Assembly: GCF_009856865.1 (NCBI RefSeq)
Contig: NZ_WVUD01000020.1
Span: forward strand, 1-64,000
DNA: 64,000 bases
Source of the DNA: Solidesulfovibrio aerotolerans
GTDB taxonomy: Bacteria > Desulfobacterota > Desulfovibrionia > Desulfovibrionales > Desulfovibrionaceae
Direction: 5' to 3'
Made by a program: the position numbers and the translations under genes. Below the pieces are notes generated by a model, which searched no databases, had not been told where the DNA came from, and worked only from the letters and a program-made list of their open reading frames with translations. Positions within the stretch are counted from its first letter, which is position 1. The number at the start of each line of letters is the position of its first letter. Positions 1-64,000 of this stretch are shown one piece after another.

Positions 1-627
1 GGAGTCGCCGCGCCTGCCGCATCCGGCGCATCCGTCAAGGCCGCCGTGGCTGCGCCGCCTGCCGGGGCGGCACCGTCCGCCGCTCCACATCCCGCCGGGG
101 CCGGCAGCGCCCGCAAAACCCTGCTGGCCCAGCGGGCTGCCTTCAAAGCGCGTCTCAACTGGCCGGCCGACTGCGAGGCCAGTTTCCAGGAGACGTATGC
201 GCCTGACGGTGTCGGCCTTGAGCTGCTCACCAACGGCGTGGACCGTTACGATCTGGGCCAGGGGCGCGCGCTGTATCTCATCCAGTGCGATCAGGCCGCC
301 TACCAGAGCGTGTATGTGGCCATGGCCACCGCTAGCGAAGGAAGTCCGGCCCGGTTGTTACGCTTCCCCACCGCCGACGCCGATGGCGGCCGGATCACGC
401 GTTCGGTGGAGGAATCGCTGGTGGGCAATCCGGAATTTAACAACACGGCCAAAACCCTGGCCAATCTGACCAAGGCCCGGGGGGTTGGCGACTGCGGCAC
501 GTTTGCGGTCTACGCCTTTGCCGCCAACGGCGACCCCCAACCGTTGCAAATCCGGGCTCGCGACTGTCCGAAAAACGCCGCCAAGTATCTGCCGCCCGAG
601 CAGTGGCCGCTCGTCAAAATGCCGTAA
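1..627 (+). CDS. DUF1176-like secreted protein, 5' end cut by window edge
   Basis: The reading frame is open from base 1, so the true start lies outside the window; the first in-frame GTG at 46 is probably internal. The first 40 or so visible residues are Ala/Pro-rich, like a linker after a signal peptide. The remainder resembles DUF1176 proteins: a segment around LYLIQCDQAAYQSVYV, then a closing block with KARGVGDCGTFAVYAF and RARDC, where the paired Cys residues may form a disulfide. DUF1176 proteins are periplasmic and of unknown function. The gene ends just before a bidirectional hairpin terminator shared with glnK. Family assignment is from pattern memory and is moderate. Confidence 0.6.
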   Translation, partial: GVAAPAASGASVKAAVAAPPAGAAPSAAPHPAGAGSARKTLLAQRAAFKARLNWPADCEASFQETYAPDGVGLELLTNGVDRYDLGQGRALYLIQCDQAAYQSVYVAMATASEGSPARLLRFPTADADGGRITRSVEESLVGNPEFNNTAKTLANLTKARGVGDCGTFAVYAFAANGDPQPLQIRARDCPKNAAKYLPPEQWPLVKMP

Positions 628-644
628 CCCAGACCATATCATGC

Positions 645-682
645 AAAAAAGCCCCGCCCGGCGAACCGGACGGGGCTTTGCT
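645..682. terminator. Bidirectional rho-independent terminator
   Basis: Arms 649-660 and 667-678 pair over 12 bp with one mismatch around a 6-nt loop, flanked by an A-run on the left and a T-rich stretch on the right. It lies between the convergent DUF1176-like gene and glnK and can serve both. Confidence 0.85.
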
Positions 683-701
683 TTTCGCGCAATGCAGGCG
701 T

Positions 702-1043
702 TTAGCCCAGGATGTCGGTCCCGGTTTCGCCGGTGCGGATGCGGCGGCCGTTGGCGATGTCCATGACAAAGATCATGCCGTCGCCTTCTTTGCCGGTTTT
801 CGCGCCTTCGACAATGGCGTCCATGACCATATCGACCTTGGTATCAGACACGGCCACTTCGAGACGGACTTTTTTGAGCAGATTCACTTCGACGACCACG
901 CCCCGGTACTGCTCGGTGAAGCCTTTCTGGCGGCCGCAACCGGCGATGTTGGTCACGGACATGCCGTGGATGCCCTTGGCGTAGAGCGCCTGCTTGACAC
1001 CGTTGAGCTGTTCGGGCCGAAAGTAGGCAATGACGAGTTTCAT
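702..1043 (-). CDS. glnK: Nitrogen regulatory protein PII (GlnK)
   Basis: This is a 113-residue PII signal protein that would bind 2-oxoglutarate, ATP and ADP and gate the ammonium channel encoded just upstream. MKLVIAYFRPEQ is the standard PII N terminus; an in-frame extension to 1115 overlaps amtB and is rejected. The T-loop reads GCGRQKGFTEQYRG. By alignment with E. coli GlnB, Tyr46 is kept but the residue at 51, which is uridylylated in enterobacteria, is Val. I infer that this PII is not uridylylated and responds only to effectors. The C-terminal RTGETGTDIL is typical. It follows amtB on the same strand with a 25-nt gap. Confidence 0.93.
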   Translation of the reverse strand: MKLVIAYFRPEQLNGVKQALYAKGIHGMSVTNIAGCGRQKGFTEQYRGVVVEVNLLKKVRLEVAVSDTKVDMVMDAIVEGAKTGKEGDGMIFVMDIANGRRIRTGETGTDILG

Positions 1044-1068
1044 ATCGGTTTCTCCCGCTTTCCGGTCG

Positions 1069-2427
1069 TTACTCGGTGATAAAGATCTGGAAGCCGCTGT
1101 AGGCCTCGGAACCATGCTCGGTGATGTCGAGGCCCTTGAGTTCCTCTTCTTCCGTCACCCGGATGCCCACGGTGATCTTGAGCAGGAGAAAGGCAATGTA
1201 GCCAGTGCCGAAGGCCCAGAGAAACACCGCACCGACACCGATGCACTGGCTGATCAACTGGCCCATGCCGCCGCCGTAGAGCAGGCCGGACACGCCGCCG
1301 AAATCCGGGCTGGCGAACAGGCCGACCATCAGGGTGCCAAAGGAGCCGCAGACGCCATGGACGGAGATGGCACCGACCGGATCATCGATCTTGAGCACCT
1401 TGTCCACGAATTCCACGGAGATAACGACCAGGATACCGGCGCACAGGCCGATGATGATGGCACCCATGGGCGAGACGTTGGCGCAGCCGGCAGTGATGGC
1501 GACCAGGCCGGCCAGGACGCCGTTAAGCGACATGGACACGTCGGGCTTGCCGTAGCGCATCCAGGTGGTGAGCATGGCGGTGAGCGCGGCAGCGCAGCCG
1601 GCCAGGTTGGTGGTGACGGCGATCAGGCCGATGTTGCCGGTGGCGGTGGTGGTGGAGCCGGGGTTGAAACCGAACCAGCCGAACCAGAGGATAAAAACGC
1701 CCAGGGCCACCAGGGGTAGGTTGTGGCCGAGAATGGCCTTGGAGGCACCGTCCGGGGCGTACTTGCCCAGGCGCGGCCCGATCAGCATGGCTCCGGCCAG
1801 GGAAATCCAGCCGCCAACCGAGTGGACCACGGTGGAACCGGCGAAGTCGATCATGGGTGCGTCAAGCTTGGACAGCCAGCCGCCGCCCCATATCCAGTGG
1901 CCGGAGACGGGATATATGAGCGCCGTGACCACGAAGCTGAGAATCAGGTAGGCCACGAACTTGGTGCGTTCGGCAATGGCCCCGGAGACGATGGTGACGG
2001 CGGTGGCGGCAAACACGCACTGGAAGAACCAGTAGGTGTAAGCCCACAAGCCGTCCGGCGTGGCCGGGGTGGCCTCGGACAGGCCGAAATTGGAAAAGCC
2101 GATGAAGCCGCCGATGTCGGAACCAAACATCAGGGCATAGCCGAAAAAGAAAAAGGCGATGGAGCCGGCGGCAAAGTCGAACATGTTCTTCATGAGAATG
2201 TTGCCGGCGTTTTTGGCGCGGGTCAGACCCGTTTCGACCATGGCGAAACCGGCCTGCATGAACATGACGAGTACGCCGGCCAGCAGCGTCCAAACCGTGT
2301 TGCCGTTTAAGATGGAAAGAAATTCGGGCTTGGCCGCCTCTTCCTGGGCCAGGGCCAGGGCGGGCAAGGCCAGGACGGCCAGGGCCAGCACCATGCCGAT
2401 TGTCCGGAAACCTCGTCGATGGTTCAT
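1069..2427 (-). CDS. amtB: Ammonium transporter AmtB
   Basis: A 452-residue ammonium channel of the Amt/MEP/Rh family in the inner membrane. A signal peptide (about residues 1-27, ending ALALAQ) precedes eleven predicted helices, the usual arrangement for AmtB. The twin pore histidines sit in VVHSVGGW and SVHGVCGSFG. The phrase GFAMVETGLTRAKNAGNILMK near residue 75 is strongly conserved in the family. It forms an operon with glnK immediately downstream, so the PII partner that plugs the pore is made from the same message. A long AT-rich leader with sigma-54-like sites lies upstream, consistent with nitrogen control. Confidence 0.95.
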   Translation of the reverse strand: MNHRRGFRTIGMVLALAVLALPALALAQEEAAKPEFLSILNGNTVWTLLAGVLVMFMQAGFAMVETGLTRAKNAGNILMKNMFDFAAGSIAFFFFGYALMFGSDIGGFIGFSNFGLSEATPATPDGLWAYTYWFFQCVFAATAVTIVSGAIAERTKFVAYLILSFVVTALIYPVSGHWIWGGGWLSKLDAPMIDFAGSTVVHSVGGWISLAGAMLIGPRLGKYAPDGASKAILGHNLPLVALGVFILWFGWFGFNPGSTTTATGNIGLIAVTTNLAGCAAALTAMLTTWMRYGKPDVSMSLNGVLAGLVAITAGCANVSPMGAIIIGLCAGILVVISVEFVDKVLKIDDPVGAISVHGVCGSFGTLMVGLFASPDFGGVSGLLYGGGMGQLISQCIGVGAVFLWAFGTGYIAFLLLKITVGIRVTEEEELKGLDITEHGSEAYSGFQIFITE

Positions 2428-2527
2428 AAAACCCCCTTCACTCTCTGGTTATTGATTTATCTCGGCCGGACTGCCGCCGCAGGCCTTGTGACCAGGCGGG
2501 GCCGCTCTCCTCGGCCCCACCCGAGTA

Positions 2528-2683
2528 AAAGCAAATCCGGGACCAAAATGTAACACCCTTTTTTTATTATTGTTTTTTTAAGAGAACAATAGCTACCTAC
2601 AAAAATGTGCTACAAAGATGCACTGATGTTACATTTTTGAGAGAGACAGACAGTCTGCATTTTTCTGCATAAAAACAGCCAAA
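2528..2683 (-). promoter_or_regulatory. Candidate sigma-54 promoters for amtB-glnK
   Basis: Two minus-strand matches keep the obligatory GG and GC dinucleotides at 12-bp spacing. One reads TGGCTGTTTTTATGCA with GC at 2667-2668. The other reads TGGTCCCGGATTTGCT with GC at 2531-2532. Either would put the transcript start 90-230 nt before amtB. Sigma-54 control of ammonium transport operons is common; the sites themselves are pattern matches only. Confidence 0.4.
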
Positions 2684-3091
2684 CAAAAAATTTCTGGCAC
2701 AGTACGCTCCGATAGGCAAGCGTAACATTAACAATTTTGACATTTACTCGCCGCGCCGCCGAACTGCGGCTACCGCACCTGCCCGGCTGTTCGCCCGGTC
2801 CGCGCCGCCGTGGCCGCAACGCGGCAAAGACCCACGCAAGCCTGAGCAAGGTGTCGCCGGGAAGGAGCCAAGAATATTTGACAAAATACTAAGATCAGGA
2901 AGCCACTGCGCGTAACAGCGGCAGAGATGACAGCCCTGCCACAAAATTGACAAACTGCCCAAAACAGGGGGGCCACCCGCAAAAATGGATCGGTCCGAAG
3001 AACTCCCGGCAAGCCTGCGCCACCGCTGCCGGTTCCCCGCGCGCCGGGCCACAGGACAAGTCAACTCAAACACTGTCGCTTCCCTGCGGGC
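2684..3091. other. Intergenic region between glnA and amtB
   Basis: No convincing gene. An AT-rich stretch runs from about 2545 to 2745, followed by GC-rich sequence with short open frames on both strands that lack ribosome sites and recognisable protein features. It probably holds upstream activator sites for amtB, which I could not assign. Confidence 0.4.
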
Positions 3092-3119
3092 AAAAAAAAA
3101 GGCCGCCCGAAGGCGGCCT
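3092..3119 (-). terminator. Rho-independent terminator of glnA
   Basis: On the minus strand an 8-bp stem (AGGCCGCC with GGCGGCCT) closes a TTCG tetraloop and is followed at once by a T-run of nine. It is a textbook terminator about 90 nt after the glnA stop. Confidence 0.95.
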
Positions 3120-3211
3120 GCGCACAGCATGGCAGCTTACAATGCCAGGACCGGCACAGAGCGCTCACTCTGGCCGCATAAAGCCAAGGGCTCTGGCCTC
3201 GTGGTGCAAAA

Positions 3212-4549
3212 CTACAGAATCGGCAAATACCGCTCGATCTCCCATTCCGTGACCTGGGTGCGATACGCGTCCCACTCGGCCTTTTTGTTCTCAACCAGGG
3301 CGGCGTGGAGATGATCGCCCAGCACTTCCCGCATGAATTCGCTTTTTTCCAGATGGTCCACGGCTTCGCGCAGACTGCCCGGCAGCGAGGTGACGCCCTT
3401 TTCCAACATCTCCTCGTCGGTCATCTTGAAGATGTTCTCTTCGATGGGCTCCTCCAGCGTGTAGCCTTCCTCGATGCCCTTAAGGCCCGCCCCGAGCATG
3501 GCGGCAAAGGACAAATAGAGGTTGCAGGCCGGATCAGGACTGCGCAACTCGATGCGGGTGGCCGACTCCTTGCCGGGCTTGTACATGGGCACCCGCACCA
3601 GGGCCGAGCGGTTGCGCCTGGCCCAGGCGATATACACCGGGGCTTCGTAGCCCGGCACCAGCCGCTTGTACGAATTGACCCACTGGTTGGTTATCAGCGT
3701 AAATTCCGGGGCGTGGCGCAACAGACCGGCGATAAAGCTCTTGCCCTCGGCCGAGAGATGGTAGGGATCGGTCACATCGTAAAAGGCGTTTTTGGAACCG
3801 CGAAACAGCGACTGGTGGCAGTGCATGCCCGAGCCGTTCTCGCCAAAAAGGGGCTTGGGCATAAACGTGGCGTAGCAGCCGTGTTTGCGGGCCACTTCCT
3901 TGACCACCACCCGGTAGGTCTGGGCGTAGTCGGCCATGACCAGTCCTTCCTGGTAGCGCAGATCGATCTCGTGCTGGCTGGGGGCCACTTCGTGGTGGCT
4001 GTATTCCACGGCCACGCCCATGGATTCCAGGGCGAAGTTGATGTCGCGGCGCACATCGTTGGCCAGATCGCGCGGCGGTGCATCGAAATACCCGCCGTGG
4101 TCGAGGATTTTCGGCTCGGTGGAATTGGCAAACAGGAAAAATTCCAGTTCCGGGCCGACGTAATAGGTATAGCCGAGGTCTGCAGCCTTTTTGAGCATGC
4201 GCTTTAACACATAGCGCGAATCCGCCGCAAAGGGCGTGCCGTCGGGATTTTTGACATCGCAAAAAAGCCGCGCCACCGGCCGGTCGGACGGCCGCCAGGC
4301 CACAAGCTGGAAGGTGGACGGGTCGGGAAAGGCCACCATGTCCGATTCCTGGATCTTGGTAAAACCGGTGATGGACGAGCCGTCAAAGCCCATGCCCTCT
4401 TCAAAGGCGTTTTCCAGTTCCCGAGGCGAAATTTGAAAGCTTTTGAGCACGCCCAGCACGTCGATAAACCAGAACTGGATAAACGAGACGTTATAATCCT
4501 TGACGGCCCGCAGCACGTCGTCGGCGTTTTTGCAGTTAAAGACCGCCAT
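3212..4549 (-). CDS. glnA: Glutamine synthetase type I (alpha-like)
   Basis: A 445-residue enzyme that makes glutamine from glutamate, ammonia and ATP. MAVFNCKN is chosen as the start because GGAGG lies 9 nt upstream; longer in-frame starts are poor. Conserved GS parts are visible: GMGFDGSSI, GPELEFFLF, HHEVAPSQHEIDLRY, GENGSGMHCHQSL, NSYKRLVPGYEAP and SATRIELRSPDPACN. Near residue 385 the sequence is ENIFKMTDEE, where adenylylated GS-I beta enzymes have NLYDLPPEE; there is no target tyrosine. It therefore resembles the GS-I alpha group, controlled by feedback or protein partners rather than by GlnE. It sits upstream of amtB-glnK with its own terminator. Confidence 0.95.
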   Translation of the reverse strand: MAVFNCKNADDVLRAVKDYNVSFIQFWFIDVLGVLKSFQISPRELENAFEEGMGFDGSSITGFTKIQESDMVAFPDPSTFQLVAWRPSDRPVARLFCDVKNPDGTPFAADSRYVLKRMLKKAADLGYTYYVGPELEFFLFANSTEPKILDHGGYFDAPPRDLANDVRRDINFALESMGVAVEYSHHEVAPSQHEIDLRYQEGLVMADYAQTYRVVVKEVARKHGCYATFMPKPLFGENGSGMHCHQSLFRGSKNAFYDVTDPYHLSAEGKSFIAGLLRHAPEFTLITNQWVNSYKRLVPGYEAPVYIAWARRNRSALVRVPMYKPGKESATRIELRSPDPACNLYLSFAAMLGAGLKGIEEGYTLEEPIEENIFKMTDEEMLEKGVTSLPGSLREAVDHLEKSEFMREVLGDHLHAALVENKKAEWDAYRTQVTEWEIERYLPIL

Positions 4550-4796
4550 CTGGCATATCCTCCGTTTGCAGGTTGGCGCAGGAATGCGGCCGGCCCGGGC
4601 GCGACACGCATCACCCAGGCGCAAGCCCCTCTCTTGGCCTATTTACTGCCTCAAATCAAGACGTTGCGCACCGGGCAAGGCACAGGCGGCTGGGACAGGG
4701 CGGCGCTGGACCAACGTGTCGTTACGCCCCACGCATGGTACAAGCCCATGCCGCCGGCCGCCAGGACACCCAGGGTGGCGTTGCGCCCCGCACGCG

Positions 4797-5321
4797 TTAC
4801 AAGCCCTTGCGCTCGATAAACCGCAGCACGGCCGCAAACACCGCCAGGAGCACCATAATGACCAGCCAGTGGCTGACGCCCAGCACCCCCGGCAACGTCA
4901 GCTTGCCGTAAACGCCCCAGGTGTAGACCGTCCCCAGCAGGGCGTCGTAGCACCGGGCGAAAATCGCCGCCCCGGCCAGCATGCCGGCTATGGCCCAGAG
5001 GGCGTCCAACCGCCCCTCGCCCACCGCCCCAACGGAGGTGCCCGGACAATAGCCCACCAGCCCCCAGCCCAGGCCGAAAATGAGCCCGCCCAGAATATTG
5101 GCCCCCAGTATGGTGGCTTTGAGTGACAGTTTGACCAGCCCCAGATCGTTTAAAAGATAGATGCCGACCATGGCCACCATGATGTGGGACAGCATGAACT
5201 TGACGATAGTCATATCTTTGAGGCGCAACGCCCCAAGCTGCTTGTCGTAGCGCAACACCTGGCCGCGCTGGAGCAAGAAGCCGAACAGCACGCCTGTGAT
5301 AAGGCCGAAAAAAAGTTCCAT
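4797..5321 (-). CDS. YeeE/YedE family sulfur transporter, second half
   Basis: A 174-residue inner-membrane protein with four to five hydrophobic helices and the family motif GWGLVGYCPGTSVGAVGEG at about residues 85-103. Its cysteine is thought to relay thiosulfate or a related sulfur species in YeeE proteins. The start MELFFGL lies one nucleotide past the stop of the first half (TGA-C-ATG), so the two are translationally linked. E. coli YeeE is a single longer chain; here the function is split over two small proteins, as in many COG2391 pairs. Substrate is inferred, not shown. Confidence 0.85.
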   Translation of the reverse strand: MELFFGLITGVLFGFLLQRGQVLRYDKQLGALRLKDMTIVKFMLSHIMVAMVGIYLLNDLGLVKLSLKATILGANILGGLIFGLGWGLVGYCPGTSVGAVGEGRLDALWAIAGMLAGAAIFARCYDALLGTVYTWGVYGKLTLPGVLGVSHWLVIMVLLAVFAAVLRFIERKGL

Positions 5322-5322
5322 G

Positions 5323-5835
5323 TCATTTCCCCCGGTAGAGCAGCCGGGCCATGACAATGCCGCCGGCAAAAAAACAGGCCCCGGCCACATAGCCCGAAAT
5401 CGCCATCTGGGACATGCCCGACAGTCCGTGGCCGCTGGGACAGCCGTCGGCCAGCCGCGCCCCGAACATGGCCACCGCCCCGCCCGCAAACGCGGCCACG
5501 CCGCGCAGCCAGGGGCTGGGGCCGAAACGCGCTTTCCAGGAGTCGGGCACAAGCTGCACCTTGAAATCGCCGGACAACTGGGCCGCCAGATACGCGCCCA
5601 AGGCGATGCCGCACACGAACAGGAACTGCCAGTCAAAAACCGGCTTTTCCTTGAGATAATAGGATAATGTTGCAACCACGTCCGGGGCGTAGAGCTGTTC
5701 GGCCATGCCCGCTCCACGCACAAACGTGGTGGATGCGCCCAGATATTTGCCGGCCACCAGCACCGAACCCACCGACACCAGCCCTGAAAGCGCTCCGGCC
5801 AGATACGGACTCCAGCCTTTTGTCTGCGATGGCAT
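5323..5835 (-). CDS. YeeE/YedE family sulfur transporter, first half
   Basis: A 170-residue membrane protein, partner of the following gene. The motif GARLADGCPSGHGLSGM at about residues 125-141 carries the conserved cysteine and matches the N-terminal half of YeeE/YedE transporters. The ATG at 5835 is supported by GGGAGG a few bases upstream. The loop between helices contains a charged segment (GDFKVQLVPDSWKARFG). The pair likely imports a reduced sulfur compound, useful to a sulfur-cycling anaerobe. Confidence 0.85.
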   Translation of the reverse strand: MPSQTKGWSPYLAGALSGLVSVGSVLVAGKYLGASTTFVRGAGMAEQLYAPDVVATLSYYLKEKPVFDWQFLFVCGIALGAYLAAQLSGDFKVQLVPDSWKARFGPSPWLRGVAAFAGGAVAMFGARLADGCPSGHGLSGMSQMAISGYVAGACFFAGGIVMARLLYRGK

Positions 5836-5955
5836 GTCTGCCCTCCCGCACTACGGATTTGAATCGTATAGGATGTAGCCCAGGGCGGGCGCGTCGTAAA
5901 GCAAAAGGCGACACGTCCCTTGCCAAGGCGTTGCGACCAGGGCACAAGTCCGGCC

Positions 5956-6471
5956 ATGGAACAGTGCCCAACAGCCACAATTTCGGATCAGGAACAGGCC
6001 GCCTTCGCCCGGCTGGCTAGCGTCATGGCCCAAAGCGGCCGGGCGCATGGCATCCACGTCCACGCCCCGGTGCGCACCATGGCCGAAGCAACGGCGCTCA
6101 CGTTTGATGTCTCGCGCATCGTAAAGACCATCGCCTTTGCGCTTCGCGACGGCGGGCTGGTGCTGGCTGCCCTTCGCGGCACGCGGCGGGTGGTCTATCC
6201 GGCCCTGGCAGGGCTGCTCGGCGTTGGCCGGCGCGATATCGCGCCACTGTCGCCAGACGAAGTCCTGGCCCGACTCGGCGTCGCGCCCGGCAGCGTCTCG
6301 CCGCTCTTGGCCGGCGACGGCATGACGCTGTGCCTGGACGCCGACGTGCTGACCATCGCGCCATCGCTCTACTGCGGCTTTGGCAGGCCCGACCGGACGC
6401 TGGAGATTGCGCCGGGGGAGTTGGTTGAGATGCTGGGAGAGGTGAAGGTGGGAGAGTTTTCGAAGGAGTGA
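5956..6471 (+). CDS. YbaK/EbsC-type aminoacyl-tRNA deacylase family protein
   Basis: A 171-residue protein of the YbaK/ProX fold. Members hydrolyse mischarged tRNA in trans, such as Cys-tRNA(Pro) or Ala-tRNA(Pro). The family pattern is visible: HVHAPVRTMAEATALTFDVSRIVKTIAF, where the VRT and IVKT blocks form the substrate pocket and the Lys is conserved. The start MEQCPTATIS is preferred over one 12 codons upstream because the family needs no longer N terminus; its ribosome site is weak. Which tRNA it edits cannot be told from sequence. A long hairpin repeat follows the stop. Confidence 0.8.
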   Translation: MEQCPTATISDQEQAAFARLASVMAQSGRAHGIHVHAPVRTMAEATALTFDVSRIVKTIAFALRDGGLVLAALRGTRRVVYPALAGLLGVGRRDIAPLSPDEVLARLGVAPGSVSPLLAGDGMTLCLDADVLTIAPSLYCGFGRPDRTLEIAPGELVEMLGEVKVGEFSKE

Positions 6472-6503
6472 GGAGAAAAATAGAAGAAGAGAAGGCAGAA
6501 GAT

Positions 6504-6568
6504 GCCTCCGGCGGCCGGGGGCCTGAGGCCCCCGGACCCCCGCAAAGGGGAAATTTTTAAAGGGGTTG
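6504..6568 (+). repeat. Dispersed hairpin repeat after the YbaK gene
   Basis: The core GCCTCCGGCGGCC runs into a 9-bp perfect stem (6515-6523 with 6527-6535, loop TGA), then GGACCCCC and an AAAGGGG-AAATTTTT-AAAGGGG tail. It is the plus-oriented member of a facing pair with 6685-6750 and may end the YbaK transcript. Confidence 0.8.
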
Positions 6569-6684
6569 GTTGCCCGTATGGAAGCTCCAGTCGATTATGG
6601 AGCGTGGGCGCAATAATTCCAACTTGACCGGGAAGATCTGCTTATCCCGGTCCACAGCTTACCCAATGACCAGCCAACATCCAG

Positions 6685-6750
6685 AACCCCTTGAAATACT
6701 TTTCTAATCAAGGGGGTCCGGGGGGATTATCCCCCCCGGCCGCCGGAGGC
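6685..6750 (-). repeat. Dispersed hairpin repeat after xdhC
   Basis: Read on the minus strand this is CCTCCGGCGGCC, a C/G stem closed by a TAA-type loop, GGACCCCCTTGA, and a second stem closing with TCAAGGGGTT. It starts 3 nt after the XdhC stop. It faces the copy at 6504-6568. Confidence 0.85.
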
Positions 6751-6752
6751 CC

Positions 6753-7787
6753 TTACCCCCGCCGCGCCGCCCTCGCCTCTATAAGCTCGGCCACTATGCT
6801 GACGGCGATTTCTTCCGGCGTCTCGGCTGCGATTCCAAGGCCGATGGGCGAATGGCAGCGGGCCAGATCCTCTTTGGTGTAGCCCTCGGCCAAGAGCTTG
6901 TCGTACAGGGCGTCGCGTTTGCGAAGGCTGCCGATCATGCCGATATAGCCGGCCTGGGTTTTGAGAGCCAGGGCCAGCACGTCCTTATCCTGGGCGTGGC
7001 CGCGCGTGACAATGACCACCGAGGCGTTTTTTTCGATGACCAGACTGGCAAAGCAGTCGGGCAGGCTGGAGAAAACCACGGTTTTGGCGGCGTCCGGGAA
7101 CCGCACGGCATTGGCGAACTCCGGCCGGTCGTCAAAGACCGTCACGCCAAAGCCCACCATGGCCGCCATGTGGCAGGTGGGGCGCGACACATGGCCGCCG
7201 CCGAAAATATAAAGCGGATCAAGAGCCAGCGCCGGTTCCAGCACCCACTGGCTGCCGTCGGCATCCAGCAGAATCGGCGCAACGATACCCCGGCCCTGGG
7301 CCCGGGCGGCCATGAGCACGGCCTGCTCGGGGCAGATGCCGACCACGCCGTCCGGGGTGAGCAGACAGCGTGCGCCACCCCAGGCCTCGCCGCCGACCCG
7401 GGTCAGTATCAAGGCGCTGCGCCCGGCGGCCAGACTCCCGGCCAGGGCGGCATACAGCTCCTGGTTGGCTGCGTCGGCCTCAATGCGTTCCAGAAACACC
7501 CGCATGCGCCCGCCGCAGATGAGATCGGCCCCGGCCGCCGCCTGCCCGGTCATATCGATGCCCATGAGCCGGGACTCACCGATGGCCAGCGTCTCCTTGG
7601 CGGCGGTAATGACCATGCCTTCGCCCAGTCCCCCGCCCACGGTGCCGGCGATGGAGCCATCGGCAAAGACCAGCATCTTGGAGCCGGCAGTGCGCGGCGT
7701 CGAACCTTCGTTGGTGACGATGGTGGCCACGGCCAGGGACTCGCCCCGGGCCAGACGATCATTGATGGCGACAATCAGTTCGTTCAT
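6753..7787 (-). CDS. XdhC/CoxI family molybdenum cofactor maturation protein
   Basis: A 344-residue protein of the XdhC family, which binds molybdenum cofactor and helps install it, sulfurated, in xanthine dehydrogenase-type enzymes. The N-terminal XdhC_CoxI domain carries STPRTAGSKMLV and GTVGGGLGEG. The C-terminal Rossmann domain starts at LYIFGGGHVSRPTCHMAA and ends with GYIGMIGSLRKRDALYDKL. The target is surely the Mop aldehyde oxidoreductase of the same cluster. It overlaps the ligase gene upstream by 4 nt (ATGA). In D. vulgaris a nucleotidyltransferase of the DVU_1551 family follows, as I recall; none does here. Confidence 0.88.
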   Translation of the reverse strand: MNELIVAINDRLARGESLAVATIVTNEGSTPRTAGSKMLVFADGSIAGTVGGGLGEGMVITAAKETLAIGESRLMGIDMTGQAAAGADLICGGRMRVFLERIEADAANQELYAALAGSLAAGRSALILTRVGGEAWGGARCLLTPDGVVGICPEQAVLMAARAQGRGIVAPILLDADGSQWVLEPALALDPLYIFGGGHVSRPTCHMAAMVGFGVTVFDDRPEFANAVRFPDAAKTVVFSSLPDCFASLVIEKNASVVIVTRGHAQDKDVLALALKTQAGYIGMIGSLRKRDALYDKLLAEGYTKEDLARCHSPIGLGIAAETPEEIAVSIVAELIEARAARRG

Positions 7788-8842
7788 GGAGCACTCCTTC
7801 CTTTATCGGGATTGCCGACGGTCCAGCCGGCTTCGGTTCGCTCAATACGGCCGAGAATCGGCCCCAGCCGGCGCAGCCGACTGCCGCACGGACACGGTCC
7901 GGGCAGCATACGGGCCGCGTCGCCGGTGCGGTAGCGGATAAGCGGCAGGCCACGCGGGGTGAGCGTGGTAAAGACCACCTCCCCCACGGCACCGGCGGCA
8001 ACCGGCGCATCGCCAAGCGGCTCAAGGACTTCAAAATACAGTTGGGCCTCGCGCAGATGGTAGCCGCAGCCGGCCGCACATTCCATGCCGCCGCCATAGG
8101 CCATTTCCGTGGCGCTGTAATAGTCGAAAACCCGGCAGCCGAAGCGGGCGGCGGTTTTCTCCCGCAACTCGGGAGAAAGGAAATCAGAAGCGTAGACCAC
8201 CGAACGCAAGGTGCCCCGGGCGGCATCCATAACGGCAGGGTCGTCCAGGGCGGCGACAAGCTGCGACGGCGCGGCAATAAGGCTTTGGGGGCGATGGCTG
8301 GCCAGGGCCTCGGCCAGACGCGCCGGATTGCCGGAGGGGTCGCCAAAAACCGGAACGGCCCCAAGCCGGGCCATGCCGCGCCCGATCAGATCGCCCACGC
8401 TGTCGGGTTTTGCCGCCGGGAAAAGGATCAGCACCGTGTCGCCGGGATCAAGGGTCACGGCCATAACGACCCGGAAGCAGTCGAGCGTTTCCTCGATATC
8501 GGCATCGGTTAAGGCCATGCGCTTGGGCGGGCCGGTGGTGCCGGAGGTGGCCACGGTGACCAGCCGGGCGATGGCGTCCTGGGGGACGGTGAGAAACCGG
8601 GGAAACGACGCGGCCAGTTCGGCCGGCGTGGTGGTCGGGAGCGTTGCAAAGGCTGGCACACTGTCCGGGAACCCGGGCGGCAGATGGGCCAACCGGTCGC
8701 GGTAAAACGGGGCGGTGCGGGCGTAAGCCACGGCTCGCTTCAGGGCCGCGAGCTGCCAGTCGGCCAGCCGGGCGGGATCAAGGGTTTCGCCAGCCTGACC
8801 GATGGCCCCAGCGATCCAGGCGTCAAAAGGACTCAGGCGCAT
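7784..8842 (-). CDS. AMP-dependent CoA ligase-like protein (DVU_1553 family)
   Basis: A 352-residue adenylate-forming enzyme related to phenylacetate-CoA ligases but shorter, since PaaK is about 430 residues. Visible motifs are the P-loop VTVATSGTTGPPKRMAL, the A5-like DYYSATEMAYGGG, and YRTGDAARMLPGPCPCGSRLRRLGPILGR with a CxC before the last turn. The start MRLSPFDAW overlaps the end of the radical SAM gene by 10 nt. It presumably adenylates a carboxylate, but no substrate is known. Its fixed place between XdhC and the radical SAM protein suggests a part in maturing or feeding the aldehyde oxidoreductase. Confidence 0.82.
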   Translation of the reverse strand: MRLSPFDAWIAGAIGQAGETLDPARLADWQLAALKRAVAYARTAPFYRDRLAHLPPGFPDSVPAFATLPTTTPAELAASFPRFLTVPQDAIARLVTVATSGTTGPPKRMALTDADIEETLDCFRVVMAVTLDPGDTVLILFPAAKPDSVGDLIGRGMARLGAVPVFGDPSGNPARLAEALASHRPQSLIAAPSQLVAALDDPAVMDAARGTLRSVVYASDFLSPELREKTAARFGCRVFDYYSATEMAYGGGMECAAGCGYHLREAQLYFEVLEPLGDAPVAAGAVGEVVFTTLTPRGLPLIRYRTGDAARMLPGPCPCGSRLRRLGPILGRIERTEAGWTVGNPDKGRSAP

Positions 8843-10170
8843 GTTTTGCGGCGATAGAGCGCCGTGCCGTCGGCGGCTGTGAGATTGTACAGGCAAAATG
8901 GAATGAGCCGGTCATCCGGCGCGGCCACATGGATGCAGCAGCCCCGCGCCCGCTCCAGATCCAGGGTCCAGGCGTCCATAAAGGCCATGGCCGAAATACT
9001 GAGGCTGGGCGCTGCGGCTGCTGCGGCCAGGAAACGGTCGAAATCATCTTTAATCTGCTCGCCGGCCGGAGCGGCCTTGGCCGCGCCCCACTGCCGGGCC
9101 ACAAAGGCCATGGACTGGCGCGCCCCTTCCTCGGCCGGGATGGCCGATTTGTCGCAGCAGCCGCCGCCCCCGGCCAGGGTCAGCCGGCCGCCGGGCGCAA
9201 CCCGGTAGGTGGCGGAAAACGAGCACAGGGAATGCTCGCAGCACGGCGGATGCAGATCCGCCGCCCGGACCATGCCCTCGGTCTGCCCTTCCAGGGCGGC
9301 CATGACCTCAGGCAGGGTCAGGCGCGGGGCGTTGGCCCCGTTGCCGGGATAGCGGCCAAAATGGGCGGCGGGCTGGAAATGGACGCCGCGCACCGCCGGG
9401 GCCAGTGTCGCGGCCAGCCGGATAAGGGCACCAACCTCGCCGTCGTTGACCCCGGGAACCAGGGTGGCCACCAGCACCACGCCCAGGTTCGCAGCGGCGC
9501 AGGCATCTATGGCAGCACGCTTCTCCCGGGCCAGGGACCGGCCGCGCAGGGCCACATGGACGGCGTCGCTGACCCCGTCGCACTGCAAAAAGACCGAATC
9601 CAGCCCCGCCCCGGCCAGACGCCCGGCCAAAGCGGGATCGGCCGCCAGGGCCAGACCATTGGTATTGAGCTGGACAAACGGGAACCCGGCCTTTTTGGCC
9701 AGGGCCACGATTTCGGGCAAATCGGTGCGGAGCGTCGGTTCGCCGCCGGAAAGCTGGAGATTGGCCGGCCCGGCAGCGCGTCTGGCCCGCATAAGCCGGG
9801 TTTCCACAGCAGCCAGGGTGGGATCGGCGGCAAAACCGGTCCCGGCATCGGCAAAGCAGACCGGGCAGCCGAGGTTGCAGCGGCCGGTGATCTCAAAAAC
9901 GACGGTACAGGTGCGTTGGGTATGTTCCGGGCACAGGCCGCAGACAAAAGGACAGCCCTCGCCAGGGGCGGTGCCGGCCGGGGTGCTTCCCAAGCGCGGC
10001 GTCTTGGGCCGCTCCCAGCCCGCAAGCCCCGGCGGACCATGCCAGAAGCGGCTGCGAAATTCGCCGTGCTGCGGGCAGGTCCGCACCAGCCAGCCGTCCT
10101 CTCCAACAATTTCTCGGCGTGCCGGCAGCCGGGCCAAACACACCGGACACAAACTCTCTGTCACCGTCAC
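8833..10170 (-). CDS. Radical SAM protein, TrsS-like
   Basis: A 445-residue radical SAM enzyme. The cluster motif is CNLGCPVC (Cys98, Cys102, Cys105), binding the [4Fe-4S] that cleaves S-adenosylmethionine. It is preceded by two cysteine-rich blocks (CPVC near residue 8, CPFVCGLC near 73) and followed by LSGGEPTLRTDLPEI. The C-terminal third has CCEHSLC, GGCCDKS and GCCIHVA, where extra Fe-S or metal sites may form. The domain order resembles the family I recall as radical SAM (seleno)protein TrsS, in which some members carry selenocysteine; here only Cys is seen. Start ATG at 10170 has GGGAG close upstream. Product unknown. Confidence 0.82.
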   Translation of the reverse strand: MTVTESLCPVCLARLPARREIVGEDGWLVRTCPQHGEFRSRFWHGPPGLAGWERPKTPRLGSTPAGTAPGEGCPFVCGLCPEHTQRTCTVVFEITGRCNLGCPVCFADAGTGFAADPTLAAVETRLMRARRAAGPANLQLSGGEPTLRTDLPEIVALAKKAGFPFVQLNTNGLALAADPALAGRLAGAGLDSVFLQCDGVSDAVHVALRGRSLAREKRAAIDACAAANLGVVLVATLVPGVNDGEVGALIRLAATLAPAVRGVHFQPAAHFGRYPGNGANAPRLTLPEVMAALEGQTEGMVRAADLHPPCCEHSLCSFSATYRVAPGGRLTLAGGGGCCDKSAIPAEEGARQSMAFVARQWGAAKAAPAGEQIKDDFDRFLAAAAAAPSLSISAMAFMDAWTLDLERARGCCIHVAAPDDRLIPFCLYNLTAADGTALYRRKTCA

Positions 10171-10210
10171 ATTTTTCTCCCAAAAAAATCGAAGGGGAAG
10201 GCAGAAGAGT

Positions 10211-10300
10211 GCCTCCGGCGGCCAAAGGGGTGACCCCTTTGGAATCCCTCCTGGAAGGCAAGGGGTTAAAGGGGAACGGCGTTGCCGCGACGATGGGTGG
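10211..10300 (+). repeat. Dispersed hairpin repeat, long variant A
   Basis: GCCTCCGGCGGCC, a 9-bp stem (10222-10230 with 10234-10242, loop TGA), GGAATCCC, then a tail containing AAGGCAAGGGGTTAA and GGAACGGCGTTGCCG. About 90 bases agree closely with the reverse complement of 36601-36689. Confidence 0.85.
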
Positions 10301-10330
10301 GGGGATGATCTCCCCCCCGTTGAAAGTCTT

Positions 10331-10382
10331 TGGAAAGGGGGTCCGGGGGAAAACCTTTCTTCAGAAAGGTTTTCCCCCGGTT
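10331..10382 (-). repeat. 17-bp perfect hairpin after the C-GCAxxG-C-C gene
   Basis: Arms 10343-10359 and 10364-10380 pair perfectly over 17 bp around TTCA, and the GGACCCCC signature of the repeat family follows on the minus strand. It begins 5 nt past the stop of the gene at 10387 and likely terminates or protects that transcript. It splits the maturation cluster in two. Confidence 0.85.
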
Positions 10383-10386
10383 CGTC

Positions 10387-10830
10387 TTACTCCCTGCCTT
10401 CGGCAGGGTCTATACCGTAACTGACCAGCAATTCGAGGATATGATTCCAGGCATCGGCCATAAGTCCGCCGCAGCGGGTGGGATCGGGCTTGCCGTCGTT
10501 TAAGATGGCGGCGCAGGTGGTGGCCCCGTAGTCATCTTTGACGCGTGCGGTGAACCACTCCACGAAATCGGCCACCACGGCGTCGGCCTGCGTAAAGGGC
10601 GTTTCCTCGTCGCGTCCTTTGCCGGTGTAAAGGCCCAGCACCAGACAGCCGCCGGTCAGGATGCCGCATTCGCCGCCGCAGCCGCCCATGCCGTGGCACA
10701 GGCCTCTGGCGGCGCGCACCAGTTCGGGATTTTCGCGGCCCTGGGCCTTTAAGGCCAAAAGCACCAGAATCTGGCTACAGCAGTAGCCCACATGGGCCAG
10801 GGGCAAAATTTCGAGCAGCGTGGGATTCAT
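10387..10830 (-). CDS. C-GCAxxG-C-C family protein (DVU_1555 family)
   Basis: A 147-residue protein of the C_GCAxxG_C_C (RCDVU) family, whose spaced cysteines are thought to bind a redox cofactor. Cys residues visible are the CC pair near 17-18, CHGMGGCGGECG at 45-56, GGCLV near 61, then Cys106 and Cys120. The usual GCAxxG core is GCGGEC here. The start MNPTLLEILP overlaps the methyltransferase stop by 4 nt (ATGA). An open extension to 11346 is antisense-like noise. It may accept electrons or hold a metal for the neighbouring radical SAM or Mop proteins. Function unproven. Confidence 0.82.
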   Translation of the reverse strand: MNPTLLEILPLAHVGYCCSQILVLLALKAQGRENPELVRAARGLCHGMGGCGGECGILTGGCLVLGLYTGKGRDEETPFTQADAVVADFVEWFTARVKDDYGATTCAAILNDGKPDPTRCGGLMADAWNHILELLVSYGIDPAEGRE

Positions 10831-11681
10831 GCAGACACCTCCTTGCGGCTGATCCACAGGCCGTAGCCCAGACGGGGTTTGGCACCGGTTGCGTCGCAAC
10901 TCGGCTCGCGGCCGGTCAGGACGACCATCACTTCCCGGGCCGAGCCGAGTTCGAGGACGAGGCGACAGGAAAGATCGATGAGGAGTTTGGTGTGGTCCTC
11001 GAAAATGATCGGGGTGATCCCCTGGCGCAGCAAACGCGCTTCGGCCACGTCGCGGGGCACGGCTCCGGCGGCGCAGCCCGAACCGCAACCGCCCGCCCCC
11101 GGAGCACCGGCCTGCAAGTACAGATCGGACACGATGAGAAAGCCGCCGGGAACAAGCACCCGGGCGATCTCGGCCAGGGCGGCCTCGGGCTGCGGCAGGG
11201 CCGAGAGCACGCATTCGCAAAAAACGCCGTCGCAGGAGGCAGCGCCAAGGGGCAGCCGCCCGGCATCGGCCCGCAGCGCCCGGCCCGGGACGCGGCCGGC
11301 GGCCTCGGCCAGCAGTGTGGCGGAAAAATCGATGCCCACGGCGCAAAAACCAGCCTCGTCAAAGCGGGCCAGACTGGCCCCGGCACCGCAGCCGCAATCG
11401 AGCAGCACCGAGCCGGCGGCAAAGGGGAGCATGTCCAAGGCCCGCTCGGTCAGTGTCAGCCCGCCGGGCCGGATGGCCCCGCCCGTGGCCCGGCGCACGT
11501 CGGCCCGTTCATAGGGCCGCTCAGGGGGCGACACCTCGGGGCGTCCGTAAGGCCGCTCGTCGCACCACACCACGGGTCGCTCAGAGAGCCGCCCGCCGGC
11601 ACCCGGGCCGGCCCGGGCGAAGTCGCGCCGGGGGGGCGGCACCCCGTCCCCTGCCGCCGCGCGGGCAGCCGGGGCGGCCAC
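10827..11681 (-). CDS. SAM-dependent methyltransferase (DVU_1556/TrsM-like)
   Basis: A 284-residue class I methyltransferase. After about 70 low-complexity residues the SAM-binding motif LLDCGCGAGASLARF (near 93) is clear, then VGIDFSATLLAEAA and RADAGRLPLGAASCDGVFCEC. An insertion of Cys and Gly, GGCGSGCAAG, near residue 200 is unusual for this fold and may bind a metal. Start is GTG at 11681, with GGAGG 6 nt upstream, sharing one base with the preceding stop (TAGTG). Its substrate is unknown; the name TrsM I recall pairs it with the TrsS radical SAM protein. Confidence 0.82.
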   Translation of the reverse strand: MAAPAARAAAGDGVPPPRRDFARAGPGAGGRLSERPVVWCDERPYGRPEVSPPERPYERADVRRATGGAIRPGGLTLTERALDMLPFAAGSVLLDCGCGAGASLARFDEAGFCAVGIDFSATLLAEAAGRVPGRALRADAGRLPLGAASCDGVFCECVLSALPQPEAALAEIARVLVPGGFLIVSDLYLQAGAPGAGGCGSGCAAGAVPRDVAEARLLRQGITPIIFEDHTKLLIDLSCRLVLELGSAREVMVVLTGREPSCDATGAKPRLGYGLWISRKEVSA

Positions 11682-11896
11682 TACTTGTCCTCCAGGAGCT
11701 GCTCCACTTCAAACATCTTGCCCACGGCCAGAAACTCGGGGACCAGCGACAGGCCGCAGGCGGGACAAGTCAAAAGTGTAATGGTGAAGCCGCCCTGGAG
11801 ATAGGTGACGCCGACGGGTGCGGCAACCAGCGGCTGGTTGCAGGCGGCGCACAGCCACGAACCGGATTCGGGCAGATAGGTTGGCGTGTCGTTCAT
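11681..11896 (-). CDS. Small two-CxxC redox/zinc-ribbon protein (DVU_1557 family)
   Basis: A 71-residue protein with CAAC at 16-19 and CPAC near 43-46, the spacing of a zinc ribbon or rubredoxin-like knuckle that binds Zn or Fe through four Cys. The start MNDTPTYLPESG is chosen over an open frame reaching 11998. The family is annotated as a redox protein from context only. It is translated between the large flavin/Fe-S protein and the methyltransferase, so it may shuttle electrons or metal among them. Confidence 0.8.
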   Translation of the reverse strand: MNDTPTYLPESGSWLCAACNQPLVAAPVGVTYLQGGFTITLLTCPACGLSLVPEFLAVGKMFEVEQLLEDK

Positions 11897-11901
11897 GGCC
11901 G

Positions 11902-14238
11902 TTAGCCCTCCTGCCGGTCCACGCCGGAGACGTTCATGCGGTGGCTGTAGGCGGCGTGAATGTGGGCCGCGCCGTCGATCAGTTCGTAGAGCGCCCAATA
12001 GGTGACGCGCGCCGTGGCAAACCCGGCCAGATGGCGGCCGGTGGCCGTGTCGGTGAATTTGCGCCCGGTGGCCTCGGCCCGGGCCACGGTGCGGGCCACG
12101 TCGGTATCAAGGATGTGGCGCGCCTCCATGACTTGGCGCACGACGTCGGGGATGACCAGCGGCAGGGCCGGCGGCGTTTCGGGTGGTTGCGGCTCGTGCC
12201 ACACGGTTTCGAGCATCTGGCGCTTCAGGCGCGCCCGGGCCTCGTGGCGGTAGGAAAAGCCCGGATCGGGCCGCTCGGCCGGGTCATCCGATCCACCGGG
12301 AAAGAGCAGATCGAGCAGATGATAGGTCCGCTTGCCAGCCCCGGCCAGCCGGTCGCGGCACATGGAGCAGGTGGCCACGAAATCGCGCGGGCTTTCGGCC
12401 ACCCGGCGGGCCAGGGTCGCGGCGGCCAGTTCCGGGTTGGCGTTGGCTTGCAGTCCCCCGAAGCCACAGCAGGAGGCCAGCCGGCCCGAAGCAGGCAGTT
12501 CCTCCACGGCGACGCCGATCCTGCCGAGGATTTCGCGCACCGCCGCCAGTCCGGCCACGTCGTGGCGGCCGGTGCAGGCGTCGTGGACGGCCACGGGGCC
12601 GGCCGGCAGCCTCACGCCGGCCACCGGGCCGGATGGCAGCGAAACACCCACCTGGGGCAGACCGGTTTCGTCCAAAAGAACGCGCCACAAGGAAACCACG
12701 GGGATTTCGGGGGCCAGACGGGCGAAGGTGGCCTGGCAGGAGGCGCAGGCGGCAATGACCCGGGGCTGGCCAAGGGCCTCCCAGTCGGCGCGAAAAGCGG
12801 CCATGGCCGCCTCGGCCAGCTCCTGCCGGCCGGCCCACCAGGCCGGCGCGCCGCAGCAGGCCAACCCCAACCCCACGCCGCCGGCCAGCCCGGCCCGCAG
12901 ATGGGCATAGACGGCCGGCACGGACGCGGCCGGATCGCCGCCGAGCTGGCAGCCCGGGAAAAAGAGGTGGGAGCACGACGCCTCGCCCGGTGCGGCCCGC
13001 ACCAGGCGAAAAGCGGCCGACTGCGAAAAGGCCATGTCCTCCAGCACGAACTCATGGGCCCAAAGCGGCATCTTGCCGCGCGACACCATATCGCGCCGGG
13101 CAGCCACAATGAGATCGGGCATGGAGAAGCCCGACGGGCACAATTCCTCGCACTGGCCGCACAGGGTGCAGGAATTAATCATCTGATTATAGGACCGCGC
13201 GCCCTGCACAATGGAAAGATTATTATAGATCTGGCGGGCGTAAACCTTGGGATAGCCCTTATATTTCGCCAGATAGGTGCAGGATTTGACACATTCCAGA
13301 CACTGGCATTCCAGGCACCGGGCGGCTTCGGCCTGGGCCTCGGCCGGGGTCAGGCCGGCCCCCGGATCGGCCGGGACAACGCCCGGCAGGGGAATAACCC
13401 CCTGGGTATTGGTGAAAAGCCGCGTGGGGCAGGCCCCCTCGCGCTCCCGGGAGGCGGTGATGGACACGCCGGCCATGTGCCGGTCCATGGACACGGCAGC
13501 CTTGCGGCCTTCGCCGGCCAGGGCAATGACGGAAAGCGGCTGTCCGGGGGTGACAAAGCCACCGCAGAAAACGCCGTCGCGACCCAGCAGGGCCAGGGTC
13601 ACGGCGTCCACGGCCTCGCGGCCCACAGACAGGAAATTTGCGTCGAGCATTTCGACGTAGACAGCGTCGTATTCGCCGCCCAAGCGGTCCAACAGTGCGG
13701 CATTGAGGGTTTGGCCCGCCCGAAAGACCACGTTGAGCCGCCCCATGATTTCGAGTTCGGCAGCAAGGGCGCCTGCCGGCAGCAGTTCGGAAAGACCGAG
13801 CAGATGGCCGCCCACGGCCTCGCCGGCCACATACACGTCCACGCCGTAGCCTTTTTTGCCGAGATCCCAGGCCACGGTCAGGGCGCTGACATCGCCGCCC
13901 ATGACTGCCGCGCGTTTGCCCTTGCCGGGCATGGCGAGCGGTTTGGTGGCCGCACCGGTGGCGTTTATGATGGTGCGCTCCACAGCGCCCATGGCCAACG
14001 AGGTGTCGATGGAGCCTCGGACGCAGGGGCCCTGGCACAGATGGTCGCACACCCGCCCAAGGACCGTCGGCAACGGCAGGGTGCGGTCGAGGAGCTTTCG
14101 CGCGCCGGCCAAATCGCCTACCCGGACCAGGGTCATCACCTTGCGCACATCCACGTGGAGCGGGCAGGCGGCCTGGCAGGCCGGCTGTTCCTCCTGGATG
14201 CAGCGGTACTCGATATCGTGCAAACCCTGCTGGTCCAT
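11902..14238 (-). CDS. Flavin/Fe-S oxidoreductase with GltD-like and HdrD-like parts
   Basis: A 778-residue fusion. The N terminus has QPACQAACPLHVDVRKVM, like the Fe-S entry domain of the GltD family, followed by a dinucleotide-binding segment around KRAAVMGGDVSALTVAW. The middle has ferredoxin cysteines in CTLCGQCEELC near residue 410 and a Cys group in CLECQCLECVKSC. The C-terminal third has two CCG motifs, CCGAPAWW and CCGFGGLQ, as in HdrD and GlpC. This is the protein I recall as pyridine nucleotide-disulfide oxidoreductase/dicluster-binding (DVU_1558). It likely connects Mop to NAD(P) or a thiol-disulfide couple. AGGAGGGGAGGC precedes the ATG. Confidence 0.85.
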   Translation of the reverse strand: MDQQGLHDIEYRCIQEEQPACQAACPLHVDVRKVMTLVRVGDLAGARKLLDRTLPLPTVLGRVCDHLCQGPCVRGSIDTSLAMGAVERTIINATGAATKPLAMPGKGKRAAVMGGDVSALTVAWDLGKKGYGVDVYVAGEAVGGHLLGLSELLPAGALAAELEIMGRLNVVFRAGQTLNAALLDRLGGEYDAVYVEMLDANFLSVGREAVDAVTLALLGRDGVFCGGFVTPGQPLSVIALAGEGRKAAVSMDRHMAGVSITASREREGACPTRLFTNTQGVIPLPGVVPADPGAGLTPAEAQAEAARCLECQCLECVKSCTYLAKYKGYPKVYARQIYNNLSIVQGARSYNQMINSCTLCGQCEELCPSGFSMPDLIVAARRDMVSRGKMPLWAHEFVLEDMAFSQSAAFRLVRAAPGEASCSHLFFPGCQLGGDPAASVPAVYAHLRAGLAGGVGLGLACCGAPAWWAGRQELAEAAMAAFRADWEALGQPRVIAACASCQATFARLAPEIPVVSLWRVLLDETGLPQVGVSLPSGPVAGVRLPAGPVAVHDACTGRHDVAGLAAVREILGRIGVAVEELPASGRLASCCGFGGLQANANPELAAATLARRVAESPRDFVATCSMCRDRLAGAGKRTYHLLDLLFPGGSDDPAERPDPGFSYRHEARARLKRQMLETVWHEPQPPETPPALPLVIPDVVRQVMEARHILDTDVARTVARAEATGRKFTDTATGRHLAGFATARVTYWALYELIDGAAHIHAAYSHRMNVSGVDRQEG

Positions 14239-14259
14239 GCCTCCCCTCCTGGTTACAAA

Positions 14260-14290
14260 GACGGGGCGGACGGCAACCGCCCGCCCCGTC
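14260..14290 (-). terminator. Hairpin between mop and the downstream gene (leaky terminator)
   Basis: Ten perfect base pairs (14260-14269 with 14281-14290) plus three inner pairs past a mismatch; on the minus strand a short TTTGT follows. Read-through would reach the next gene, whose ribosome site starts within 12 nt. This probably lowers expression of maturation genes relative to mop. Confidence 0.65.
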
Positions 14291-14319
14291 GGGGTCACAT
14301 CAGGATGCGTGAAACGGTC

Positions 14320-17052
14320 TTATTTGCCAAGGGCCTTAAGACCAGCCAGCACCTTTTCGGGGTAGGCCGGCAGGTGGCGGATGCGCACGCCGCAGGCGTT
14401 GTAGATAGCGTTGATGATGGCCGGGTGCGGGCCGCACAGCGGCACTTCGCCAACACCGGAGTTGCCGTAGGGGCCGTGCTCGCGCGGCGACTCAACATAG
14501 ATCAGTTCCAGCGCGTCGGGGATGTCCTTGATGTAGGGGACGCCCGCGCCGGCAATGGAGGAATGCTTCTTGATGTCCTCGAAGTCCTCGGACAGGGCCA
14601 GGCCGATGCCCTGGGCCAAGCCGCCCCAGTTCTGGCCGTCGACGGTCTGGCGGTTGTTGATGGTGCCGATGTCTTCGACCAGGACCATCTTGTCGACCAC
14701 GGTCTTGCCGGTGGCCAGCTCGACGGTCACTTCGGCCAGGAACAGGCCGTACATGTAGCAGCAGAACGGGGAACCCAGGCCGTTGGCGTCGCAATCCTTG
14801 GCCGGAGCGGTCCAGGTGCCGTTGTAGCGGGTCTTGAGGCCTTCTTTGACCATCTCGTCGTAGGTGCGATAGGTGCCGTCGGCCTTTTTGCAGGCGGCCA
14901 CGAGCTGCTGACAGGCGTTAATGATGGCCTGTCCGACCACGACGTTGGAGCGCGAGCCGCCGGCCGGGCCGGAGTTGGGGCACTTGCTCGTGTCATTCAG
15001 AACCAGCTTGATCTTGCTGGCGCAGATGCCCATGGGCTTTAAGGTCTCGTGGGCAAAGCCGACCGTACCGGCGTCGGAGCCCTGGCCGTGATCCTGCCAG
15101 GTGTTGTAGATGGTCACGGTGCCGTCGGCATTGAGCTCGGCATCGGCACCGGCGGAGTCCGGGCCGTCAAGGCCGGAACCGTAGATACCGATAGCCACGC
15201 CAACACCCTTTTTATGCGTAGCGGTGGAGTTCTTTTTGGCGTTGGCCAAAGCTTCCTTGTACTTGGGACGCAGGATGTCGATCATCTCCGGCAGGGTCCA
15301 GGAATCGGGCACCTGGGCCGTCGGGGTGGTGTCGCCCGGACGGTAGACGTTGACATAGCGGAATTCCAAGGGGTCCATGCCGAGCTTTTCGGCCATTTCG
15401 TCCATGAGCGACTCGGACGGGAACATGATTTCCGGCGAACCGTAGCCGCGGAAGGCCGAGCCCCAACCATGGTTGGTGGCCACGCAGTAGCCCTTGGCGC
15501 GCATGTTGGGGATGCCGTAACCGGCCATCCAGTACTGGGAACCGCGAAGGGTCAGCAGATCGCCGAACTCGGAATAGGGGCCGTGGTCAACGATCCATTC
15601 CATTTCGGAGGCAACGATCTTTTTGGTGGCCTTGTCCACGGCGATCTTGCCCTTGGTCCAGAACGGGGAGCGCTTGCCGGTGTAGTACTGCTGCTGGGCG
15701 TAGTTGTAGCGCAGATGCACCGGGCGGCCGGTGGCCAGGGCGGCAACGCCGACCAGGGCTTCCATGGTGGGGCTGAACTTGTAGCCGAAGGTGCCGCCGG
15801 TGGGGTTCTGCACGAGAACCATGTTCTCCGGCTCAACGCCCAGGCCCGGGGCGATCATGTACAGGTGCAGGTACAGGCCGATGGACTTGGAGTGGATGAC
15901 CAGCTTGCCGGCGTCGTTGGTGTAGGCAAATCCTACGTCAGGCTCGATGGGCAGGTGGGGCTGGCGCTGGGTGTAGTAGTCGCCGCCCACGACTTCGTAC
16001 TTGGCCGCATCGGCAAAGAACGGAGCCACGTCCGCGCCCTTGGCGTGGTTTTGCTCGTAGTAGGTGTTGGGGGTGCCGGGGTGGATTTCGATGGCGTCGT
16101 CGGCCATGGCCGCCGGGGCGCTCATGTAGGCCGGCAGGACTTCCAGGTCCACTTTGACCTTCTCGGCCGCAGCGCGGGCATTGGCTTCGGAGTCGGCCGC
16201 GACCAGGGCGATGGCGTCGCCGTACTGGAACACCTTGTCGTCGCACAGGATCGGACGATCCCAACCGTCACCCTTGTTGGTGGGGAAGGTGATCAGACCG
16301 GTGATGCGGTTTTTGCCCTTGACGTCCTTGGCCGTGATGACGCTGTGCACACCGGGCATCTTCAGGGCTTCGGAGGTGTCCACGCCCTTGAGGTTGGCAT
16401 GGGAAACGCGGGCTTCGACAATGGCCAGATGCAGCGTGCCCGGGGGCAGCATGCTCTTCTGGTCGTCGCCAAACAGCCACTGGCCGGTGACCTTGGCCAC
16501 GCCCGTGGGACGCGGGGCACGGGAACCGAACACGTTGCCGTCGGCCGGCATGTTGTGGTTGATGCAAAGGGTCATTTCACCGCGCAGCACCTTGGCAGCG
16601 TCCATGACGGCGTCCACCAGGGGGATGTAGCCGGTGCAACGGCACACGTTTTTGTGCTTCTGGAACCAATTACGCACGTCTTCGCGGCTGGGCTTGGCGT
16701 TCTGATCGAGCAGGCCCTTGGCGGACAGGATAAAGCCCGGGGAGCAAAAACCACACTGGGCCGCACCGTGGACAACCCAGGCGGTCTGCAGGGGATGCAG
16801 GCTTTCCTTGGTTCCAATGCCTTCGATGGTGGTCACGTTGGCGTAATCGGCCACGCGACGGATCTTGGTGATACAGGCCCGGGTGACCTTGCCGTCGATG
16901 ATGACCGAGCAGGCGCCGCACTGGCCCTGGGCGCAGCCGACTTTGACGCCGATCAGGTGCAGCTGGTCGCGCAGCACATCGGACAGAAACGCTTCGGGGT
17001 CGACGATGAGTTTGCGCTCAAAGCCGTTTACGATGAGAATTTTTTCCAGCAT
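14320..17052 (-). CDS. mop: Molybdenum aldehyde oxidoreductase (MOP)
   Basis: A 910-residue xanthine-oxidase-family enzyme that oxidises aldehydes to carboxylates with molybdopterin and two [2Fe-2S] clusters. Cys40, 45, 48 and 60 (GCAQGQCGACSV) bind one cluster. Cys100, 103, 137 and 139 (CGFCSPG, CRCTGY) bind the other; D. gigas MOP uses the same numbers. The catalytic Glu is in SGVGEVPL at residue 869, again the same. There is no FAD domain, so electrons leave by a partner protein, probably the flavin/Fe-S protein downstream. GGAG is 9 nt before the ATG. Confidence 0.97.
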   Translation of the reverse strand: MLEKILIVNGFERKLIVDPEAFLSDVLRDQLHLIGVKVGCAQGQCGACSVIIDGKVTRACITKIRRVADYANVTTIEGIGTKESLHPLQTAWVVHGAAQCGFCSPGFILSAKGLLDQNAKPSREDVRNWFQKHKNVCRCTGYIPLVDAVMDAAKVLRGEMTLCINHNMPADGNVFGSRAPRPTGVAKVTGQWLFGDDQKSMLPPGTLHLAIVEARVSHANLKGVDTSEALKMPGVHSVITAKDVKGKNRITGLITFPTNKGDGWDRPILCDDKVFQYGDAIALVAADSEANARAAAEKVKVDLEVLPAYMSAPAAMADDAIEIHPGTPNTYYEQNHAKGADVAPFFADAAKYEVVGGDYYTQRQPHLPIEPDVGFAYTNDAGKLVIHSKSIGLYLHLYMIAPGLGVEPENMVLVQNPTGGTFGYKFSPTMEALVGVAALATGRPVHLRYNYAQQQYYTGKRSPFWTKGKIAVDKATKKIVASEMEWIVDHGPYSEFGDLLTLRGSQYWMAGYGIPNMRAKGYCVATNHGWGSAFRGYGSPEIMFPSESLMDEMAEKLGMDPLEFRYVNVYRPGDTTPTAQVPDSWTLPEMIDILRPKYKEALANAKKNSTATHKKGVGVAIGIYGSGLDGPDSAGADAELNADGTVTIYNTWQDHGQGSDAGTVGFAHETLKPMGICASKIKLVLNDTSKCPNSGPAGGSRSNVVVGQAIINACQQLVAACKKADGTYRTYDEMVKEGLKTRYNGTWTAPAKDCDANGLGSPFCCYMYGLFLAEVTVELATGKTVVDKMVLVEDIGTINNRQTVDGQNWGGLAQGIGLALSEDFEDIKKHSSIAGAGVPYIKDIPDALELIYVESPREHGPYGNSGVGEVPLCGPHPAIINAIYNACGVRIRHLPAYPEKVLAGLKALGK

Positions 17053-17219
17053 GTTGTCTCGCTCCGTTTCGGGTTGAGGGTTTGTTGCGTTGCCGATGCT
17101 GCACGCCTGGAAAGGTTCCCGGCGGCGCAGCCTTTGATCCTGAACCGCCCGCTTGTGTCGCGTTCGGCAATTGCTACTCTGGCTTATCCAGCACTAACAT
17201 ACTGAATTTATTATTTTTA

Positions 17220-17249
17220 TTCACACAAAACATAAATGTTTTGTGTGAA
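17220..17249. promoter_or_regulatory. Perfect 14-bp inverted repeat upstream of mop
   Basis: Arms TTCACACAAAACAT and ATGTTTTGTGTGAA at 17220-17233 and 17236-17249 are exact complements around AA. No T-run follows on either strand, so it is not a standard terminator. It lies 168 nt before the mop start and 8 nt past the MoeA-like stop, fitting an operator for mop. The arms are the opposite way round from CRP half-sites. Regulator unknown. Confidence 0.7.
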
Positions 17250-17256
17250 CGCCACC

Positions 17257-18321
17257 CTAGCCTTTGCCGAAGCCGCATGCGGGATAGCGGCATTCGGGAC
17301 ACATGGCGCACAGGCCGCCATGTCCAAGCTCCACGATGTCGGCCCGGTTGAGCCGCTCCCCGGCCACAAGCCTGGGCACCGTCAAATCGAAAATACTGGC
17401 CTTGTGGTACATGACGCAGCCGGGCAGCCCGACCACGGGGATCTCGCCGAGATAGGCCAGCATGAACATGGCCCCGGGAAAAGTGGGAGAACCGTAGGTG
17501 ACGACTTCGCCGCCGGCCGCCCGGATGGACGACGGGGTCAGATCGTCGGGATCGACGGACATGCCGCCGGTGACGGCGATCATGTCGGCCCCCTCTTCAA
17601 TGAGGCGGCGTATGGCCCGTACCGTCATGGCCTGGTCGTCGGGGACGAACACCTGACGCATGACGGTGCAGGAGAGCGCCTCGAATTTGCGGCGCAGGAT
17701 GGGGCCGAAGGCGTCCTTGATGCGGCCGTGGTAGACTTCGCCGCCGGTGGTGACCACGCCGATACGCAGGGGCTTAAACGGCCGCACACTGACCACCGGG
17801 CCGTATTGGGCGCAGCAGGCTTCCACGGCGTCGATCTTGGCCGCGTCCACCACCAGCGGCACCACCCGCGTGCCGGCCAGCATCTGCCCCGGCTCCACCA
17901 CCACGTTGCCGTGCAGGGTGGCTATGGTCACTTCCTCAATCATATTGAGCCGACGCAGGTTGGCGGCGTCGATGCACAGCAGGCCGGCATGGGCGGCCAG
18001 CAGATTGATGCGACCCTCGCAGGGCTGACTGAAGACAATACCTTCCCCGGCCACGGCCACGGCCATGCGGTGGGCGGCGTCATCCTCATGCAGGAAGCCT
18101 TCGGCCAGATCCCAAACGTAGATATGTTCCTTGCCCAGACGCAGCAGATCGTCGATGTCGCCCGTCTCGATGACATGCCCCTTGCGAAAGGCCGGCCCCT
18201 TGCCTTCACCCGGCACGATCCGGGTGATGTCGTGGCACAGCACCATGCCGGCGGCATGATGGACGGGGATGCTGCGCATGGGGGCGTTTTTATGGAGGGG
18301 TGCGGCGTGTGTGGCGTTCAT
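17257..18321 (-). CDS. MoeA-like molybdopterin-binding protein
   Basis: A 354-residue protein with the molybdopterin-binding (MoCF_biosynth) fold: IGVVTTGGEVYHGRIKDAFG near residue 195, VFVPDDQAMTVRAI, and ADMIAVTGGMSVDPDDLTPSSI. It lacks the full MoeA N-terminal domain arrangement. The C terminus ends CAMCPECRYPACGFGKG, five cysteines able to bind Zn or Fe-S and not part of classical MoeA. Start ATG at 18321 is weakly supported by AAGGGAAG 12 nt upstream; a start at 18282 is possible. Next to mop, it probably handles cofactor for that enzyme. Confidence 0.82.
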   Translation of the reverse strand: MNATHAAPLHKNAPMRSIPVHHAAGMVLCHDITRIVPGEGKGPAFRKGHVIETGDIDDLLRLGKEHIYVWDLAEGFLHEDDAAHRMAVAVAGEGIVFSQPCEGRINLLAAHAGLLCIDAANLRRLNMIEEVTIATLHGNVVVEPGQMLAGTRVVPLVVDAAKIDAVEACCAQYGPVVSVRPFKPLRIGVVTTGGEVYHGRIKDAFGPILRRKFEALSCTVMRQVFVPDDQAMTVRAIRRLIEEGADMIAVTGGMSVDPDDLTPSSIRAAGGEVVTYGSPTFPGAMFMLAYLGEIPVVGLPGCVMYHKASIFDLTVPRLVAGERLNRADIVELGHGGLCAMCPECRYPACGFGKG

Positions 18322-19106
18322 GGCGCGTTGTGCTTCCCTTGCGGTTGCTGGTTGTGCGTCTCCCCCCGGCCCAGGCGGCGGGAGGGGTGCGGCCGGGGGC
18401 CGGGAATGAGGCTCTCCCTCGACTCGGAGGGGCGCGCTTTGATCAGCCCCGCAATCCGACCTGCCGTCCACAGGCTGTCGCGGTCGGCCGGCAGAATATG
18501 TTCTTTCTAACAGAGGCTGTCTGAACAGAATCTGCCTGTTCCTGTCATACGTGTGCAAGAAAATCTATGTTAACAAAAACATAAAGTACGCAATATATGC
18601 CTTGCTTTTAGCAGTGCGTCAGAAAGCATCTTCACTTCTCATGCTATTATTAACATCATCCTTACACTGTGTTTTGCGAAACATAACAAATGCACTCACA
18701 CTCAAATAGCAATATACAGGCCAATGATACTTCTTCATTGCCCAGGCGGCTTGCGACAGGCGTTGTCCTTGCGTTGCCCCTTCCCCGGCAGACATGGTGA
18801 CCCTGCCTCGTGGGCACGGCCGAGGGCGGCTGCCCTCAAATGGGTGTTAATACATCAAAATAACACTGTTTTTTAAAAACAGGGACATTTGGGTCAATTT
18901 GGGGCGGCAAATGGGTCAAAAAGCGACAGGTGCGCGACGACGCACCAAGCGGGCGGCTATTAGGCTAATTATAACATGGGTAAAGCGAGCAGACAGTGGT
19001 GCCGACTGCCCGAAAAACCAGCAAACAGGGAGGGGGACTGGTGCATTGTGACGCTGGCTGCTGCCAACGCCAGGGTCTTGGCCGGGAGGGTTGGGGCTGG
19101 CGGCGC
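18322..19106. other. Long intergenic region with AT-rich stretch and dyads
   Basis: No gene is recognised. The stretch 18540-18720 is markedly AT-rich for this genome and probably carries the promoter of the MoeA-like gene. Farther on is a 17-bp palindrome at 18866-18882 (CTG, six T, five A, CAG). Two similar GGGTCAA boxes follow at about 18890 and 18912, then a GGTGCG/CGCACC stem. This could be the worn end of a mobile element, but I see no transposase. Confidence 0.4.
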
Positions 19107-19724
19107 TCAGGCAGGACGGGTCGGGGCGGCAGCGGTCACCGGCAGGCGGTGGCGGTACGGCCAAAACAGCCCCACGGCCAACAGCGCGCCCAGGGTGTCG
19201 GCCAGCATGTCCTTCTGGGCATCCCAGACATCGCCCTGGCTGCCCAGAAACTCCACCCCGGCCTCGCCGCCCTCGGCCACGGCGTACCACCACTCGATGA
19301 TCTCGTAGGCGCAGGCCACGGCCATGATCACGGTGACGCTAAAAACGGCAATAACGACCGGATGGGCCAGCCGCCGGCGCCAGAGGTATTCGGCCAGGGC
19401 AAAGGCATAAAAGCCCACGGCAAAATGGGCCATACGATCAAAGTGGTTGCGGGAAAAACCGAACAAGTCGGTGACAAAGCCAAAGGGCACGTTGGCAAAG
19501 GTATAATGGCCGCCGATGGTGTGCAAAAAGAGCCAGACCGCCATCAGGGCATAGCCCGGGTTGGAGAAGCGAAACCACCGGCTGGCCACCACGAAAAAAA
19601 GAAATACGGCCATGACCGGGATGTTTTCCGCCCACCAGACTGCGCGCGAGGCCGGCGAAACGCCGAGAATGGCGAAAAAGACCAGGAACGTCGCCGCCAA
19701 AACCTCGGGGAACCATCTGGCCAT
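19107..19724 (-). CDS. DUF2238 (YjdF-like) inner-membrane protein
   Basis: A 205-residue protein with six predicted helices and the DUF2238 signature: HTIGGHYTFANVPFG, then GFSRNHFDRMAHFAVGF, then ACAYEIIEWWYAVAEGG, and finally DVWDAQKDMLADTLGALLA. The conserved His, Asp and Glu line up on helix ends and suggest a membrane hydrolase or metal site, but the family has no known function. It is a single gene, transcribed away from the neighbouring oxidoreductase. Confidence 0.85.
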   Translation of the reverse strand: MARWFPEVLAATFLVFFAILGVSPASRAVWWAENIPVMAVFLFFVVASRWFRFSNPGYALMAVWLFLHTIGGHYTFANVPFGFVTDLFGFSRNHFDRMAHFAVGFYAFALAEYLWRRRLAHPVVIAVFSVTVIMAVACAYEIIEWWYAVAEGGEAGVEFLGSQGDVWDAQKDMLADTLGALLAVGLFWPYRHRLPVTAAAPTRPA

Positions 19725-19915
19725 GCTGCCGCCTCCTTCTGTGCCGGCCCGATCTGCCGGACCGCCGCCCTGCCAGCCCTACTCCACTGCGAAGCGGCCG
19801 ACAACCGTATCATCCAGCCGGGTTTGACAGGACCGCCCCCGCGCCCCTACCGTTGCAGGCCCCGGCCCTTTGGCCGGCGGCGCAACACCCGACCGCAGCA
19901 AGGAGCGCACCCGTT

Positions 19916-21118
19916 GTGGAACACTTCGATTTCGTCATCGCCGGTGCCGGCGTCGTCGGCCTGACCACGGCCCTGGCCCTGCTGCACCGCGCCCCGACCG
20001 CCCGCCTCGCCGTTATCGAAAAAGAACCCGGCCCCGGTCGCCACGCCAGCGGCCGCAACAGCGGCGTGCTCCACTGCGGCCTGTACTACGGCAGCGACAC
20101 GAAAAAAGCCAAAGTCTGCGCCACAGGCGGGCGGCTCATGGCCCAGTTCGCCGCCGAACACGGCATACGCTTGCACCGCAACGGCAAGGTGCTGGTGGCC
20201 ACCGACCCGGCGCAGTTGCCGGTGGTGGAAAAACTCCTCACCAACGCCCGGGACGGCGGCATCCGGGCCGAGCGCATCGACACCCAGACGCTCCTTGCCC
20301 TGGAACCGGCCGCCCCGCCCGAGGCTGTGGCCGCCATCCACTGCCCGGACACGGCGGTCATCGATGTGCAGGCCGTCATGGCGACGCTCACGACCCGTCT
20401 GACCGAGGCCGGGGCGCGGTTTTTCTTCCAGCGCCGGGTGGCCGGCCCAGGACCGGACGGGGCCATCGCCACCACCGCCGGTCCCATTGCCGCCGGCTTT
20501 TTATTCAACTGCGCCGGAGCCTATGCCGACGTGCTGGCCCGGGCCTACGGCTTTGCCCAAAACTACGCCCTGGTGCCGTTTAAGGGCCTCTACTGGAAGC
20601 TGACTCCGGCCAGCGCCGCCCGCATTCACGGCAACATCTATCCCGTGCCCGACATCGCCATGCCGTTTCTGGGCGTTCATTTAACGCGCAGCATCAGCGG
20701 CGACGTCTACGTCGGCCCCACGGCCATCCCGGCCCTTGGCCGCGAGAACTATGGCCTGCTGGCCGGAGCGCGCCCACTGGAGGCAGCCGCCATCCTGGCC
20801 CGGCTGGCCCGGCTCTGGCTGGCCGACACCGACCATTTCCGGGCCTTGGCCGCAACCGAACTGCGCAAATACGGCAAAGCGCATTTTTACCAGTGCGCCA
20901 AGCGGCTCATGCCGTCGCTGCGTCCCGACGACCTGGTGCCCACGACCAAGGCCGGCATCCGGCCCCAACTCGTCAATCTGGCGGCAAACCGCCTGGAAAT
21001 GGACTATATTCTGGAAGGCGACGCCCGGTCGCTGCATGTCTTAAACGCCATCTCCCCGGCCTTTACCGGCAGCTTCGCCTTTGCCGAGATGATCGTTGCT
21101 ACAAGCGGCGCACTGTGA
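19916..21118 (+). CDS. lhgO: L-2-hydroxyglutarate oxidase (LhgO) type FAD enzyme
   Basis: A 400-residue flavoenzyme of the DAO family. The FAD fold begins DFVIAGAGVVGLTTALAL at residue 5. RHASGRNSGVLHCGLYY near residue 45 is the hallmark of LhgO, which oxidises L-2-hydroxyglutarate to 2-oxoglutarate and passes electrons to quinone. PTTKAGIRPQLV and the C-terminal SPAFTGSFAFAEMI also fit. Start is GTG at 19916, with AAGGAG 9 nt upstream; a TTG start at 19853 has no such site. It stands alone on this strand. Substrate is inferred from family. Confidence 0.88.
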   Translation: MEHFDFVIAGAGVVGLTTALALLHRAPTARLAVIEKEPGPGRHASGRNSGVLHCGLYYGSDTKKAKVCATGGRLMAQFAAEHGIRLHRNGKVLVATDPAQLPVVEKLLTNARDGGIRAERIDTQTLLALEPAAPPEAVAAIHCPDTAVIDVQAVMATLTTRLTEAGARFFFQRRVAGPGPDGAIATTAGPIAAGFLFNCAGAYADVLARAYGFAQNYALVPFKGLYWKLTPASAARIHGNIYPVPDIAMPFLGVHLTRSISGDVYVGPTAIPALGRENYGLLAGARPLEAAAILARLARLWLADTDHFRALAATELRKYGKAHFYQCAKRLMPSLRPDDLVPTTKAGIRPQLVNLAANRLEMDYILEGDARSLHVLNAISPAFTGSFAFAEMIVATSGAL

Positions 21119-21147
21119 TGGATCTGTGCCCGGCCGGGCGCACCAAC

Positions 21148-21176
21148 AAAAAAGCCCCCCGGTTTCCCAGGGGGCA
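21148..21176 (-). terminator. Rho-independent terminator of the coiled-coil gene
   Basis: Minus strand: GCCCCCTGG, a GAAA loop, CCGGGGGGC, then six T. It lies just past the stop of the gene at 21197 and may also slow transcription from lhgO in the other direction. Confidence 0.85.
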
Positions 21177-21196
21177 TAACGTCGTGCGTGGGCTGG

Positions 21197-21469
21197 CTAC
21201 TTGGTGAACAGCTTCATGAGCGCGGCAATAAGCGCGGCCTGACCAATCAGCATGGCCGCGACCCATTTGAGGATGTCGGCCTTGGTGTCGGCATTGAGCT
21301 TGGACATCTCAGCCAAAAGACGAAGCTCCGTCTCGCGCAGATCGTGCTTGGTGGCAATCTCGCGCTTGGCCTCTTCATCCTGCTTTTCAAGGATGTTTAT
21401 AAGGACACCGGCCGCTTCCTCGCCAAGAGCCTTTTCCAGCCTTGTGGGATCGTCGAAGCGAAGCGCCAT
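21197..21469 (-). CDS. Small coiled-coil protein with C-terminal membrane anchor
   Basis: A 90-residue protein resembling bacterial DUF1640-like proteins. Residues 1-35 are acidic and helical. The stretch ATKHDLRETELRLLAEMS with LNADTKADILKW looks like an amphipathic coiled coil, and WVAAMLIGQAALIAALMKLF is one membrane helix at the end. Homologues are found in pairs or multiples in proteobacteria with no clear role. It has its own terminator and no operon partner. Confidence 0.72.
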   Translation of the reverse strand: MALRFDDPTRLEKALGEEAAGVLINILEKQDEEAKREIATKHDLRETELRLLAEMSKLNADTKADILKWVAAMLIGQAALIAALMKLFTK

Positions 21470-21543
21470 AAATCACCAGTCGTACCAATCAGGCCCCAAG
21501 TCAAGGCGCTTTCGGCTTCCAGCCGCAGCTTAAGAAAAACCGC

Positions 21544-22749
21544 TTAGAGTACTTGCGGCGCGAATCCGGCTGCCACCAGCGCCGCCACCACCGACTCGCC
21601 GTGGGGGCGGTCGCGGGCTTCAAAGGAGATTTCCAGGCTGGCCTCCTTGGCCGGCAAGGCCAGCAAGGTGCGGTGATGCTGGATTTCCATGATATTGGCC
21701 CCGCAGTCGCGCAAAACCGCCGTCACCTGGGCCAGGGTCCCCGGACGGTCGGAAATGGGCAGGCGCAGAGTCACCACCCGGCCCTCGCGGATGAGTTCGC
21801 GCATGATGACCGAAGCCAAGAGCCTGGGGTCGATGTTGCCGCCGCTTAGGACCAGCCCGACCTTTTTGCCGGCAAAGCGCTCGGGATATTCGAGCAACGC
21901 CGCCAGAGGCGCGGCCCCGGCCCCTTCGGCCACGGTCTTTTCAATAAAGAGATAGAGGGCAACAGCCTGCTCCAACCGTGACTCATCCACCACCAGCACG
22001 TCGTCCACCCTGGCCCGCACCACTTCCGTGGTCAGTTCGCCCGGATATTTGACCGCAATGCCTTCGGCGATGGTGTTGCCCGTGCCGGTCGGCGGTTCAC
22101 CGCGCATGGCGCACAGCATGGACGGATAGCAGGCGGCCTGGACGCCGAAGATTTCAATGCCGGGCCGCAATCCCTTGGCGGCAGTGGCCACGCCGGAAAT
22201 AAGCCCGCCGCCGCCGATGGGCGTAACGATGACGTCCAGGTCCGGCTGGGCGGCCAGCATTTCCAACGCCACCGTGCCCTGGCCGGCCATGACCATGGCG
22301 TCGTCAAAGGGATGGATAAAGGTCAGACCGCGCTCGGCGGTGAGGCGCTGGGCCTCGGCATTGGCTTCCACCAGCGTCTCACCGGCCAGGACCACCTCGG
22401 CCCCGTGAGCCCGGGTATGCTCCACTTTGACCGACGGGGTGTGGGCCGGCATGATGATGGTGGCCGGGATGCCGAGCTGTTTGGCGTGATAGGCCACGCC
22501 CTGGGCATGGTTGCCGGCGGACATGGCCGACACCCCACGGGCGCGTTCGTCGTCGGTGAGCGTCAAAAGTTTATTGAGCGCCCCGCGTTCCTTAAACGAC
22601 GCCGTAAATTGGTGGTTCTCGAATTTGACCAGGACATAGGCTCCGGTCATGGCCGAGAGCACCTGGGAATGCAGAAACGGCGTGACCCGCAGCCGGGGGG
22701 ACAGCCGGGCCTCGGCAGCCCAGACATCGGCAAGTTCGATCATGCTCAT
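21544..22749 (-). CDS. ilvA: Threonine ammonia-lyase with one ACT domain
   Basis: A 401-residue PLP enzyme that turns threonine into 2-oxobutyrate and ammonia, the first step to isoleucine. The PLP lysine is in ASFKERGALNKL near residue 53, and SAGNHAQGVAYHAKQLG and the glycine-rich PIGGGGLISGVA follow. A single ACT domain begins near residue 325 (VVTLRLPISDRPGTLAQV). Biosynthetic IlvA of E. coli is longer with two ACT-like units; this is the shorter form. GAGG lies 5 nt before the ATG at 22749, which overlaps the asparaginase stop by 4 nt. Confidence 0.92.
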   Translation of the reverse strand: MSMIELADVWAAEARLSPRLRVTPFLHSQVLSAMTGAYVLVKFENHQFTASFKERGALNKLLTLTDDERARGVSAMSAGNHAQGVAYHAKQLGIPATIIMPAHTPSVKVEHTRAHGAEVVLAGETLVEANAEAQRLTAERGLTFIHPFDDAMVMAGQGTVALEMLAAQPDLDVIVTPIGGGGLISGVATAAKGLRPGIEIFGVQAACYPSMLCAMRGEPPTGTGNTIAEGIAVKYPGELTTEVVRARVDDVLVVDESRLEQAVALYLFIEKTVAEGAGAAPLAALLEYPERFAGKKVGLVLSGGNIDPRLLASVIMRELIREGRVVTLRLPISDRPGTLAQVTAVLRDCGANIMEIQHHRTLLALPAKEASLEISFEARDRPHGESVVAALVAAGFAPQVL

Positions 22750-23249
22750 TTATCCTCGCGGGCTGGTTCCATGGCTTCGAAACGGCCCCGCTCCCGGTTT
22801 TTGCGCACGGCCCCGGCGGCAAACACCCGGCCGCTCATGGCGATATAGACCCCGGGCGGCTGCGACCAGACCGCGCCCACAGCGCAGCCGATGTTAAAGG
22901 CCGCATCCGAGGACGCGAACCGGGCCGGACTCATGGCCCCGGTCAGGACGATGGTCTTGCCGGGCACGTTGGCCAGCACGGCCGCTGTCTCGGTCATGGT
23001 GTCGGTGCCGTGGGTGACGAGCACATGGGGGCAGGGGTCGGCGGCAATGAGCCAGCGCAACTCCTCGCGTTCGGTCTTGGTGACGTAGAGGCTGTCCTTG
23101 CGGGCCACTTCCGTGACACTAAAATCGAAATCCACCCCGGCCTGGGTCAGGATGGCCCGGACTTGCGGTTCGCCCACGCTGTAATTGGACAGGTCATCGA
23201 AGTAGACCTTGTCGATGGTCCCGCCCATGGAATAGACGGCTAATTTCAC
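22746..23249 (-). CDS. Half-length asparaginase-like protein
   Basis: A 167-residue protein matching only the N-terminal domain of type I/II asparaginases, which are about 330 residues. MGGTIDK at 8-14 carries the first catalytic Thr (GGTI), and VTHGTDTMTETAAVLA carries the second (HGTDT). The C-terminal domain that completes the dimer site is missing, and the next gene is not its remainder. Start is GTG at 23249, with GAGG 7 nt upstream; an extension to 23306 lacks one. Small asparaginase-like proteins of this size exist; activity is uncertain. It is coupled to ilvA by ATGA. Confidence 0.85.
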   Translation of the reverse strand: MKLAVYSMGGTIDKVYFDDLSNYSVGEPQVRAILTQAGVDFDFSVTEVARKDSLYVTKTEREELRWLIAADPCPHVLVTHGTDTMTETAAVLANVPGKTIVLTGAMSPARFASSDAAFNIGCAVGAVWSQPPGVYIAMSGRVFAAGAVRKNRERGRFEAMEPAREDK

Positions 23250-23379
23250 TTTGTTCCTCGCGTGTGCTGATTGCGGCCTGCGGCAGCACGCCGGCCGCCG
23301 GAGCAACGGCGGTTTCCGTTACGCACAAAGGCCGGCCATCCCGGTCCGTAGCCGACTGGATTGCCAGCCCGCGCCACAA

Positions 23380-23443
23380 ACCCCTTCAATAACTTCTCCC
23401 GCTGGGGGGTCCGGGGGGATCATCCCCCCGGCCGCCGGAGGCC
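23380..23443 (-). repeat. Dispersed hairpin repeat after livF
   Basis: On the minus strand: GCCTCCGGCGGCC, a 9-bp perfect stem closed by TGA, then GGACCCCCC. It has the same order as the copies at 6685 and 54236 and lies 57 nt past the livF stop. Confidence 0.85.
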
Positions 23444-23499
23444 TCTTCCTCTTCTATCTTCTCTCGTCCCTCTTATCTCTCTTATCACTCTTCTCGCAC

Positions 23500-24196
<697 letters not shown>

Positions 24197-24204
<8 letters not shown>

Positions 24205-24982
24205 GGTCGAGCGCCTCCTCGCCGAGGTAGGCCAGGATCACCTTGGGATCGCGGCGGATGGCCTCGGGGTTGCCCTGGGCGATGGTGACGCCGTAGTCCA
24301 GAACCCAGATATGTTCGCAGATGCCCATGACCACCTTCATGTCGTGCTCAATGAGCAGGATGGTCAGGTTGAAGTCGTCGCGGATGGTGCGCACAAAGCC
24401 CATGAGATCTTGCGACTCGTGCGGATTCATGCCGGCGGCCGGTTCGTCCAGCAGCAGGAAACCGGGGTCCGTAGCCAAAGCCCGGGCGATTTCCAGGCGG
24501 CGCTGGGCACCGTAGGCCAGGCTGTTGGCCTTATCGTCGGCCAGATCGGCCAGCCCCACCGCGTCGAGCAGTTCCAGGCAATGGCTGCGCATGGCTTTAT
24601 CTTCGCGCAGATAGGCCGGGGTAAAGAGCACGGCTTGCAGCCAGCCGGTCTTTTGGCGCAGATGGCGGCCGATCATGACGTTTTCCAGCACCGTCTCGTT
24701 GCCAAACAGCCGAATGTTTTGAAACGTGCGGGCGATGCCGGCCTTGCAGACCTTATGCGGGGCTAGCCCCGTGACCTCACGCCCCTCGTAGAGAATGCGG
24801 CCTTCGGTCGGCTTGTAAAAGCCGGTGATCATATTAAAGCAGGTGGTCTTGCCCGCGCCGTTGGGGCCGATAAGCCCGGCGATGGAGCCGCGTTTGACCG
24901 CTATGGAGAAGTCGGTCACGGCGGCCAGCCCGCCAAAGCGCATGGTCACGTCGTCCGTGGCCAGGATGATGTCGTCAGCCAT
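24197..24982 (-). CDS. livG: Branched-chain amino acid ABC transporter ATPase LivG (system 1)
   Basis: A 261-residue ATP-binding subunit. Walker A is IGPNGAGKTT near residue 37, the signature region is LAYGAQRRLEIARALATDPG, and Walker B is FLLLDEPAAGMNPHES. The LivG mark is ARTFQNIRLFGNETVLENVM after the Walker A region. The start codon shares one base with the livM stop (TAATG). It pairs with LivF. Confidence 0.93.
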
Positions 24983-26019
24983 TACGCCTTCCCCCGGGAA
25001 AAGACCCTGGCAACGGATTGCCAGCTCAGTTCGCGCATGCCCATAAGTCCCTCGCGCCGAAAGAGAATGATGATGATCAGGGCCAGGGAAAACACCACCA
25101 TCCGCATGCCCGGCACGCCCGGCAGCTCAAAGCCGAAGAGATCAACCGGATTTTCCACCACCCGCAGCCATTCGAGCAAAACGGTGATGCCGATGCCGGC
25201 CATGACCGTGCCGCTTAAAGACCCAAGGCCCCCGGCCACCACGATCATGAGGATATTAAAGGTGAGGGTGAACAGAAACATTTTGGGGTCAATGGTGGTG
25301 AGTAGACTGGCTAAAAGCGCCCCGCCGACGCCGGCGAAAAACGCGCCCACGGTAAAGGAAAGGAGCTTGTAGCGAAATACGTTGACGCCCATGGCCCGGG
25401 CTGCGGCCTCGTCGTCGCGGATGGCTTTGAGCACATTGCCGGTGTTGCTCTGCAGCAGACGCACGATGACGTAGAGGGTGACCAGACACCAGCCGAAGTT
25501 CCACCACAGGTTGGCATAGTCCGGGATCCCTTTAAAGCCCAGCGCCCCGTTGGTCAGGCGCGGGAAGTTGTTGGCCAGCACGCGCACGATTTCGGCAAAC
25601 CCAAGGGTGGCGATGCCAAGATAGTCATCACCCAGGCGCAGCAGCGGATAGCCGACGATGATGCCGGCCAGGGCCGCGGCCAGCCCGCCGGCAATGACGG
25701 CCGCCAGGAACGGGGCCTGGGCGTTTTGCACCCAGTCATAAGCCGGCTCCAGAATAAACAGCATGTCTTTTTGGTCCGGGGTCATGATGAGGATGGAGCA
25801 GACATAGGCTCCGATGGCCATGAATCCGGCGTGGCCGAGGCTGAAAAGGCCGGTGAAGCCGTAGATAAGGTTCAGCGACAGGGCCAGAATAATATTGATG
25901 GCGATGAGGTTTAGAATCTGAATCTTGTAGCCGTCAAAGGTATCCTTGGCCAGCCACAGAAACAGCCCGGCAGCGATCATGGCCAGACAATTAAACAGTA
26001 TAATTTGCCCGCGTCGCAT
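24982..26019 (-). CDS. livM: Branched-chain amino acid ABC permease LivM (system 1)
   Basis: A 345-residue permease with about nine helices. The family pattern is LSLNLIYGFTGLFSLGHAGFM near residue 48 and the EAA-like loop GMGVNVFRYKLLSFTVGAFFAGVGGAL near 210. It forms the pore with LivH. Start ATG overlaps the livH stop by one base (TGATG), so both are translated as a unit. Confidence 0.92.
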   Translation of the reverse strand: MRRGQIILFNCLAMIAAGLFLWLAKDTFDGYKIQILNLIAINIILALSLNLIYGFTGLFSLGHAGFMAIGAYVCSILIMTPDQKDMLFILEPAYDWVQNAQAPFLAAVIAGGLAAALAGIIVGYPLLRLGDDYLGIATLGFAEIVRVLANNFPRLTNGALGFKGIPDYANLWWNFGWCLVTLYVIVRLLQSNTGNVLKAIRDDEAAARAMGVNVFRYKLLSFTVGAFFAGVGGALLASLLTTIDPKMFLFTLTFNILMIVVAGGLGSLSGTVMAGIGITVLLEWLRVVENPVDLFGFELPGVPGMRMVVFSLALIIIILFRREGLMGMRELSWQSVARVFSRGKA

Positions 26020-26912
26020 CAGACTTTATCCTCCAGACGTTCGCCCATAAGGCCGGTCGGCTTGAACATCAGGACCATGATGAGCAGCACAAAGGCAAAG
26101 GCGTCCCGGTAGCCGGCCAGATCGGGAAAAAAGGCCACGGTCATGATCTCGATGAATCCCAGGGCCAGCCCGCCGATGACCGCGCCCGGGATGGAGCCGA
26201 TGCCGCCGAACACGGCCGCGATAAAGGCCTTAAAGCCCGGGATGGTGCCCATCATGGGCTGGAGCTGCGGATAGCGCAAGGCCCACATGATGCCGCTGGC
26301 GGCGGCCAGGGCTGTGCCGATGCCAAAGGTCAGGGCGATGATGCGGTTGACCGGCACGCCCATCAAATAGCTCGTCTCGATGTCCTTGCTGATGGCCCGC
26401 ATGCCAAGGCCGGCCTTGGTGCGGTAGACGATCCACAGGAGAACAAGCATGAACAGCAAGGAGAGAAACGGCACGAAAAGGGTCAGCGGCAAAATGCGCA
26501 CGCCGTGGGTGATGATGGGGTCTTCGAGCCACTGGGGCCGGTAGACCTCGCGGGGGATGGCCTGGAAAAAGACGATGGCCACGTTTTGCAGGAAAAAGGA
26601 CACGCCGATGGAGCTAATAAGCGCCGAAATGCGGGGGGCGTCGCGCAGGGGCCGGTAGGCCACCTGATCGACCAAAACGCCCAGGCTCGCCGTGACGGCA
26701 ATGGCCAGGGCCATGGCCACGGGCCAGGGCAGTTGGCCAAGGGTTATGCCCCAGAAAACGAAATACGCCCCGAGCATGAACATTTCGCTGTGGGCGAAAT
26801 TGATCAGGCGCAGGATGCCATAGACCATCGTGTAGCCGATGGCGACCAGGGCATAGAGACTGCCCAAGGTCAGGCTGTTAAGCATATGTTGGATGAACAT
26901 TGCCGAGTTCAT
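26019..26912 (-). CDS. livH: Branched-chain amino acid ABC permease LivH (system 1)
   Basis: A 297-residue permease. LGSLYALVAIGYTMVYGILRLINFAHSEMFMLGAY near the N terminus is the LivH signature; the loop GVPVNRIIALTFGIGTALAAASG is the coupling region. Start ATG at 26912 is supported by AAGGA 9 nt upstream, whereas a start at 26984 would add a charged stretch not found in the family. It is separated from the binding-protein gene by about 100 nt with a hairpin. Confidence 0.92.
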   Translation of the reverse strand: MNSAMFIQHMLNSLTLGSLYALVAIGYTMVYGILRLINFAHSEMFMLGAYFVFWGITLGQLPWPVAMALAIAVTASLGVLVDQVAYRPLRDAPRISALISSIGVSFFLQNVAIVFFQAIPREVYRPQWLEDPIITHGVRILPLTLFVPFLSLLFMLVLLWIVYRTKAGLGMRAISKDIETSYLMGVPVNRIIALTFGIGTALAAASGIMWALRYPQLQPMMGTIPGFKAFIAAVFGGIGSIPGAVIGGLALGFIEIMTVAFFPDLAGYRDAFAFVLLIMVLMFKPTGLMGERLEDKV

Positions 26913-26960
26913 GCGGGAATCCTTGCTTGCGTCTTGGCCGCCGGCCGTCCGGGCGGTGCG

Positions 26961-26993
26961 AGGGACGAGAGGCCGTATCGGCACCCCGTCCCT
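26961..26993 (-). other. Hairpin between binding-protein and permease genes
   Basis: A 7-bp stem (26961-26967 with 26987-26993) encloses a second short GCCG/CGGC stem. Such hairpins often stabilise the abundant binding-protein message or limit read-through into the permease genes. No T-run is seen. Confidence 0.4.
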
Positions 26994-27014
26994 GCGCTAT
27001 TAACGATCTACGGT

Positions 27015-28148
27015 TTAGAGGTCAGGGGTGATCTCGCCTTCGTAGACCTTCTTGCCGTCCTTGATGATGACCAGACCGACGGGCTTTTCGGCGTCGTGGG
27101 TCTCGTTGATGGACGTGGCTCCGGTAACACCCTGGAAGCCCTTGGTGGCGGCCAGCGCCTTGGCAATGGACTCGGGATCGGCCTTGCCGGCGCGGGTGAT
27201 GGCGTCGAGGATGATCATGTAGGCGTCATAGCCAAGCGCTGCGTTCACGTTGGGCTCTTTGCCCGGGTACTGCTTCATCCAACCTTCGGTGAACTTCTTG
27301 GCCATGGGGGTCATGTTCTTCATGGACGGATCGTAGGGGAAGGTGGTGTGGACGAAGCCTTCCACAGCGGAACCACCGATGTCGGTGATCTTGGGGTTGT
27401 CCATGGCGTCGCCGCCCATGATCTTAAAGGTGGCGCCCAGCTCCTTGGCCTGCTTCATGATGATGGCACCCTCGGCAAAGTAGGAGGGGATGAACAGGAC
27501 ATCGGGCTTTTCGGAGATGATCTTGGTCAACTGGGCGGTGAAGTCCTGGTCGCCGGACTGGTAGTTGAGCGTGGAGACGACCTGTCCGCCGAGCTTGGTG
27601 AAAGACTTGTTGAAGTACTTCGACAGGCCGACGGAATAGTCGTTGGCCACGTCAACCAGCATGGCGGCCTTTTTCAGGCCCAGGGTCTTGAAAGCATAGG
27701 TGGCCGCGCCAGCGCCCTGGTAGGGGTCGATAAAGCACACGCGGAAGATGTACTTCTTGCCCTGGGTGACCAGCGGGTTGGTGCAGCTGGTGCCGACCTG
27801 GGGGATGCCGGCCTTTTCCGAGACTTCGCCACCGGCCATGGCCAGGGAGGAGCCGTAGGTGCCGATGATGGCCTGGACTTTTTCTTTCTCGATCAGGCGT
27901 TTGACGGCGTTGGCCGACTCGACCTTATCGGATTTGTTGTCCACGACAAACAGTTCGACCTTTTTGCCAAGCACGGTCGGATTCTCTTTGGCGGCCAACT
28001 GCACGCCTTCCAGTTCCAACTGGCCGCCGAAGGCGTTCTGGCCGGTCAGCGGCAGGAACACGCCGATTTTGATGGTTTCTTCGGCGCTAAAGGCCGTGTT
28101 GGCAAAGGCGAAAACCAGGGCCAGGCACAAAAGCATCATTTTGCGCAT
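27015..28148 (-). CDS. Branched-chain amino acid binding protein (LivJ/LivK-like, system 1)
   Basis: A 377-residue periplasmic solute-binding protein of the Peripla_BP_6 family. A signal peptide covers the first 21 residues (AFANTAFSA). IKIGVFLPLTGQNAFGGQLELEGVQLA, then VQAIIGTYGSSLAMAGGEVSEKAGIPQVGTSCTNP, are the ligand-site segments. It heads the first liv operon, in the same orientation as an IclR regulator gene 54 nt upstream. The ligand may be leucine, isoleucine, valine or another small molecule; family membership alone does not decide. Confidence 0.9.
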   Translation of the reverse strand: MRKMMLLCLALVFAFANTAFSAEETIKIGVFLPLTGQNAFGGQLELEGVQLAAKENPTVLGKKVELFVVDNKSDKVESANAVKRLIEKEKVQAIIGTYGSSLAMAGGEVSEKAGIPQVGTSCTNPLVTQGKKYIFRVCFIDPYQGAGAATYAFKTLGLKKAAMLVDVANDYSVGLSKYFNKSFTKLGGQVVSTLNYQSGDQDFTAQLTKIISEKPDVLFIPSYFAEGAIIMKQAKELGATFKIMGGDAMDNPKITDIGGSAVEGFVHTTFPYDPSMKNMTPMAKKFTEGWMKQYPGKEPNVNAALGYDAYMIILDAITRAGKADPESIAKALAATKGFQGVTGATSINETHDAEKPVGLVIIKDGKKVYEGEITPDL

Positions 28149-28202
28149 GAGGATTCCTCCACGTTTACATGTTACCGCCGGGGTCTCGGGCCGCTGCGGC
28201 GC

Positions 28203-28970
28203 TTACAGTGAAACAACAGCCGATATCTTCTTGGCCAACTCCACCAGATAGCCGGCGAAGAGGCGTTCGAACTCCTGCATGGAATAGGTGGCGGTGGACG
28301 AGTCAAAGCTCACCGCGCCGACCACGGCTCCGGTGCGCAGGGAAAAAAGCGGCGCGCCGATGGCTATAAGCCCCGGCAGGGATTCTTCGTTATTGCGGGC
28401 ATAGCCCAGTTCGCGCACTTGCCCCAGTTCGGCTTCCAGGACGGCCGTATCGGTGATGGTGCGGTCGGTCTTGGCGACCAGCTCCAGGCGGGCCATGAGT
28501 TCGGCCAAGGCGCGCGGCTCGATAAAGGCCATGGCAGCTTTGCCGGCGGCCAGATAGTGCAGGGCCGAGGCGTAGCTAAACGAACGGAAGGCATGGGTGT
28601 CGACGGAATCGCGGCGATAGATCAGATAGATGGCGTCGTTGGCCAGGATGCCGACGTCGATATGCAGGCCATGGCGGGCGGCGGCTTCGTCAACCAGCGG
28701 TCGCAGCAGGCGCACCAGTTCGCTTTGTTCGATCATGGACTGGGCCAGGGCCAGTGTTCGCACGCCCAGGCGGTAGAGGCCCGAGCGGGGGTCGCGGGCC
28801 AGATAGCCCTGTTCGCAGTAGGTGGTGACGTAGCGGTGGGCGGAGGTTTTGCTGATGCCCACCCGGGCGGCGATTTCGCTTAGGGTAAAGCCGGCGTCCT
28901 CGATGCCGAACAGATCGAGGATGAGCAGCCCTTTGGCCAGTGATTCGGAGATATTGGCCTTTCCTGACAC
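28203..28970 (-). CDS. IclR family transcriptional regulator
   Basis: A 255-residue regulator. An N-terminal winged helix (FTLSEIAARVGISKTSAHRYVTTY near residue 30) is followed by an IclR effector domain (FRSFSYASALHYLAAGKAAMAF, ARNNEESLPGLIAIGAPLF). The start is taken as GTG at 28970, with GGAG 8 nt upstream; a start at 29066 would add a 32-residue tail unusual for the family. It lies upstream of and co-oriented with the first liv operon, which it may control, perhaps together with itself. Confidence 0.87.
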   Translation of the reverse strand: MSGKANISESLAKGLLILDLFGIEDAGFTLSEIAARVGISKTSAHRYVTTYCEQGYLARDPRSGLYRLGVRTLALAQSMIEQSELVRLLRPLVDEAAARHGLHIDVGILANDAIYLIYRRDSVDTHAFRSFSYASALHYLAAGKAAMAFIEPRALAELMARLELVAKTDRTITDTAVLEAELGQVRELGYARNNEESLPGLIAIGAPLFSLRTGAVVGAVSFDSSTATYSMQEFERLFAGYLVELAKKISAVVSL

Positions 28971-29000
28971 GAAATCGGCTCCGATTGCTAAAAATGTGAA

Positions 29001-29028
29001 CCGCCGTTCCGACTGGCGGAACAGGCGG
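29001..29028. promoter_or_regulatory. Inverted repeat upstream of the IclR gene
   Basis: GTTCC-N7-GGAAC at 29006-29022 sits within a wider imperfect dyad, CCGCC on one side and GGCGG on the other. Its position 30-60 nt before the IclR start suits autoregulation. Confidence 0.45.
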
Positions 29029-29302
29029 ACCGAAAGTGTGATACCCGGAGTCGCGGCGGCTGTCAAAGGTTACAGGGAGGTTTCGGAGACGTTTGGGAAA
29101 AAGGTCACAATTATGGCGATTGTTCGGGGCGGGGGTGGGGGGTAGCCGTGAAGTCTCTTTGCGCTGGACAAAGGCAATGTTTTGTGATTTTTTTAACTTT
29201 ATGGCAGACTGCCATGCTCAAAAGGACGAATTTCGCGTCCGATGATTGGCTGCTCGACGGGACTGACTCTTGTGAACTTCAACATGATCAGGAGGTAAGG
29301 AG

Positions 29303-29560
29303 ATGAGGATCTTTCTGCTTGCGATTTCGTTGATGCTGCTCAGTGTTAGTGCCTTTGCTGCCGATGAAGCTGCTGACACCGCGAACAGGGCTTCGTTTGA
29401 AAAAGAGTGTGCGGCGCTGATTGCTCCGGGCGGACCTTGCGCCGACGTGCAAAAAGGCGGGGGCGGCCGGCGGGGATGCGTGGCCAAGCCAGAAAACATA
29501 GAGAAAGCCACCCCGGCATGCAAAAAGGCTATTGAGGAATGGAAGGCGCTGCCGAAATAG
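29303..29560 (+). CDS. Small secreted cysteine-containing protein
   Basis: An 85-residue protein with a clear signal peptide (MRIFLLAISLMLLSVSAFA, cleavage before ADEAAD). The mature part of about 65 residues has four Cys (CAAL, GGPCAD, RRGCVA, TPACKK), likely two disulfides, and a glycine-rich centre. The ribosome site AGGAGGTAAGGAG directly precedes the ATG. I do not recognise the family. Its spacing ECAALIAPGGPCADVQKG resembles other small periplasmic proteins of this lineage, but no function is implied. Upstream is a short palindrome ATGGCA-GAC-TGCCAT at 29201-29215. Confidence 0.72.
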   Translation: MRIFLLAISLMLLSVSAFAADEAADTANRASFEKECAALIAPGGPCADVQKGGGGRRGCVAKPENIEKATPACKKAIEEWKALPK

Positions 29561-29606
29561 TTTGACGGCTGTTGCGTCACTTGACTAAATAGCGTGCAGG
29601 CTGTGT

Positions 29607-29638
29607 CACGCTACGGAAGTCTCTGCTTTCGTAGCGTG
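29607..29638 (+). terminator. Hairpin after the small secreted protein gene
   Basis: CACGCTACG at 29607-29615 pairs with CGTAGCGTG at 29630-29638, 47 nt past the stop. No T-run follows, so it may be a processing or stability hairpin; a better terminator follows at 29753. Confidence 0.5.
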
Positions 29639-29752
29639 GCGCAGACCATCAAGCGCCACGCCGGTTTCCTTTGCAGGCATCGTTGCAACAACTGCTGCCG
29701 CGTGGAAAAATCCTGGCTTCTACACCAAGTATAAAACACATGGCTATCTCTT

Positions 29753-29788
29753 GCCCCCTACCCGGTTCTCGCCGGATAGGGGGCTTTC
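29753..29788 (+). terminator. Terminator between convergent small gene and second liv operon
   Basis: Stem GCCCCCTA-c-CCGG with CCGG-a-TAGGGGGC (29753-29784, one mismatch, 6-nt loop), followed by TTTCCCTTT on the plus strand. It stops transcription toward the convergent livF. Confidence 0.8.
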
Positions 29789-29808
29789 CCTTTCAAATCG
29801 AAAATGCG

Positions 29809-30516
29809 TCAGCCCAAATACGCCTTCGTCACCCGCTCATCCGCCGCCAATTCCGCCGACGGCCCCTCCAGGACGATGCCGCCGGACTCCACCACGTAGG
29901 TGCGCGCCGCCACCCGCATGGCCAGACGGGCGTTTTGCTCGACGAGTAATATCGTCGTGCCCATGGCCCCCAGGCCGGCGATGATCTCAAAGATTTCCGA
30001 GACGAGAATCGGGGCCAGCCCAAGGCTCGGTTCGTCCAGGAGCAGCAGGCGCGGCCGGCTCATGAGCGCCCGGGCGATGGCCAGCATCTGCTGCTCGCCG
30101 CCGGAAAGGGTGCCGGCCGACTGCTTGCGCCGCTCGGAGAGGCGCGGGAAAAGCTCGAACATGCGCTCCATGTCCTTGGCAATCGCCGCCCGGTCGTTGC
30201 GAACGTAAGCCCCAAGCTCCAGATTATCGCCAACGCTCTGGCGGGCCAGCACTTGCCGCCCCTCCGGGGAATGGGCCATGCCCAGGCGCACGAGCACTTC
30301 GGGCGGCAAGCCGGTCACGTCGCGGCCGTCAAAGCGCAGCACCCCGGCGCGGGGGGTGACCAGCTTGGACACGGCGCGCAAAATGGACGTCTTGCCAGCA
30401 CCATTGGCACCAATGAGCGTGACAATCTCGCCGGCCGCAACCGACAGGGACACGTCGCGCACGGCGGAAACGGCACCGTAATTGACGCACAGGCCCTCAA
30501 CTTCAAGCAGCGCCAT
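29809..30516 (-). CDS. livF: Branched-chain amino acid ABC transporter ATPase LivF (system 2)
   Basis: A 235-residue ATPase. Walker A is LIGANGAGKTSILRA, the signature is TLSGGEQQMLAIARALM, and Walker B is LLLLDEPSLGLAP. Start ATG at 30516 follows GGAGGGG, which itself lies in the extended frame. It overlaps the end of livG by 14 nt and closes the second liv operon. It is clearly a paralogue, not a copy, of the LivF at 23500. Confidence 0.92.
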   Translation of the reverse strand: MALLEVEGLCVNYGAVSAVRDVSLSVAAGEIVTLIGANGAGKTSILRAVSKLVTPRAGVLRFDGRDVTGLPPEVLVRLGMAHSPEGRQVLARQSVGDNLELGAYVRNDRAAIAKDMERMFELFPRLSERRKQSAGTLSGGEQQMLAIARALMSRPRLLLLDEPSLGLAPILVSEIFEIIAGLGAMGTTILLVEQNARLAMRVAARTYVVESGGIVLEGPSAELAADERVTKAYLG

Positions 30517-31282
30517 GGGTGTCCCCTCCAAGATAGGCTTCGATGACGGCCGGGTCGCGCTGCACCGCTTCGGGCGTGCCCATGGCGATCATCTGGCCGA
30601 AGCTGAGCACCATCACCCGGTCGCACAGACCCATGACCATGGGGACGTTGTGTTCGATCAAAAGGACGGTCAAATCAAAACGCTCTTTGATGTCGCGGAT
30701 AAAATCGGCCAGCCCGAGCTTTTCGGAAGGATTGAGCCCGGCAGCCGGTTCGTCGAGCAGCAAAAGCTTTGGGGAAAGAGCCAAGGCCCGGGCAATCTCC
30801 AACCGCCGGCGGTCGCCGTAGGGCAGCGAGGCGGCCAGATGCTCGACCCGGTCGGCAAGCCCGACCAGGCGCAGCAATTCGTAGGCGCGCTCGGTATTGT
30901 CCCGATCCTCGCGGCGGCTGGCCGGGGTGCCCAGGATGCCGCCCAAAAGGCCGGTGCGGGCATGGACCCGGCCGGCCACGCGCACGTTGTCCATAAGCGT
31001 CAGGCCGCCAAAGAGCCGGATGTTTTGGAACGTACGCGCCAACCCCAACGAGGCGATGGCCTCAGGTTTGGCGCTGGTGATGTCGTGGCCGTCAAAGATC
31101 ACGGTGCCGGTGTCGGCCCGGGTCATGCCGGTGAGCAGATTGAAAAAAGTGGTCTTGCCGGCACCGTTGGGACCAATAAGGCCCATGATCTCGCCCGGGA
31201 GCACCGCCAGGGAGACATCGCACACAGCCATAAGACCGCCGAAGCTGCGGCGCAGATCGGAAGCCTTTAAAAGCGCGCTCAT
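30503..31282 (-). CDS. livG: Branched-chain amino acid ABC transporter ATPase LivG (system 2)
   Basis: A 259-residue ATPase. Walker A is LIGPNGAGKTTFFNLL near residue 38, LGLARTFQNIRLFGGLTLMD is the LivG mark, and SLPYGDRRRLEIARALALSP and LLLLDEPAAGLNPSE complete the site. Start at 31282 overlaps the livM stop by 4 nt (ATGA); a longer frame to 31363 is only overlap with livM. Confidence 0.92.
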   Translation of the reverse strand: MSALLKASDLRRSFGGLMAVCDVSLAVLPGEIMGLIGPNGAGKTTFFNLLTGMTRADTGTVIFDGHDITSAKPEAIASLGLARTFQNIRLFGGLTLMDNVRVAGRVHARTGLLGGILGTPASRREDRDNTERAYELLRLVGLADRVEHLAASLPYGDRRRLEIARALALSPKLLLLDEPAAGLNPSEKLGLADFIRDIKERFDLTVLLIEHNVPMVMGLCDRVMVLSFGQMIAMGTPEAVQRDPAVIEAYLGGDTHGAA

Positions 31283-32181
31283 GCCACCCCTCCCCGGCCG
31301 GCGGCCAGCCGGGTGCGCAACGCGGCCAGACCGCCCATAAGGCCCTGGGGCAGATAGACGCACACGGCGACCAGCACCACGCCGTTTAAAATCATGCGCG
31401 AATCCTTGAGCGGCCGCAGCACCTCAGGCAGGCTGACCAGCAGGGCCGCACCGAAAAGCGGTCCCCAGAGCGAACGCGAACCGCCGATGAGCACATAGGC
31501 CAGACAGGTAACCGAAGCGTCGAAGGTGCCCTGCCGGGCGTTCCAGGTATTTAAAAACGGCGCAGACATGGCCCCGGTGACAGCGGCCAGGGCGCAGCCC
31601 AGGACAAAGGCCGTGACCTTGTTGGCCGTGGTGCGAACACCCATGGCCCCGGCCGCCAGTTCGTCCTCGCGCACGGCGAAAAAGGCCAGTCCCCGGCCGA
31701 TGGCGGTGATGCGATAGACAACGAACATGGCCAGCGCAAACAGCGGCCCGAAAAACCAGATGTAGTCCAGGCGCGATTCAAAGGCCTGCGGGATGCCGAA
31801 AATGCCCACCGCGCCGCCGGCCACGGGCATGTTGAGCACAGCCACGTTGACCACCTGGACAAAGGCGATGGTGGCCAGGGCCAGATAGATGCCGCGCAGG
31901 CGCAAGGCCGGATAGCCGACGGCGATGCCCAGCACCACGCCAAGGATCAAGGCGAACAGCCATTCCAGCGGGAACATGAAGAACCCCAGGGCCGCGCGCC
32001 AGGGGGCGAAGTACGGATGCGTGCCCATAATGGCGGCCACATAGCCGCCAAGGGAATAAAACCCGATGCTGGCCAGGGAGAGCTGGCCGGCCATGAGCGG
32101 GAAATAGATGCTGAGCCCCAAAAGTGCCTGCTGCACGATGGTGACGATGAGGAAGCCGTAGTTTTCAAAAAAGCCGGACAT
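31279..32181 (-). CDS. livM: Branched-chain amino acid ABC permease LivM (system 2)
   Basis: A 300-residue permease with about eight helices. FPLMAGQLSLASIGFYSLGGYVA is the N-terminal family pattern; GVRTTANKVTAFVLGCALAAVTGAM is the loop that meets the ATPases. MSGFFENYGF is taken as the start, one nucleotide past livH. Confidence 0.9.
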   Translation of the reverse strand: MSGFFENYGFLIVTIVQQALLGLSIYFPLMAGQLSLASIGFYSLGGYVAAIMGTHPYFAPWRAALGFFMFPLEWLFALILGVVLGIAVGYPALRLRGIYLALATIAFVQVVNVAVLNMPVAGGAVGIFGIPQAFESRLDYIWFFGPLFALAMFVVYRITAIGRGLAFFAVREDELAAGAMGVRTTANKVTAFVLGCALAAVTGAMSAPFLNTWNARQGTFDASVTCLAYVLIGGSRSLWGPLFGAALLVSLPEVLRPLKDSRMILNGVVLVAVCVYLPQGLMGGLAALRTRLAAGRGGVA

Positions 32182-32182
32182 A

Positions 32183-33133
32183 TTAAACCTTCTGCTCCAG
32201 TCGGCCGCCGAGCAGGCCCTGGGGACGCACCAGCAAAATGGCAAACAGCAGGACAAAAGCCACGGCTTCCTTATACGAGCTCATATCCGGCGGCAAAAAA
32301 GCCTCGCCAAGCCCGATGACCAGCCCGCCAAGCACAGCCCCGGGGATGCTGCCAAGGCCGCCAAGGACAATAACGGCCAGACCTTTTAAGCCGTAGGACA
32401 CGCCGAAATACGGCCCGGCAATGCCAAAGGACACGCCGATGAGCGTGCCGGACAGGCCGCCGAGCAGGCCCGAAATGAAAAACGTGCCGAGAATGAAGCG
32501 GTTGACGCTGATGCCTAGCAAGCTGGCCGTATCGGCGTTTTCGGCCGTGGCCCGCAAGGCCTTGCCACCCCGGGTGCGCCCGATAAACCACCCCAGGCCA
32601 GCCAGCATGACCATACTGGCCGCAAACAAGATGATCTGGATGGTGCGCACGGCCACGGGCTTACCGCCAACCGAGAAAATGACGGCCATGGGCAGATCGC
32701 CGAAGATGTCGGAGGGGAAGGAATAGATCTCCGCGCCAACGAGATATTGGATCAGATTGACGACAATAAGGGCCACGCCGAGGCTGCTGACCAGGGCCAG
32801 CAGCGGATCAGCCCCGCGCCGGCGCAGCGGCTTAAAGGCCAGCCGCTCAACAGCCATGCCGGCCAGGCCCGAAAGCAGCGCCCCGACAAGCAGTGCCGCC
32901 GGAAAGGGCAGGGTCAGCGGCAGGCTGAGGTCAGACAGCAGACCGTTGATGCCAAAGCGCCCCACGGCCAGGGCGTAAGTGAGATACGCCCCCAGCGTAA
33001 AAACCGCGCCATGGGCGAAATTGATGATGCCGAGGATGGAAAAGACCAGGGTGTAGCCCAGGGCAAAAACGGCATAGACCGAACCGATGCTTAAGCCGTT
33101 GAGCAGGCTTTGGAGGAGCCAGGCAAAATCCAT
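32183..33133 (-). CDS. livH: Branched-chain amino acid ABC permease LivH (system 2)
   Basis: A 316-residue permease. LSIGSVYAVFALGYTLVFS with IINFAHGAVFTLGAY identifies LivH, and GISVNRFILGTFFISGLLGGLSG is the coupling loop. It follows the binding-protein gene by about 70 nt. Confidence 0.92.
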   Translation of the reverse strand: MDFAWLLQSLLNGLSIGSVYAVFALGYTLVFSILGIINFAHGAVFTLGAYLTYALAVGRFGINGLLSDLSLPLTLPFPAALLVGALLSGLAGMAVERLAFKPLRRRGADPLLALVSSLGVALIVVNLIQYLVGAEIYSFPSDIFGDLPMAVIFSVGGKPVAVRTIQIILFAASMVMLAGLGWFIGRTRGGKALRATAENADTASLLGISVNRFILGTFFISGLLGGLSGTLIGVSFGIAGPYFGVSYGLKGLAVIVLGGLGSIPGAVLGGLVIGLGEAFLPPDMSSYKEAVAFVLLFAILLVRPQGLLGGRLEQKV

Positions 33134-33203
33134 GGGAACTGCTTTTTTTGGGCGACCGGGAACGGCAGAGCACCGTCCCCGGCCGACGTCGGGATCGGGC
33201 GGT

Positions 33204-34385
33204 TTATTCGGAGACCAGCACGAAAGAGCCGGTCTTGCCGTCGGGATTCATGACGATCTTGGAGACGTAGAAGTCCTTTTGCTCCACTTCGCCCGAGGGC
33301 TGGATGCTGATCTCGCCAATCGGGGTCATATACGAGCCGGTGCGCAGGGATTTGTTGAGCATCTCGCGCAGTTCGGCCAGCTCGAAGTCGGCAATCTTCT
33401 TGCCGGTTTCCTTCTCGATCTTGGCCAGGGCCTCGGTGACCACCTGGACGGCGGTATAGGCCTGGGCCGAGAACTGGGCCGGGCCTTTTTTGTAGGCAGC
33501 CTCAAAGGCGGTGGCAAAGTCCTTGTTGACCGGATTCTTGTCCACCGTGGCCGGGCTGTAGGCCTGGGCCACCAGGATGTCGGAACACAGCGCCCCGCAC
33601 ACCGGGAACATGTTGGGGGAATTGAGCCCATTGCCGCCAACAATGAGGCCCTTGTAGCCGAGCTGGCGCAACTGCTTGACCAGATTGCCGGAATCGGCGG
33701 CCAGACCGGAGATGATGACCAGATCAGCCTTGGCCCCAAGGACGGCCGTCACCTGGGTGGTGAAGTCGTTGTCCGTGGTCTGAAACTTCTGGACGGTGAC
33801 GGTCTCCAGGCCGAGATTTTTAACGGCGTCCTGGAAGGTGACCGTCTCGGAGGAGGAAAAAGCGTCGTTTTGGGCATAGAGCACGGCCACGCGCTTGATG
33901 TCCGGATTGAGCTTCATGGCCTGCTTGACCGAGTACGGGGCCACCTGGGTCATGGGGGCGGAGATGCGGCCGATAAATTCGCCGATCTCGGGAACGCCCT
34001 TGGCCGTATTGGACGGGCCGACCACCGGGGTCTTGGCCCGCTCGGCAATGGGGTTGGCGGCAAAAGCCTGCTGGGACAGGGTGGGGCCGATGATGGCCAC
34101 AACCTTGTCGCGGTTGATCAGATTCTGGAAGGCATTGACGGCCCCGGCCTCGTCACCGGCGGTATCCTGGAAGACCAGGGTGATTTTCGTGCCGTTTACG
34201 CCGCCAGCGGCGTTTAACCGTTCTTCGGCGATTTTCGCGCCGTTGACCTGCTCCTGGCCAAAAAGGGCCACGTTGCTGGTCTGGCCCACGGCAATGCCGA
34301 TGGGGATGGGAGTGGCCACCTTGTCGGCCAGGGCCGGGATGGCGGCGCACAATACCAAGGCCAAAGCAGGAGCGAGACGCTTCAT
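33204..34385 (-). CDS. Branched-chain amino acid binding protein (LivK-like, system 2)
   Basis: A 393-residue periplasmic binding protein with a signal peptide (MKRLAPALALVLCAAIPALA). IGIAVGQTSNVALFGQEQVNGAKIAEERLN, then VVAIIGPTLSQQAFAANPIAERAKTPVVGPSNTA, line the binding cleft. Two nearby Cys in VCGALCSD may pair. It is quite different from the system-1 protein, so the two systems probably bind different ligands. Confidence 0.9.
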   Translation of the reverse strand: MKRLAPALALVLCAAIPALADKVATPIPIGIAVGQTSNVALFGQEQVNGAKIAEERLNAAGGVNGTKITLVFQDTAGDEAGAVNAFQNLINRDKVVAIIGPTLSQQAFAANPIAERAKTPVVGPSNTAKGVPEIGEFIGRISAPMTQVAPYSVKQAMKLNPDIKRVAVLYAQNDAFSSSETVTFQDAVKNLGLETVTVQKFQTTDNDFTTQVTAVLGAKADLVIISGLAADSGNLVKQLRQLGYKGLIVGGNGLNSPNMFPVCGALCSDILVAQAYSPATVDKNPVNKDFATAFEAAYKKGPAQFSAQAYTAVQVVTEALAKIEKETGKKIADFELAELREMLNKSLRTGSYMTPIGEISIQPSGEVEQKDFYVSKIVMNPDGKTGSFVLVSE

Positions 34386-34408
34386 GGAGCCTCCGGGCAG
34401 GGACGTTT

Positions 34409-34424
34409 ATGACGATTGCGTCAT
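34409..34424. promoter_or_regulatory. Short palindrome before the system-2 binding-protein gene
   Basis: ATGACG-ATTG-CGTCAT, 6-bp perfect arms, 24-39 nt upstream of the start codon at 34385. Possible operator. The rest of 34386-34595 shows nothing I recognise. Confidence 0.35.
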
Positions 34425-34595
34425 GGTGAAAAATGTCTCTTGGGCAATGGCAGCGGTTCTGTCAAGGCTTGCACGCCAAAAACCGGCCTGTCGCGGCCCT
34501 TGGCGGCGGATTGGCCGGGGCGGCGGACTGGTTGCGGCGAAGCGGTGTTACAATACCGTCAAAACGGCCTCTCGATCAAACCCTGCCGGCTACGC

Positions 34596-34625
34596 CAAAG
34601 GGGCAACGTCGCCGTCGCCCCTTTG
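34596..34625 (-). terminator. Hairpin downstream of dcuB
   Basis: CAAAGGGGC at 34596-34604 pairs perfectly with GCCCCTTTG at 34617-34625, about 65 nt past the dcuB stop. It lacks a T-run, so rho-independent action is uncertain. Confidence 0.5.
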
Positions 34626-34689
34626 CCCTGCGGATGCTCGCCCCGCTGCGCCCTGGCAGTCCAGGACGCAAACCGTCGTCGCCCGAACG

Positions 34690-36033
34690 CTACATGAACA
34701 GCTTGACCAGGGTGTAGCTGACGATGGTGCCGCAGCCCACGCCAATGGCACCCGGGATGATAAAGCTGTGATTGAGGATGTACTTGCCAATGCGCGTCGT
34801 GCCCGAGCGATCGAAGTTGATACAGGCCAGATCGCTTGGGTAGGTGGGCAAAATGAAGTAGCCGTAGCACATGGGCAGAAAGGCCAGCAGGATCTTGGGT
34901 TCCAGGCCCAGCGACAACCCGAGCGGCACCACGGCGGCCAGGGCCGCAGCCTGGCTGTTGACCAGCTTGGACACCACCACCAGCACGATGGCGTAGGTCC
35001 AGGGATAGGCCACCACCACGGCGGAAAGGCTTTCCTTGAGCATCGCGTAGTGGGCTTCAAAAAAACTGTCCGTCATCCAGGCCACGCCAAAGACCGAGAA
35101 GATAGCCACCATGCCGGCCTTAAAAACCGCGCTGTTGGCAATGGCCTGCTGCTTGACCTTGCAAAAAATGAGGATGAACGCGCCAGCCATGAGCATGACC
35201 ATCTGGATGACCAGATTCATGGACAAGGGCTTGAGCTTGCCCGGCACGCCAAAGGAGGGACGCAGCTCGGAAAATGCGCCAAGCAGGACCACCGTGGCGA
35301 TGGCGGCAAAGAAAAACCACACGGCCCGGTAGGATTCCTTGGTAAAGACCTTGTCGAGCAGGGTGGTCCCGCCGCCGTAGATGTAGGCCTTTTGTTCGGG
35401 ATCGGCCAGCTTGGCCTGAAATTCCGGGTCCTTGTCCAGATCCTTGCCCCGGTGCATGCTCCAAAGGCCCGCGCACAGCACGCCGGCAAAGGTGGCCGGG
35501 ATGGAGATGCACAGCAGATCGACAATGCTGATGGCCTTGCCGATGCCGTGGGCCTGGGCCAGCATGGACACCATGGACACGGCGGCAACCGACACCGGGG
35601 AAGCGCACACGCCAATCTGGGCCGACACCGAGGCCACGGCCATGGGGCGTTCGGGACGGATGCCCTTATTAATGGCGATGTCGTAGATGATGGGGAACAT
35701 GGTGTAGGCCACGTGCCCGGTGCCGCACATGACGGTGAGCGACCAGGTGGTGATGGGGGCCAGCAGGGTGATATGCTCGGGATGCTTGCGCAAAACCCGC
35801 TCGGCCACCCGCATGAGGACATCAAGGCCGCCGGCCGTCTGCAAGGTGGCGGCGCAGCCGATGACGGCCAGAATGGTGAGCATGACGTCTATGGGCGGCT
35901 TGCCGGGCTGCACGCCAAAGACGAAGCACAACACAAACAGGCCAATGCCGCTGATAAGACCCAGGCCCATGCCGCCGTAGCGGGTGCCCAGCAGCAAGCA
36001 AGCCAGGATGACGCACAATTGCAGGGTGAGCAT
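34690..36033 (-). CDS. dcuB: Anaerobic C4-dicarboxylate transporter (DcuA/DcuB family)
   Basis: A 447-residue inner-membrane carrier with 10-12 helices that exchanges or imports fumarate, malate, aspartate and succinate under anaerobic conditions. Family blocks seen are GGMGLGLISGIGLFVLCFVFGVQPGKPPIDVM near residue 20, TLLAPITTWSLTVMCGTGHVAYTMFPIIYDIAI near 90, and GKYILNHSFIIPGAIGVGCGTI near the end. It matches DcuB-like length. The gene is alone, with a sigma-54-like promoter upstream and a sigma-54-dependent DctB/DctD-like pair next in line, so its induction by dicarboxylates is a fair guess. Confidence 0.92.
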   Translation of the reverse strand: MLTLQLCVILACLLLGTRYGGMGLGLISGIGLFVLCFVFGVQPGKPPIDVMLTILAVIGCAATLQTAGGLDVLMRVAERVLRKHPEHITLLAPITTWSLTVMCGTGHVAYTMFPIIYDIAINKGIRPERPMAVASVSAQIGVCASPVSVAAVSMVSMLAQAHGIGKAISIVDLLCISIPATFAGVLCAGLWSMHRGKDLDKDPEFQAKLADPEQKAYIYGGGTTLLDKVFTKESYRAVWFFFAAIATVVLLGAFSELRPSFGVPGKLKPLSMNLVIQMVMLMAGAFILIFCKVKQQAIANSAVFKAGMVAIFSVFGVAWMTDSFFEAHYAMLKESLSAVVVAYPWTYAIVLVVVSKLVNSQAAALAAVVPLGLSLGLEPKILLAFLPMCYGYFILPTYPSDLACINFDRSGTTRIGKYILNHSFIIPGAIGVGCGTIVSYTLVKLFM

Positions 36034-36227
36034 GACGCACTCTCCTTTTGCTCGGTTCCGATATCCCGGGCGCGACCGGCAGCCGTCGCGTCACCGCTTC
36101 CCAAGCCCGGACTCGCCCGGCCCGGCCCGCCACCGAAGGTGGCAGCGGTTTCCTGCCGGCGGCGGCGGCCCTGGGGCGGACCGCCACCGCCGGCAAACCG
36201 GCCGTGGGTACAGGCACAACTGCTTAA

Positions 36228-36243
36228 GCAGGGACAATGCCAA
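36228..36243 (-). promoter_or_regulatory. Sigma-54 promoter candidate for dcuB
   Basis: The minus strand reads TGGCATTGTCCCTGCT, with GG and GC exactly 12 bp apart start to start, matching TGGCA at -24 and TGC(T) at -12. The start of transcription would be near 36216, about 185 nt before dcuB. The adjacent regulator belongs to the sigma-54 activator class. Confidence 0.6.
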
Positions 36244-36302
36244 GGCTGACCGCCGTCGCTAACCCGCCACAATCAAAGTGCAATTTGTCACAAGCAAACG
36301 AC

Positions 36303-36350
36303 AAGCGCCGGGGCCGGCCATAACCTGCGTTATGGCCGACCCCGGCGCTT
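36303..36350. terminator. Very strong 21-bp hairpin upstream of dcuB
   Basis: Arms 36304-36324 and 36329-36349 pair over 21 bp with a single mismatch around CTGC. It separates the regulator operon from dcuB, and on the minus strand a T-rich TTGTCGTTTGCTTGTG follows. It may instead serve as an activator site, as it lies 60-120 bp before the sigma-54 promoter. Confidence 0.65.
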
Positions 36351-36467
36351 ATGGATATTATACTATTATTTTAATAAGTTACTGAATCATAACGCAAATA
36401 TCCCAACCATTCCCAAAGTTATGCCCTCGCCCCGTTGCCGGCGACCGGCCTACCAGCAAAAGTCAAT

Positions 36468-36533
36468 AACCCCTTGAAAAACTTCTCCTATCAAGGGGGT
36501 CCGGGGGGGGATTATCCCCCCCGGCCGCCGGAG
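36468..36533 (-). repeat. Dispersed hairpin repeat
   Basis: Minus strand: CTCCGGCGGCC, a G/C stem with ATAAT centre, GGACCCCCTTGA, then a distal TCAAGGGGTT that closes a second stem. Same composition as 6685-6750. Its first bases are CTCC rather than GCCTCC. Confidence 0.85.
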
Positions 36534-36600
36534 CAACGGTGGTTCCCGTCAAGTTTGCCCAGCGGCATTGCCCGCTCGATGGAAATACTTTTCCCGTTCC

Positions 36601-36689
36601 CACCCACCGTCACGGCAACGCCGTTCCCCCTTAACCCCTTGCCTTCAGGTGGGATTCCAAAGGGCTCAGCCCTTTGGCCGCCGGAGGCA
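36601..36689 (-). repeat. Dispersed hairpin repeat, long variant B
   Basis: Minus strand: GCCTCCGGCGGCC, a 9-bp stem (36657-36665 with 36669-36677), GGAATCCC, and the AAGGCAAGGGGTTAA and GGAACGGCGTTGCCG tail found at 10211-10300. It follows the response regulator gene by 31 nt. Confidence 0.85.
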
Positions 36690-36719
36690 TTCTTCTGTCT
36701 TCTCCCCTTCTCGCTCCCC

Positions 36720-38132
36720 CTACGTAACATCGCTAGCACGGCGGGATTTGAGGCGTTTGGACAGGGCTGGCTGGGAGATGCCCAGCAGTCGGGCGGCCAG
36801 GGTCTGGTTGCCGCCGGCGCGGGCCATGGCTTCGGTGACGAGCAGATCGGCGGCTTCGATAAAGGTGGGCAGCCGGTCGCAGCCGGCAAAAAGATTGGCC
36901 GGGGCCGACTCCCGGCAGGTCGCGCAGCCACCAACGACAGCCTCGATGCCGGCCAGGGCCAGGGTCGGGCCGGTGGTGACGCTCACGGCGTCGAAAATCA
37001 TGGCCCGCAATTCCCGGATGTTGCCGGGGAAGGCGTAGCCGGCCAGGCAGGCGATGAGTTCCCGGGGCAGGGCCGGCACGGGCTTGTCCATGGCTTTGGC
37101 GGCCTGCGTAACGAAATGGCGGACCAGCGGTTCGATATCCTCCCGCCGTTCGCGCAGGGGCGGGATGCGGGTCTGGTGGGTGCGCAGGCGGTAATAGAGG
37201 TCGCGGCGAAAGCGGCCGGCCGCCTCCTGCGCCCCCAGATCGCAGTGGGTGGCCACCACCACCCGGGCGCGCAGCCGCTTGGGCAGATCGCTGCCCAGGG
37301 CAAAATATTCGCCTTCCTGGAGCAGGCGCAGCAACTTGACCTGACAGGCCACGGACAGATCGCCGATTTCGTCGAGAAACAGCGTCCCCCCGGCTGCCTC
37401 TTCGATCATGCCCTTTCGCGGGGCCTCGGCCCCGGTGTAGGCCCCGCGCACATGGCCAAAGAGCGTGTCGGCAAAGACCGTGTCGTCCAGGCCGGCCACG
37501 TTGACGGCCACAAAGGGGCCTTCCCGGCCGCTCACGGCATGGACGGCGCGCACGACGTTTTCCTTGCCAACGCCCGATTCGCCGGTGACCAGCAAGGGCT
37601 GGCTGCTGCGGGCCACGGCCTCGATATAGGCGAAAACGGAAAACATGGCCCGGGAGCGGGTGATGATGCCGGCAAAGGCTTCGGGATGGGCCAGGGCCTG
37701 ACTGGTCAGGCTGCTGGAGACGGCCCGGTTTTCCTCGCGCAGTTCGATCATGCGGATGGCCCGCATGACGCCGCCGACAATACGATCCTCTTCGTCGGTC
37801 TTGACGTAATAATCAAAGGCCCCAAGCTTCATGCAGCGCACGGCGGCGTCGATCTGGTTGACACCGCTGACGATTATGACCGCCACTTCCGGGTGGCGCT
37901 CGGCTAAGCGGCCCAGCAGTTCCTCGCCGGACAGGCCCGGCATGGTCAGGTCGAGCAAGGCCAGCCCGATGCCGCCTTTTTCCACAAGCGACAACACCTC
38001 GCGGCTGTCCTGGCACAGGAACAGATTGGTGATCCCGGCCGAGGATTCCAGGGTCAGGGACAGGGAGCGCAGCCAGGCCGGCTCGTCGTCCACTAGCAGG
38101 ATGCCGAAAGCGGGAAAGGGTGTGTCGTTCAT
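36720..38132 (-). CDS. Sigma-54-dependent response regulator, DctD-like
   Basis: A 470-residue activator. The receiver domain has the acidic pair in LLVDDEPA and the phosphoryl site Asp61 (LLDLTMPG). The AAA domain has Walker A GESGVGKE near 184 and the sigma-54 contact loop as GAYTGA at 230-235 rather than GAFTGA; the F-to-Y change is tolerated in some activators. Walker B is GGTLFLDEIGDL. A Fis-type helix-turn-helix (GNQTLAARLLGISQPALSKRL) ends the protein. Start ATG at 38132 overlaps the kinase stop (ATGA). The likely target is dcuB. Confidence 0.88.
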   Translation of the reverse strand: MNDTPFPAFGILLVDDEPAWLRSLSLTLESSAGITNLFLCQDSREVLSLVEKGGIGLALLDLTMPGLSGEELLGRLAERHPEVAVIIVSGVNQIDAAVRCMKLGAFDYYVKTDEEDRIVGGVMRAIRMIELREENRAVSSSLTSQALAHPEAFAGIITRSRAMFSVFAYIEAVARSSQPLLVTGESGVGKENVVRAVHAVSGREGPFVAVNVAGLDDTVFADTLFGHVRGAYTGAEAPRKGMIEEAAGGTLFLDEIGDLSVACQVKLLRLLQEGEYFALGSDLPKRLRARVVVATHCDLGAQEAAGRFRRDLYYRLRTHQTRIPPLRERREDIEPLVRHFVTQAAKAMDKPVPALPRELIACLAGYAFPGNIRELRAMIFDAVSVTTGPTLALAGIEAVVGGCATCRESAPANLFAGCDRLPTFIEAADLLVTEAMARAGGNQTLAARLLGISQPALSKRLKSRRASDVT

Positions 38133-39952
38133 GGGGTGCCCTCCTCCCGGGCCACGGGGAAGACGACGACGGCCGTGGTTCCCTGGCCCGGGGCCGAGGT
38201 GAAGCTGAGGACGGCCCCGTATTCCTTGAGGATACCGGCCGAGACGGACAGTCCCAGCCCGGTGCCGCCGGTTTCGCGCTTGGTGGTGAAAAAGGGATCG
38301 GTCACATGGGGCAGATGTTCGGGGGCGATGCCGGAGCCTTCGTCGCGCACAGTCAGGACGACCTGCCCGGCGGCCTCGTTGTGGCCAACAGTCACGGTGA
38401 CGGCCTTTGACCGGTCCGGCAAGGCCTGGCAGGCGTTTAAGACCAGATTGACGATGACCTGCTCGATGCGCTGGGAATGGCCCCAGACCAGCGGCAGATC
38501 GGGGTCGTAGTCGGCGCAAAAATGGTCGGTGGCCTTGCGGATGGCGGCGTCGAGCAGGCGCACGGCCTTGCGCGAGGCATCGGCCACGTCAATCAGCGCC
38601 CGGCCAGAACCTTCCTCGCGGCGGGCAAAATCTTTGAGATCATTGACGATGCGTTTGATGCGCAGCGCCCCCTCCTGCATCTCTTCGAGCAACCGCGGCA
38701 GTTCGTGGCGCATGCGGGAATAGGGAATGCCGCCGAGTAAAAAATCGCCCTCGGCCTCAAACCGGCGCTCCAGGATGCGGGCGCAATCGGCCTGGGCCTT
38801 GCGCAGGATGGGGATATTGAGCAAAATCAAGCCGTTGGGATTATTGATCTCATGGGCCACGCCAGAGACCAGAATGCCCAGGGCGGCCATCTTGTCGGCC
38901 TGGACGAGCTGGCGCTGGTTGCGCGACAGTTCGTCCAGGGCGCGGGTCAGCGAGGCCGTGCGCTGGGCCACCTGCCGGCGCAGGGAGCGGCTCCACAAGA
39001 CCGTGCCGCCAAGCAGCGCCAATAACGGCACGGCCACGGCAGCGGCGTAGCGGGCAACGGTCGTCCAGGGCAGCGGCCGGTCTTCCAGCACGCCCAGCCA
39101 CTTGTTATACAGCGCCTCGTACTGGCCCGTGCCGCGCAGGATGGCCAAACCTTCGCTAAACCGGGCCAGCAAGGCTTCGTTGCCTTTTTTGACCGCAAAC
39201 CCGTAGCGCAGGGTGGCGACGGACCGGGCCACCACCGCGAGGTTGTCAAGCTTATTGTCTTTTATGATATAGTTGCCGGGCAGCATGGCCACCACGGCGA
39301 AATCGCCCTGGCCCGAGGCCAGCAGGCGCAGGCCGTCGGCCGGCGTATCGACCAGGAGCAAGTCCTGTTCAAAGCCTTTTCCGGCCAACAGATCGTGCAT
39401 GTAGCCGCGCCGATGGACGATGACCTTGGACCCGGCCAGATCGTCGAGGTTTCTGACTACGCGCTCGCCTTTTCGGGCGAAGATGGCATGGTTGACCACG
39501 GCACTTGGCGGGGCGAAATCCACTTCGCCGGCGGCGCGCTCCTCGGAAAAGCTCATGCCCTCCAGGATGTCCACCTCGCCGTCGAGCAGGGCCTGGCGCA
39601 TCTCGGCCCAGGAGCCCAGGCGGAATTCGACGCGAAGCCCCATGACTTCCCCGATGGCCCGGCTGAGGTCCACGTTAAAGCCGGCCGGCTGGCCGCTCCC
39701 GTCCAAAAATTCGTAGGGTGGGTAATCGCGGTCCCCGCCAACGACCACCGGCCGGGTGATGCCGGGGATGGCCTGGGCCGAAGCCTGGACGCCCAGGCCA
39801 AACAGCAGCCACAGGGCCAGGACACAGCGTGTGATGGCTGGCATGGACAGGTTCGTGAGGGCCAGGGCACAGCGTGTGACGAGTTGCATGGACAGGTTCG
39901 TTAGGGCCAGGGCACAGCGTGTGACGAGTTGCATGGACAGGTTCGTTAGCAC
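38129..39952 (-). CDS. Sensor histidine kinase with periplasmic binding domain, DctB/DctD partner
   Basis: A 607-residue kinase. After a signal sequence, a bacterial solute-binding domain (PVVVGGDRDYPPYEFLDGSG to about residue 270) resembles glutamine-type binding proteins. One helix at about 290-312 crosses the membrane. The histidine is in GVAHEINNPNG near 365, and the ATPase has NLVLNACQALP and GTGLGLSVSAGIL. The start is uncertain: the frame opens at GTG 39952, but a 45-bp triple repeat gives in-frame ATGs at 39934, 39889 and 39844. The last gives a normal signal peptide (MPAITRCVLALWLLF, ASA cleavage). It is translated with the regulator. Confidence 0.85.
   Translation of the reverse strand: MLTNLSMQLVTRCALALTNLSMQLVTRCALALTNLSMPAITRCVLALWLLFGLGVQASAQAIPGITRPVVVGGDRDYPPYEFLDGSGQPAGFNVDLSRAIGEVMGLRVEFRLGSWAEMRQALLDGEVDILEGMSFSEERAAGEVDFAPPSAVVNHAIFARKGERVVRNLDDLAGSKVIVHRRGYMHDLLAGKGFEQDLLLVDTPADGLRLLASGQGDFAVVAMLPGNYIIKDNKLDNLAVVARSVATLRYGFAVKKGNEALLARFSEGLAILRGTGQYEALYNKWLGVLEDRPLPWTTVARYAAAVAVPLLALLGGTVLWSRSLRRQVAQRTASLTRALDELSRNQRQLVQADKMAALGILVSGVAHEINNPNGLILLNIPILRKAQADCARILERRFEAEGDFLLGGIPYSRMRHELPRLLEEMQEGALRIKRIVNDLKDFARREEGSGRALIDVADASRKAVRLLDAAIRKATDHFCADYDPDLPLVWGHSQRIEQVIVNLVLNACQALPDRSKAVTVTVGHNEAAGQVVLTVRDEGSGIAPEHLPHVTDPFFTTKRETGGTGLGLSVSAGILKEYGAVLSFTSAPGQGTTAVVVFPVAREEGTP
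39816..39950. repeat. Three 45-bp tandem repeats at the kinase start
   Basis: Units at 39816-39860, 39861-39905 and 39906-39950; the last two are nearly identical and the first has diverged. Being a multiple of three, each unit adds 15 residues (MQLVTRCALALTNLS) in frame and its own ATG. Slippage would change the N terminus without a frameshift. Confidence 0.92.
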
Positions 39953-40011
39953 GGAGCCGAGGCAAGGAGTAGGCCAATGTGGCCCCCCTCCCCGTCGCTT
40001 GGCCCGGCCGG

Positions 40012-43000
40012 TCAGGCTGCCGAGGCCTTGGTCATGGCCCGTTCGATGGCCGCCCGCAGGTCTTCGATGGAGACCGGCTTGGCCACATAGTCGTCCATGC
40101 CGGAAGCCAGGAACCGTTCCCGGTCGCCGGCCATGGCGTAGGCGGTCATGGCCACGATGGGTATGGCGGCCTTGGCCGCAAACCGGGGGGCGTTGCGAAT
40201 GGTTGCCGTGGCCTCCAGCCCGTCCATCTCGGGCATCTGGATATCCATGAGCACGAGATCGTATTCCCCCTCGGCCAGGACGTCCAAGGCCCGCCGGCCG
40301 TTCTCGGCGACGGTGACGCCATGGCCGAATTTCTCCAGCAGGCGGGTGGCCACCAGCCGGGTCACCCGATCATCCTCGACCAGGAGCACGCGCAGGGGCC
40401 GGAGCTGGTCGGCAGGGCCGCCGGCTGGGCGGAGTTGGCCGGCCAGGGCCTGGACGCGGCCCAGGGTGACGCAGAACAGAAAGGTCGTGCCTTGGCCCGG
40501 CTCGCTGTCCACGGCAATGCTGCCGCCCATGAGGCTGATCAGATGCTGGCAGATGGACAGGCCAAGGCCGGCCCCCTGGACGTTTCGCTGCAAGCCCTGG
40601 CTGGCCTGGGTGAAAGGCTCAAACAATTTTTTAAGATCTGCGTCCGGGATGCCGCAGCCGGTGTCGGCCACCGAAAACAGAATCCGCACCTCGCCGGCCC
40701 GACGCGACGGCAGCGGATAGGCTTCCACGACGACACTTCCAGTGGTGGTGAATTTAAACGCGTTACCGATCAAATTGGTCAGCACTTGTTGCAAACGCGC
40801 GGCATCCCCCACCACCATGGCCGGCAGGGCGACATCGATATGGCTGGTCAGAAATACGCCGGTCTGCTGGGAAATGGGGTTAAAAAGCGCCAACACCTGG
40901 CGCAAGGCCTCAGACAGTTGAAACGGTTCGGCCTGTATCTGCATCTTGCCGGCCTCCACCCGGGACAGGTCCAGGATGTCGGAGAGCAATCGGGTCAAAC
41001 GCTTGCTCGACTGGATGGCCAGGGCGGCATATTCGGCCTGTTCGCTGCTTAGGGGCGAGGCTGCCAGCAGTTGGAGCATGCCCAGGACGCCGTTTAAGGG
41101 CGTGCGTATTTCGTGGCTCATATTGGCCAGGAAGGCGGATTTGGCCAGACTGGCGGCCTCGGCTGCGTTGCGCGCGGCAGTGAGCGAGCGCTCCATCCCG
41201 ATGCGCGCCGTGACGTCCTCGCGGATGAGGATACCGCCGGCAAAGGTGCCGTCCTCGTGGTGCAGCGGCACGCCGCGCAGGTTGACGTAGCCGGCGTGGC
41301 CGCCGGTGAACTCCGGGAAATAAACGGCCTCCAGATCGATGGGCACGCCGCGCAGGAGGGGTTCCAGCTTGTCGGCGATGCCGGCCCCCACAATGCCCGG
41401 CAGTTCGAGCAGCCCACGACCCAGGAAAAATTCCGGTGCTTTGCGCCCCCCGGCGAAGACATCCAGATGCCGCTTGTTCACAAAGGTGATTACACCTTTG
41501 GCGTCAAAGGCCATGATGGAAATGGGGGCCTGCTCGGCCAGCAGCTTGTACCGCGTCTCGCTGTCGCGCAGCCGGGCTTCGGCGGCCTTGCGCTCGGTGA
41601 CGTCGGCGACAAAGCCAAGGACGCGATCCGGTGCCAGCTGCACGGCGGCAATGGACCACCAGCGCGGCGTGCCGTCCTTTGTGCGGCCAAGCACCTCGGC
41701 TGTCCTGGCCTGGGCGTCGATGGCGGCAAATCCCCGCATGCCCTCTTCCCGGCTGGCGGGGTCCAGCACATCGGCGATATTTTTGGCCAGCAGTTCCTCG
41801 CGCGACCAGCCGGTCATGTGGCAGGCGGCGGGGTTGACATCGCGCAGCCAGCCGGCGGTGTCGGCGATAAAGATGGCGGTGGGTGCGCTGTCGACAGAGG
41901 TCCGGTAGCGCGCCTCGCTGGCCACCAGCGCCGTGACCGCCCGTTTCCTGGCGGCCAGGGCCAGGGCCAGGGCCAGGATGCACCCGGCCATGACCGCAAA
42001 GACGGCCAGGGCCGTCCAGACCAGCCCCCGGTAGCGGGTATACAGGGTCTCCTGCCGGTTGACGACCACAACGCCCGGGGGCAGATCGCTGAGGCTGCGG
42101 CCAAAGCGTCGCAGTTGGACGGCATCGATCATGGGCACGTCAGGGCTTTTGAGGATGCGGGGCAGACTCTCCACTGCTTCACCGGCCAGGATGCGTCGGA
42201 CCAGCCCGCCGGCTGCCCGGCCCTGCTCCAGGCCGCTGACCACCACGCCGCCAAGGGCTCCGGCACCGACTTCGAAATCCCAGCAGGTCAGGACCGGAAA
42301 TGGGGACGCCGCCGATAACGCGGCCATGCTGTCCGCAACGGGCAGCGGCACCCCGTCAGGCCCCTGGACAACGCCCAGGACCAGCAACAGCGTGTCCCGG
42401 GGCAACCCTCCCAGTATCCCTGCCAAGTCGCCGTACTTGACGTCAACAAACTCCGGCACGGCCAGGGACCGGGGAAAACCGGGCGTTACCTGGCGCAGGA
42501 CGTCGAGATTGGCCAGGCCGCCGCGGGTCGAATCGGCGATGACGGCCAGATGGGATGTTTTTGGGAAAAGACCCAGGCCCAGGTTGACCGTGGCCGTAAT
42601 GTCCACGGTCTCGCTCACGCCGACAAGGTCGGACTCGCCGGCCAACATGGCCGGGGTGGCGTTGTTGACGCCGCAAAAGACCAGCGGCAAGGCCGGATCG
42701 AGGGCGGCCCGGAAACGGCGCAGGGAGTCAAAGGCCGCATTGTCCGCCGCCACCAGCATATCCAGGTGGCTGCGGCCGTATTTTTCCAACAAAAAGCGTT
42801 CAAAGGCTGCGACGCTCCCAACACCTTCCTTGCGTCTGGCGTCGAGCCATTCCACATGCAACGTGGCCTCGGCTTGCTCCAAAGAGGCGCGCAAGCCTTC
42901 GAGCACTGAAACAGACCAGGCATCCTGGACATCGTAGGACAAGACCAACAAAACATCTTTGGCCGTGCCAGCCCCGGCTGTTGTTGGCCAGCTGAGCGGA

Positions 43001-43161
43001 ATGAGGAGAAAGAGGGCCAGACACAACGCTCGAAAACGTCGCCGACACAGTCCTGGTCCAAAGCGGCACAAAGCAATTACGCCAAGCAACCGCGCCCTTT
43101 TCCGGCACTGCAGTACAGTCCTAGATCGCCCAGCCGAGCCGCTTGGAGGATAGCATCGCAT
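40012..43161 (-). CDS. Hybrid sensor histidine kinase with ABC-substrate-binding-like sensor
   Basis: A 1049-residue kinase. A hydrophobic segment (about 45-62, CLALFLLIPLSW) leads to a periplasmic region of about 300 residues (VLLVLSYDVQDAWSVSVLEGL ... GLFPKTSHLAVIADS) that resembles ABC-type substrate-binding domains. A second helix at about 383-405 is followed by two PAS domains (VDSAPTAIFIADTAG and AEQAPISIMAFDAKG). HisKA carries His682 in FLANMSHEIRTPLNG, then an ATPase domain, and a receiver with Asp near 971 (LVLMDIQMPEMDG). AAGGAG is very close to the ATG, so the true start may lie inside. It precedes the DctB-like kinase gene. Confidence 0.85.
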   Translation of the reverse strand: MRCYPPSGSAGRSRTVLQCRKRARLLGVIALCRFGPGLCRRRFRALCLALFLLIPLSWPTTAGAGTAKDVLLVLSYDVQDAWSVSVLEGLRASLEQAEATLHVEWLDARRKEGVGSVAAFERFLLEKYGRSHLDMLVAADNAAFDSLRRFRAALDPALPLVFCGVNNATPAMLAGESDLVGVSETVDITATVNLGLGLFPKTSHLAVIADSTRGGLANLDVLRQVTPGFPRSLAVPEFVDVKYGDLAGILGGLPRDTLLLVLGVVQGPDGVPLPVADSMAALSAASPFPVLTCWDFEVGAGALGGVVVSGLEQGRAAGGLVRRILAGEAVESLPRILKSPDVPMIDAVQLRRFGRSLSDLPPGVVVVNRQETLYTRYRGLVWTALAVFAVMAGCILALALALAARKRAVTALVASEARYRTSVDSAPTAIFIADTAGWLRDVNPAACHMTGWSREELLAKNIADVLDPASREEGMRGFAAIDAQARTAEVLGRTKDGTPRWWSIAAVQLAPDRVLGFVADVTERKAAEARLRDSETRYKLLAEQAPISIMAFDAKGVITFVNKRHLDVFAGGRKAPEFFLGRGLLELPGIVGAGIADKLEPLLRGVPIDLEAVYFPEFTGGHAGYVNLRGVPLHHEDGTFAGGILIREDVTARIGMERSLTAARNAAEAASLAKSAFLANMSHEIRTPLNGVLGMLQLLAASPLSSEQAEYAALAIQSSKRLTRLLSDILDLSRVEAGKMQIQAEPFQLSEALRQVLALFNPISQQTGVFLTSHIDVALPAMVVGDAARLQQVLTNLIGNAFKFTTTGSVVVEAYPLPSRRAGEVRILFSVADTGCGIPDADLKKLFEPFTQASQGLQRNVQGAGLGLSICQHLISLMGGSIAVDSEPGQGTTFLFCVTLGRVQALAGQLRPAGGPADQLRPLRVLLVEDDRVTRLVATRLLEKFGHGVTVAENGRRALDVLAEGEYDLVLMDIQMPEMDGLEATATIRNAPRFAAKAAIPIVAMTAYAMAGDRERFLASGMDDYVAKPVSIEDLRAAIERAMTKASAA

Positions 43162-43266
43162 ACTCCTTGATACGACCGACGAGGTGGAGCGTCAATGAAT
43201 TGTGTTCCCGCCAAGGGTGTGCTCCTGCCTGTGGCCGGGCAGAGGAACCCGCGTCTTTCGGGGTGG

Positions 43267-45741
43267 CTATTGGGCCACGGGCCGGTCCTTGTCGCGCAGG
43301 CGGCTGACAACCAGACGCGACTCCATGGCGCTGGCAGCGGCCAGGGCAGGCGTCGCCGGCATCGGTTTGCCGTAAAGCCAGCCCTGGCCCAGGTTGCAGC
43401 CGGCGGCGGCCAGGAACTCATGCTGCACGGCGGTTTCCACGCCCTCGGCCACGACCTCGAGGCCCAGGCTCTGAAACAGGGCGATAAAGCCCGACACCAT
43501 GGCCCTGGCCCGGGGGTCGCACTCCAGGGGGCGGATGAGCGACTTGTCGAGCTTAACGATTTGCACCGGGTATTCCACCAATACGCTGAGCGAAGAATAC
43601 CCCACGCCAAAGTCGTCCACGGCGATGCGAAAGCCGCTGGCGATGAGCCGGGCCAGCACCACCTTGGCTGCGGCCGAATCGGTGATCAGGAGCGATTCGG
43701 TGATTTCAAGCACCATCCGGCTGGGCGCGACGCCATGGCGTGTGGCCCGGGCCAGGAGATCCTCGACGAAATCCTCTTCCAGAAACTGGCTGCGGGAGAC
43801 GTTGACGGCCATGGTGGCGGGAACACCTTCCCCGGCCCAGTCCCGCAACTGGGCAAAAGCCATATCAAAGACCTGGCGACCGATGTGATTGATGAGTCCT
43901 TCGTTTTCGGCAAATTCAATAAACTGGGCCGGCTGCACCAACGCCTTGGGCCGATTCCAGCGTACCAGCGCCTCATAGTGGACGTGGGCCCCGGTGGCCA
44001 TGGCCACGATGGGCTGAAAGTGCAAAACGAATTCCCGCCTGGCAATGGCCCTTTTGAGCTTGTTGCGAAGGTTCAGGCGCGCCTGGGCTTTCTGGGCGAT
44101 GGCCGGCTCGAAAAAGCGCAGCCGGCTGCCCCCGGCCGCCTTGGCCGCATACATGGCGGTATCGGCGTTTTTCATAAGCGTTTCGGAAGCGGCACCGTCG
44201 TTGGGATACAGGGCCGCGCCGATGCTGGCCCCGATCTCAAGCGTGGCCCCGTCCACCTCCAACGGCTCGGCCATGCGGGCCAAAAGCGCCGCAACAACGC
44301 GTTCGACCACCACGGCATCGCCGGTTTCACGCAAAATCACCGTGAACTCGTCGCCGCCCATCCGGGCCAGGGTATCCTCGGCCCGCAAGCATTGGCGCAT
44401 ACGGCCGGCCAGGGCGGCCAACACCCGGTCGCCCACGGCGTGGCTCATGGAATCGTTGATCCATTTGAAGTTGTCGAGATCGACAAAAAGCAGGGCAAAA
44501 CCGCGCCCACGCCGGGTTTCGATGCAGATTTCCCGCTCCAGGCGATCCATGAACAGGGCGCGGTTGGGCAGACCGGTCAGGCTGTCGGAATAGGCCAAAC
44601 TCTTGAGCAGCTTCTGGGTGGCCTTTTGTTCGCTGATGTCGGTAAAGACGAGGACATGATGGGCAGCGGCGTCGCCGCTAAAATGCAGGGCATTGATCGT
44701 GACCCGCAGGGGCAGGCGGGCGCCCTGGCTGGTCAACCCCCGCCATTCCCCGGCCCAGGCGGCGTTGGCTTCCAGGCAGCGCTGCACGGCCGCCATCCGA
44801 TCACGGTCATGGGGAAACAGGAACGTCTCCCAGACCGGCCGGCCGGCCAGTTCCTCGGCCGCAAAGCCGGTGAGGCGCAGGCAGGCGGCGTTGGTTTCCT
44901 GCACCCGCAGTTCACGGTCGGTAATGACCATGGCCGTATCCGTGGCCTCCACCATGGTCTTAAACAGGGTCAGGCGGGTCTCGGCCAGACGGCGCTGGAG
45001 ATTTTCGGCCTGCAGCTCGGCGTTGGCCAGTTCCAGGGAGCCGGTGTACTGGTTCACCTCGGCCAGCATGGCATTGTAGGCGTCCACCACCTGCCCCAGC
45101 TCGTCGCGGCTTTGCCAGGGCAGCGGCGAACGCAGCCCGGCAGCGGCGTTGCGTTCCAGGGATTCCCGCAACCGGCGCAGCGGCACCCCGAGATGCCAAT
45201 GCACCGTGACCACAAGCACGCCGGCAAATAACACCGCAAGGCCCAGGGCGGCCGGCAGCTCCGCCTTGCGGCTGGCAGCCAGGCCCTGGCGTATCCGGCT
45301 GTCGTTAAAGACAACCTCCAGCCGACCCAGGTTATAGGTTTCCGAGCCGGCCTGCCGCGTGAGCCGCCGGCTGGCCGCAAACGTCCGGTCGCTGGGGGAC
45401 GGGTCCGCACCGGCCAGGGCCAGGGTCGCGCCCTGGCTGTCGGTGAGGCGCACGCGCTGCAAATCAGGCATCAGGGCGTAGCTGCGAAACAGCCGGTCGA
45501 TGGCTGCCTGGTCGAATTCCCAGACCGGCCCTTCGAGTTCCGCCGCCTGGGTGGACAGGAAGCTGTCCAGCCGGTTGCGCAAATCCTCTTCGGCCTGCCG
45601 GGCGAACTTTTCTGAAAAAAACAGGAACAAGAGCAAGCCCACCCCAAGCGAAAGGGACAGGGCCGGCAGGAGGAGCTTGGCGGCCAGCCCCTGTCTGGAG
45701 CGACCGACCGCCTGGCCAAGGAAGCCGCAAAAAGACCGCAT
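43267..45741 (-). CDS. PAS-GGDEF-EAL cyclic di-GMP protein
   Basis: An 824-residue signalling protein. Two helices (about 20-42 and 165-183) frame a periplasmic sensor; HAMP-like sequence follows, then a PAS domain near 265-385. GGDEF is intact (RMGGDEF near 463), so cyclase activity is possible. EAL is intact (YEALVRW near 588), as is the DDFG motif, so phosphodiesterase activity is possible too. The start overlaps the binding-protein stop (TGATG). The protein upstream probably reports its ligand to this sensor. Confidence 0.9.
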   Translation of the reverse strand: MRSFCGFLGQAVGRSRQGLAAKLLLPALSLSLGVGLLLFLFFSEKFARQAEEDLRNRLDSFLSTQAAELEGPVWEFDQAAIDRLFRSYALMPDLQRVRLTDSQGATLALAGADPSPSDRTFAASRRLTRQAGSETYNLGRLEVVFNDSRIRQGLAASRKAELPAALGLAVLFAGVLVVTVHWHLGVPLRRLRESLERNAAAGLRSPLPWQSRDELGQVVDAYNAMLAEVNQYTGSLELANAELQAENLQRRLAETRLTLFKTMVEATDTAMVITDRELRVQETNAACLRLTGFAAEELAGRPVWETFLFPHDRDRMAAVQRCLEANAAWAGEWRGLTSQGARLPLRVTINALHFSGDAAAHHVLVFTDISEQKATQKLLKSLAYSDSLTGLPNRALFMDRLEREICIETRRGRGFALLFVDLDNFKWINDSMSHAVGDRVLAALAGRMRQCLRAEDTLARMGGDEFTVILRETGDAVVVERVVAALLARMAEPLEVDGATLEIGASIGAALYPNDGAASETLMKNADTAMYAAKAAGGSRLRFFEPAIAQKAQARLNLRNKLKRAIARREFVLHFQPIVAMATGAHVHYEALVRWNRPKALVQPAQFIEFAENEGLINHIGRQVFDMAFAQLRDWAGEGVPATMAVNVSRSQFLEEDFVEDLLARATRHGVAPSRMVLEITESLLITDSAAAKVVLARLIASGFRIAVDDFGVGYSSLSVLVEYPVQIVKLDKSLIRPLECDPRARAMVSGFIALFQSLGLEVVAEGVETAVQHEFLAAAGCNLGQGWLYGKPMPATPALAAASAMESRLVVSRLRDKDRPVAQ

Positions 45742-46745
45742 CAGTCCACGGCTTCCGGCAGCGCCTGCAATGTTTTGTCGATTGCGGCCAGCCGGCGCAG
45801 GCGTTCGGCCTGGGGCAAGGCCGCGTCGGCCAGAATGCGGCTGCGCTGGCGCACAAGCTCCATGCGGCGCACAGGCAGCAAATGGCTGTTGTCGCAGGCC
45901 TGAAAGCCGGCCCGGGCCATGCCCCGCAGCACCGCCTGCTCCCGGTTGAGGCGCTCGGGGGCCTTGTCCGGTCCAGGCCGGCCGTAGTCGAGCAAAAAGG
46001 CCCGCAGGGCCGCCTTGCGCGCCGGTTCCAGATCGGCCCGCCAGACGAGGGGATCGGACGGAATGAGCGGGGAAGTCCAGATGACCTTTACGGCGGCGGC
46101 AGCCTGGGGATGGCGGGCCGTGGAGGTTGCCAGATTGAGACTGTTGCCTGTGGCCACATCGAGACGGCCGGCCGCCACGCCCAGAAAATTTTCCTCATGG
46201 TTGTTTTGGACCACCCGGCGAAACACGGTCCGGGGTTCGAGCCCCCGGGGCGCAAAGAGGTAGTGGCCGGGAATCACGTGGCCCGAGGTGGAATTGATGT
46301 CGCCGTCGCCGTAGGTCAATTCCCCGGCCCGGGCGAACATGTCTTCCACCGTGCGCAGACCCGAATCGGCCCGGGCGAGGAGCAGGGAATTGTAGCCGGC
46401 CCGGCCGTCGGCCTCCACGGCCTTGAAGGCGACTTCGCCCCCGGCCCGGTCCACGGCCTCAATGGCGACTTTGTTGCCGACACAGGCGACCTGGATATCG
46501 CCGTTGCCCATGGCCCAGATCACCCCGGCGTAATCGTCATAAATGGTTGGTTGCACCGTCAGGCCAAGGGCCTGGGCCATGTCGTCGAGTAGGGGTTGCC
46601 ATCTGTCGCGCACAGCACCGGGCGCAGAGGTGGCCACAAGTCCAAAGCCCAGCCGGTCCCGGGTTTGGGCCTGGGCCGGACAGAGAAACGACGTCAACGC
46701 GCCAAAGAGCATAAGACAGCAGCAAGCCAGCAATACCGTTCGCAT
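45741..46745 (-). CDS. PhnD-like phosphate/phosphonate-type periplasmic binding protein
   Basis: A 334-residue binding protein of the PhnD/SsuA/transferrin-like family. A signal peptide (MRTVLLACCCLMLFGALTSF) precedes LGFGLVATSAPGAVRDRWQPLLDDMAQALG; GNGDIQVACVGNKVAIEAVDR near 85 and the ligand segment GDGDINSTSGHVIPGHYL near 145 are family marks. No permease or ATPase accompanies it. Instead it is translated with the cyclic di-GMP protein, suggesting a sensor component rather than a transporter part. The ligand is unknown and need not be a phosphonate. Confidence 0.85.
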   Translation of the reverse strand: MRTVLLACCCLMLFGALTSFLCPAQAQTRDRLGFGLVATSAPGAVRDRWQPLLDDMAQALGLTVQPTIYDDYAGVIWAMGNGDIQVACVGNKVAIEAVDRAGGEVAFKAVEADGRAGYNSLLLARADSGLRTVEDMFARAGELTYGDGDINSTSGHVIPGHYLFAPRGLEPRTVFRRVVQNNHEENFLGVAAGRLDVATGNSLNLATSTARHPQAAAAVKVIWTSPLIPSDPLVWRADLEPARKAALRAFLLDYGRPGPDKAPERLNREQAVLRGMARAGFQACDNSHLLPVRRMELVRQRSRILADAALPQAERLRRLAAIDKTLQALPEAVD

Positions 46746-46856
46746 GGCAATGCCATAGCCGAAAATCCCCGGAGGCGGGCAACGTCGTCATTTTGTCAGG
46801 AAAATGTCACGAAGCATCTTCTAGTGCGTATTGGTTGCCCGCCAGCCTGCCCGGCC

Positions 46857-47324
46857 TTAGCCGCCAGCCAGCCCCAGGGCGCGAATGCAGGCGAATTCCG
46901 GCTCGGTCACCGGCATGACCGACAGGCGTGACCCTTTGCGCAACAGTTCCATGCCGGCCAGCTCCGGCACGGCGCGCAAGGCTCTAAGCGGCACAAGCTG
47001 GGGGAATTTGGCCACAAAGCGCACGTCCACCATAAACCACAACGGGTTTTCAGCACTGGCCCGGGGGTCGTAGTGGTCGCACGCCGGGTCCAGGGCCGTC
47101 ACGTCGGGATAGGCCTCGCGGGCCACCTCAGCCAGTCCGGCCACGCCCGGGTTGGTGACACTGTGATAAAAAAGCAGCCCATCGCCCAGGCGCATGCCGT
47201 CGCGCAGGTAATTGCGGGCCTGGAAGTTGCGCACCCCGTCCCAGCCCGTTGTCCCGTGCGGGGCAGCGGCCAGATCGTCGATGGAAAAACAGCCCGGTTC
47301 GGACTTGATCAACCAATAGCCCAT
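46857..47324 (-). CDS. EVE domain protein
   Basis: A 155-residue protein consisting of one EVE domain, related to PUA and YTH folds that bind modified bases. MGYWLIKSEPGCFSIDDL, then WDGVRNFQARNYLRDGM and LGDGLLFYHSV, are the family signature. EVE proteins of this length often sit alone; a role in recognising modified RNA or DNA is inferred from the fold. Confidence 0.9.
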   Translation of the reverse strand: MGYWLIKSEPGCFSIDDLAAAPHGTTGWDGVRNFQARNYLRDGMRLGDGLLFYHSVTNPGVAGLAEVAREAYPDVTALDPACDHYDPRASAENPLWFMVDVRFVAKFPQLVPLRALRAVPELAGMELLRKGSRLSVMPVTEPEFACIRALGLAGG

Positions 47325-47360
47325 GGCCGCCCTCCGGTCGGGATTAATTCGGTGCCCGCT

Positions 47361-47570
47361 TTATCCCAGGCGGCCGACCTCGATTTTACACTGCTCGTCC
47401 CACTCCAGGCAGTCGAGATCGGTGATGGCCTCGAACTGGCTCAGGCAGCGCTGGCATTTCTCCGCAACCGCCACCGACGCGCCCCGGATGTCGGTTTCGG
47501 CGGCCGTCACCGTGACGGTCTGGCCGCAGGACGGGCAGGTGGCTTCAAACGTGGCTAAACGTGTGGTCAT
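47361..47570 (-). CDS. Small zinc-ribbon-like protein
   Basis: A 69-residue protein with CPSCG at 12-16 and CQRC near 39-42, typical of a four-Cys zinc knuckle, then a single Cys pair (DLDCLEWDEQC). I know no specific function; such proteins are often nucleic-acid or chaperone accessories. It lies 36 nt upstream of the EVE gene on the same strand, so they may be co-transcribed. Confidence 0.65.
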   Translation of the reverse strand: MTTRLATFEATCPSCGQTVTVTAAETDIRGASVAVAEKCQRCLSQFEAITDLDCLEWDEQCKIEVGRLG

Positions 47571-47700
47571 GGCGTGTTCTCCCGCAGCAGTAGGGCCGGA
47601 CCCGGCCGGCCGTTATCCGATCAGCTTACACCGGGCCGGCACCGGGCGTAAAGCAGGCCCACACCAGGGCGTCCCCCGCTCCAATTCCCCGCTCCAATTC

Positions 47701-47729
47701 TTGCCATCAGCTGGCACACCGACTACGGT
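47701..47729 (+). promoter_or_regulatory. Possible sigma-70 promoter before the DUF6599 cluster
   Basis: TTGCCA and TACGGT are separated by 17 bp, 35 nt before the start codon at 47765. The -10 is a weak match. Confidence 0.35.
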
Positions 47730-47764
47730 GCAGTGAGAAGTAACCGTTTTTGACCGGAGGCCTC

Positions 47765-48922
47765 ATGGTCAAAGCACGCGGTGTCCCGGGAAGTGGGCAA
47801 CGCCGGGCCGCCCTGACGGTCCTGGCCTGTCTGGCCGCCGTCGCCTGCTGGCTGGGGCTCACCCAGTCCCGGTTCAATCCGGCTGTGCTGGTGGCTTTGT
47901 CGCCGCCGCAACTGACTGGCTCCATGGCCGCCGCCGGCCCCACCCAGGGGGTCCAGGGACGCGCCCTGGCCACGGCTGCGCCCCTGGAAGCCCTGCCGGA
48001 TGTCACCCCGGCCTCGCCAGTGGAAAGCTACGATCCGGCCACCCTGTCCGACCGCATCGACGGCAAGGCCGAGCTGTACCTGGCTGCCAATTTTAAGGAA
48101 ATGTCCTGCCGGGCCTTTATCCTGCCAAACGGTGCCCATGTGGACGCCTCCGTGTACGCCCAGGCCGCGCCCAAGGATGCCTTTGCCGTCTTAAGCGCCC
48201 AACGCCGCCCCGGTTCGCGTCCCCTGCCCCTGGCCCCAGACGCCTACGCCACCGAAAACGCCCTCTATTTCACCCGGGCCAACCACTATGTGGAACTGGT
48301 GGCCGACCGGGCCGACGCCGCAACCATGGCCGATCTGGAACGGCTGGCCGCAAGCCTCTATGCCGCCCTGCCTGACGGGGCGGCCGCTGTTGCTGCGAGC
48401 CCAACCCAGACCCCGGCCCCGATGCCGGCGGCAGGCCCAGCAGCCCCCCCGGCCCCTGGCCCGACCGCCGTTGCCGCGCCGGCTGTCCCGACAGTGGTGG
48501 ACGAAAAAACGCTCTTCCCCACCGCCGGGCTCACCGCCGACAGCCTGCGGCTGGCCGCTGCCGATGCCATGGGCATGGCCGGGTTTTCCAATGTCTATAC
48601 CGCCGAATACGTCCTGGCCGACGGCTCGGCCACGGCCCTGCTCGCCTGGCGCGACGCCCCGGCCACGGCTACGGCCGAGGCCCGGGCCTTTGCCGATTTT
48701 TTGACCCAAAACGGCTACGCCGCCGCCCCCCTGCCGCCAAACGGCCCGCCGCTGCCGGCCGGGGCCGTGCTGCTGGTTGCCGACGGCTCGTATGAAATCC
48801 TGTGGACGCGCGGCCGGATGCTGGCCGGGGTCCACGACGCGACCAGCCGGCAAGCCGCCCTGGAATTGGCCCGGGAACTGGACGCCGGGCTGGCCAAAGC
48901 CTTGGCGCAGGAGACACCGTGA
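47765..48922 (+). CDS. DUF6599 family protein
   Basis: A 385-residue protein with an N-terminal signal or anchor (residues 15-35, TVLACLAAVACWLGL), an Ala/Pro-rich middle of about 30 residues (210-240), and two similar domains. Both carry the phrase pattern ATLSDRIDGKAELYLAANFKEM and LFPTAGLTADSLRL, typical of DUF6599. I recall DUF6599 genes next to DUF362 and 4Fe-4S proteins in sulfate reducers. Function unknown; the signal implies the cell envelope. GGAGG lies 5 nt before the ATG at 47765. The stop overlaps the next start (GTGA). Confidence 0.75.
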   Translation: MVKARGVPGSGQRRAALTVLACLAAVACWLGLTQSRFNPAVLVALSPPQLTGSMAAAGPTQGVQGRALATAAPLEALPDVTPASPVESYDPATLSDRIDGKAELYLAANFKEMSCRAFILPNGAHVDASVYAQAAPKDAFAVLSAQRRPGSRPLPLAPDAYATENALYFTRANHYVELVADRADAATMADLERLAASLYAALPDGAAAVAASPTQTPAPMPAAGPAAPPAPGPTAVAAPAVPTVVDEKTLFPTAGLTADSLRLAAADAMGMAGFSNVYTAEYVLADGSATALLAWRDAPATATAEARAFADFLTQNGYAAAPLPPNGPPLPAGAVLLVADGSYEILWTRGRMLAGVHDATSRQAALELARELDAGLAKALAQETP

Positions 48923-49977
48923 CGCCCGTCCCCCCCCGTATCCCGCCCGGAGCGCCCGCGCCCCGGGACATCGGCGCGCCGGACAGCCCCAGCCGGCGAC
49001 AGTTTTTGCGCCGGTTGGCCGTGGCCTCGGCCCTGGCCGCCACCGCCGGCGGGCTGGGGCTGGCCCTGCGCGACCCGCACGGTCCCCAAGCTGTCCCGGG
49101 CGGGCGGGTGCTGACCGGCCTGGGCGATTTTTCCGTGGCCCCGAAAACGCCGACCACGCCCCGGCTGGCCACGGTCCACGGCACGGACCGCCGGGCCATG
49201 TTCAATCAGGGGATAAACGCCCTGGGCGGCATGGAGGCCTTTATCCGCCGGGGCGACGTGGTGCTTATTAAGGTCAATGCCGTCATTGCCGCGCCGCCGC
49301 TGCTGGCGGCCACCACCAATCCCGAACTGCTGGCCGCCGTGGCCGAGGCCTGCAAACTGGCCGGAGCCGCCAAAGTGCTGGTCACCGACAATCCCATCCA
49401 CAACCCGGACAGTTGCTTTGCGGTGTCCGGGCTGGCCGGGGCGGCCCGGCAGTCCGGTGCGGCCATCCTCATGCCCAGGCAAGCCCTTTTTAGCCCCGTC
49501 AGCCTGCCCAAGGCCGCCCTGCTCACCGATTGGCCGGTGCTGGCCGGGGCCTTTGCCGGCGTGACCAAATGCATCATCCTTTCCCAGGTCAAAAACCACC
49601 AGCGGGCCGTGGCCTCCTTAACACTCAAAAATCTCTACGGCCTCCTTGGCGGGCGGCGAAACATCTTCCACCAGGACATAAACGGCATCATCGCCGAACT
49701 GGGCCGCCTGGTGCGCCCCAGCCTGTGCGTCCTGGACGGCGTTGTGTCCATGATGACCAACGGTCCCACCGGCGGCTCCCTGTCGGATTTAAAGGCGACG
49801 GGGACCATGATCCTGTCCACCGATCCCGTGGCCGCCGACGCCCAGGGCATCGGACTTCTCAATCTCACCCCGGCCGATCTGCCCTATCTGGCCCTGGCCC
49901 AGGCGGCCGGGGTCGGCAGCATCGATGCGACCAGTCTCAATCCCGTCACCCTTAACGTCGAACCGGCGGCGGGCTAG
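48919..49977 (+). CDS. Tat-exported DUF362 protein
   Basis: A 352-residue protein. The twin-arginine signal is SRRQFLRRLAVAS near residue 25, followed by a hydrophobic stretch to about 50, so it is exported folded. The DUF362 core is recognisable: GDVVLIKVNAVIAAPPLLAATTNPELLAAVAEACK, VLVTDNP, LSQVKNHQRAVASLTLKNLYGLL, and VLDGVVSMMTNGPTGG. DUF362 proteins often bind Fe-S clusters or associate with ferredoxins; here no Cys cluster is seen, so the next gene probably supplies it. Start GTG at 48919 has AGGAG 6 nt upstream. Confidence 0.85.
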   Translation: MTPVPPRIPPGAPAPRDIGAPDSPSRRQFLRRLAVASALAATAGGLGLALRDPHGPQAVPGGRVLTGLGDFSVAPKTPTTPRLATVHGTDRRAMFNQGINALGGMEAFIRRGDVVLIKVNAVIAAPPLLAATTNPELLAAVAEACKLAGAAKVLVTDNPIHNPDSCFAVSGLAGAARQSGAAILMPRQALFSPVSLPKAALLTDWPVLAGAFAGVTKCIILSQVKNHQRAVASLTLKNLYGLLGGRRNIFHQDINGIIAELGRLVRPSLCVLDGVVSMMTNGPTGGSLSDLKATGTMILSTDPVAADAQGIGLLNLTPADLPYLALAQAAGVGSIDATSLNPVTLNVEPAAG

Positions 49978-49980
49978 GCC

Positions 49981-51771
49981 ATGGGTATCGTCACCGCCCG
50001 ACGCCTGAGCCAAGGTTTTTTCCTCCTCGTCTTTTGCTGGCTGTGCCTGGTGACCACGCTTGGCGACGGGGCGTTCGAGCTGCGGGGCTGGCCGGTCAAC
50101 TGGCTGCTCTCCCTGGCTCCGCTGACCGCCCTGGCCACCGGTCTGGCCACGGGGAGCCTTTTTGCCCCGCTCCTGTGGGCCGTACCCGTGGTCATCGCCA
50201 GCCTTTTTCTGGGCCGGTTTTTCTGCGGCTTCGCCTGTCCCCTGGGAACGCTCAACCAATTAAGCGGCTATTTGACGCGCAAAACCCTCGGCCGGGCCGG
50301 CCGGGCCGAGGACAACCACCCCAGCCCGGCCCAGGGCCTCAAATACGCCCTGCTCGCTTTCCTGCTGGCAGCGGCAGTGCTCGGCAATGTCCAGACCGGC
50401 CTGCTTGATCCCCTGGCCCTGCTCACCCGCTCGGCCAGTCTGGCGGTCCTGCCGCTTCTTGACCCGCGCCAGGGGCTGGGACAGGCCGAAGCCCGCCACT
50501 ACGACGGAGCCTGGGTAGTCGGTCTGCTGCTGGTCGCGATCCTGGCGCTCAATGCCCTGCGGCCACGCTTTTTTTGCCGCTACCTCTGCCCGCTGGGGGC
50601 TTTTTTCGGGCTGCTCACCCGCTTTTCCCCCTGGCGTATCGGCAAGGCAGACACCGGCAATTGCGGCACGTGCCGGCTATGCGAAGAATATTGCGAGGGC
50701 GGTTGCCGACCGTCGGGGCAGCTGATCGTCAGCGAATGCGTGCTGTGTTTGAACTGCCTGGACCGCTGCCCCACCGGCCGCATCGGCTTTGCCGGCCGCC
50801 CGTCTGCCGCCGGGGAACAACCCCTGCCGGATTTCTCCCGGCGCGGGGCGGTGCTCGTCCTGGCCTCGGGCACGGCCGGCCTGCTCGCCGCGCCGTTGTG
50901 GTCGGTTGGCGGCGTGGCCGGGATCGGGCGCAACCCGGGGCTCATCCGCCCGCCCGGGTCCCTGGACGAAGCCCGGTTCCTGGCCCGGTGCATCCGCTGC
51001 GGCCAGTGCATGCGCGTCTGTCCGGCCAATGTCATCCAGCCGGCGGTCACCGTGGCCGGAGCGGCCGGACTGTGGACCCCGGCCCTGGATTACCGCCTGG
51101 GCCGGGCCGGCTGCCTGCCAAACTGCATCGCCTGCGGCCAGGTCTGCCCCACCGCCGCCATCCGGCCCCTGTCCATCGAGGAAAAGCGCGGCCTGGGGGA
51201 TTTCGCCGCCGCCGGTCCCCTGCGCCTGGGCACGGCCTTTGTGGACCGCTCCCGCTGCCTGCCCTGGGCCATGGGCCGGCCGTGTCTGGTCTGCCAGGAG
51301 GTCTGCCCGGTCAGCCCCAAGGCCATCACCGTGCGCGAGGTCTTTGAGCCCCTGCGCCTGCCGCGCCTCGCTGTAGCCGACAGCCGGGGCACGGTCGTGA
51401 CCCTGGCCGCCCTGCCGGCTGTTGGCCGCAATCTGGCGGCCGGCGACTTTTTCCTGCGTCCAGCCGGCCTCCCCCAGGCCACGCCCCAGCGCATCCTGGG
51501 CCGGGCCGCAGCGCAACTGACTCTGGCCGCCCCCCTGGCCGAGGCCGCCCCGGGCCGGGAGGTCGAAATCGTCGTGCGCCTGGAACAGCCCCATGTGGAC
51601 CCGGCGCAGTGCATCGGCTGCGGCATGTGCGAGCACGAATGCCCGGTGTCGGGTCTGCGTGCCATCCGCGTCACCAGCGAAAACGAATCCCGTTCCGGTC
51701 CCGGCCGCATGCTGGCCGAGGCCGCCCGACAAGGAGGACGATCATGGCGCAGGAAAAGCTTCCCGGCCTGA
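49981..51771 (+). CDS. Membrane-bound polyferredoxin (NapH/YccM-like)
   Basis: A 596-residue membrane protein. Helices at about 10-28, 45-70 and 75-95 precede FFCGFACPLGTLNQ, a redox segment used by NapH/NosR proteins, and a second FFCRYLCPLGAFFG near 200. Soluble clusters follow: CGTCRLCEEYCEGGC, CVLCLNCLDRC, CIRCGQCMRVC near 345, CIACGQVC, CLVCQEVCP and CIGCGMCEHECP near 555. It could pass electrons between the quinone pool and exported proteins of the cluster. It begins 3 nt after the DUF362 stop and overlaps the aldo/keto reductase start by 28 nt. Confidence 0.88.
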   Translation: MGIVTARRLSQGFFLLVFCWLCLVTTLGDGAFELRGWPVNWLLSLAPLTALATGLATGSLFAPLLWAVPVVIASLFLGRFFCGFACPLGTLNQLSGYLTRKTLGRAGRAEDNHPSPAQGLKYALLAFLLAAAVLGNVQTGLLDPLALLTRSASLAVLPLLDPRQGLGQAEARHYDGAWVVGLLLVAILALNALRPRFFCRYLCPLGAFFGLLTRFSPWRIGKADTGNCGTCRLCEEYCEGGCRPSGQLIVSECVLCLNCLDRCPTGRIGFAGRPSAAGEQPLPDFSRRGAVLVLASGTAGLLAAPLWSVGGVAGIGRNPGLIRPPGSLDEARFLARCIRCGQCMRVCPANVIQPAVTVAGAAGLWTPALDYRLGRAGCLPNCIACGQVCPTAAIRPLSIEEKRGLGDFAAAGPLRLGTAFVDRSRCLPWAMGRPCLVCQEVCPVSPKAITVREVFEPLRLPRLAVADSRGTVVTLAALPAVGRNLAAGDFFLRPAGLPQATPQRILGRAAAQLTLAAPLAEAAPGREVEIVVRLEQPHVDPAQCIGCGMCEHECPVSGLRAIRVTSENESRSGPGRMLAEAARQGGRSWRRKSFPA

Positions 51772-52979
51772 CCCGCCGCACGGCCCTTAAAACCCTGACC
51801 CTCGGCGGTCTGGCCGCTGCCGGGGCCGGCCTTGGCGCGACCACTGCCCTGGCCCAGGCCCCGGCAGGGCAACCCCCGGCCCCGGACAAACCGCAAACCA
51901 TGCCCAAACGCAAACTGGGCAAGACCGGCCTTGAGGTCTCCATCTTAAACCTCGGCGGCATGTTCGACACCATCAACAGCCAGCTCCTGCTCAAACAGGC
52001 CCTGGCCTGGGGTGTGAATTTCTGGGACACGGCCGAGGCCTACGGCAACGGCCAGTCCGAGGACGGTTTCGGCCGCTTTTTCGCCCGCAATCCCGAAACC
52101 CGCGCCCAGGTGATCCTGACCACCAAGCTGACGACCAAGGCCGGCCGCTTCGACGAGCGCCTGGACGAGGCGCTTACCCGCCTCAAAACCAATTACGTCG
52201 ATCTGTTCTACGTCCACGCCATCTCCGGCATCGACGAGATGGGCGGGCATTGGCGGGACTGGGCAGCCAAGCAGAAAAAGGCCGGCAAGATCAAATTCTT
52301 CGGCTTTAGCACCCACTCCAACATGGAAGCCTGCCTGGAGGGCGCGGCCAAACTCGATTTCATCGACGCCGTCATGATTTCGTACAATTTCCGGCTCATG
52401 CACGAGCCGGCCATGGTCAAGGCGCTGAACGCCTGCACCAAGGCCGGCATCGGCGTGGTGGCCATGAAGACCCAGGGCGGCGGGCCGGTCAAATCCGACA
52501 GCCAGGCCGAACTGGACATGGCCGGACGCTTTCTGGCCAAGGGCTTTACCGACAAGCAGGCCAAGCTCAAGGCCGTGTGGGACAATCCGGCCATCGCTTC
52601 TGTCTGTTCGCAGATGCCCAATCTCACCATCCTTTCAGCCAATGTGGCCGCCGCCCGCGACACGACCGCCCTGGCCCGCGAAGATGTCGAGGCGCTCACC
52701 CGCTACGCCGCCGACACGTGTTCCGACTACTGCGCCGGCTGCGCCACGGTCTGCGCTGCGGCTGCGGGCGGGAGACTCCCCGTGGCCGATGTCATGCGGG
52801 CCATGATGTATTACCGCGACTACGGCGAACGCGAACTGGCCCGGGAACTCTACGCCAGCCTGCCCGAGGCCCTTCGCCGGACCGACGGCAGCGTTGATTT
52901 CGCTGCCGCCCAAGCCGCCTGTCCCCGTGGACTGGGCATCGCCGCCATCATGGCCGAGGCCGCCGTCCTTTTGGCCTGA
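51744..52979 (+). CDS. Tat-exported aldo/keto reductase with C-terminal Cys cluster
   Basis: A 411-residue aldo/keto reductase. The twin-arginine signal LTRRTALKTL at 9-18 and a hydrophobic stretch to 37 imply export. The TIM-barrel catalytic tetrad is intact: Asp95, Tyr100, Lys128 and His158 (NFWDTAEAYG, TTKLTT, YVHAIS). A motif with Cys326, 330, 333 and 337 (CSDYCAGCATVC) near the end is a likely Fe-S or metal site. The periplasm has little NADPH, so the preceding polyferredoxin is a plausible electron partner; that is inference. AAGGAGG lies 6 nt before the ATG. Confidence 0.9.
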   Translation: MAQEKLPGLTRRTALKTLTLGGLAAAGAGLGATTALAQAPAGQPPAPDKPQTMPKRKLGKTGLEVSILNLGGMFDTINSQLLLKQALAWGVNFWDTAEAYGNGQSEDGFGRFFARNPETRAQVILTTKLTTKAGRFDERLDEALTRLKTNYVDLFYVHAISGIDEMGGHWRDWAAKQKKAGKIKFFGFSTHSNMEACLEGAAKLDFIDAVMISYNFRLMHEPAMVKALNACTKAGIGVVAMKTQGGGPVKSDSQAELDMAGRFLAKGFTDKQAKLKAVWDNPAIASVCSQMPNLTILSANVAAARDTTALAREDVEALTRYAADTCSDYCAGCATVCAAAAGGRLPVADVMRAMMYYRDYGERELARELYASLPEALRRTDGSVDFAAAQAACPRGLGIAAIMAEAAVLLA

Positions 52980-53034
52980 GCCTGGGGACGCCTTGCCGCG
53001 TAAACGGTACGACTGCACCCAAGGAGCCACGCCC

Positions 53035-54039
53035 ATGAAAGCCGTCATCGCCGTCGGCGGGCACGATCCCGCCTCGCCCCAAGCCTTCGTTGACGCCGAG
53101 CGCCCCATGCCCCGGCCCGAAGAGCGCGACATCCTGGTGCGCATCGCCGCCGCCGGGGTCAATCCCGTGGACACCAAGGTCTTTGGCCGGCTGGCCCCGG
53201 GCGAGGAACGTATCCTGGGTTTTGACGCCTGCGGCGTGGTGACCGGTATCGGCCCCAAAGCCCGCTGCTTCGAAGTCGGCCAGACCGTCTATTACGCCGG
53301 AACCCCGATCCGGCCGGGCAGCAACGCCGAATACCAACTCGTGGACGAACGTCTGGCCGCCCTGGCCCCGGCCAATCTGGACCCGGGGCAGGCCGCCGCC
53401 CTGCCGCTGACGGGCCTGACCGCCTGGGAAGGCCTCTTTGACCGCCTGGGCTTCACACCGGCCCCCGGAGCCAATGCCGGCAAACGCCTGCTCGTCATCG
53501 GCGGTGCCGGCGGGGTCGGTTCCATGGCGGTGCAGCTTGGGGCCTGGGCCGGACTGGCAGTCTCGGCCACGGCCGGGCGGCCCGAATCAGCAGCCTGGTG
53601 CCGGGAACTGGGCGCAACCACAGTCATCGGCCGGGGGGACGTGGCCGAAGAACTGGCCCGGGCCGGGGTCGCTGCCGTCGAGGCCATCTACTGCACCACC
53701 CACATGGAAGAACACTGGGCAGCCATGGCCAAAGTGCTCGCCCCCCAGGGCGCAGTCTGCTTAATTGACGACCCGACCGGGCCGCTGGATATCACCCTTT
53801 TCAAGCAGAAATCCGCCCGAATCTGCTGGGAATTCATGTTCACCCGGTCGCTTTTCACCACCGGCGACATGCCGCGCCAAGGCCTTATTCTCGACAGTCT
53901 GGCCCGGATGGTGGAAGCCGGAACGCTACGCACCACAGCCAGCGCCGTCAGCCAGGGGCTGACCGCCGCAACCGTCCAGGCCGCCCATCTGCGCCAAAAA
54001 AGCGGCACCATGGTCGGCAAACAGGTCATTATTGTTTGA
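53035..54039 (+). CDS. Zinc-type alcohol dehydrogenase-like (quinone oxidoreductase) protein
   Basis: A 334-residue medium-chain dehydrogenase. The GroES-like half has PRPEERDILVRIAAAGVNPVD; the nucleotide site is LLVIGGAGGVGSMAVQLGA near 157. The catalytic zinc ligands of alcohol dehydrogenase are absent, so it belongs to the zeta-crystallin/quinone reductase branch and uses NADPH. C-terminal GTMVGKQVIIV fits. AAGGAG precedes the ATG at 53035. It lies 55 nt after the aldo/keto reductase and may be part of its operon, though it has no export signal. Confidence 0.88.
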   Translation: MKAVIAVGGHDPASPQAFVDAERPMPRPEERDILVRIAAAGVNPVDTKVFGRLAPGEERILGFDACGVVTGIGPKARCFEVGQTVYYAGTPIRPGSNAEYQLVDERLAALAPANLDPGQAAALPLTGLTAWEGLFDRLGFTPAPGANAGKRLLVIGGAGGVGSMAVQLGAWAGLAVSATAGRPESAAWCRELGATTVIGRGDVAEELARAGVAAVEAIYCTTHMEEHWAAMAKVLAPQGAVCLIDDPTGPLDITLFKQKSARICWEFMFTRSLFTTGDMPRQGLILDSLARMVEAGTLRTTASAVSQGLTAATVQAAHLRQKSGTMVGKQVIIV

Positions 54040-54061
54040 GGGAAGAAAGAAGATGAAGAGT

Positions 54062-54104
54062 GCCTCCGGCGGCCGGGAGGGGGGAGCCCCCTCCCGGACC
54101 CTCC
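54062..54104 (+). repeat. Dispersed hairpin repeat after the dehydrogenase gene
   Basis: GCCTCCGGCGGCC, a stem of CCGGGAGGGG with its complement, then GGACCCTCC. Plus-oriented copy 22 nt past the dehydrogenase stop, facing 54236-54302. Confidence 0.8.
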
Positions 54105-54108
54105 CTAC

Positions 54109-54160
54109 CTGGGGCGCGCTTTTTCTTGAGGCCGAGGCCTCAAGAAAAAGCGCGCCCCAG
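54109..54160. terminator. 25-bp perfect hairpin between convergent genes
   Basis: Arms 54109-54133 and 54136-54160 are exact complements around a GA loop, with T5 and A5 runs inside the stem. A bidirectional terminator is the simplest reading. Confidence 0.85.
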
Positions 54161-54235
54161 AAAGTGAGGATTCGGGAAAGGGATCAGCGAGGAACGTAAA
54201 GCAGATAGAGGCCCAGATTACCAGCCAACGCCCAT

Positions 54236-54302
54236 ACCCCTTGAAAAACTTCTTAAATCAAGGGGGTCCGGGGGGGATTATCCCCCCCGGCCGCCGGAGG
54301 CA
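54236..54302 (-). repeat. Dispersed hairpin repeat after etfA
   Basis: Minus strand: GCCTCCGGCGGCC, G/C stem with ATAAT centre, GGACCCCCTTGA and TCAAGGGGTA. Matches 6685-6750. Confidence 0.85.
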
Positions 54303-54314
54303 TCTTATCTTATC

Positions 54315-55334
54315 CTATCCTAACAGTTCATTCACCCTGCGCATGACTTCGAAGGCGTCGGCCACGTAGAGCACATCGGCCTTGCCTTGCGCCCAGCCGC
54401 AGGCGGCGTCGAGGTTGACGGCCCGGCGCTCCGTTATAAAGCGCCAGCCGACCACATGGGGTTCTTCGCCGTGGCAGCAGGTGGCCAGTCCCTTTTGGTG
54501 GCGCGGCGTGGCGCCGGTCTGGCCGACCTGATGCAGGTGGGTGAGAAACGGCAGCACGGATTCGCCTTCGCCGCCCATATCCACCAAGGATTTGCTGCTG
54601 CCCAGCGACGCTTTGGCCTTGCCCAGAAAGCCCAGGATGAGCTGGCCGGCCTCGGGCACATGGGCCGCGCCGTCACCCTGTTTTTTGGTCCAGCCGGCAC
54701 CGGCCACAAAGAGCATTTTGGCGTCGGGACGGATGGTCTGCTCGTCGGCCGAAGGGGCGACGACAGCCTTTATGGTCGTGCGGGTCATGGCCTCGGTGAC
54801 GGGCACGGAAACGTCGGTGAGGCTCGCCTGACCGGGCGCGCCGTCGTAGGCGGCGTAGCAACCGCCAGAGACGGTGACGCACCAAGGCCGGGCGGCCCGG
54901 GTCAGTTCGGCGGTCATGCGCTGGCGGTAATAGCCGCGCGTGACCAGGGGCTTACCGTCCTTGGCCGCAATGGCGACCACATGGGCGTCGATGCGGCCAT
55001 TCAGGCGTGCGGCCACGCCGGGCAGCGCCCGCGAGACGCGGGAATCGTCGGCGGCAATGATGATTGTGGCCGAGGCAGCCTTGGCCAGCGCCTCCAGGGC
55101 GGCGGCGTCGGTGGCGTAGCGGGCCACGGCAAAGGCCTCGCCGGTGACGGCGAACACCGGGCCGCAGGCGGCAACCGCAGCAGCGGCCGGGGCGACGTCG
55201 GCCCCGAACAGGCCGACAGCCAGGGTCGCACCCAGGCCTTCGGCCAGGGTTTTGGCGGCGCTCAGGGCTTCAAGGGACGCTTTGGCGAGGGTGCCGTCGG
55301 CAGCGACGGGAGCGCAAAAAAGAATGGTTTCCAT
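54315..55334 (-). CDS. etfA: Electron transfer flavoprotein alpha subunit
   Basis: A 339-residue FixB/EtfA protein that holds FAD and accepts electrons from dehydrogenases. METILFCAPVAADGT begins the N-terminal domain. The family core is less strict than in typical EtfA: VAGAGWTKK near 218 and LGSSKSLVDMGG near 255 correspond to the FAD-site blocks, and the usual signature that follows is poor. GGAGG lies just before the ATG at 55334. It follows etfB at a short distance; the pair serves the acyl-CoA dehydrogenase and the FixC-like protein nearby. Confidence 0.83.
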   Translation of the reverse strand: METILFCAPVAADGTLAKASLEALSAAKTLAEGLGATLAVGLFGADVAPAAAAVAACGPVFAVTGEAFAVARYATDAAALEALAKAASATIIIAADDSRVSRALPGVAARLNGRIDAHVVAIAAKDGKPLVTRGYYRQRMTAELTRAARPWCVTVSGGCYAAYDGAPGQASLTDVSVPVTEAMTRTTIKAVVAPSADEQTIRPDAKMLFVAGAGWTKKQGDGAAHVPEAGQLILGFLGKAKASLGSSKSLVDMGGEGESVLPFLTHLHQVGQTGATPRHQKGLATCCHGEEPHVVGWRFITERRAVNLDAACGWAQGKADVLYVADAFEVMRRVNELLG

Positions 55335-55350
55335 GGGTGAACCTCCGTCG

Positions 55351-56151
55351 CTAGCTGGCCAGCCAGTCGATGATTTCCTGGGCGATGACATCGACGGGCG
55401 TGTCCTTGACCACGCGCGTCTCGCGCTTCTGGGCCGGCAGGGTCACCGACTGATAGTCGATGGCAGCGGCGTTGACGGCGGCCGGTTTGGCCTTTTGCAG
55501 GGCCGGCATGACCAGGCGCATGTTGGCCATGCCCACTTGCGGATTGTTCGGCGGCTCAGGCAGTTCACCCGTGGCCCAGCCGAGAGCAGCCGGCGCGCCG
55601 GTGCAGGTGGAAATCTGGTACGCGCCGCCTTCGATGCGTTCCATGACTTCCAGGCTGCCGTCAGCGCCGACGGTCAGCTTGTCCACGCCCTGGAACTGGT
55701 CTGTTATGCCGAGCTTTTCGCCCAAAATCTGCAGGGTGGAACCCGAGCCGCGCGATGCCGACTGCCAGCCGCCAAAAAGGAGCAGCTTGGAGGCGTCCAG
55801 GCCGGCGATGCCGGAAATGGCGGCGAAAAGGGCCTCGGCCACCTCAAAGGAATCCACAAAGCCGCCGGCCGGACCGTCGGCCACCACCAGCTCAAATGGG
55901 GCCTTCTGGGCCACGGTCATCATCACCTGCTGCAACTTGGCCTTGGGACCAAGGGACACCAGCCAGACCTTGCTGCCCGGCACGGCCTTGGCCAGATGCG
56001 CCGCCTCGTACAGGGCGTGCGACGCCCACGGGTCCAGAATGGAGGGCAGCATCAATTCGTTTTTCAGGCCCCAGCCGGCCGGTCCCTTGACCGGCTCCAA
56101 CGTCTGCAACGGGTCCGGCACAATGCCGCCGCATACGACGATATGAAACAT
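55351..56151 (-). CDS. etfB: Electron transfer flavoprotein beta subunit
   Basis: A 266-residue FixA/EtfB protein. MFHIVVCGGIVPDPLQTLEPV is the N terminus. NPWASHAL-like PWASHALYEAAHLA and the AMP-site phrase LLLFGGWQSASRGSGSTLQILGEKLG are family blocks. The start at 56151 has GGGAG upstream; a frame to 56241 runs into repeat sequence. It precedes etfA, with 16 nt between them. Confidence 0.87.
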   Translation of the reverse strand: MFHIVVCGGIVPDPLQTLEPVKGPAGWGLKNELMLPSILDPWASHALYEAAHLAKAVPGSKVWLVSLGPKAKLQQVMMTVAQKAPFELVVADGPAGGFVDSFEVAEALFAAISGIAGLDASKLLLFGGWQSASRGSGSTLQILGEKLGITDQFQGVDKLTVGADGSLEVMERIEGGAYQISTCTGAPAALGWATGELPEPPNNPQVGMANMRLVMPALQKAKPAAVNAAAIDYQSVTLPAQKRETRVVKDTPVDVIAQEIIDWLAS

Positions 56152-56182
56152 AAGCACTCCCTTTGGGCGGCAGGAGGAACCG

Positions 56183-56222
56183 GGGGAGGAAACCCTTTTT
56201 TGCAAAAAAGGGTTTCCTCCCC
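56183..56222 (+). repeat. 40-bp perfect palindrome of the repeat family
   Basis: Bases 56183-56222 read the same on both strands with no mismatch (19-bp arms around GC), ending in the CCGGACCCCC signature on the plus strand. It lies 32 nt before the etfB start and faces the copy at 56332. Confidence 0.92.
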
Positions 56223-56331
56223 GGACCCCCACCTTCCCCAAAAACTCTTTATAGTCTTAAGGCTTTGGCTTTATTTTCCCTTTTCGGGGGTGCAATCGGG
56301 ACATTCGTCCGTGTCCCTGCTGCACCCCCCC

Positions 56332-56408
56332 CAAGGGGGTCCGGGGGGGATTATCCCCCCCGGCGGGTGCAGGGCAGAGCCCTGCCGGGGTCCGGGGCAG
56401 CGCCCCGG
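56332..56408 (-). repeat. Composite hairpin repeat after the FixC-like gene
   Basis: Three stems in a row on the minus strand: 56392-56408 (CCGGGGC-AGC-GCCCCGG), 56369-56385 (GCAGGGC-AGA-GCCCTGC), and the G/C stem with GGACCCCCTTGG. It begins within 2 nt of the FixC-like stop. Confidence 0.85.
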
Positions 56409-56409
56409 T

Positions 56410-58266
56410 TTAATTCTCGGCCGAATGCAGGCCGCCGGCACCGGCGGCGAAGCGGACGTTGGTGCGTTCGGGATCGGCCTTGGACGGTTTGGAGCAGTTC
56501 CACAGGCAGGCACCGCAATGCACGCATTTTTCCCGGTCGAAAAGCGGCACGCCGTCGTCGGGGTTGGTGGTGATGGCCTGACCGGAGCAGGCTTCGATGC
56601 AGGTCTTTTCGGCGCAGGCCCGGCAGGTGTCGGGGCACTCGAAGGTGACGTGATCGGCGTAGCCCGGCGCGGCCTGCACCTTGCCGCCGAGCAGCAGTGC
56701 GTCCTGGTGGGAAATGAGCAGCTTGCCGTCGTACTCAATTTCCGGCCAACCGACCTTGTCCATGAGCGCGTCGTGCAGAGCCAGCCCCTTGGCCGTGGCT
56801 TCCTGGCGGATGCGCGTGATCTCCTCGCAGGAGATACGGCCGTGGTAGTATTCCTCGATGGACGGGATGCGTTTGTGCACGGGTTCGGAATCGGCCGGCC
56901 AGCACAGTGCGCCTTTGGTGAGGCCAGTGAGGGCCATGCCGATGATGCCCGGGATAAAGCCGGAGGCAAAGGCCTCGCGGGAGCGGGCGGCGATTTTGGC
57001 CTCGGCCTCGACCCAGGAGGCCCGGCGGCGGGCGACGTAGGTTTTTTCGAGATTTTCCGAGGTAAAGGGCAGGCCCTTTTCCAGCAGTTCCACCACGGCC
57101 TGACCGAGCTGCACGCCCGAGGTCCAGGCCTCGTCAACGCCCGAGCCGGTCAGCACGTTGGTGGTGCCGGACCCTTCGCCAATGCGGGCGTAGCCGTCGC
57201 CAACGAGATAGGGTTCGCCGTTTTTGCCGGATTCCTGGAGCGTCTTGGCCCCAAACGAGCGGATGGTGCCGCCTTTGAGGTATTTCCAGAGATAGGGATG
57301 CTGCATCCAGTGCTGGAGGTAGCGGTAGGCGGTGCGCACGGGATTATCAAACCAGCTCGGCACGAAGATGCCCAGGGAGGCCACATGGCCGGGCAGCACA
57401 TAGAGGAAGCCGAAAATCTCAGGCTCGGGGTAGCCGATGGTGTGGATGACCGTGCCGACCTTCCAGGGGCAGTTGCCGGGCAGATCGACCACGAACTTCA
57501 TGCCCACGGCGTAGTCGCGCTGGTGGTGCCCCATGGGCAGGCCGCGCGCCTCGTCGATGGCCCGGCCGACCGGTCCCACCGGTCCGTCGCCGACCACGGT
57601 CAATCTGGCCCGCACGTCCATGCCGGGCATGTAGGCGGCGTCAGGCTTGCCGGCCTTGTCCACGCCCTGGTCGGCCAGCCGCACGCCGACCACCTTGCGG
57701 TGCTCGATTATGGGCGCGGCAACGGGCGATGCCGGCCAGATCTGGGCCGCGCCGGTGGCCATGACGGTGTTGCCCACCCACTGGTTGAACTGGCCCAGGG
57801 AAAAGGTCAGGCCGCCGTGTTTTTCCAGAAAGGGCGGAATATACGGCAGTTCAACGGCCATGTCCTTGTAGCGGCAGCCCGGGAACTTGCCGCCGAGGAG
57901 TTTGAGCGCCGCGTCAGCGGCTTTGAGCGGCAGCGACCGGCGGCTGGCTCCGTGGGGATCGACAAGATAGACGACCTTTTCCTCGGTGATGGGCGTGCAC
58001 AGCGGGATACAGGCCGGATCAAGCTCGGGCAGGCTCTCGCGGATGCCGCGCGCCTTGGACACCACGCCGGAGACGCCGACGCCGATGTCGTCGGCCCGCT
58101 CGTAGCAGATGACCTGGGGCGGCAATCCGGGCACGACCGTGCTTTCCATGACCGCCGAGCCGTCTTCGTTGACGATACCCTTGGCCAGGGTGGTCAGAAA
58201 CCCGCCCATGGCCGGGCCGAAGCCGACGCAGACAATGTCCGTTTCCATGCTCTGCCGCTCATTCAT
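56410..58266 (-). CDS. FixC-like ETF:quinone oxidoreductase with fused ferredoxin
   Basis: A 618-residue flavoprotein. The FAD site is TDIVCVGFGPAMGGFLTTLA near residue 9, and YARIGEGSGTTNVLTGSGVDEAWTSG near 375 is the second FAD contact. The C-terminal 70 residues hold two Cys groups, CRACAEKTCIEAC and CVHCGACLWNC, so two [4Fe-4S] clusters are possible where classical ETF-QO has one. It would take electrons from the adjacent ETF and deliver them to menaquinone. GGAGG precedes ATG at 58266. Confidence 0.85.
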   Translation of the reverse strand: MNERQSMETDIVCVGFGPAMGGFLTTLAKGIVNEDGSAVMESTVVPGLPPQVICYERADDIGVGVSGVVSKARGIRESLPELDPACIPLCTPITEEKVVYLVDPHGASRRSLPLKAADAALKLLGGKFPGCRYKDMAVELPYIPPFLEKHGGLTFSLGQFNQWVGNTVMATGAAQIWPASPVAAPIIEHRKVVGVRLADQGVDKAGKPDAAYMPGMDVRARLTVVGDGPVGPVGRAIDEARGLPMGHHQRDYAVGMKFVVDLPGNCPWKVGTVIHTIGYPEPEIFGFLYVLPGHVASLGIFVPSWFDNPVRTAYRYLQHWMQHPYLWKYLKGGTIRSFGAKTLQESGKNGEPYLVGDGYARIGEGSGTTNVLTGSGVDEAWTSGVQLGQAVVELLEKGLPFTSENLEKTYVARRRASWVEAEAKIAARSREAFASGFIPGIIGMALTGLTKGALCWPADSEPVHKRIPSIEEYYHGRISCEEITRIRQEATAKGLALHDALMDKVGWPEIEYDGKLLISHQDALLLGGKVQAAPGYADHVTFECPDTCRACAEKTCIEACSGQAITTNPDDGVPLFDREKCVHCGACLWNCSKPSKADPERTNVRFAAGAGGLHSAEN

Positions 58267-58318
58267 ATGCGCCTCCGTGGGTCGGTCGGTGGGTGGGGTG
58301 GTCAAGGAGGGAGAGGAA

Positions 58319-58364
58319 CCGGGGGAGGGAACCCCTTTTTGAAAAAAGGGGTTCCCTCCCCCGG
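58319..58364 (+). repeat. 22-bp perfect hairpin before the FixC-like gene
   Basis: Arms 58319-58340 and 58343-58364 are exact complements around GA, and the GGACCCCC signature follows on the plus strand. It is closely related to 56183-56222 and faces 58439-58498. Confidence 0.9.
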
Positions 58365-58438
58365 ACCCCCACCTTCCACAAAAACTTTCAAAGGGGTCTT
58401 CGTAGCCTAACTACACGAGTCATCGGACAAACCCCAAC

Positions 58439-58498
58439 CAAGGGGGTCCGGGGGGGATTATCCCCCCCCGGCGGGGTCTGGGGCAGCGCCCCAGTCTT
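58439..58498 (-). repeat. Composite hairpin repeat after the acyl-CoA dehydrogenase
   Basis: Minus strand: CTGGGGC-AGC-GCCCCAG (58478-58494), then the G/C stem and GGACCCCCTTGG, within 14 nt of the stop. Same plan as 56332-56408. Confidence 0.85.
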
Positions 58499-58507
58499 CA
58501 ATACTAC

Positions 58508-60556
58508 TTACATGGGATAATCGAGCGCTTCGGGGATCATCACCTGGGTGAGTGCGGCACCGGCGCGTTCGCGGGCCAGCCCCAGGCCGGCCAGGGACGT
58601 ATCCAGCGCCTGGCGCAGCGGGCCAAATGCGGCCACGTCGGCGTCGGGCGTGGCGTAGCCGTGCACGAGGCCGGAGCACAGGCGAGCGGCTTCGCCGGCG
58701 GCGCGGGCGGCCTGCATCCGGGCGATGTCGTTAAAAAAGGCCATATAGCCTTCCAGGCCCTCGGCCACCATGGGGTTTTCCGGTCCCTTGGCTGCCAGTT
58801 CCAGCACGTCGAGGATAAACAGGCGGCTGGCCAGGAGCGGACACAGGGCGTCGGCCAGGGGGAACGTCACGGCCTGGCGGTTGCTGTGGTAGAGCTTTTT
58901 GCCGTCGGCGTCCTTGTTGGCACACAGGAAGTCAAAGGTCTGCTTCCACAGCCGCAGGCCGGCGGCAACCGAACCGGCGCCGGTCTCGAGATGGGTGGCC
59001 GCCACGCGGTCCATCTCGGCGATGTAGTTCACGACATAGGCCTGAAAGATCTCACTGGCCATGGTGATGCCGAGCTGGCGGCGCTGGACGCATTCCGGGC
59101 CTTCGTAGGTGGCTTCGAGCTGGGTGTCGTTCCACTTGTGGAACAGGAACCCGGGGCAGTCCTCGGTGATGCCGTAGCCGCCCATAAGGGCCACGGCTTC
59201 GCGCATGACGGTGGCACCGTGGCCGGTGTTCCAGAGCTTGCAGGCCGGGCACAGGACGCCGGCTTCGGCTTCAAGAGCCTGGAACTTGACCACCGGGTCG
59301 GCGTCAAGGGCGGTAAACCGGGCGGCGTCGCGCTCGGCCTCAGGGACAAACAGCAGATTGACGTATTCGATGGCCTGGGGCTGGACCTTTTTAAGGGCCA
59401 CCATCTGGCCGCGCACGCCGACCACGCCGGCCTTGGCCAAGGCCGCGTCCTTGGCTTTTTCCGTGGGATCGAGCTGGTCGAAAAGGCGCGCCGTGGCAAA
59501 CCCGAGCGAGGCTCCGGCTTCACCGGCGGCCCAGACATCGGCCAGCCGGATGACGGCATCCTGCTTTTGTTGCAGGCCGAGGTCATACTTGGGCGAACCT
59601 TCGCCGCAGGCGTCGCCGCCGCGAAAGCGGGTGCGCTGGTAGCGGATGACCGGCTCGATGGCGGAAAGCAGCTTGGCCGTGGTCATAAGGGCCACCGGCA
59701 CGCGGGTGCGGTGGAACACGGCGGCAATGACCTCGGAATGGGAATAGTTGGGGACGATGCAGCCGTCTTTAACCGTGTAGCCACCGATGATGCGGCTGGC
59801 CGGCACCTTGAGATTAAAGACCGGATCGCGGGTGGAAGACAGCTGGTGCACCATTTTAAGGGTCGGCGCGCCCCGGTCGAACAGGCCCGGGTCGGTTTCC
59901 TCCAGGATGATGATGCAGGAGGATTTGATGCGCGGATCAGCGGTATCCACGGCGGCGGTGGCGTAGTTGGCGAAATCCATGCCGGTGATGAAACGGCCGC
60001 GCTTCTCGACGTGCAGGATGGGCTCCTGGCCTTCTTCCCAGGAATCGATGCGCACCTTGCCGGTCAACACGCCGGTATCGACGCCGACATAGGGAATCGG
60101 CTCGGTCAGGGCAAAGGCACCGCGCCAGGGGGCGCGGTCCGGGGACGGGGCGCACAGGGTCATGTAATGGTCGCGCTGCTCGGTGGTGCCGCGTTCGTGG
60201 ATGGGCGACAGGGCCAGGTTGTTGGCAAGCGAGCAGGTGGCTGCGCCGGCATCGACCCAGGACAGCTCAAAGGCCACCAGGGACAGGGCCATATTTTTGG
60301 GGCCTTCAATAAAGCCCCCCTGATGCGGGTCCAAAAAGACGGCCGTTATGCCGGCTTCGTCAAAAGCTTTAAGCAGCGAGTCCTTCTGCTCGGTCCATTC
60401 GTGGGAGTGGCGCACGCCGTCGGCGACCATGCGGGCGACGACTCCCCGGGCCACGCCACGGGCCGACTGGACGGCCATTTGGAGATCGAAGCGATCAGCG
60501 TAGCGCCACATAATTTGCCGGACATCGTCGCCCGGGAGAGTGCGGAGGGTTTCCAT
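58508..60556 (-). CDS. Acyl-CoA dehydrogenase, long form
   Basis: A 682-residue enzyme; ordinary acyl-CoA dehydrogenases are near 380. The acyl-CoA dehydrogenase fold spans about residues 60-560: GAFALTEP near 145 is a FAD/substrate block, ALMGGYGITEDCPGFLFHKW near 465 lines the active site, and YEGPECVQRRQLG near 490 carries the presumed base Glu. The last 130 residues form an extra helical domain. Oxidises an acyl-CoA and hands electrons to ETF. No ligase, hydratase or thiolase lies nearby, so the substrate is unknown. Confidence 0.87.
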   Translation of the reverse strand: METLRTLPGDDVRQIMWRYADRFDLQMAVQSARGVARGVVARMVADGVRHSHEWTEQKDSLLKAFDEAGITAVFLDPHQGGFIEGPKNMALSLVAFELSWVDAGAATCSLANNLALSPIHERGTTEQRDHYMTLCAPSPDRAPWRGAFALTEPIPYVGVDTGVLTGKVRIDSWEEGQEPILHVEKRGRFITGMDFANYATAAVDTADPRIKSSCIIILEETDPGLFDRGAPTLKMVHQLSSTRDPVFNLKVPASRIIGGYTVKDGCIVPNYSHSEVIAAVFHRTRVPVALMTTAKLLSAIEPVIRYQRTRFRGGDACGEGSPKYDLGLQQKQDAVIRLADVWAAGEAGASLGFATARLFDQLDPTEKAKDAALAKAGVVGVRGQMVALKKVQPQAIEYVNLLFVPEAERDAARFTALDADPVVKFQALEAEAGVLCPACKLWNTGHGATVMREAVALMGGYGITEDCPGFLFHKWNDTQLEATYEGPECVQRRQLGITMASEIFQAYVVNYIAEMDRVAATHLETGAGSVAAGLRLWKQTFDFLCANKDADGKKLYHSNRQAVTFPLADALCPLLASRLFILDVLELAAKGPENPMVAEGLEGYMAFFNDIARMQAARAAGEAARLCSGLVHGYATPDADVAAFGPLRQALDTSLAGLGLARERAGAALTQVMIPEALDYPM

Positions 60557-60666
60557 AAGTTTCGCCTGGTTCTTGGTTTGAGCGCGCGGGAGCGCTCTGA
60601 TTGTCGGATCATAAAGTACGGGAAGCTAAAATATTCGGCTCCACGCGTCAATCAGGCGCGGCGGGC

Positions 60667-60721
60667 GCGGGCGGCTTGGCAGGGCCAACCCGGGATGCGC
60701 CAGCCCTGCCAAGCCGCCCGC
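60667..60721. promoter_or_regulatory. 19-bp perfect inverted repeat between divergent genes
   Basis: Arms 60667-60685 and 60703-60721 are exact complements around a 17-nt loop. It lies between the acyl-CoA dehydrogenase start and the marR promoter, with no T-run on either side; perhaps an insulating terminator or a regulator site. Confidence 0.6.
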
Positions 60722-60727
60722 CTCGCC

Positions 60728-60756
60728 TTGACACAGATAGTTGCTATCAATACATT
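60728..60756 (+). promoter_or_regulatory. marR-emrAB promoter with embedded operator
   Basis: TTGACA at 60728-60733, 17-bp spacer, TACATT at 60751-60756. GATAG-TTG-CTATC at 60736-60748, a perfect dyad, sits in the spacer, where a bound MarR dimer would block polymerase. Confidence 0.7.
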
Positions 60757-60797
60757 CCGCACGACAACTTTTGCCGGCCGACCGGCTCCAGGACGCC

Positions 60798-61268
60798 ATG
60801 GACCCAACCCTGCCCTATGCTCTCGATCAGGCCGTCGGCTATGCCGTGGGCCATGCGGCGGCCAAGATCAAGATTGCCCTGCGCCGGGTGTTTGTCGCCG
60901 CCGGCCACGATGTCACCCCGGATCAGTGGGTGGTGCTCAACCGTCTGGCCGAAACAGCCGGGCTGACCCAGGCGGGTTTGGGCGAACGCACGGTCAAAGA
61001 CAAGACCACCATCACCCGCATCCTCGACCGGCTGGAAGAAAAAGGATTGCTGACCCGTCAGCGCGACCCCCGCGACCGCCGCAGCCAGCGCCTGTACCTC
61101 ACCCCCGAGGGCGAAGCCACGGTGCGCCGGCTCGTCCCCCTGGTGCAAACCTTTGCTGCGGCCGCCTACGCCGACCTGACCGAGGACGACAGGTACGCCC
61201 TGCGCCGCCTTCTCGGCCGCATTGAAGACCGCCTCGACGCCATGCTCGAACCCAAGGACGCCGTATGA
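60798..61268 (+). CDS. MarR family transcriptional regulator
   Basis: A 156-residue repressor. The winged helix has GLTQAGLGERTVKDKTTITRILDRLEEKGLLTRQRDPRDRR at about 54-94, the classical MarR pattern, with dimer helices at both ends. It is first in a three-gene operon with a membrane fusion protein and an efflux transporter; ATGA overlap links it to the next gene. The likely inducer is a toxic organic compound. AGGA lies a few bases before the ATG at 60798. Confidence 0.9.
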   Translation: MDPTLPYALDQAVGYAVGHAAAKIKIALRRVFVAAGHDVTPDQWVVLNRLAETAGLTQAGLGERTVKDKTTITRILDRLEEKGLLTRQRDPRDRRSQRLYLTPEGEATVRRLVPLVQTFAAAAYADLTEDDRYALRRLLGRIEDRLDAMLEPKDAV

Positions 61269-62476
61269 AACCGTTTTTCCGCCCCAAGCACAAAACCGAA
61301 GGGCAACCCGCCAGCCGCAAAAAAACCGTCCTGATCCTGGCCGTCGCAGTCGTTGCCGTCCTGAGCCTGGGCTATGTCTTCTATTCCCGGGGCAAGGTTT
61401 CCACGGACGACGCCTTTATCGACGGCCGCATCCATCCCATAACCCCCCGGGTGGCCGGCTACGTCAACGAGGCTCCTGTCGAAGACAACCAGCTCGTGGC
61501 CGCTGGCGATGTGTTGGCCGTACTGGACCCAACCGATTACGAAGTGGCCCTGGCCCAGGCCAAGGCCGATCTGGCCGCGGCCGAGAGCCAGCTTGCGGCC
61601 CAGGAACTGGGCGTGCCCCTGCAACGCTCCCAGACCTCGTCCAAGGTGACGGGTGCCCAGGCCCAGCTCGAAAGCGAACAGCGCAGCCTGGAGCAGGCCA
61701 CCAAGGAACGCGACGCCGCTGTCCAGGACGCCGCCCAGATCGAGGCACAGCTCGACCAGGACAAGCTCGACTGGGGTCGTATCAGCCAGTTGCGCCAAAA
61801 GGATGCGGTGTCCCAGTCCGACCTTGATACCATCGACAACAAGCGCCGCGCCCACGAAGCCCAGCTGCGGGCCGCCCGGGCCAAGGCCGAAGGGGCCGGC
61901 CGCCGTCTGGAATCCATCCTGGCCGATATCAAACGGCTGCGCTCGGCCATCGTGCTGGCCGAGACCGGCGAGGAGCAGGCCGTTATCCAGACCCGGGAAG
62001 CCTCGGCCCAAAAAGCCAAGGCGGAACTGGCCCGGCAAAAGGTCAAACAGGCCGAACTCAATCTGTCCTACACCCGCATTGTCTCGCCCGTGGCCGGGCA
62101 CGTCACCAAAAAGCAGATCGAATCCGGCCGGCTGGTGGCCGCCGGCCAGTCCCTTATGACCATTGTGCCCCTTGAGCCCACACAACTGTGGATCACGGCC
62201 AATTTCAAGGAAACCCAGCTCAAAGACGTGCGGCCGGGCCAGAAAGTCTCCATCGACGTGGACACCTACCCCGACTACCCGCTCACCGGCGTGGTGGAAT
62301 CCATCATGGCCGGCACCGGCTCGGTGTTTTCCCTTTTTCCCACGGAAAACGCCTCGGGCAACTACGTGAAAATCGTCCAGCGCATCCCGGTCAAGATCGT
62401 GTTTGACGTGGACAAGGCCGCGCTGCCGCCCTTGCGCCTGGGCATGAGCGTCGTGCCCACCATCCACACCCGGTAA
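61265..62476 (+). CDS. EmrA/HlyD-family membrane fusion protein
   Basis: A 403-residue periplasmic adaptor. One helix (residues 20-38, VLILAVAVVAVLSLGYVF) anchors it. A lipoyl half follows (VSTDDAFIDGRIHPITPRVAGYV), then a long coiled coil (about 95-240, rich in Q, E and A), and the second lipoyl half (LSYTRIVSPVAGHVTKKQIESG). The beta-barrel block ITANFKETQLKDVRPGQKVSIDVD fits EmrA. It links the inner-membrane pump to an outer-membrane channel; no TolC-like gene is within the window. Confidence 0.92.
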   Translation: MKPFFRPKHKTEGQPASRKKTVLILAVAVVAVLSLGYVFYSRGKVSTDDAFIDGRIHPITPRVAGYVNEAPVEDNQLVAAGDVLAVLDPTDYEVALAQAKADLAAAESQLAAQELGVPLQRSQTSSKVTGAQAQLESEQRSLEQATKERDAAVQDAAQIEAQLDQDKLDWGRISQLRQKDAVSQSDLDTIDNKRRAHEAQLRAARAKAEGAGRRLESILADIKRLRSAIVLAETGEEQAVIQTREASAQKAKAELARQKVKQAELNLSYTRIVSPVAGHVTKKQIESGRLVAAGQSLMTIVPLEPTQLWITANFKETQLKDVRPGQKVSIDVDTYPDYPLTGVVESIMAGTGSVFSLFPTENASGNYVKIVQRIPVKIVFDVDKAALPPLRLGMSVVPTIHTR

Positions 62477-62480
62477 CCGT

Positions 62481-64000
62481 ATGGCCGCCCCCGCCCCCAA
62501 CAAATGGCTGATCACCCTGGCGGTGATGATCCCCACGCTCATCGAGATTCTCGACACCTCCATTGCCAACGTGGCCCTGGGGCATATCCAGGGCAGCCTG
62601 TCCGCCGGCCAGGACGAGGTGACCTGGGTGCTCACCTCCTATCTCGTGTCCAACGCCATCGTCATCCCCATCAGCGGTTTTCTGTCCAAGCTCTTTGGCC
62701 GGCGCAACTACCTGCTCTTATCCGTGGTGATCTTCACCATCGCCAGCATGCTCTGCGGTCTGGCCACCAGCCTTGGCATGCTGGTCTTTTTCCGCATCAT
62801 CCAGGGCCTTGGCGGCGGCGGGCTGCAACCCATGTCCCAGGCTATTTTGCTCGAAGCCTACCCGCCCCAGGAACGCGGTCTGGCCATGGCCATTTTTGCC
62901 ATGGGTGCTGTGCTCGGCCCCATCCTCGGGCCGCTTTTGGGCGGCTATATCACCGACAACTATTCCTGGCGCTGGATTTTCAACATCAACGTGCCCGTGG
63001 GCATCCTGGCCGTGGGCATGATCTGGCTCTACATCAAAGATCCGGATTATCTGGTGCGCCGCAAGGCCGGGGAGTCGGTGGACTATATCGGGCTGGCCTT
63101 GCTCACGCTTGGCCTTGGCTCTTTGCAAATCGTTTTGGACAAGGGCCAGCAGGACGATTGGTTTAATTCCGATTTCATCCTCATCCTGTCCATCATCGCC
63201 GGCATTGCCCTGGCCGCCTTTCTCGTCTGGGAACTGCTGTGCAAGCATCCGGTGGTCGATCTGCGCGTGTTTAAAGACCGCAGTTTCGCCATGGGCAACG
63301 TGGTCATGTTTTTCGGCTATTTCGCCTTTTTCGGGGCTATCGTGCTGTTGCCGCTCTATCTGCAAAACCTCATGGGCTACTCGGCCTTTCTTGCCGGTGT
63401 GGTGCTTGGGCCGGGGGGCCTTATCATGCTGGCCGTCCTGCCTATCGTTGGCAAGCTGACCAATAAAATCGACGCCCGGTTTATTCTGTGCGCGGGACTT
63501 TGTGTGAGCGCCTATTCGCTTTTTAACATGTCGGGGTTTTCGCTCGACATCGACATCGGCACGGCCATTGCCGCCCGCAACATCCAGGCCGTGGGCATTG
63601 CCCTGTTCTTTGTGCCGCTGTCCTATCTGACCATGGCGTATATTTCCCGCGAAGCCATGAACAACGCCTCGGCGGTTTTTAATCTGCTGCGAAACCTCGG
63701 CGGTTCCTTTGGTGTGGCCTTTGTCACCACCCTGCTGGCCCGGCGCGCCCAGTTCCACCAGTCCCGGCTGGTGGAAAACCTGACCCCCTATGACCTCACC
63801 TTCCAGTCGGTCCAGGAGCGCCTGACCGCCTATCTCGCCCCCAAACTGCTCGGCATCCACGACGCGGCCCAGACCGCCAGCGGCGCCCTCTACCGGCTCA
63901 TGCTCAAACAGGCCAACGCCATGGCCTTTTGCGATGTTTTTTATGCCCAGGGCGTCATGTTCCTGGGGCTGGCTGTGCTTATGTGGATCATGAAAAAACC
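62481..64000 (+). CDS. EmrB-like DHA2 family efflux transporter, 3' end cut
   Basis: The frame opens with ATG at 62481, 5 nt after the adaptor stop, and stays open to the window end (506 codons visible). The 14-helix DHA2 marks are present: EILDTSIANVALGHIQGSL near residue 22, WVLTSYLVSNAIVIPISG, GLGGGGLQPMSQAILLEAYPP, and GAVLGPILGPLLGGYITDNYSWRWIFNIN. EmrB is about 510 residues, so only the last few are missing. It pumps drugs or toxic metabolites using proton motive force. Confidence 0.92.
   Translation, partial: MAAPAPNKWLITLAVMIPTLIEILDTSIANVALGHIQGSLSAGQDEVTWVLTSYLVSNAIVIPISGFLSKLFGRRNYLLLSVVIFTIASMLCGLATSLGMLVFFRIIQGLGGGGLQPMSQAILLEAYPPQERGLAMAIFAMGAVLGPILGPLLGGYITDNYSWRWIFNINVPVGILAVGMIWLYIKDPDYLVRRKAGESVDYIGLALLTLGLGSLQIVLDKGQQDDWFNSDFILILSIIAGIALAAFLVWELLCKHPVVDLRVFKDRSFAMGNVVMFFGYFAFFGAIVLLPLYLQNLMGYSAFLAGVVLGPGGLIMLAVLPIVGKLTNKIDARFILCAGLCVSAYSLFNMSGFSLDIDIGTAIAARNIQAVGIALFFVPLSYLTMAYISREAMNNASAVFNLLRNLGGSFGVAFVTTLLARRAQFHQSRLVENLTPYDLTFQSVQERLTAYLAPKLLGIHDAAQTASGALYRLMLKQANAMAFCDVFYAQGVMFLGLAVLMWIMKK

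What the first reader, a model, noticed from the sequence alone, without database searches (positions are those of the whole stretch)
47765..52979. DUF6599, Tat-DUF362, polyferredoxin and Tat-aldo/keto reductase form a coupled export-linked redox cluster
Seen: four genes in one direction with GTGA overlap, 3-nt gap and 28-nt overlap; two twin-arginine signals; an aldo/keto reductase with intact tetrad plus a C-terminal C-x3-C-x2-C-x3-C; a membrane protein with at least six Fe-S binding groups. Known: aldo/keto reductases normally use NADPH in the cytoplasm. Inference: here an exported reductase may receive electrons from the membrane protein rather than NADPH, with DUF6599 and DUF362 as partners. 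I know no described pathway of this kind.
Basis: partly seen in the sequence, partly recalled or inferred. Interest (0 to 1): 0.8.

Follow-up and report, generated by a model that had tools for sequence, protein, structure and literature searches.

The report
Exported iron-sulfur reductase gene cluster
A four-gene set found in many Desulfobacterota seems to build a membrane electron carrier and two exported partner proteins; one partner is an aldo/keto reductase that seems to have traded its NADPH site for an iron-sulfur cluster, and the other resembles the family that holds a rare nickel cofactor.

Summary
DUF6599, Tat-DUF362, a NapH-NapG-like polyferredoxin and a Tat aldo/keto reductase (AKR) lie as described. 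The set is conserved: 26 distinct further loci have the same four genes in the same order, and 29 of 34 assessable AKRs of this subtype have the polyferredoxin upstream.

The electron-supply idea is partly supported. Across 44 type-A AKRs the catalytic tetrad is kept, residues of the usual NAD(P) loop are replaced by a conserved C-S-Q-M motif, and four cysteines remain of a ferredoxin-like tail. Electron transfer, NAD(P) binding and localisation were not measured.

New lead: DUF362 is in the Pfam clan of lactate racemase LarA and keeps the spacing H-x9-K (121 of 123 sequences); in LarA that lysine tethers the nickel-pincer nucleotide (NPN). This genome has larE-larB-larC but no larA. However LarA's D72/R75 and H108 signatures are missing, so DUF362 is not LarA. 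I rate the NPN reading at 0.25. If true, it would answer which protein uses NPN in genomes without larA.

The parts
47765..48922 (+). DUF6599 protein: one N-terminal membrane anchor (residues ~15-33), two predicted Mog1/PsbP/PknH-like domains (~67-204 and ~244-383)
   Evidence: PF20244 131 bits; hydropathy; AlphaFold2 pLDDT 77.9, pTM 0.50; VIA-align Z 12.3 to PknH extracellular domain 4esq (rmsd 2.9, 125 aligned) and Z 11.4 to TM1622 1vr8 (rmsd 2.6, 116 aligned)
48919..49977 (+). DUF362 protein with twin-arginine signal (R26 R27) and invariant H227-x9-K237-x13-H251
   Evidence: PF04015 130.1 bits; TIGR01409 19.0 bits; invariant columns in 33 sequences
49597..49671 (+). codons of H227 to H251 of DUF362, the stretch that aligns with the LarA H174/K184 region
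49981..51771 (+). polyferredoxin: NapH-like membrane part with two C-x3-C-P groups and two 4-Cys groups, then an RR-flanked helix and a NapG-like part with four 4-Cys groups
   Evidence: NCBIfam NapG/NapH hits below their cut-offs; hydropathy and cysteine conservation in 36 sequences
51744..52979 (+). aldo/keto reductase, type A, with twin-arginine signal
   Evidence: PF00248 99.9 bits; tetrad and RR conserved; model pLDDT 75.3, pTM 0.74 matches AKRs in the PDB
52593..52643 (+). residues 284-300 of the AKR: conserved I-A-S-x-C-S-Q-M-P-N-L-T-I-L-x-A-N in place of the usual NAD(P) loop
   Evidence: column counts in 44 type A, 40 type B and one paralogue
52731..52754 (+). C330-x2-C333-x3-C337, three of four putative Fe-S ligands
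   Evidence: 44 of 44 type A
52920..52925 (+). C393-P394, fourth putative Fe-S ligand
   Evidence: C in 43 of 44, P in 44 of 44; the exception is L194

Best explanation
The four genes encode one exported redox module. The polyferredoxin is a NapH-NapG-like membrane electron carrier that links the menaquinone pool or cytoplasmic Fe-S donors to four iron-sulfur clusters on the periplasmic side (inferred from architecture). The AKR is exported folded by Tat, keeps the AKR acid-base tetrad, and carries one [4Fe-4S] cluster held by C330, C333, C337 and C393 that exchanges electrons with the polyferredoxin; it has lost the usual NAD(P) loop and so does not use soluble NADPH (inferred from sequence). 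DUF362 is a second Tat-exported partner of the LarA clan that probably binds a prosthetic group at its H-K-H site, and DUF6599 is a membrane-anchored binding or docking subunit with two Mog1/PsbP-like domains (fold predicted, role inferred). Shown here: gene order, conservation, twin arginines, residue patterns. Not shown: cofactors, partners, direction, substrate.
For: Same four genes in order in 26 distinct other loci; 117 of 126 DUF6599 loci have at least one of the partners in the stretch fetched, one of them (L116) only on the other strand; 29 of 34 assessable type-A AKRs follow the polyferredoxin. Invariant RR in AKR 39 of 39 and DUF362 33 of 33; TatC present. Type-A loop: C288 44/44, Q290 43/44, M291 44/44, N300 44/44, against G in 35/40 at column 290 in type B and G in the paralogue; column 296 is I/V/L in 44/44 against Q in 24/40 and Q. 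The tail of type-B L088 matches Fer4_17 (26.9 bits, cut-off 22.2) and, under their cut-offs, Fer4_9 and Fer4_8. Polyferredoxin ligand cysteines conserved in 35-36 of 36.
Against: The NAD(P) residues are judged from recalled AKR motifs, not from a structure with cofactor; the AlphaFold2 model was not inspectable at atom level. An AKR with an Fe-S cluster but no hydride cofactor has no mechanism known to me, as AKRs have no flavin. Five type-A AKRs with enough flank have no polyferredoxin beside them (G135 two, G089, G071, G295), and L009 also stands alone, so the partnership is not obligatory. NapG/NapH model scores are far below their cut-offs. Tat models are matched by only part of the members.
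Confidence: 0.5

Rival explanations
1. The module runs as an oxidase: the exported AKR (with DUF362) oxidises a periplasmic alcohol, sugar or hydroxy acid and passes electrons through its cluster and the polyferredoxin into the menaquinone pool.
For: Nothing in the architecture fixes the direction; AKR tetrads act both ways (recalled); two ETF-domain genes and an ETF-quinone oxidoreductase-like gene lie nearby on the other strand, although no link was shown.
Against: By recalled analogy NapGH carries electrons from quinol outwards; no substrate is known.
Confidence: 0.3
2. The AKR keeps a tightly bound NAD(P) that is carried through Tat with the folded enzyme (as recalled for the Zymomonas glucose-fructose oxidoreductase), and the Fe-S tail is structural or recycles the bound nucleotide.
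For: Tat exports folded, cofactor-loaded proteins (recalled); N300 is invariant at the place of the usual Asn.
Against: The loop is rewritten in the 44 type-A sequences and the Gln, Gly and Gln positions seen in the paralogue are lost.
Confidence: 0.18
3. DUF362 and the AKR are not the catalysts: they mature or deliver a cofactor to another exported enzyme, with the polyferredoxin supplying electrons for that step.
For: DUF6599 pairs with different DUF362 and AKR subtypes in other loci without a polyferredoxin in the stretch; I recognised no recurring substrate gene in the neighbourhoods, in a clustering dominated by antisense shadows.
Against: The AKR tetrad is conserved, which suggests catalysis.
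Confidence: 0.12
4. The signals are decorative and the AKR is an ordinary cytoplasmic NADPH enzyme.
For: The window AKR itself scores no Tat model above cut-off.
Against: RR invariant in 39 of 39; Pfam Tat model matched in 17 of 39; the NAD(P) loop is rewritten.
Confidence: 0.04

Closest known systems
NapG/NapH (periplasmic nitrate reductase quinol dehydrogenase) and MauM/MauN and NosR relatives
   Same: Membrane helices with C-x3-C-P groups, 4-Cys groups, then an RR-flanked helix and four 4-Cys groups, in NapH then NapG order
   Different: One fused chain; scores 56.6-67.3 bits against cut-offs of 178.85-269; partner is an AKR. Nitrate reductase genes were not looked for
Fe-S aldo/keto reductases with a C-terminal two-cluster tail (recalled as COG1453), such as the paralogue G000:C95:94600 and the type-B AKRs
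   Same: AKR barrel, tetrad, C-terminal ferredoxin-like tail
   Different: Type A has only four of the eight cysteines, two other invariant cysteines (C231, C288), a rewritten NAD(P) loop and the polyferredoxin neighbour; the paralogue has no Tat signal, while many type-B AKRs have an RR too
LarA lactate racemase family (Lar_N, PF09861)
   Same: Same Pfam clan CL0471 as DUF362 (PMC11770544 passages; PMC7955657 passages); H-x9-K spacing and a later His; profile alignment over 175 columns
   Different: D-x-[TS]-R (D72, R75) in 4 of 121 DUF362s against 13 of 13 LarA; G-x-H (H108) in 6 of 121 against 13 of 13; Tat signal. The C-terminal LarA residues were not compared
Npun_F2552 family (NCBIfam NF052623, a DUF362 subfamily; the name points to a Nostoc gene, recalled)
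   Same: 33 of 33 type-A DUF362s match it
   Different: 71.1 bits for the window protein against a cut-off of 500; a DUF362 elsewhere in this genome scores 170.3
Mycobacterial PknH sensor domain and TiME (Mog1/PsbP-like fold, recalled name)
   Same: Predicted fold of each half of DUF6599
   Different: About 10% identity; a shared fold shows no function

Membership tests
Aldo/keto reductase superfamily (PF00248) | Pfam match above cut-off and AKR fold | tested here: met
   99.9 bits, cut-off 24; best PDB fold matches are AKRs, E 2.1e-17
Aldo/keto reductase superfamily (PF00248) | Asp-Tyr-Lys-His tetrad | tested here: met
   D95 Y100 K128 H158; 43-44 of 44 type A, the gap being a truncated sequence
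Aldo/keto reductase superfamily (PF00248) | usual NAD(P)-contacting residues | tested here: inconclusive
   Loop residues of the 44 type A differ from the paralogue and most type B; the positions are recalled, and no structure with cofactor was compared
Fe-S AKR with two C-terminal [4Fe-4S] clusters | C-x2-C-x2-C-x3-C motif in the tail | tested here: not met
   Motif in 1 of 29 type A against 41 of 44 type B; type A keeps C-x2-C-x3-C plus one distant Cys
NapGH quinol dehydrogenase | NCBIfam model score over cut-off | tested here: not met
   67.3, 62.4, 59.8 and 56.6 bits, all under cut-off; works-like claim only
NapGH quinol dehydrogenase | quinol oxidation | not testable with these tools
   Needs membranes and an assay
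Tat substrates | conserved RR in an N-terminal signal and a TatC gene in the genome | tested here: met
   RR 39 of 39 AKR, 33 of 33 DUF362; TatC 237 bits. Tat profile models match only part of them; transport itself not tested
DUF362 (PF04015) | Pfam match above cut-off | tested here: met
   130.1 bits, cut-off 24
LarA (NPN-dependent racemases) | H174 and tether K184 at spacing H-x9-K | tested here: met
   H227-x9-K237 invariant in 33 of 33; H-x9-K[NG] in 91 of 93 and 30 of 30 DUF362s; laid on LarA's pair without gap by hhalign
LarA (NPN-dependent racemases) | D72-x2-R75 | tested here: not met
   D-x-[TS]-R: 13 of 13 LarA, 4 of 121 DUF362
LarA (NPN-dependent racemases) | H108 in G-x-H | tested here: not met
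   13 of 13 LarA, 6 of 121 DUF362
LarA (NPN-dependent racemases) | H200 nickel ligand | tested here: inconclusive
   A His follows the Lys after 12-15 intervening residues in 89 of 91 DUF362s against 15 in LarA; hhalign has a gapped stretch there
DUF6599 (PF20244) | Pfam match above cut-off | tested here: met
   131 bits, cut-off 27
Mog1/PsbP-like fold (DUF6599) | fold | tested here: inconclusive
   Z 12.3 and 11.4 for the two halves; LpqN 7.0 and PsbP 5.7 at most, which may mean only a common arrangement; model from 7 sequences

The most novel reading that the evidence does not exclude
DUF362 is the missing user of the nickel-pincer nucleotide (NPN). In this cluster an exported DUF362 holds NPN on K237 as a non-dissociable hydride carrier, and with the NAD-free Fe-S aldo/keto reductase and the quinone-linked polyferredoxin it does carbonyl/alcohol redox chemistry outside the cytoplasm, where NAD(P)H is not available. 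Genomes that make NPN without LarA (this one included) would use it in DUF362 proteins.
Probability: 0.25. Interest if true: 0.88.

Novelty: new variant of a known kind. Interest (0 to 1): 0.64.

Why it matters
If the core reading is right, there is a widespread, unstudied way for anaerobes to do aldo/keto reductase chemistry outside the cytoplasm without NADPH. If the NPN reading is right, it answers a question stated in print: about 15% of analysed genomes have larB, larE and larC but no larA, and cyanobacteria are thought to use NPN in a yet unidentified protein (PMC11796402, passages). Either way DUF362, a large family for which I found no assigned function (listing; passages of four papers), gets a direct laboratory test: does K237 gain the NPN mass when expressed with LarB, LarC and LarE.

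Tried and rejected
Rejected: the C-x3-C-x2-C-x3-C ligand set, because its first Cys is not conserved. Rejected: DUF362 as an ordinary LarA, because D72/R75 and H108 signatures are missing and G000 has no PF09861 match at E<=0.001. A first profile comparison of DUF362 and LarA, with 48 higher-scoring DUF362s, gave Prob 6.4 over 56 columns; the positive result (Prob 90.3, one-template E 1.5e-6) came only with the diverse set and a cleaned LarA set. LarA-HMM scores of single DUF362s are weak, best domain 10.5 bits among 97 sequences.

Led nowhere: neighbour clustering gave mostly antisense shadows and no substrate gene that I recognised. Paper searches: DUF6599 (0 papers), AKR with 4Fe-4S and twin-arginine (0), two wider ones (0). 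COG2006 (4 papers) and COG1453 (1 paper): listings only; no listed title or abstract start concerns this cluster. DUF362 gave 9 papers; passages of four were read, one being about DUF3623; five were seen as listing only. NPN papers: passages of four; those of PMC12611868 and PMC9283937 added nothing that I use. PDB sequence search of DUF362 found nothing up to E 1 and of DUF6599 one match at 0.2. Cysteine geometry could not be measured: model coordinates are not in the Python box. Foldseek for DUF6599 gave no match at E<=0.001. By coordinates DUF362 seemed near larE in three genomes and I fetched the stretches, but gene calling there was unclear, so I count nothing from it.

Results against my reading: f18, f36 and f48 genomes have larC and larE but neither LarA nor DUF362 at the thresholds used. 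G067 has DUF362 and LarA but neither larC nor larE. Among the 14 control genomes Bacteroides ihuae has DUF362 without larC or larE, and Methanocaldococcus jannaschii and Corynebacterium glutamicum (larC only) lack DUF362; four have DUF362 with larC and larE, Haloferax volcanii only at the looser threshold (one-sided Fisher 0.063). The control family AKR also goes with the lar genes, odds ratio 14 against 119 for DUF362, in genomes at least 95% complete, so part of the signal is genome reduction; genomes are not independent. G295, counted with type A (342 bits), is an outlier with no twin arginine at its start and was left out of the residue counts. The DUF362 motif was first seen in the sequences it was then counted in; the 30 further members are the best-scoring ones, not a random draw.
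Full report
What is there. Pfam names are PF20244 (DUF6599), PF04015 (DUF362), several Fer4 families, and PF00248. The host genome, G000, has 4.61 Mb and is 99.99% complete. The five closest AKRs found (70-75% identity) are in records titled Solidesulfovibrio.

How common it is. PF20244 occurs in 103 of 395 genomes of the phylum and in 0 of 14 control genomes. Of its 146 rows (recounted) I fetched 120 stretches that cover 121; 24 mostly weak rows and the window's own were left out. With the ten loci this gave 130 loci, 126 of them with DUF6599. Of these 126, 117 hold a DUF362, AKR or polyferredoxin gene in the stretch and 9 show DUF6599 alone; 7 of the 9 lie within 400 nt of a contig end. The order DUF6599-DUF362-polyferredoxin-AKR is found in 27 loci (one, L010, printed in another order because its open frame starts early). 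L012 and L073 are the same contig, so 26 are distinct, plus the window. Other arrangements: AKR-DUF6599 pairs (29), DUF6599 with a weakly scoring DUF362 (29; two of them scanned: DUF362 above cut-off, Tat below), and four-gene sets in another order with other subtypes (6). In the 27 loci the downstream frame is open within 30 nt of the upstream stop in 21, 22 and 11 cases for the three junctions; these are frame openings, not start codons.

The AKR seeded the other way. A profile of ten type-A AKRs (at most four candidates scored per genome) finds two groups in 395 genomes: type A at 342 bits or more and type B at 212 or less. There are 38 type-A rows in 33 genomes: 37 of 342 bits or more and one G135 fragment of 187 bits next to its polyferredoxin. 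For 29 the polyferredoxin lies upstream, mostly within 0.2 kb and at most 0.8 kb; 4 lie at or near a contig start (three within 20 nt, one with 1.3 kb); 5 stand elsewhere. L009, also stands alone. This tally was made by hand from the three calls.

The AKR residues. I aligned 44 type-A and 40 type-B sequences with the other AKR of the same genome, which also has an Fe-S tail; two duplicates and six fragments or low-scoring rows were dropped. The tetrad is kept (one truncated sequence lacks the first two positions). In type A the loop that follows strand 8 reads C-S-Q-M-P-N: C288 in 44 of 44, Q290 in 43, M291 in 44. Type B has G at column 290 in 35 of 40 and Q at 296 in 24 of 40, as the paralogue has; type A has I, V or L at 296 in all. 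A Gln at column 211 in the paralogue is M in 43 of 44 type A and L in 39 of 40 type B. That these positions touch NAD(P) is recalled from AKR structures. C231 and C288 are invariant in type A and never Cys in type B.

The Fe-S tail. The tail of one type-B AKR (L088) matches Pfam Fer4_17 above cut-off, and Fer4_9 and Fer4_8 below it, so the tail is ferredoxin-like. Type B has C-x2-C-x2-C-x3-C in 41 of 44 and, in most rows printed, a second set further on. Type A keeps C330, C333, C337 and C393 (44, 44, 44 and 43 of 44). In a 2[4Fe-4S] ferredoxin (recalled) one cluster is held by the first three cysteines of motif one and the last of motif two; type A looks as if it kept that cluster and lost the other. 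This is inference. The AlphaFold2 model (pLDDT 75.3, pTM 0.74) matches AKRs in the PDB but gave no atom positions to me.

Signals. RR is invariant in 39 AKRs; of the 44, L011, L189 and L192 are cut short, and L008 and L194 were not entered but show RR too. RR is invariant in 33 DUF362s; L010, a duplicate and four cut sequences were left out. Profile models see less: PF10518 in 17 of 39 AKRs and in none of the 33 DUF362s; TIGR01409 in 10 of 33. G000 has TatC.

The polyferredoxin. Hydropathy shows helices near 9-27, 60-78, 119-140, 175-193 and 291-309. The two C-x3-C-P groups follow the second and fourth, two 4-Cys groups precede the fifth, which starts with S-R-R, and four follow it. With N-terminus inside, that puts two groups in the cytoplasm and four in the periplasm (inference). 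NapH and NapG models match the two halves in order, well below their cut-offs. The ligand cysteines are conserved in 35-36 of 36.

DUF6599. It has one N-terminal anchor. The model (7 sequences, pLDDT 77.9, pTM 0.50) has two similar alpha-beta domains. VIA-align gives Z 12.3 for residues 67-204 with the PknH extracellular domain (rmsd 2.9, 125 aligned) and Z 11.4 for 244-383 with TM1622 (rmsd 2.6, 116 aligned); TiME has Z 10.0, LpqN 7.0 and PsbP 5.7 or less. Foldseek alone had no match at E<=0.001. I read this as a periplasmic binding or docking subunit.

DUF362 and nickel-pincer nucleotide. DUF362 shares Pfam clan CL0471 with the LarA family: PMC11770544 used it as outgroup for that reason (passages), and PMC7955657 calls the clan DUF362-like (passages). 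PMC7583248 lists R75, K184 and H200 as NPN-contacting and D72, H108, H174 and K298 as catalytic in LarA (passages). LarA loci fetched here show H-x9-K-x15-H in 13 of 15 extracted ORFs; the other two (L167, L177) have lengths that do not fit the hit and were dropped. DUF362 has H-x9-K[NG] in 91 of 93 (the two misses are ORFs of 204 and 219 residues at a contig start) and in 30 of 30 further, best-scoring members; a His follows after 12-15 residues in 89 of the 91. In type A, H227, K237 and H251 are invariant in 33 of 33. A profile-profile alignment of diverse DUF362s with LarA gives Prob 90.3 over 175 columns at 10% identity and lays H on H and K on K without a gap; a narrower set gave Prob 6.4. 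Against it: D-x-[TS]-R is in 13 of 13 LarA and 4 of 121 DUF362s, and G-x-H in 13 of 13 and 6 of 121.

The lar genes. G000 has larE, larB and larC side by side: TIGR00268 238.9 bits, NF033503 243.3, TIGR00299 167.3, no LarA at E<=0.001, and five DUF362 genes. In 148 phylum genomes LarC is in 126 (E<=1e-10), LarE in 126 (1e-20), LarA in 84 (1e-15) and DUF362 in 132 (1e-10). Among 104 genomes at least 95% complete, LarC or LarE is present in 89 of 90 DUF362 genomes and 6 of 14 others (Fisher 1e-7; by family 56 of 56 against 5 of 8, p 0.0013). AKR as a control gives 61 of 62 against 34 of 42, p 0.003, so genome reduction explains part. Forty of the 104 have LarC or LarE but no LarA, and 36 of these have DUF362, near the overall rate of 90 of 104: the informative part is that 1 of 9 genomes without LarC and LarE has DUF362. 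PMC11796402 states that about 15% of analysed genomes have larB, larE and larC without larA and that cyanobacteria likely use NPN in an unidentified protein (passages). In the control genomes Synechococcus elongatus has DUF362, LarC and LarE and no LarA. [quoted passage not shown]

How it most likely works. Shown: order, conservation, signals and residue patterns. Inferred: electrons pass between the membrane pool and the AKR cluster through the polyferredoxin; the AKR does not use soluble NADPH; DUF362 carries a prosthetic group; DUF6599 docks. The missing step is how an AKR without nicotinamide or flavin moves a hydride. A nicotinate-derived NPN on DUF362 would fill that gap, which is why I keep that reading as the boldest, at 0.25.

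Novelty. Each protein belongs to a known family, and Fe-S AKRs and NapGH-like carriers are known kinds; the exported, apparently NAD-free AKR joined to such a carrier is a new variant. I found no paper on the cluster in the searches, which cover an open-access library only.

Noticed in passing
L232 6824-9148 (G000:C95, minus strand): Intact-looking larE-larB-larC run in the window's genome, with no LarA match in it. LarC matches only the first 229 of 375 positions of PF01969.
   Followed up: partly
L233 4707-8028 (G000:C95, minus strand): Another DUF362 gene (170.3 bits to the Npun_F2552 model) lies directly upstream of hypF, a nickel-hydrogenase maturation gene.
   Followed up: no
L006, L010, L015, L047, L051, L054, L055, L058, L063, L097, L188, L191: A probably secreted protein of about 200 residues lies just upstream of DUF6599 in ten of these loci and beside a lone type-A AKR in L188 and L191; three scanned have no Pfam match. 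A search of the window's frames with its profile found nothing.
   Followed up: partly
G017, G055, G091, G120 (family f18), G035, G066: Genomes with LarC and LarE but neither LarA nor DUF362 at the thresholds used: a further unexplained NPN user.
   Followed up: no
window 54315-58305, minus strand: Two ETF-domain genes and an ETF-quinone oxidoreductase-like gene lie convergent to the cluster, after a zinc-type dehydrogenase gene at 53035-54036 on +.
   Followed up: partly
L049, L053, L062, L064, L065, L071: A second version of the four-gene set with type-B AKR, mid-scoring DUF362 and a lower-scoring polyferredoxin, in another order.
   Followed up: partly
window residues C231 and C288 of the AKR (52434-52436, 52605-52607): Two extra cysteines invariant in 44 of 44 type-A AKRs and absent from all 40 type-B; role unknown.
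   Followed up: no
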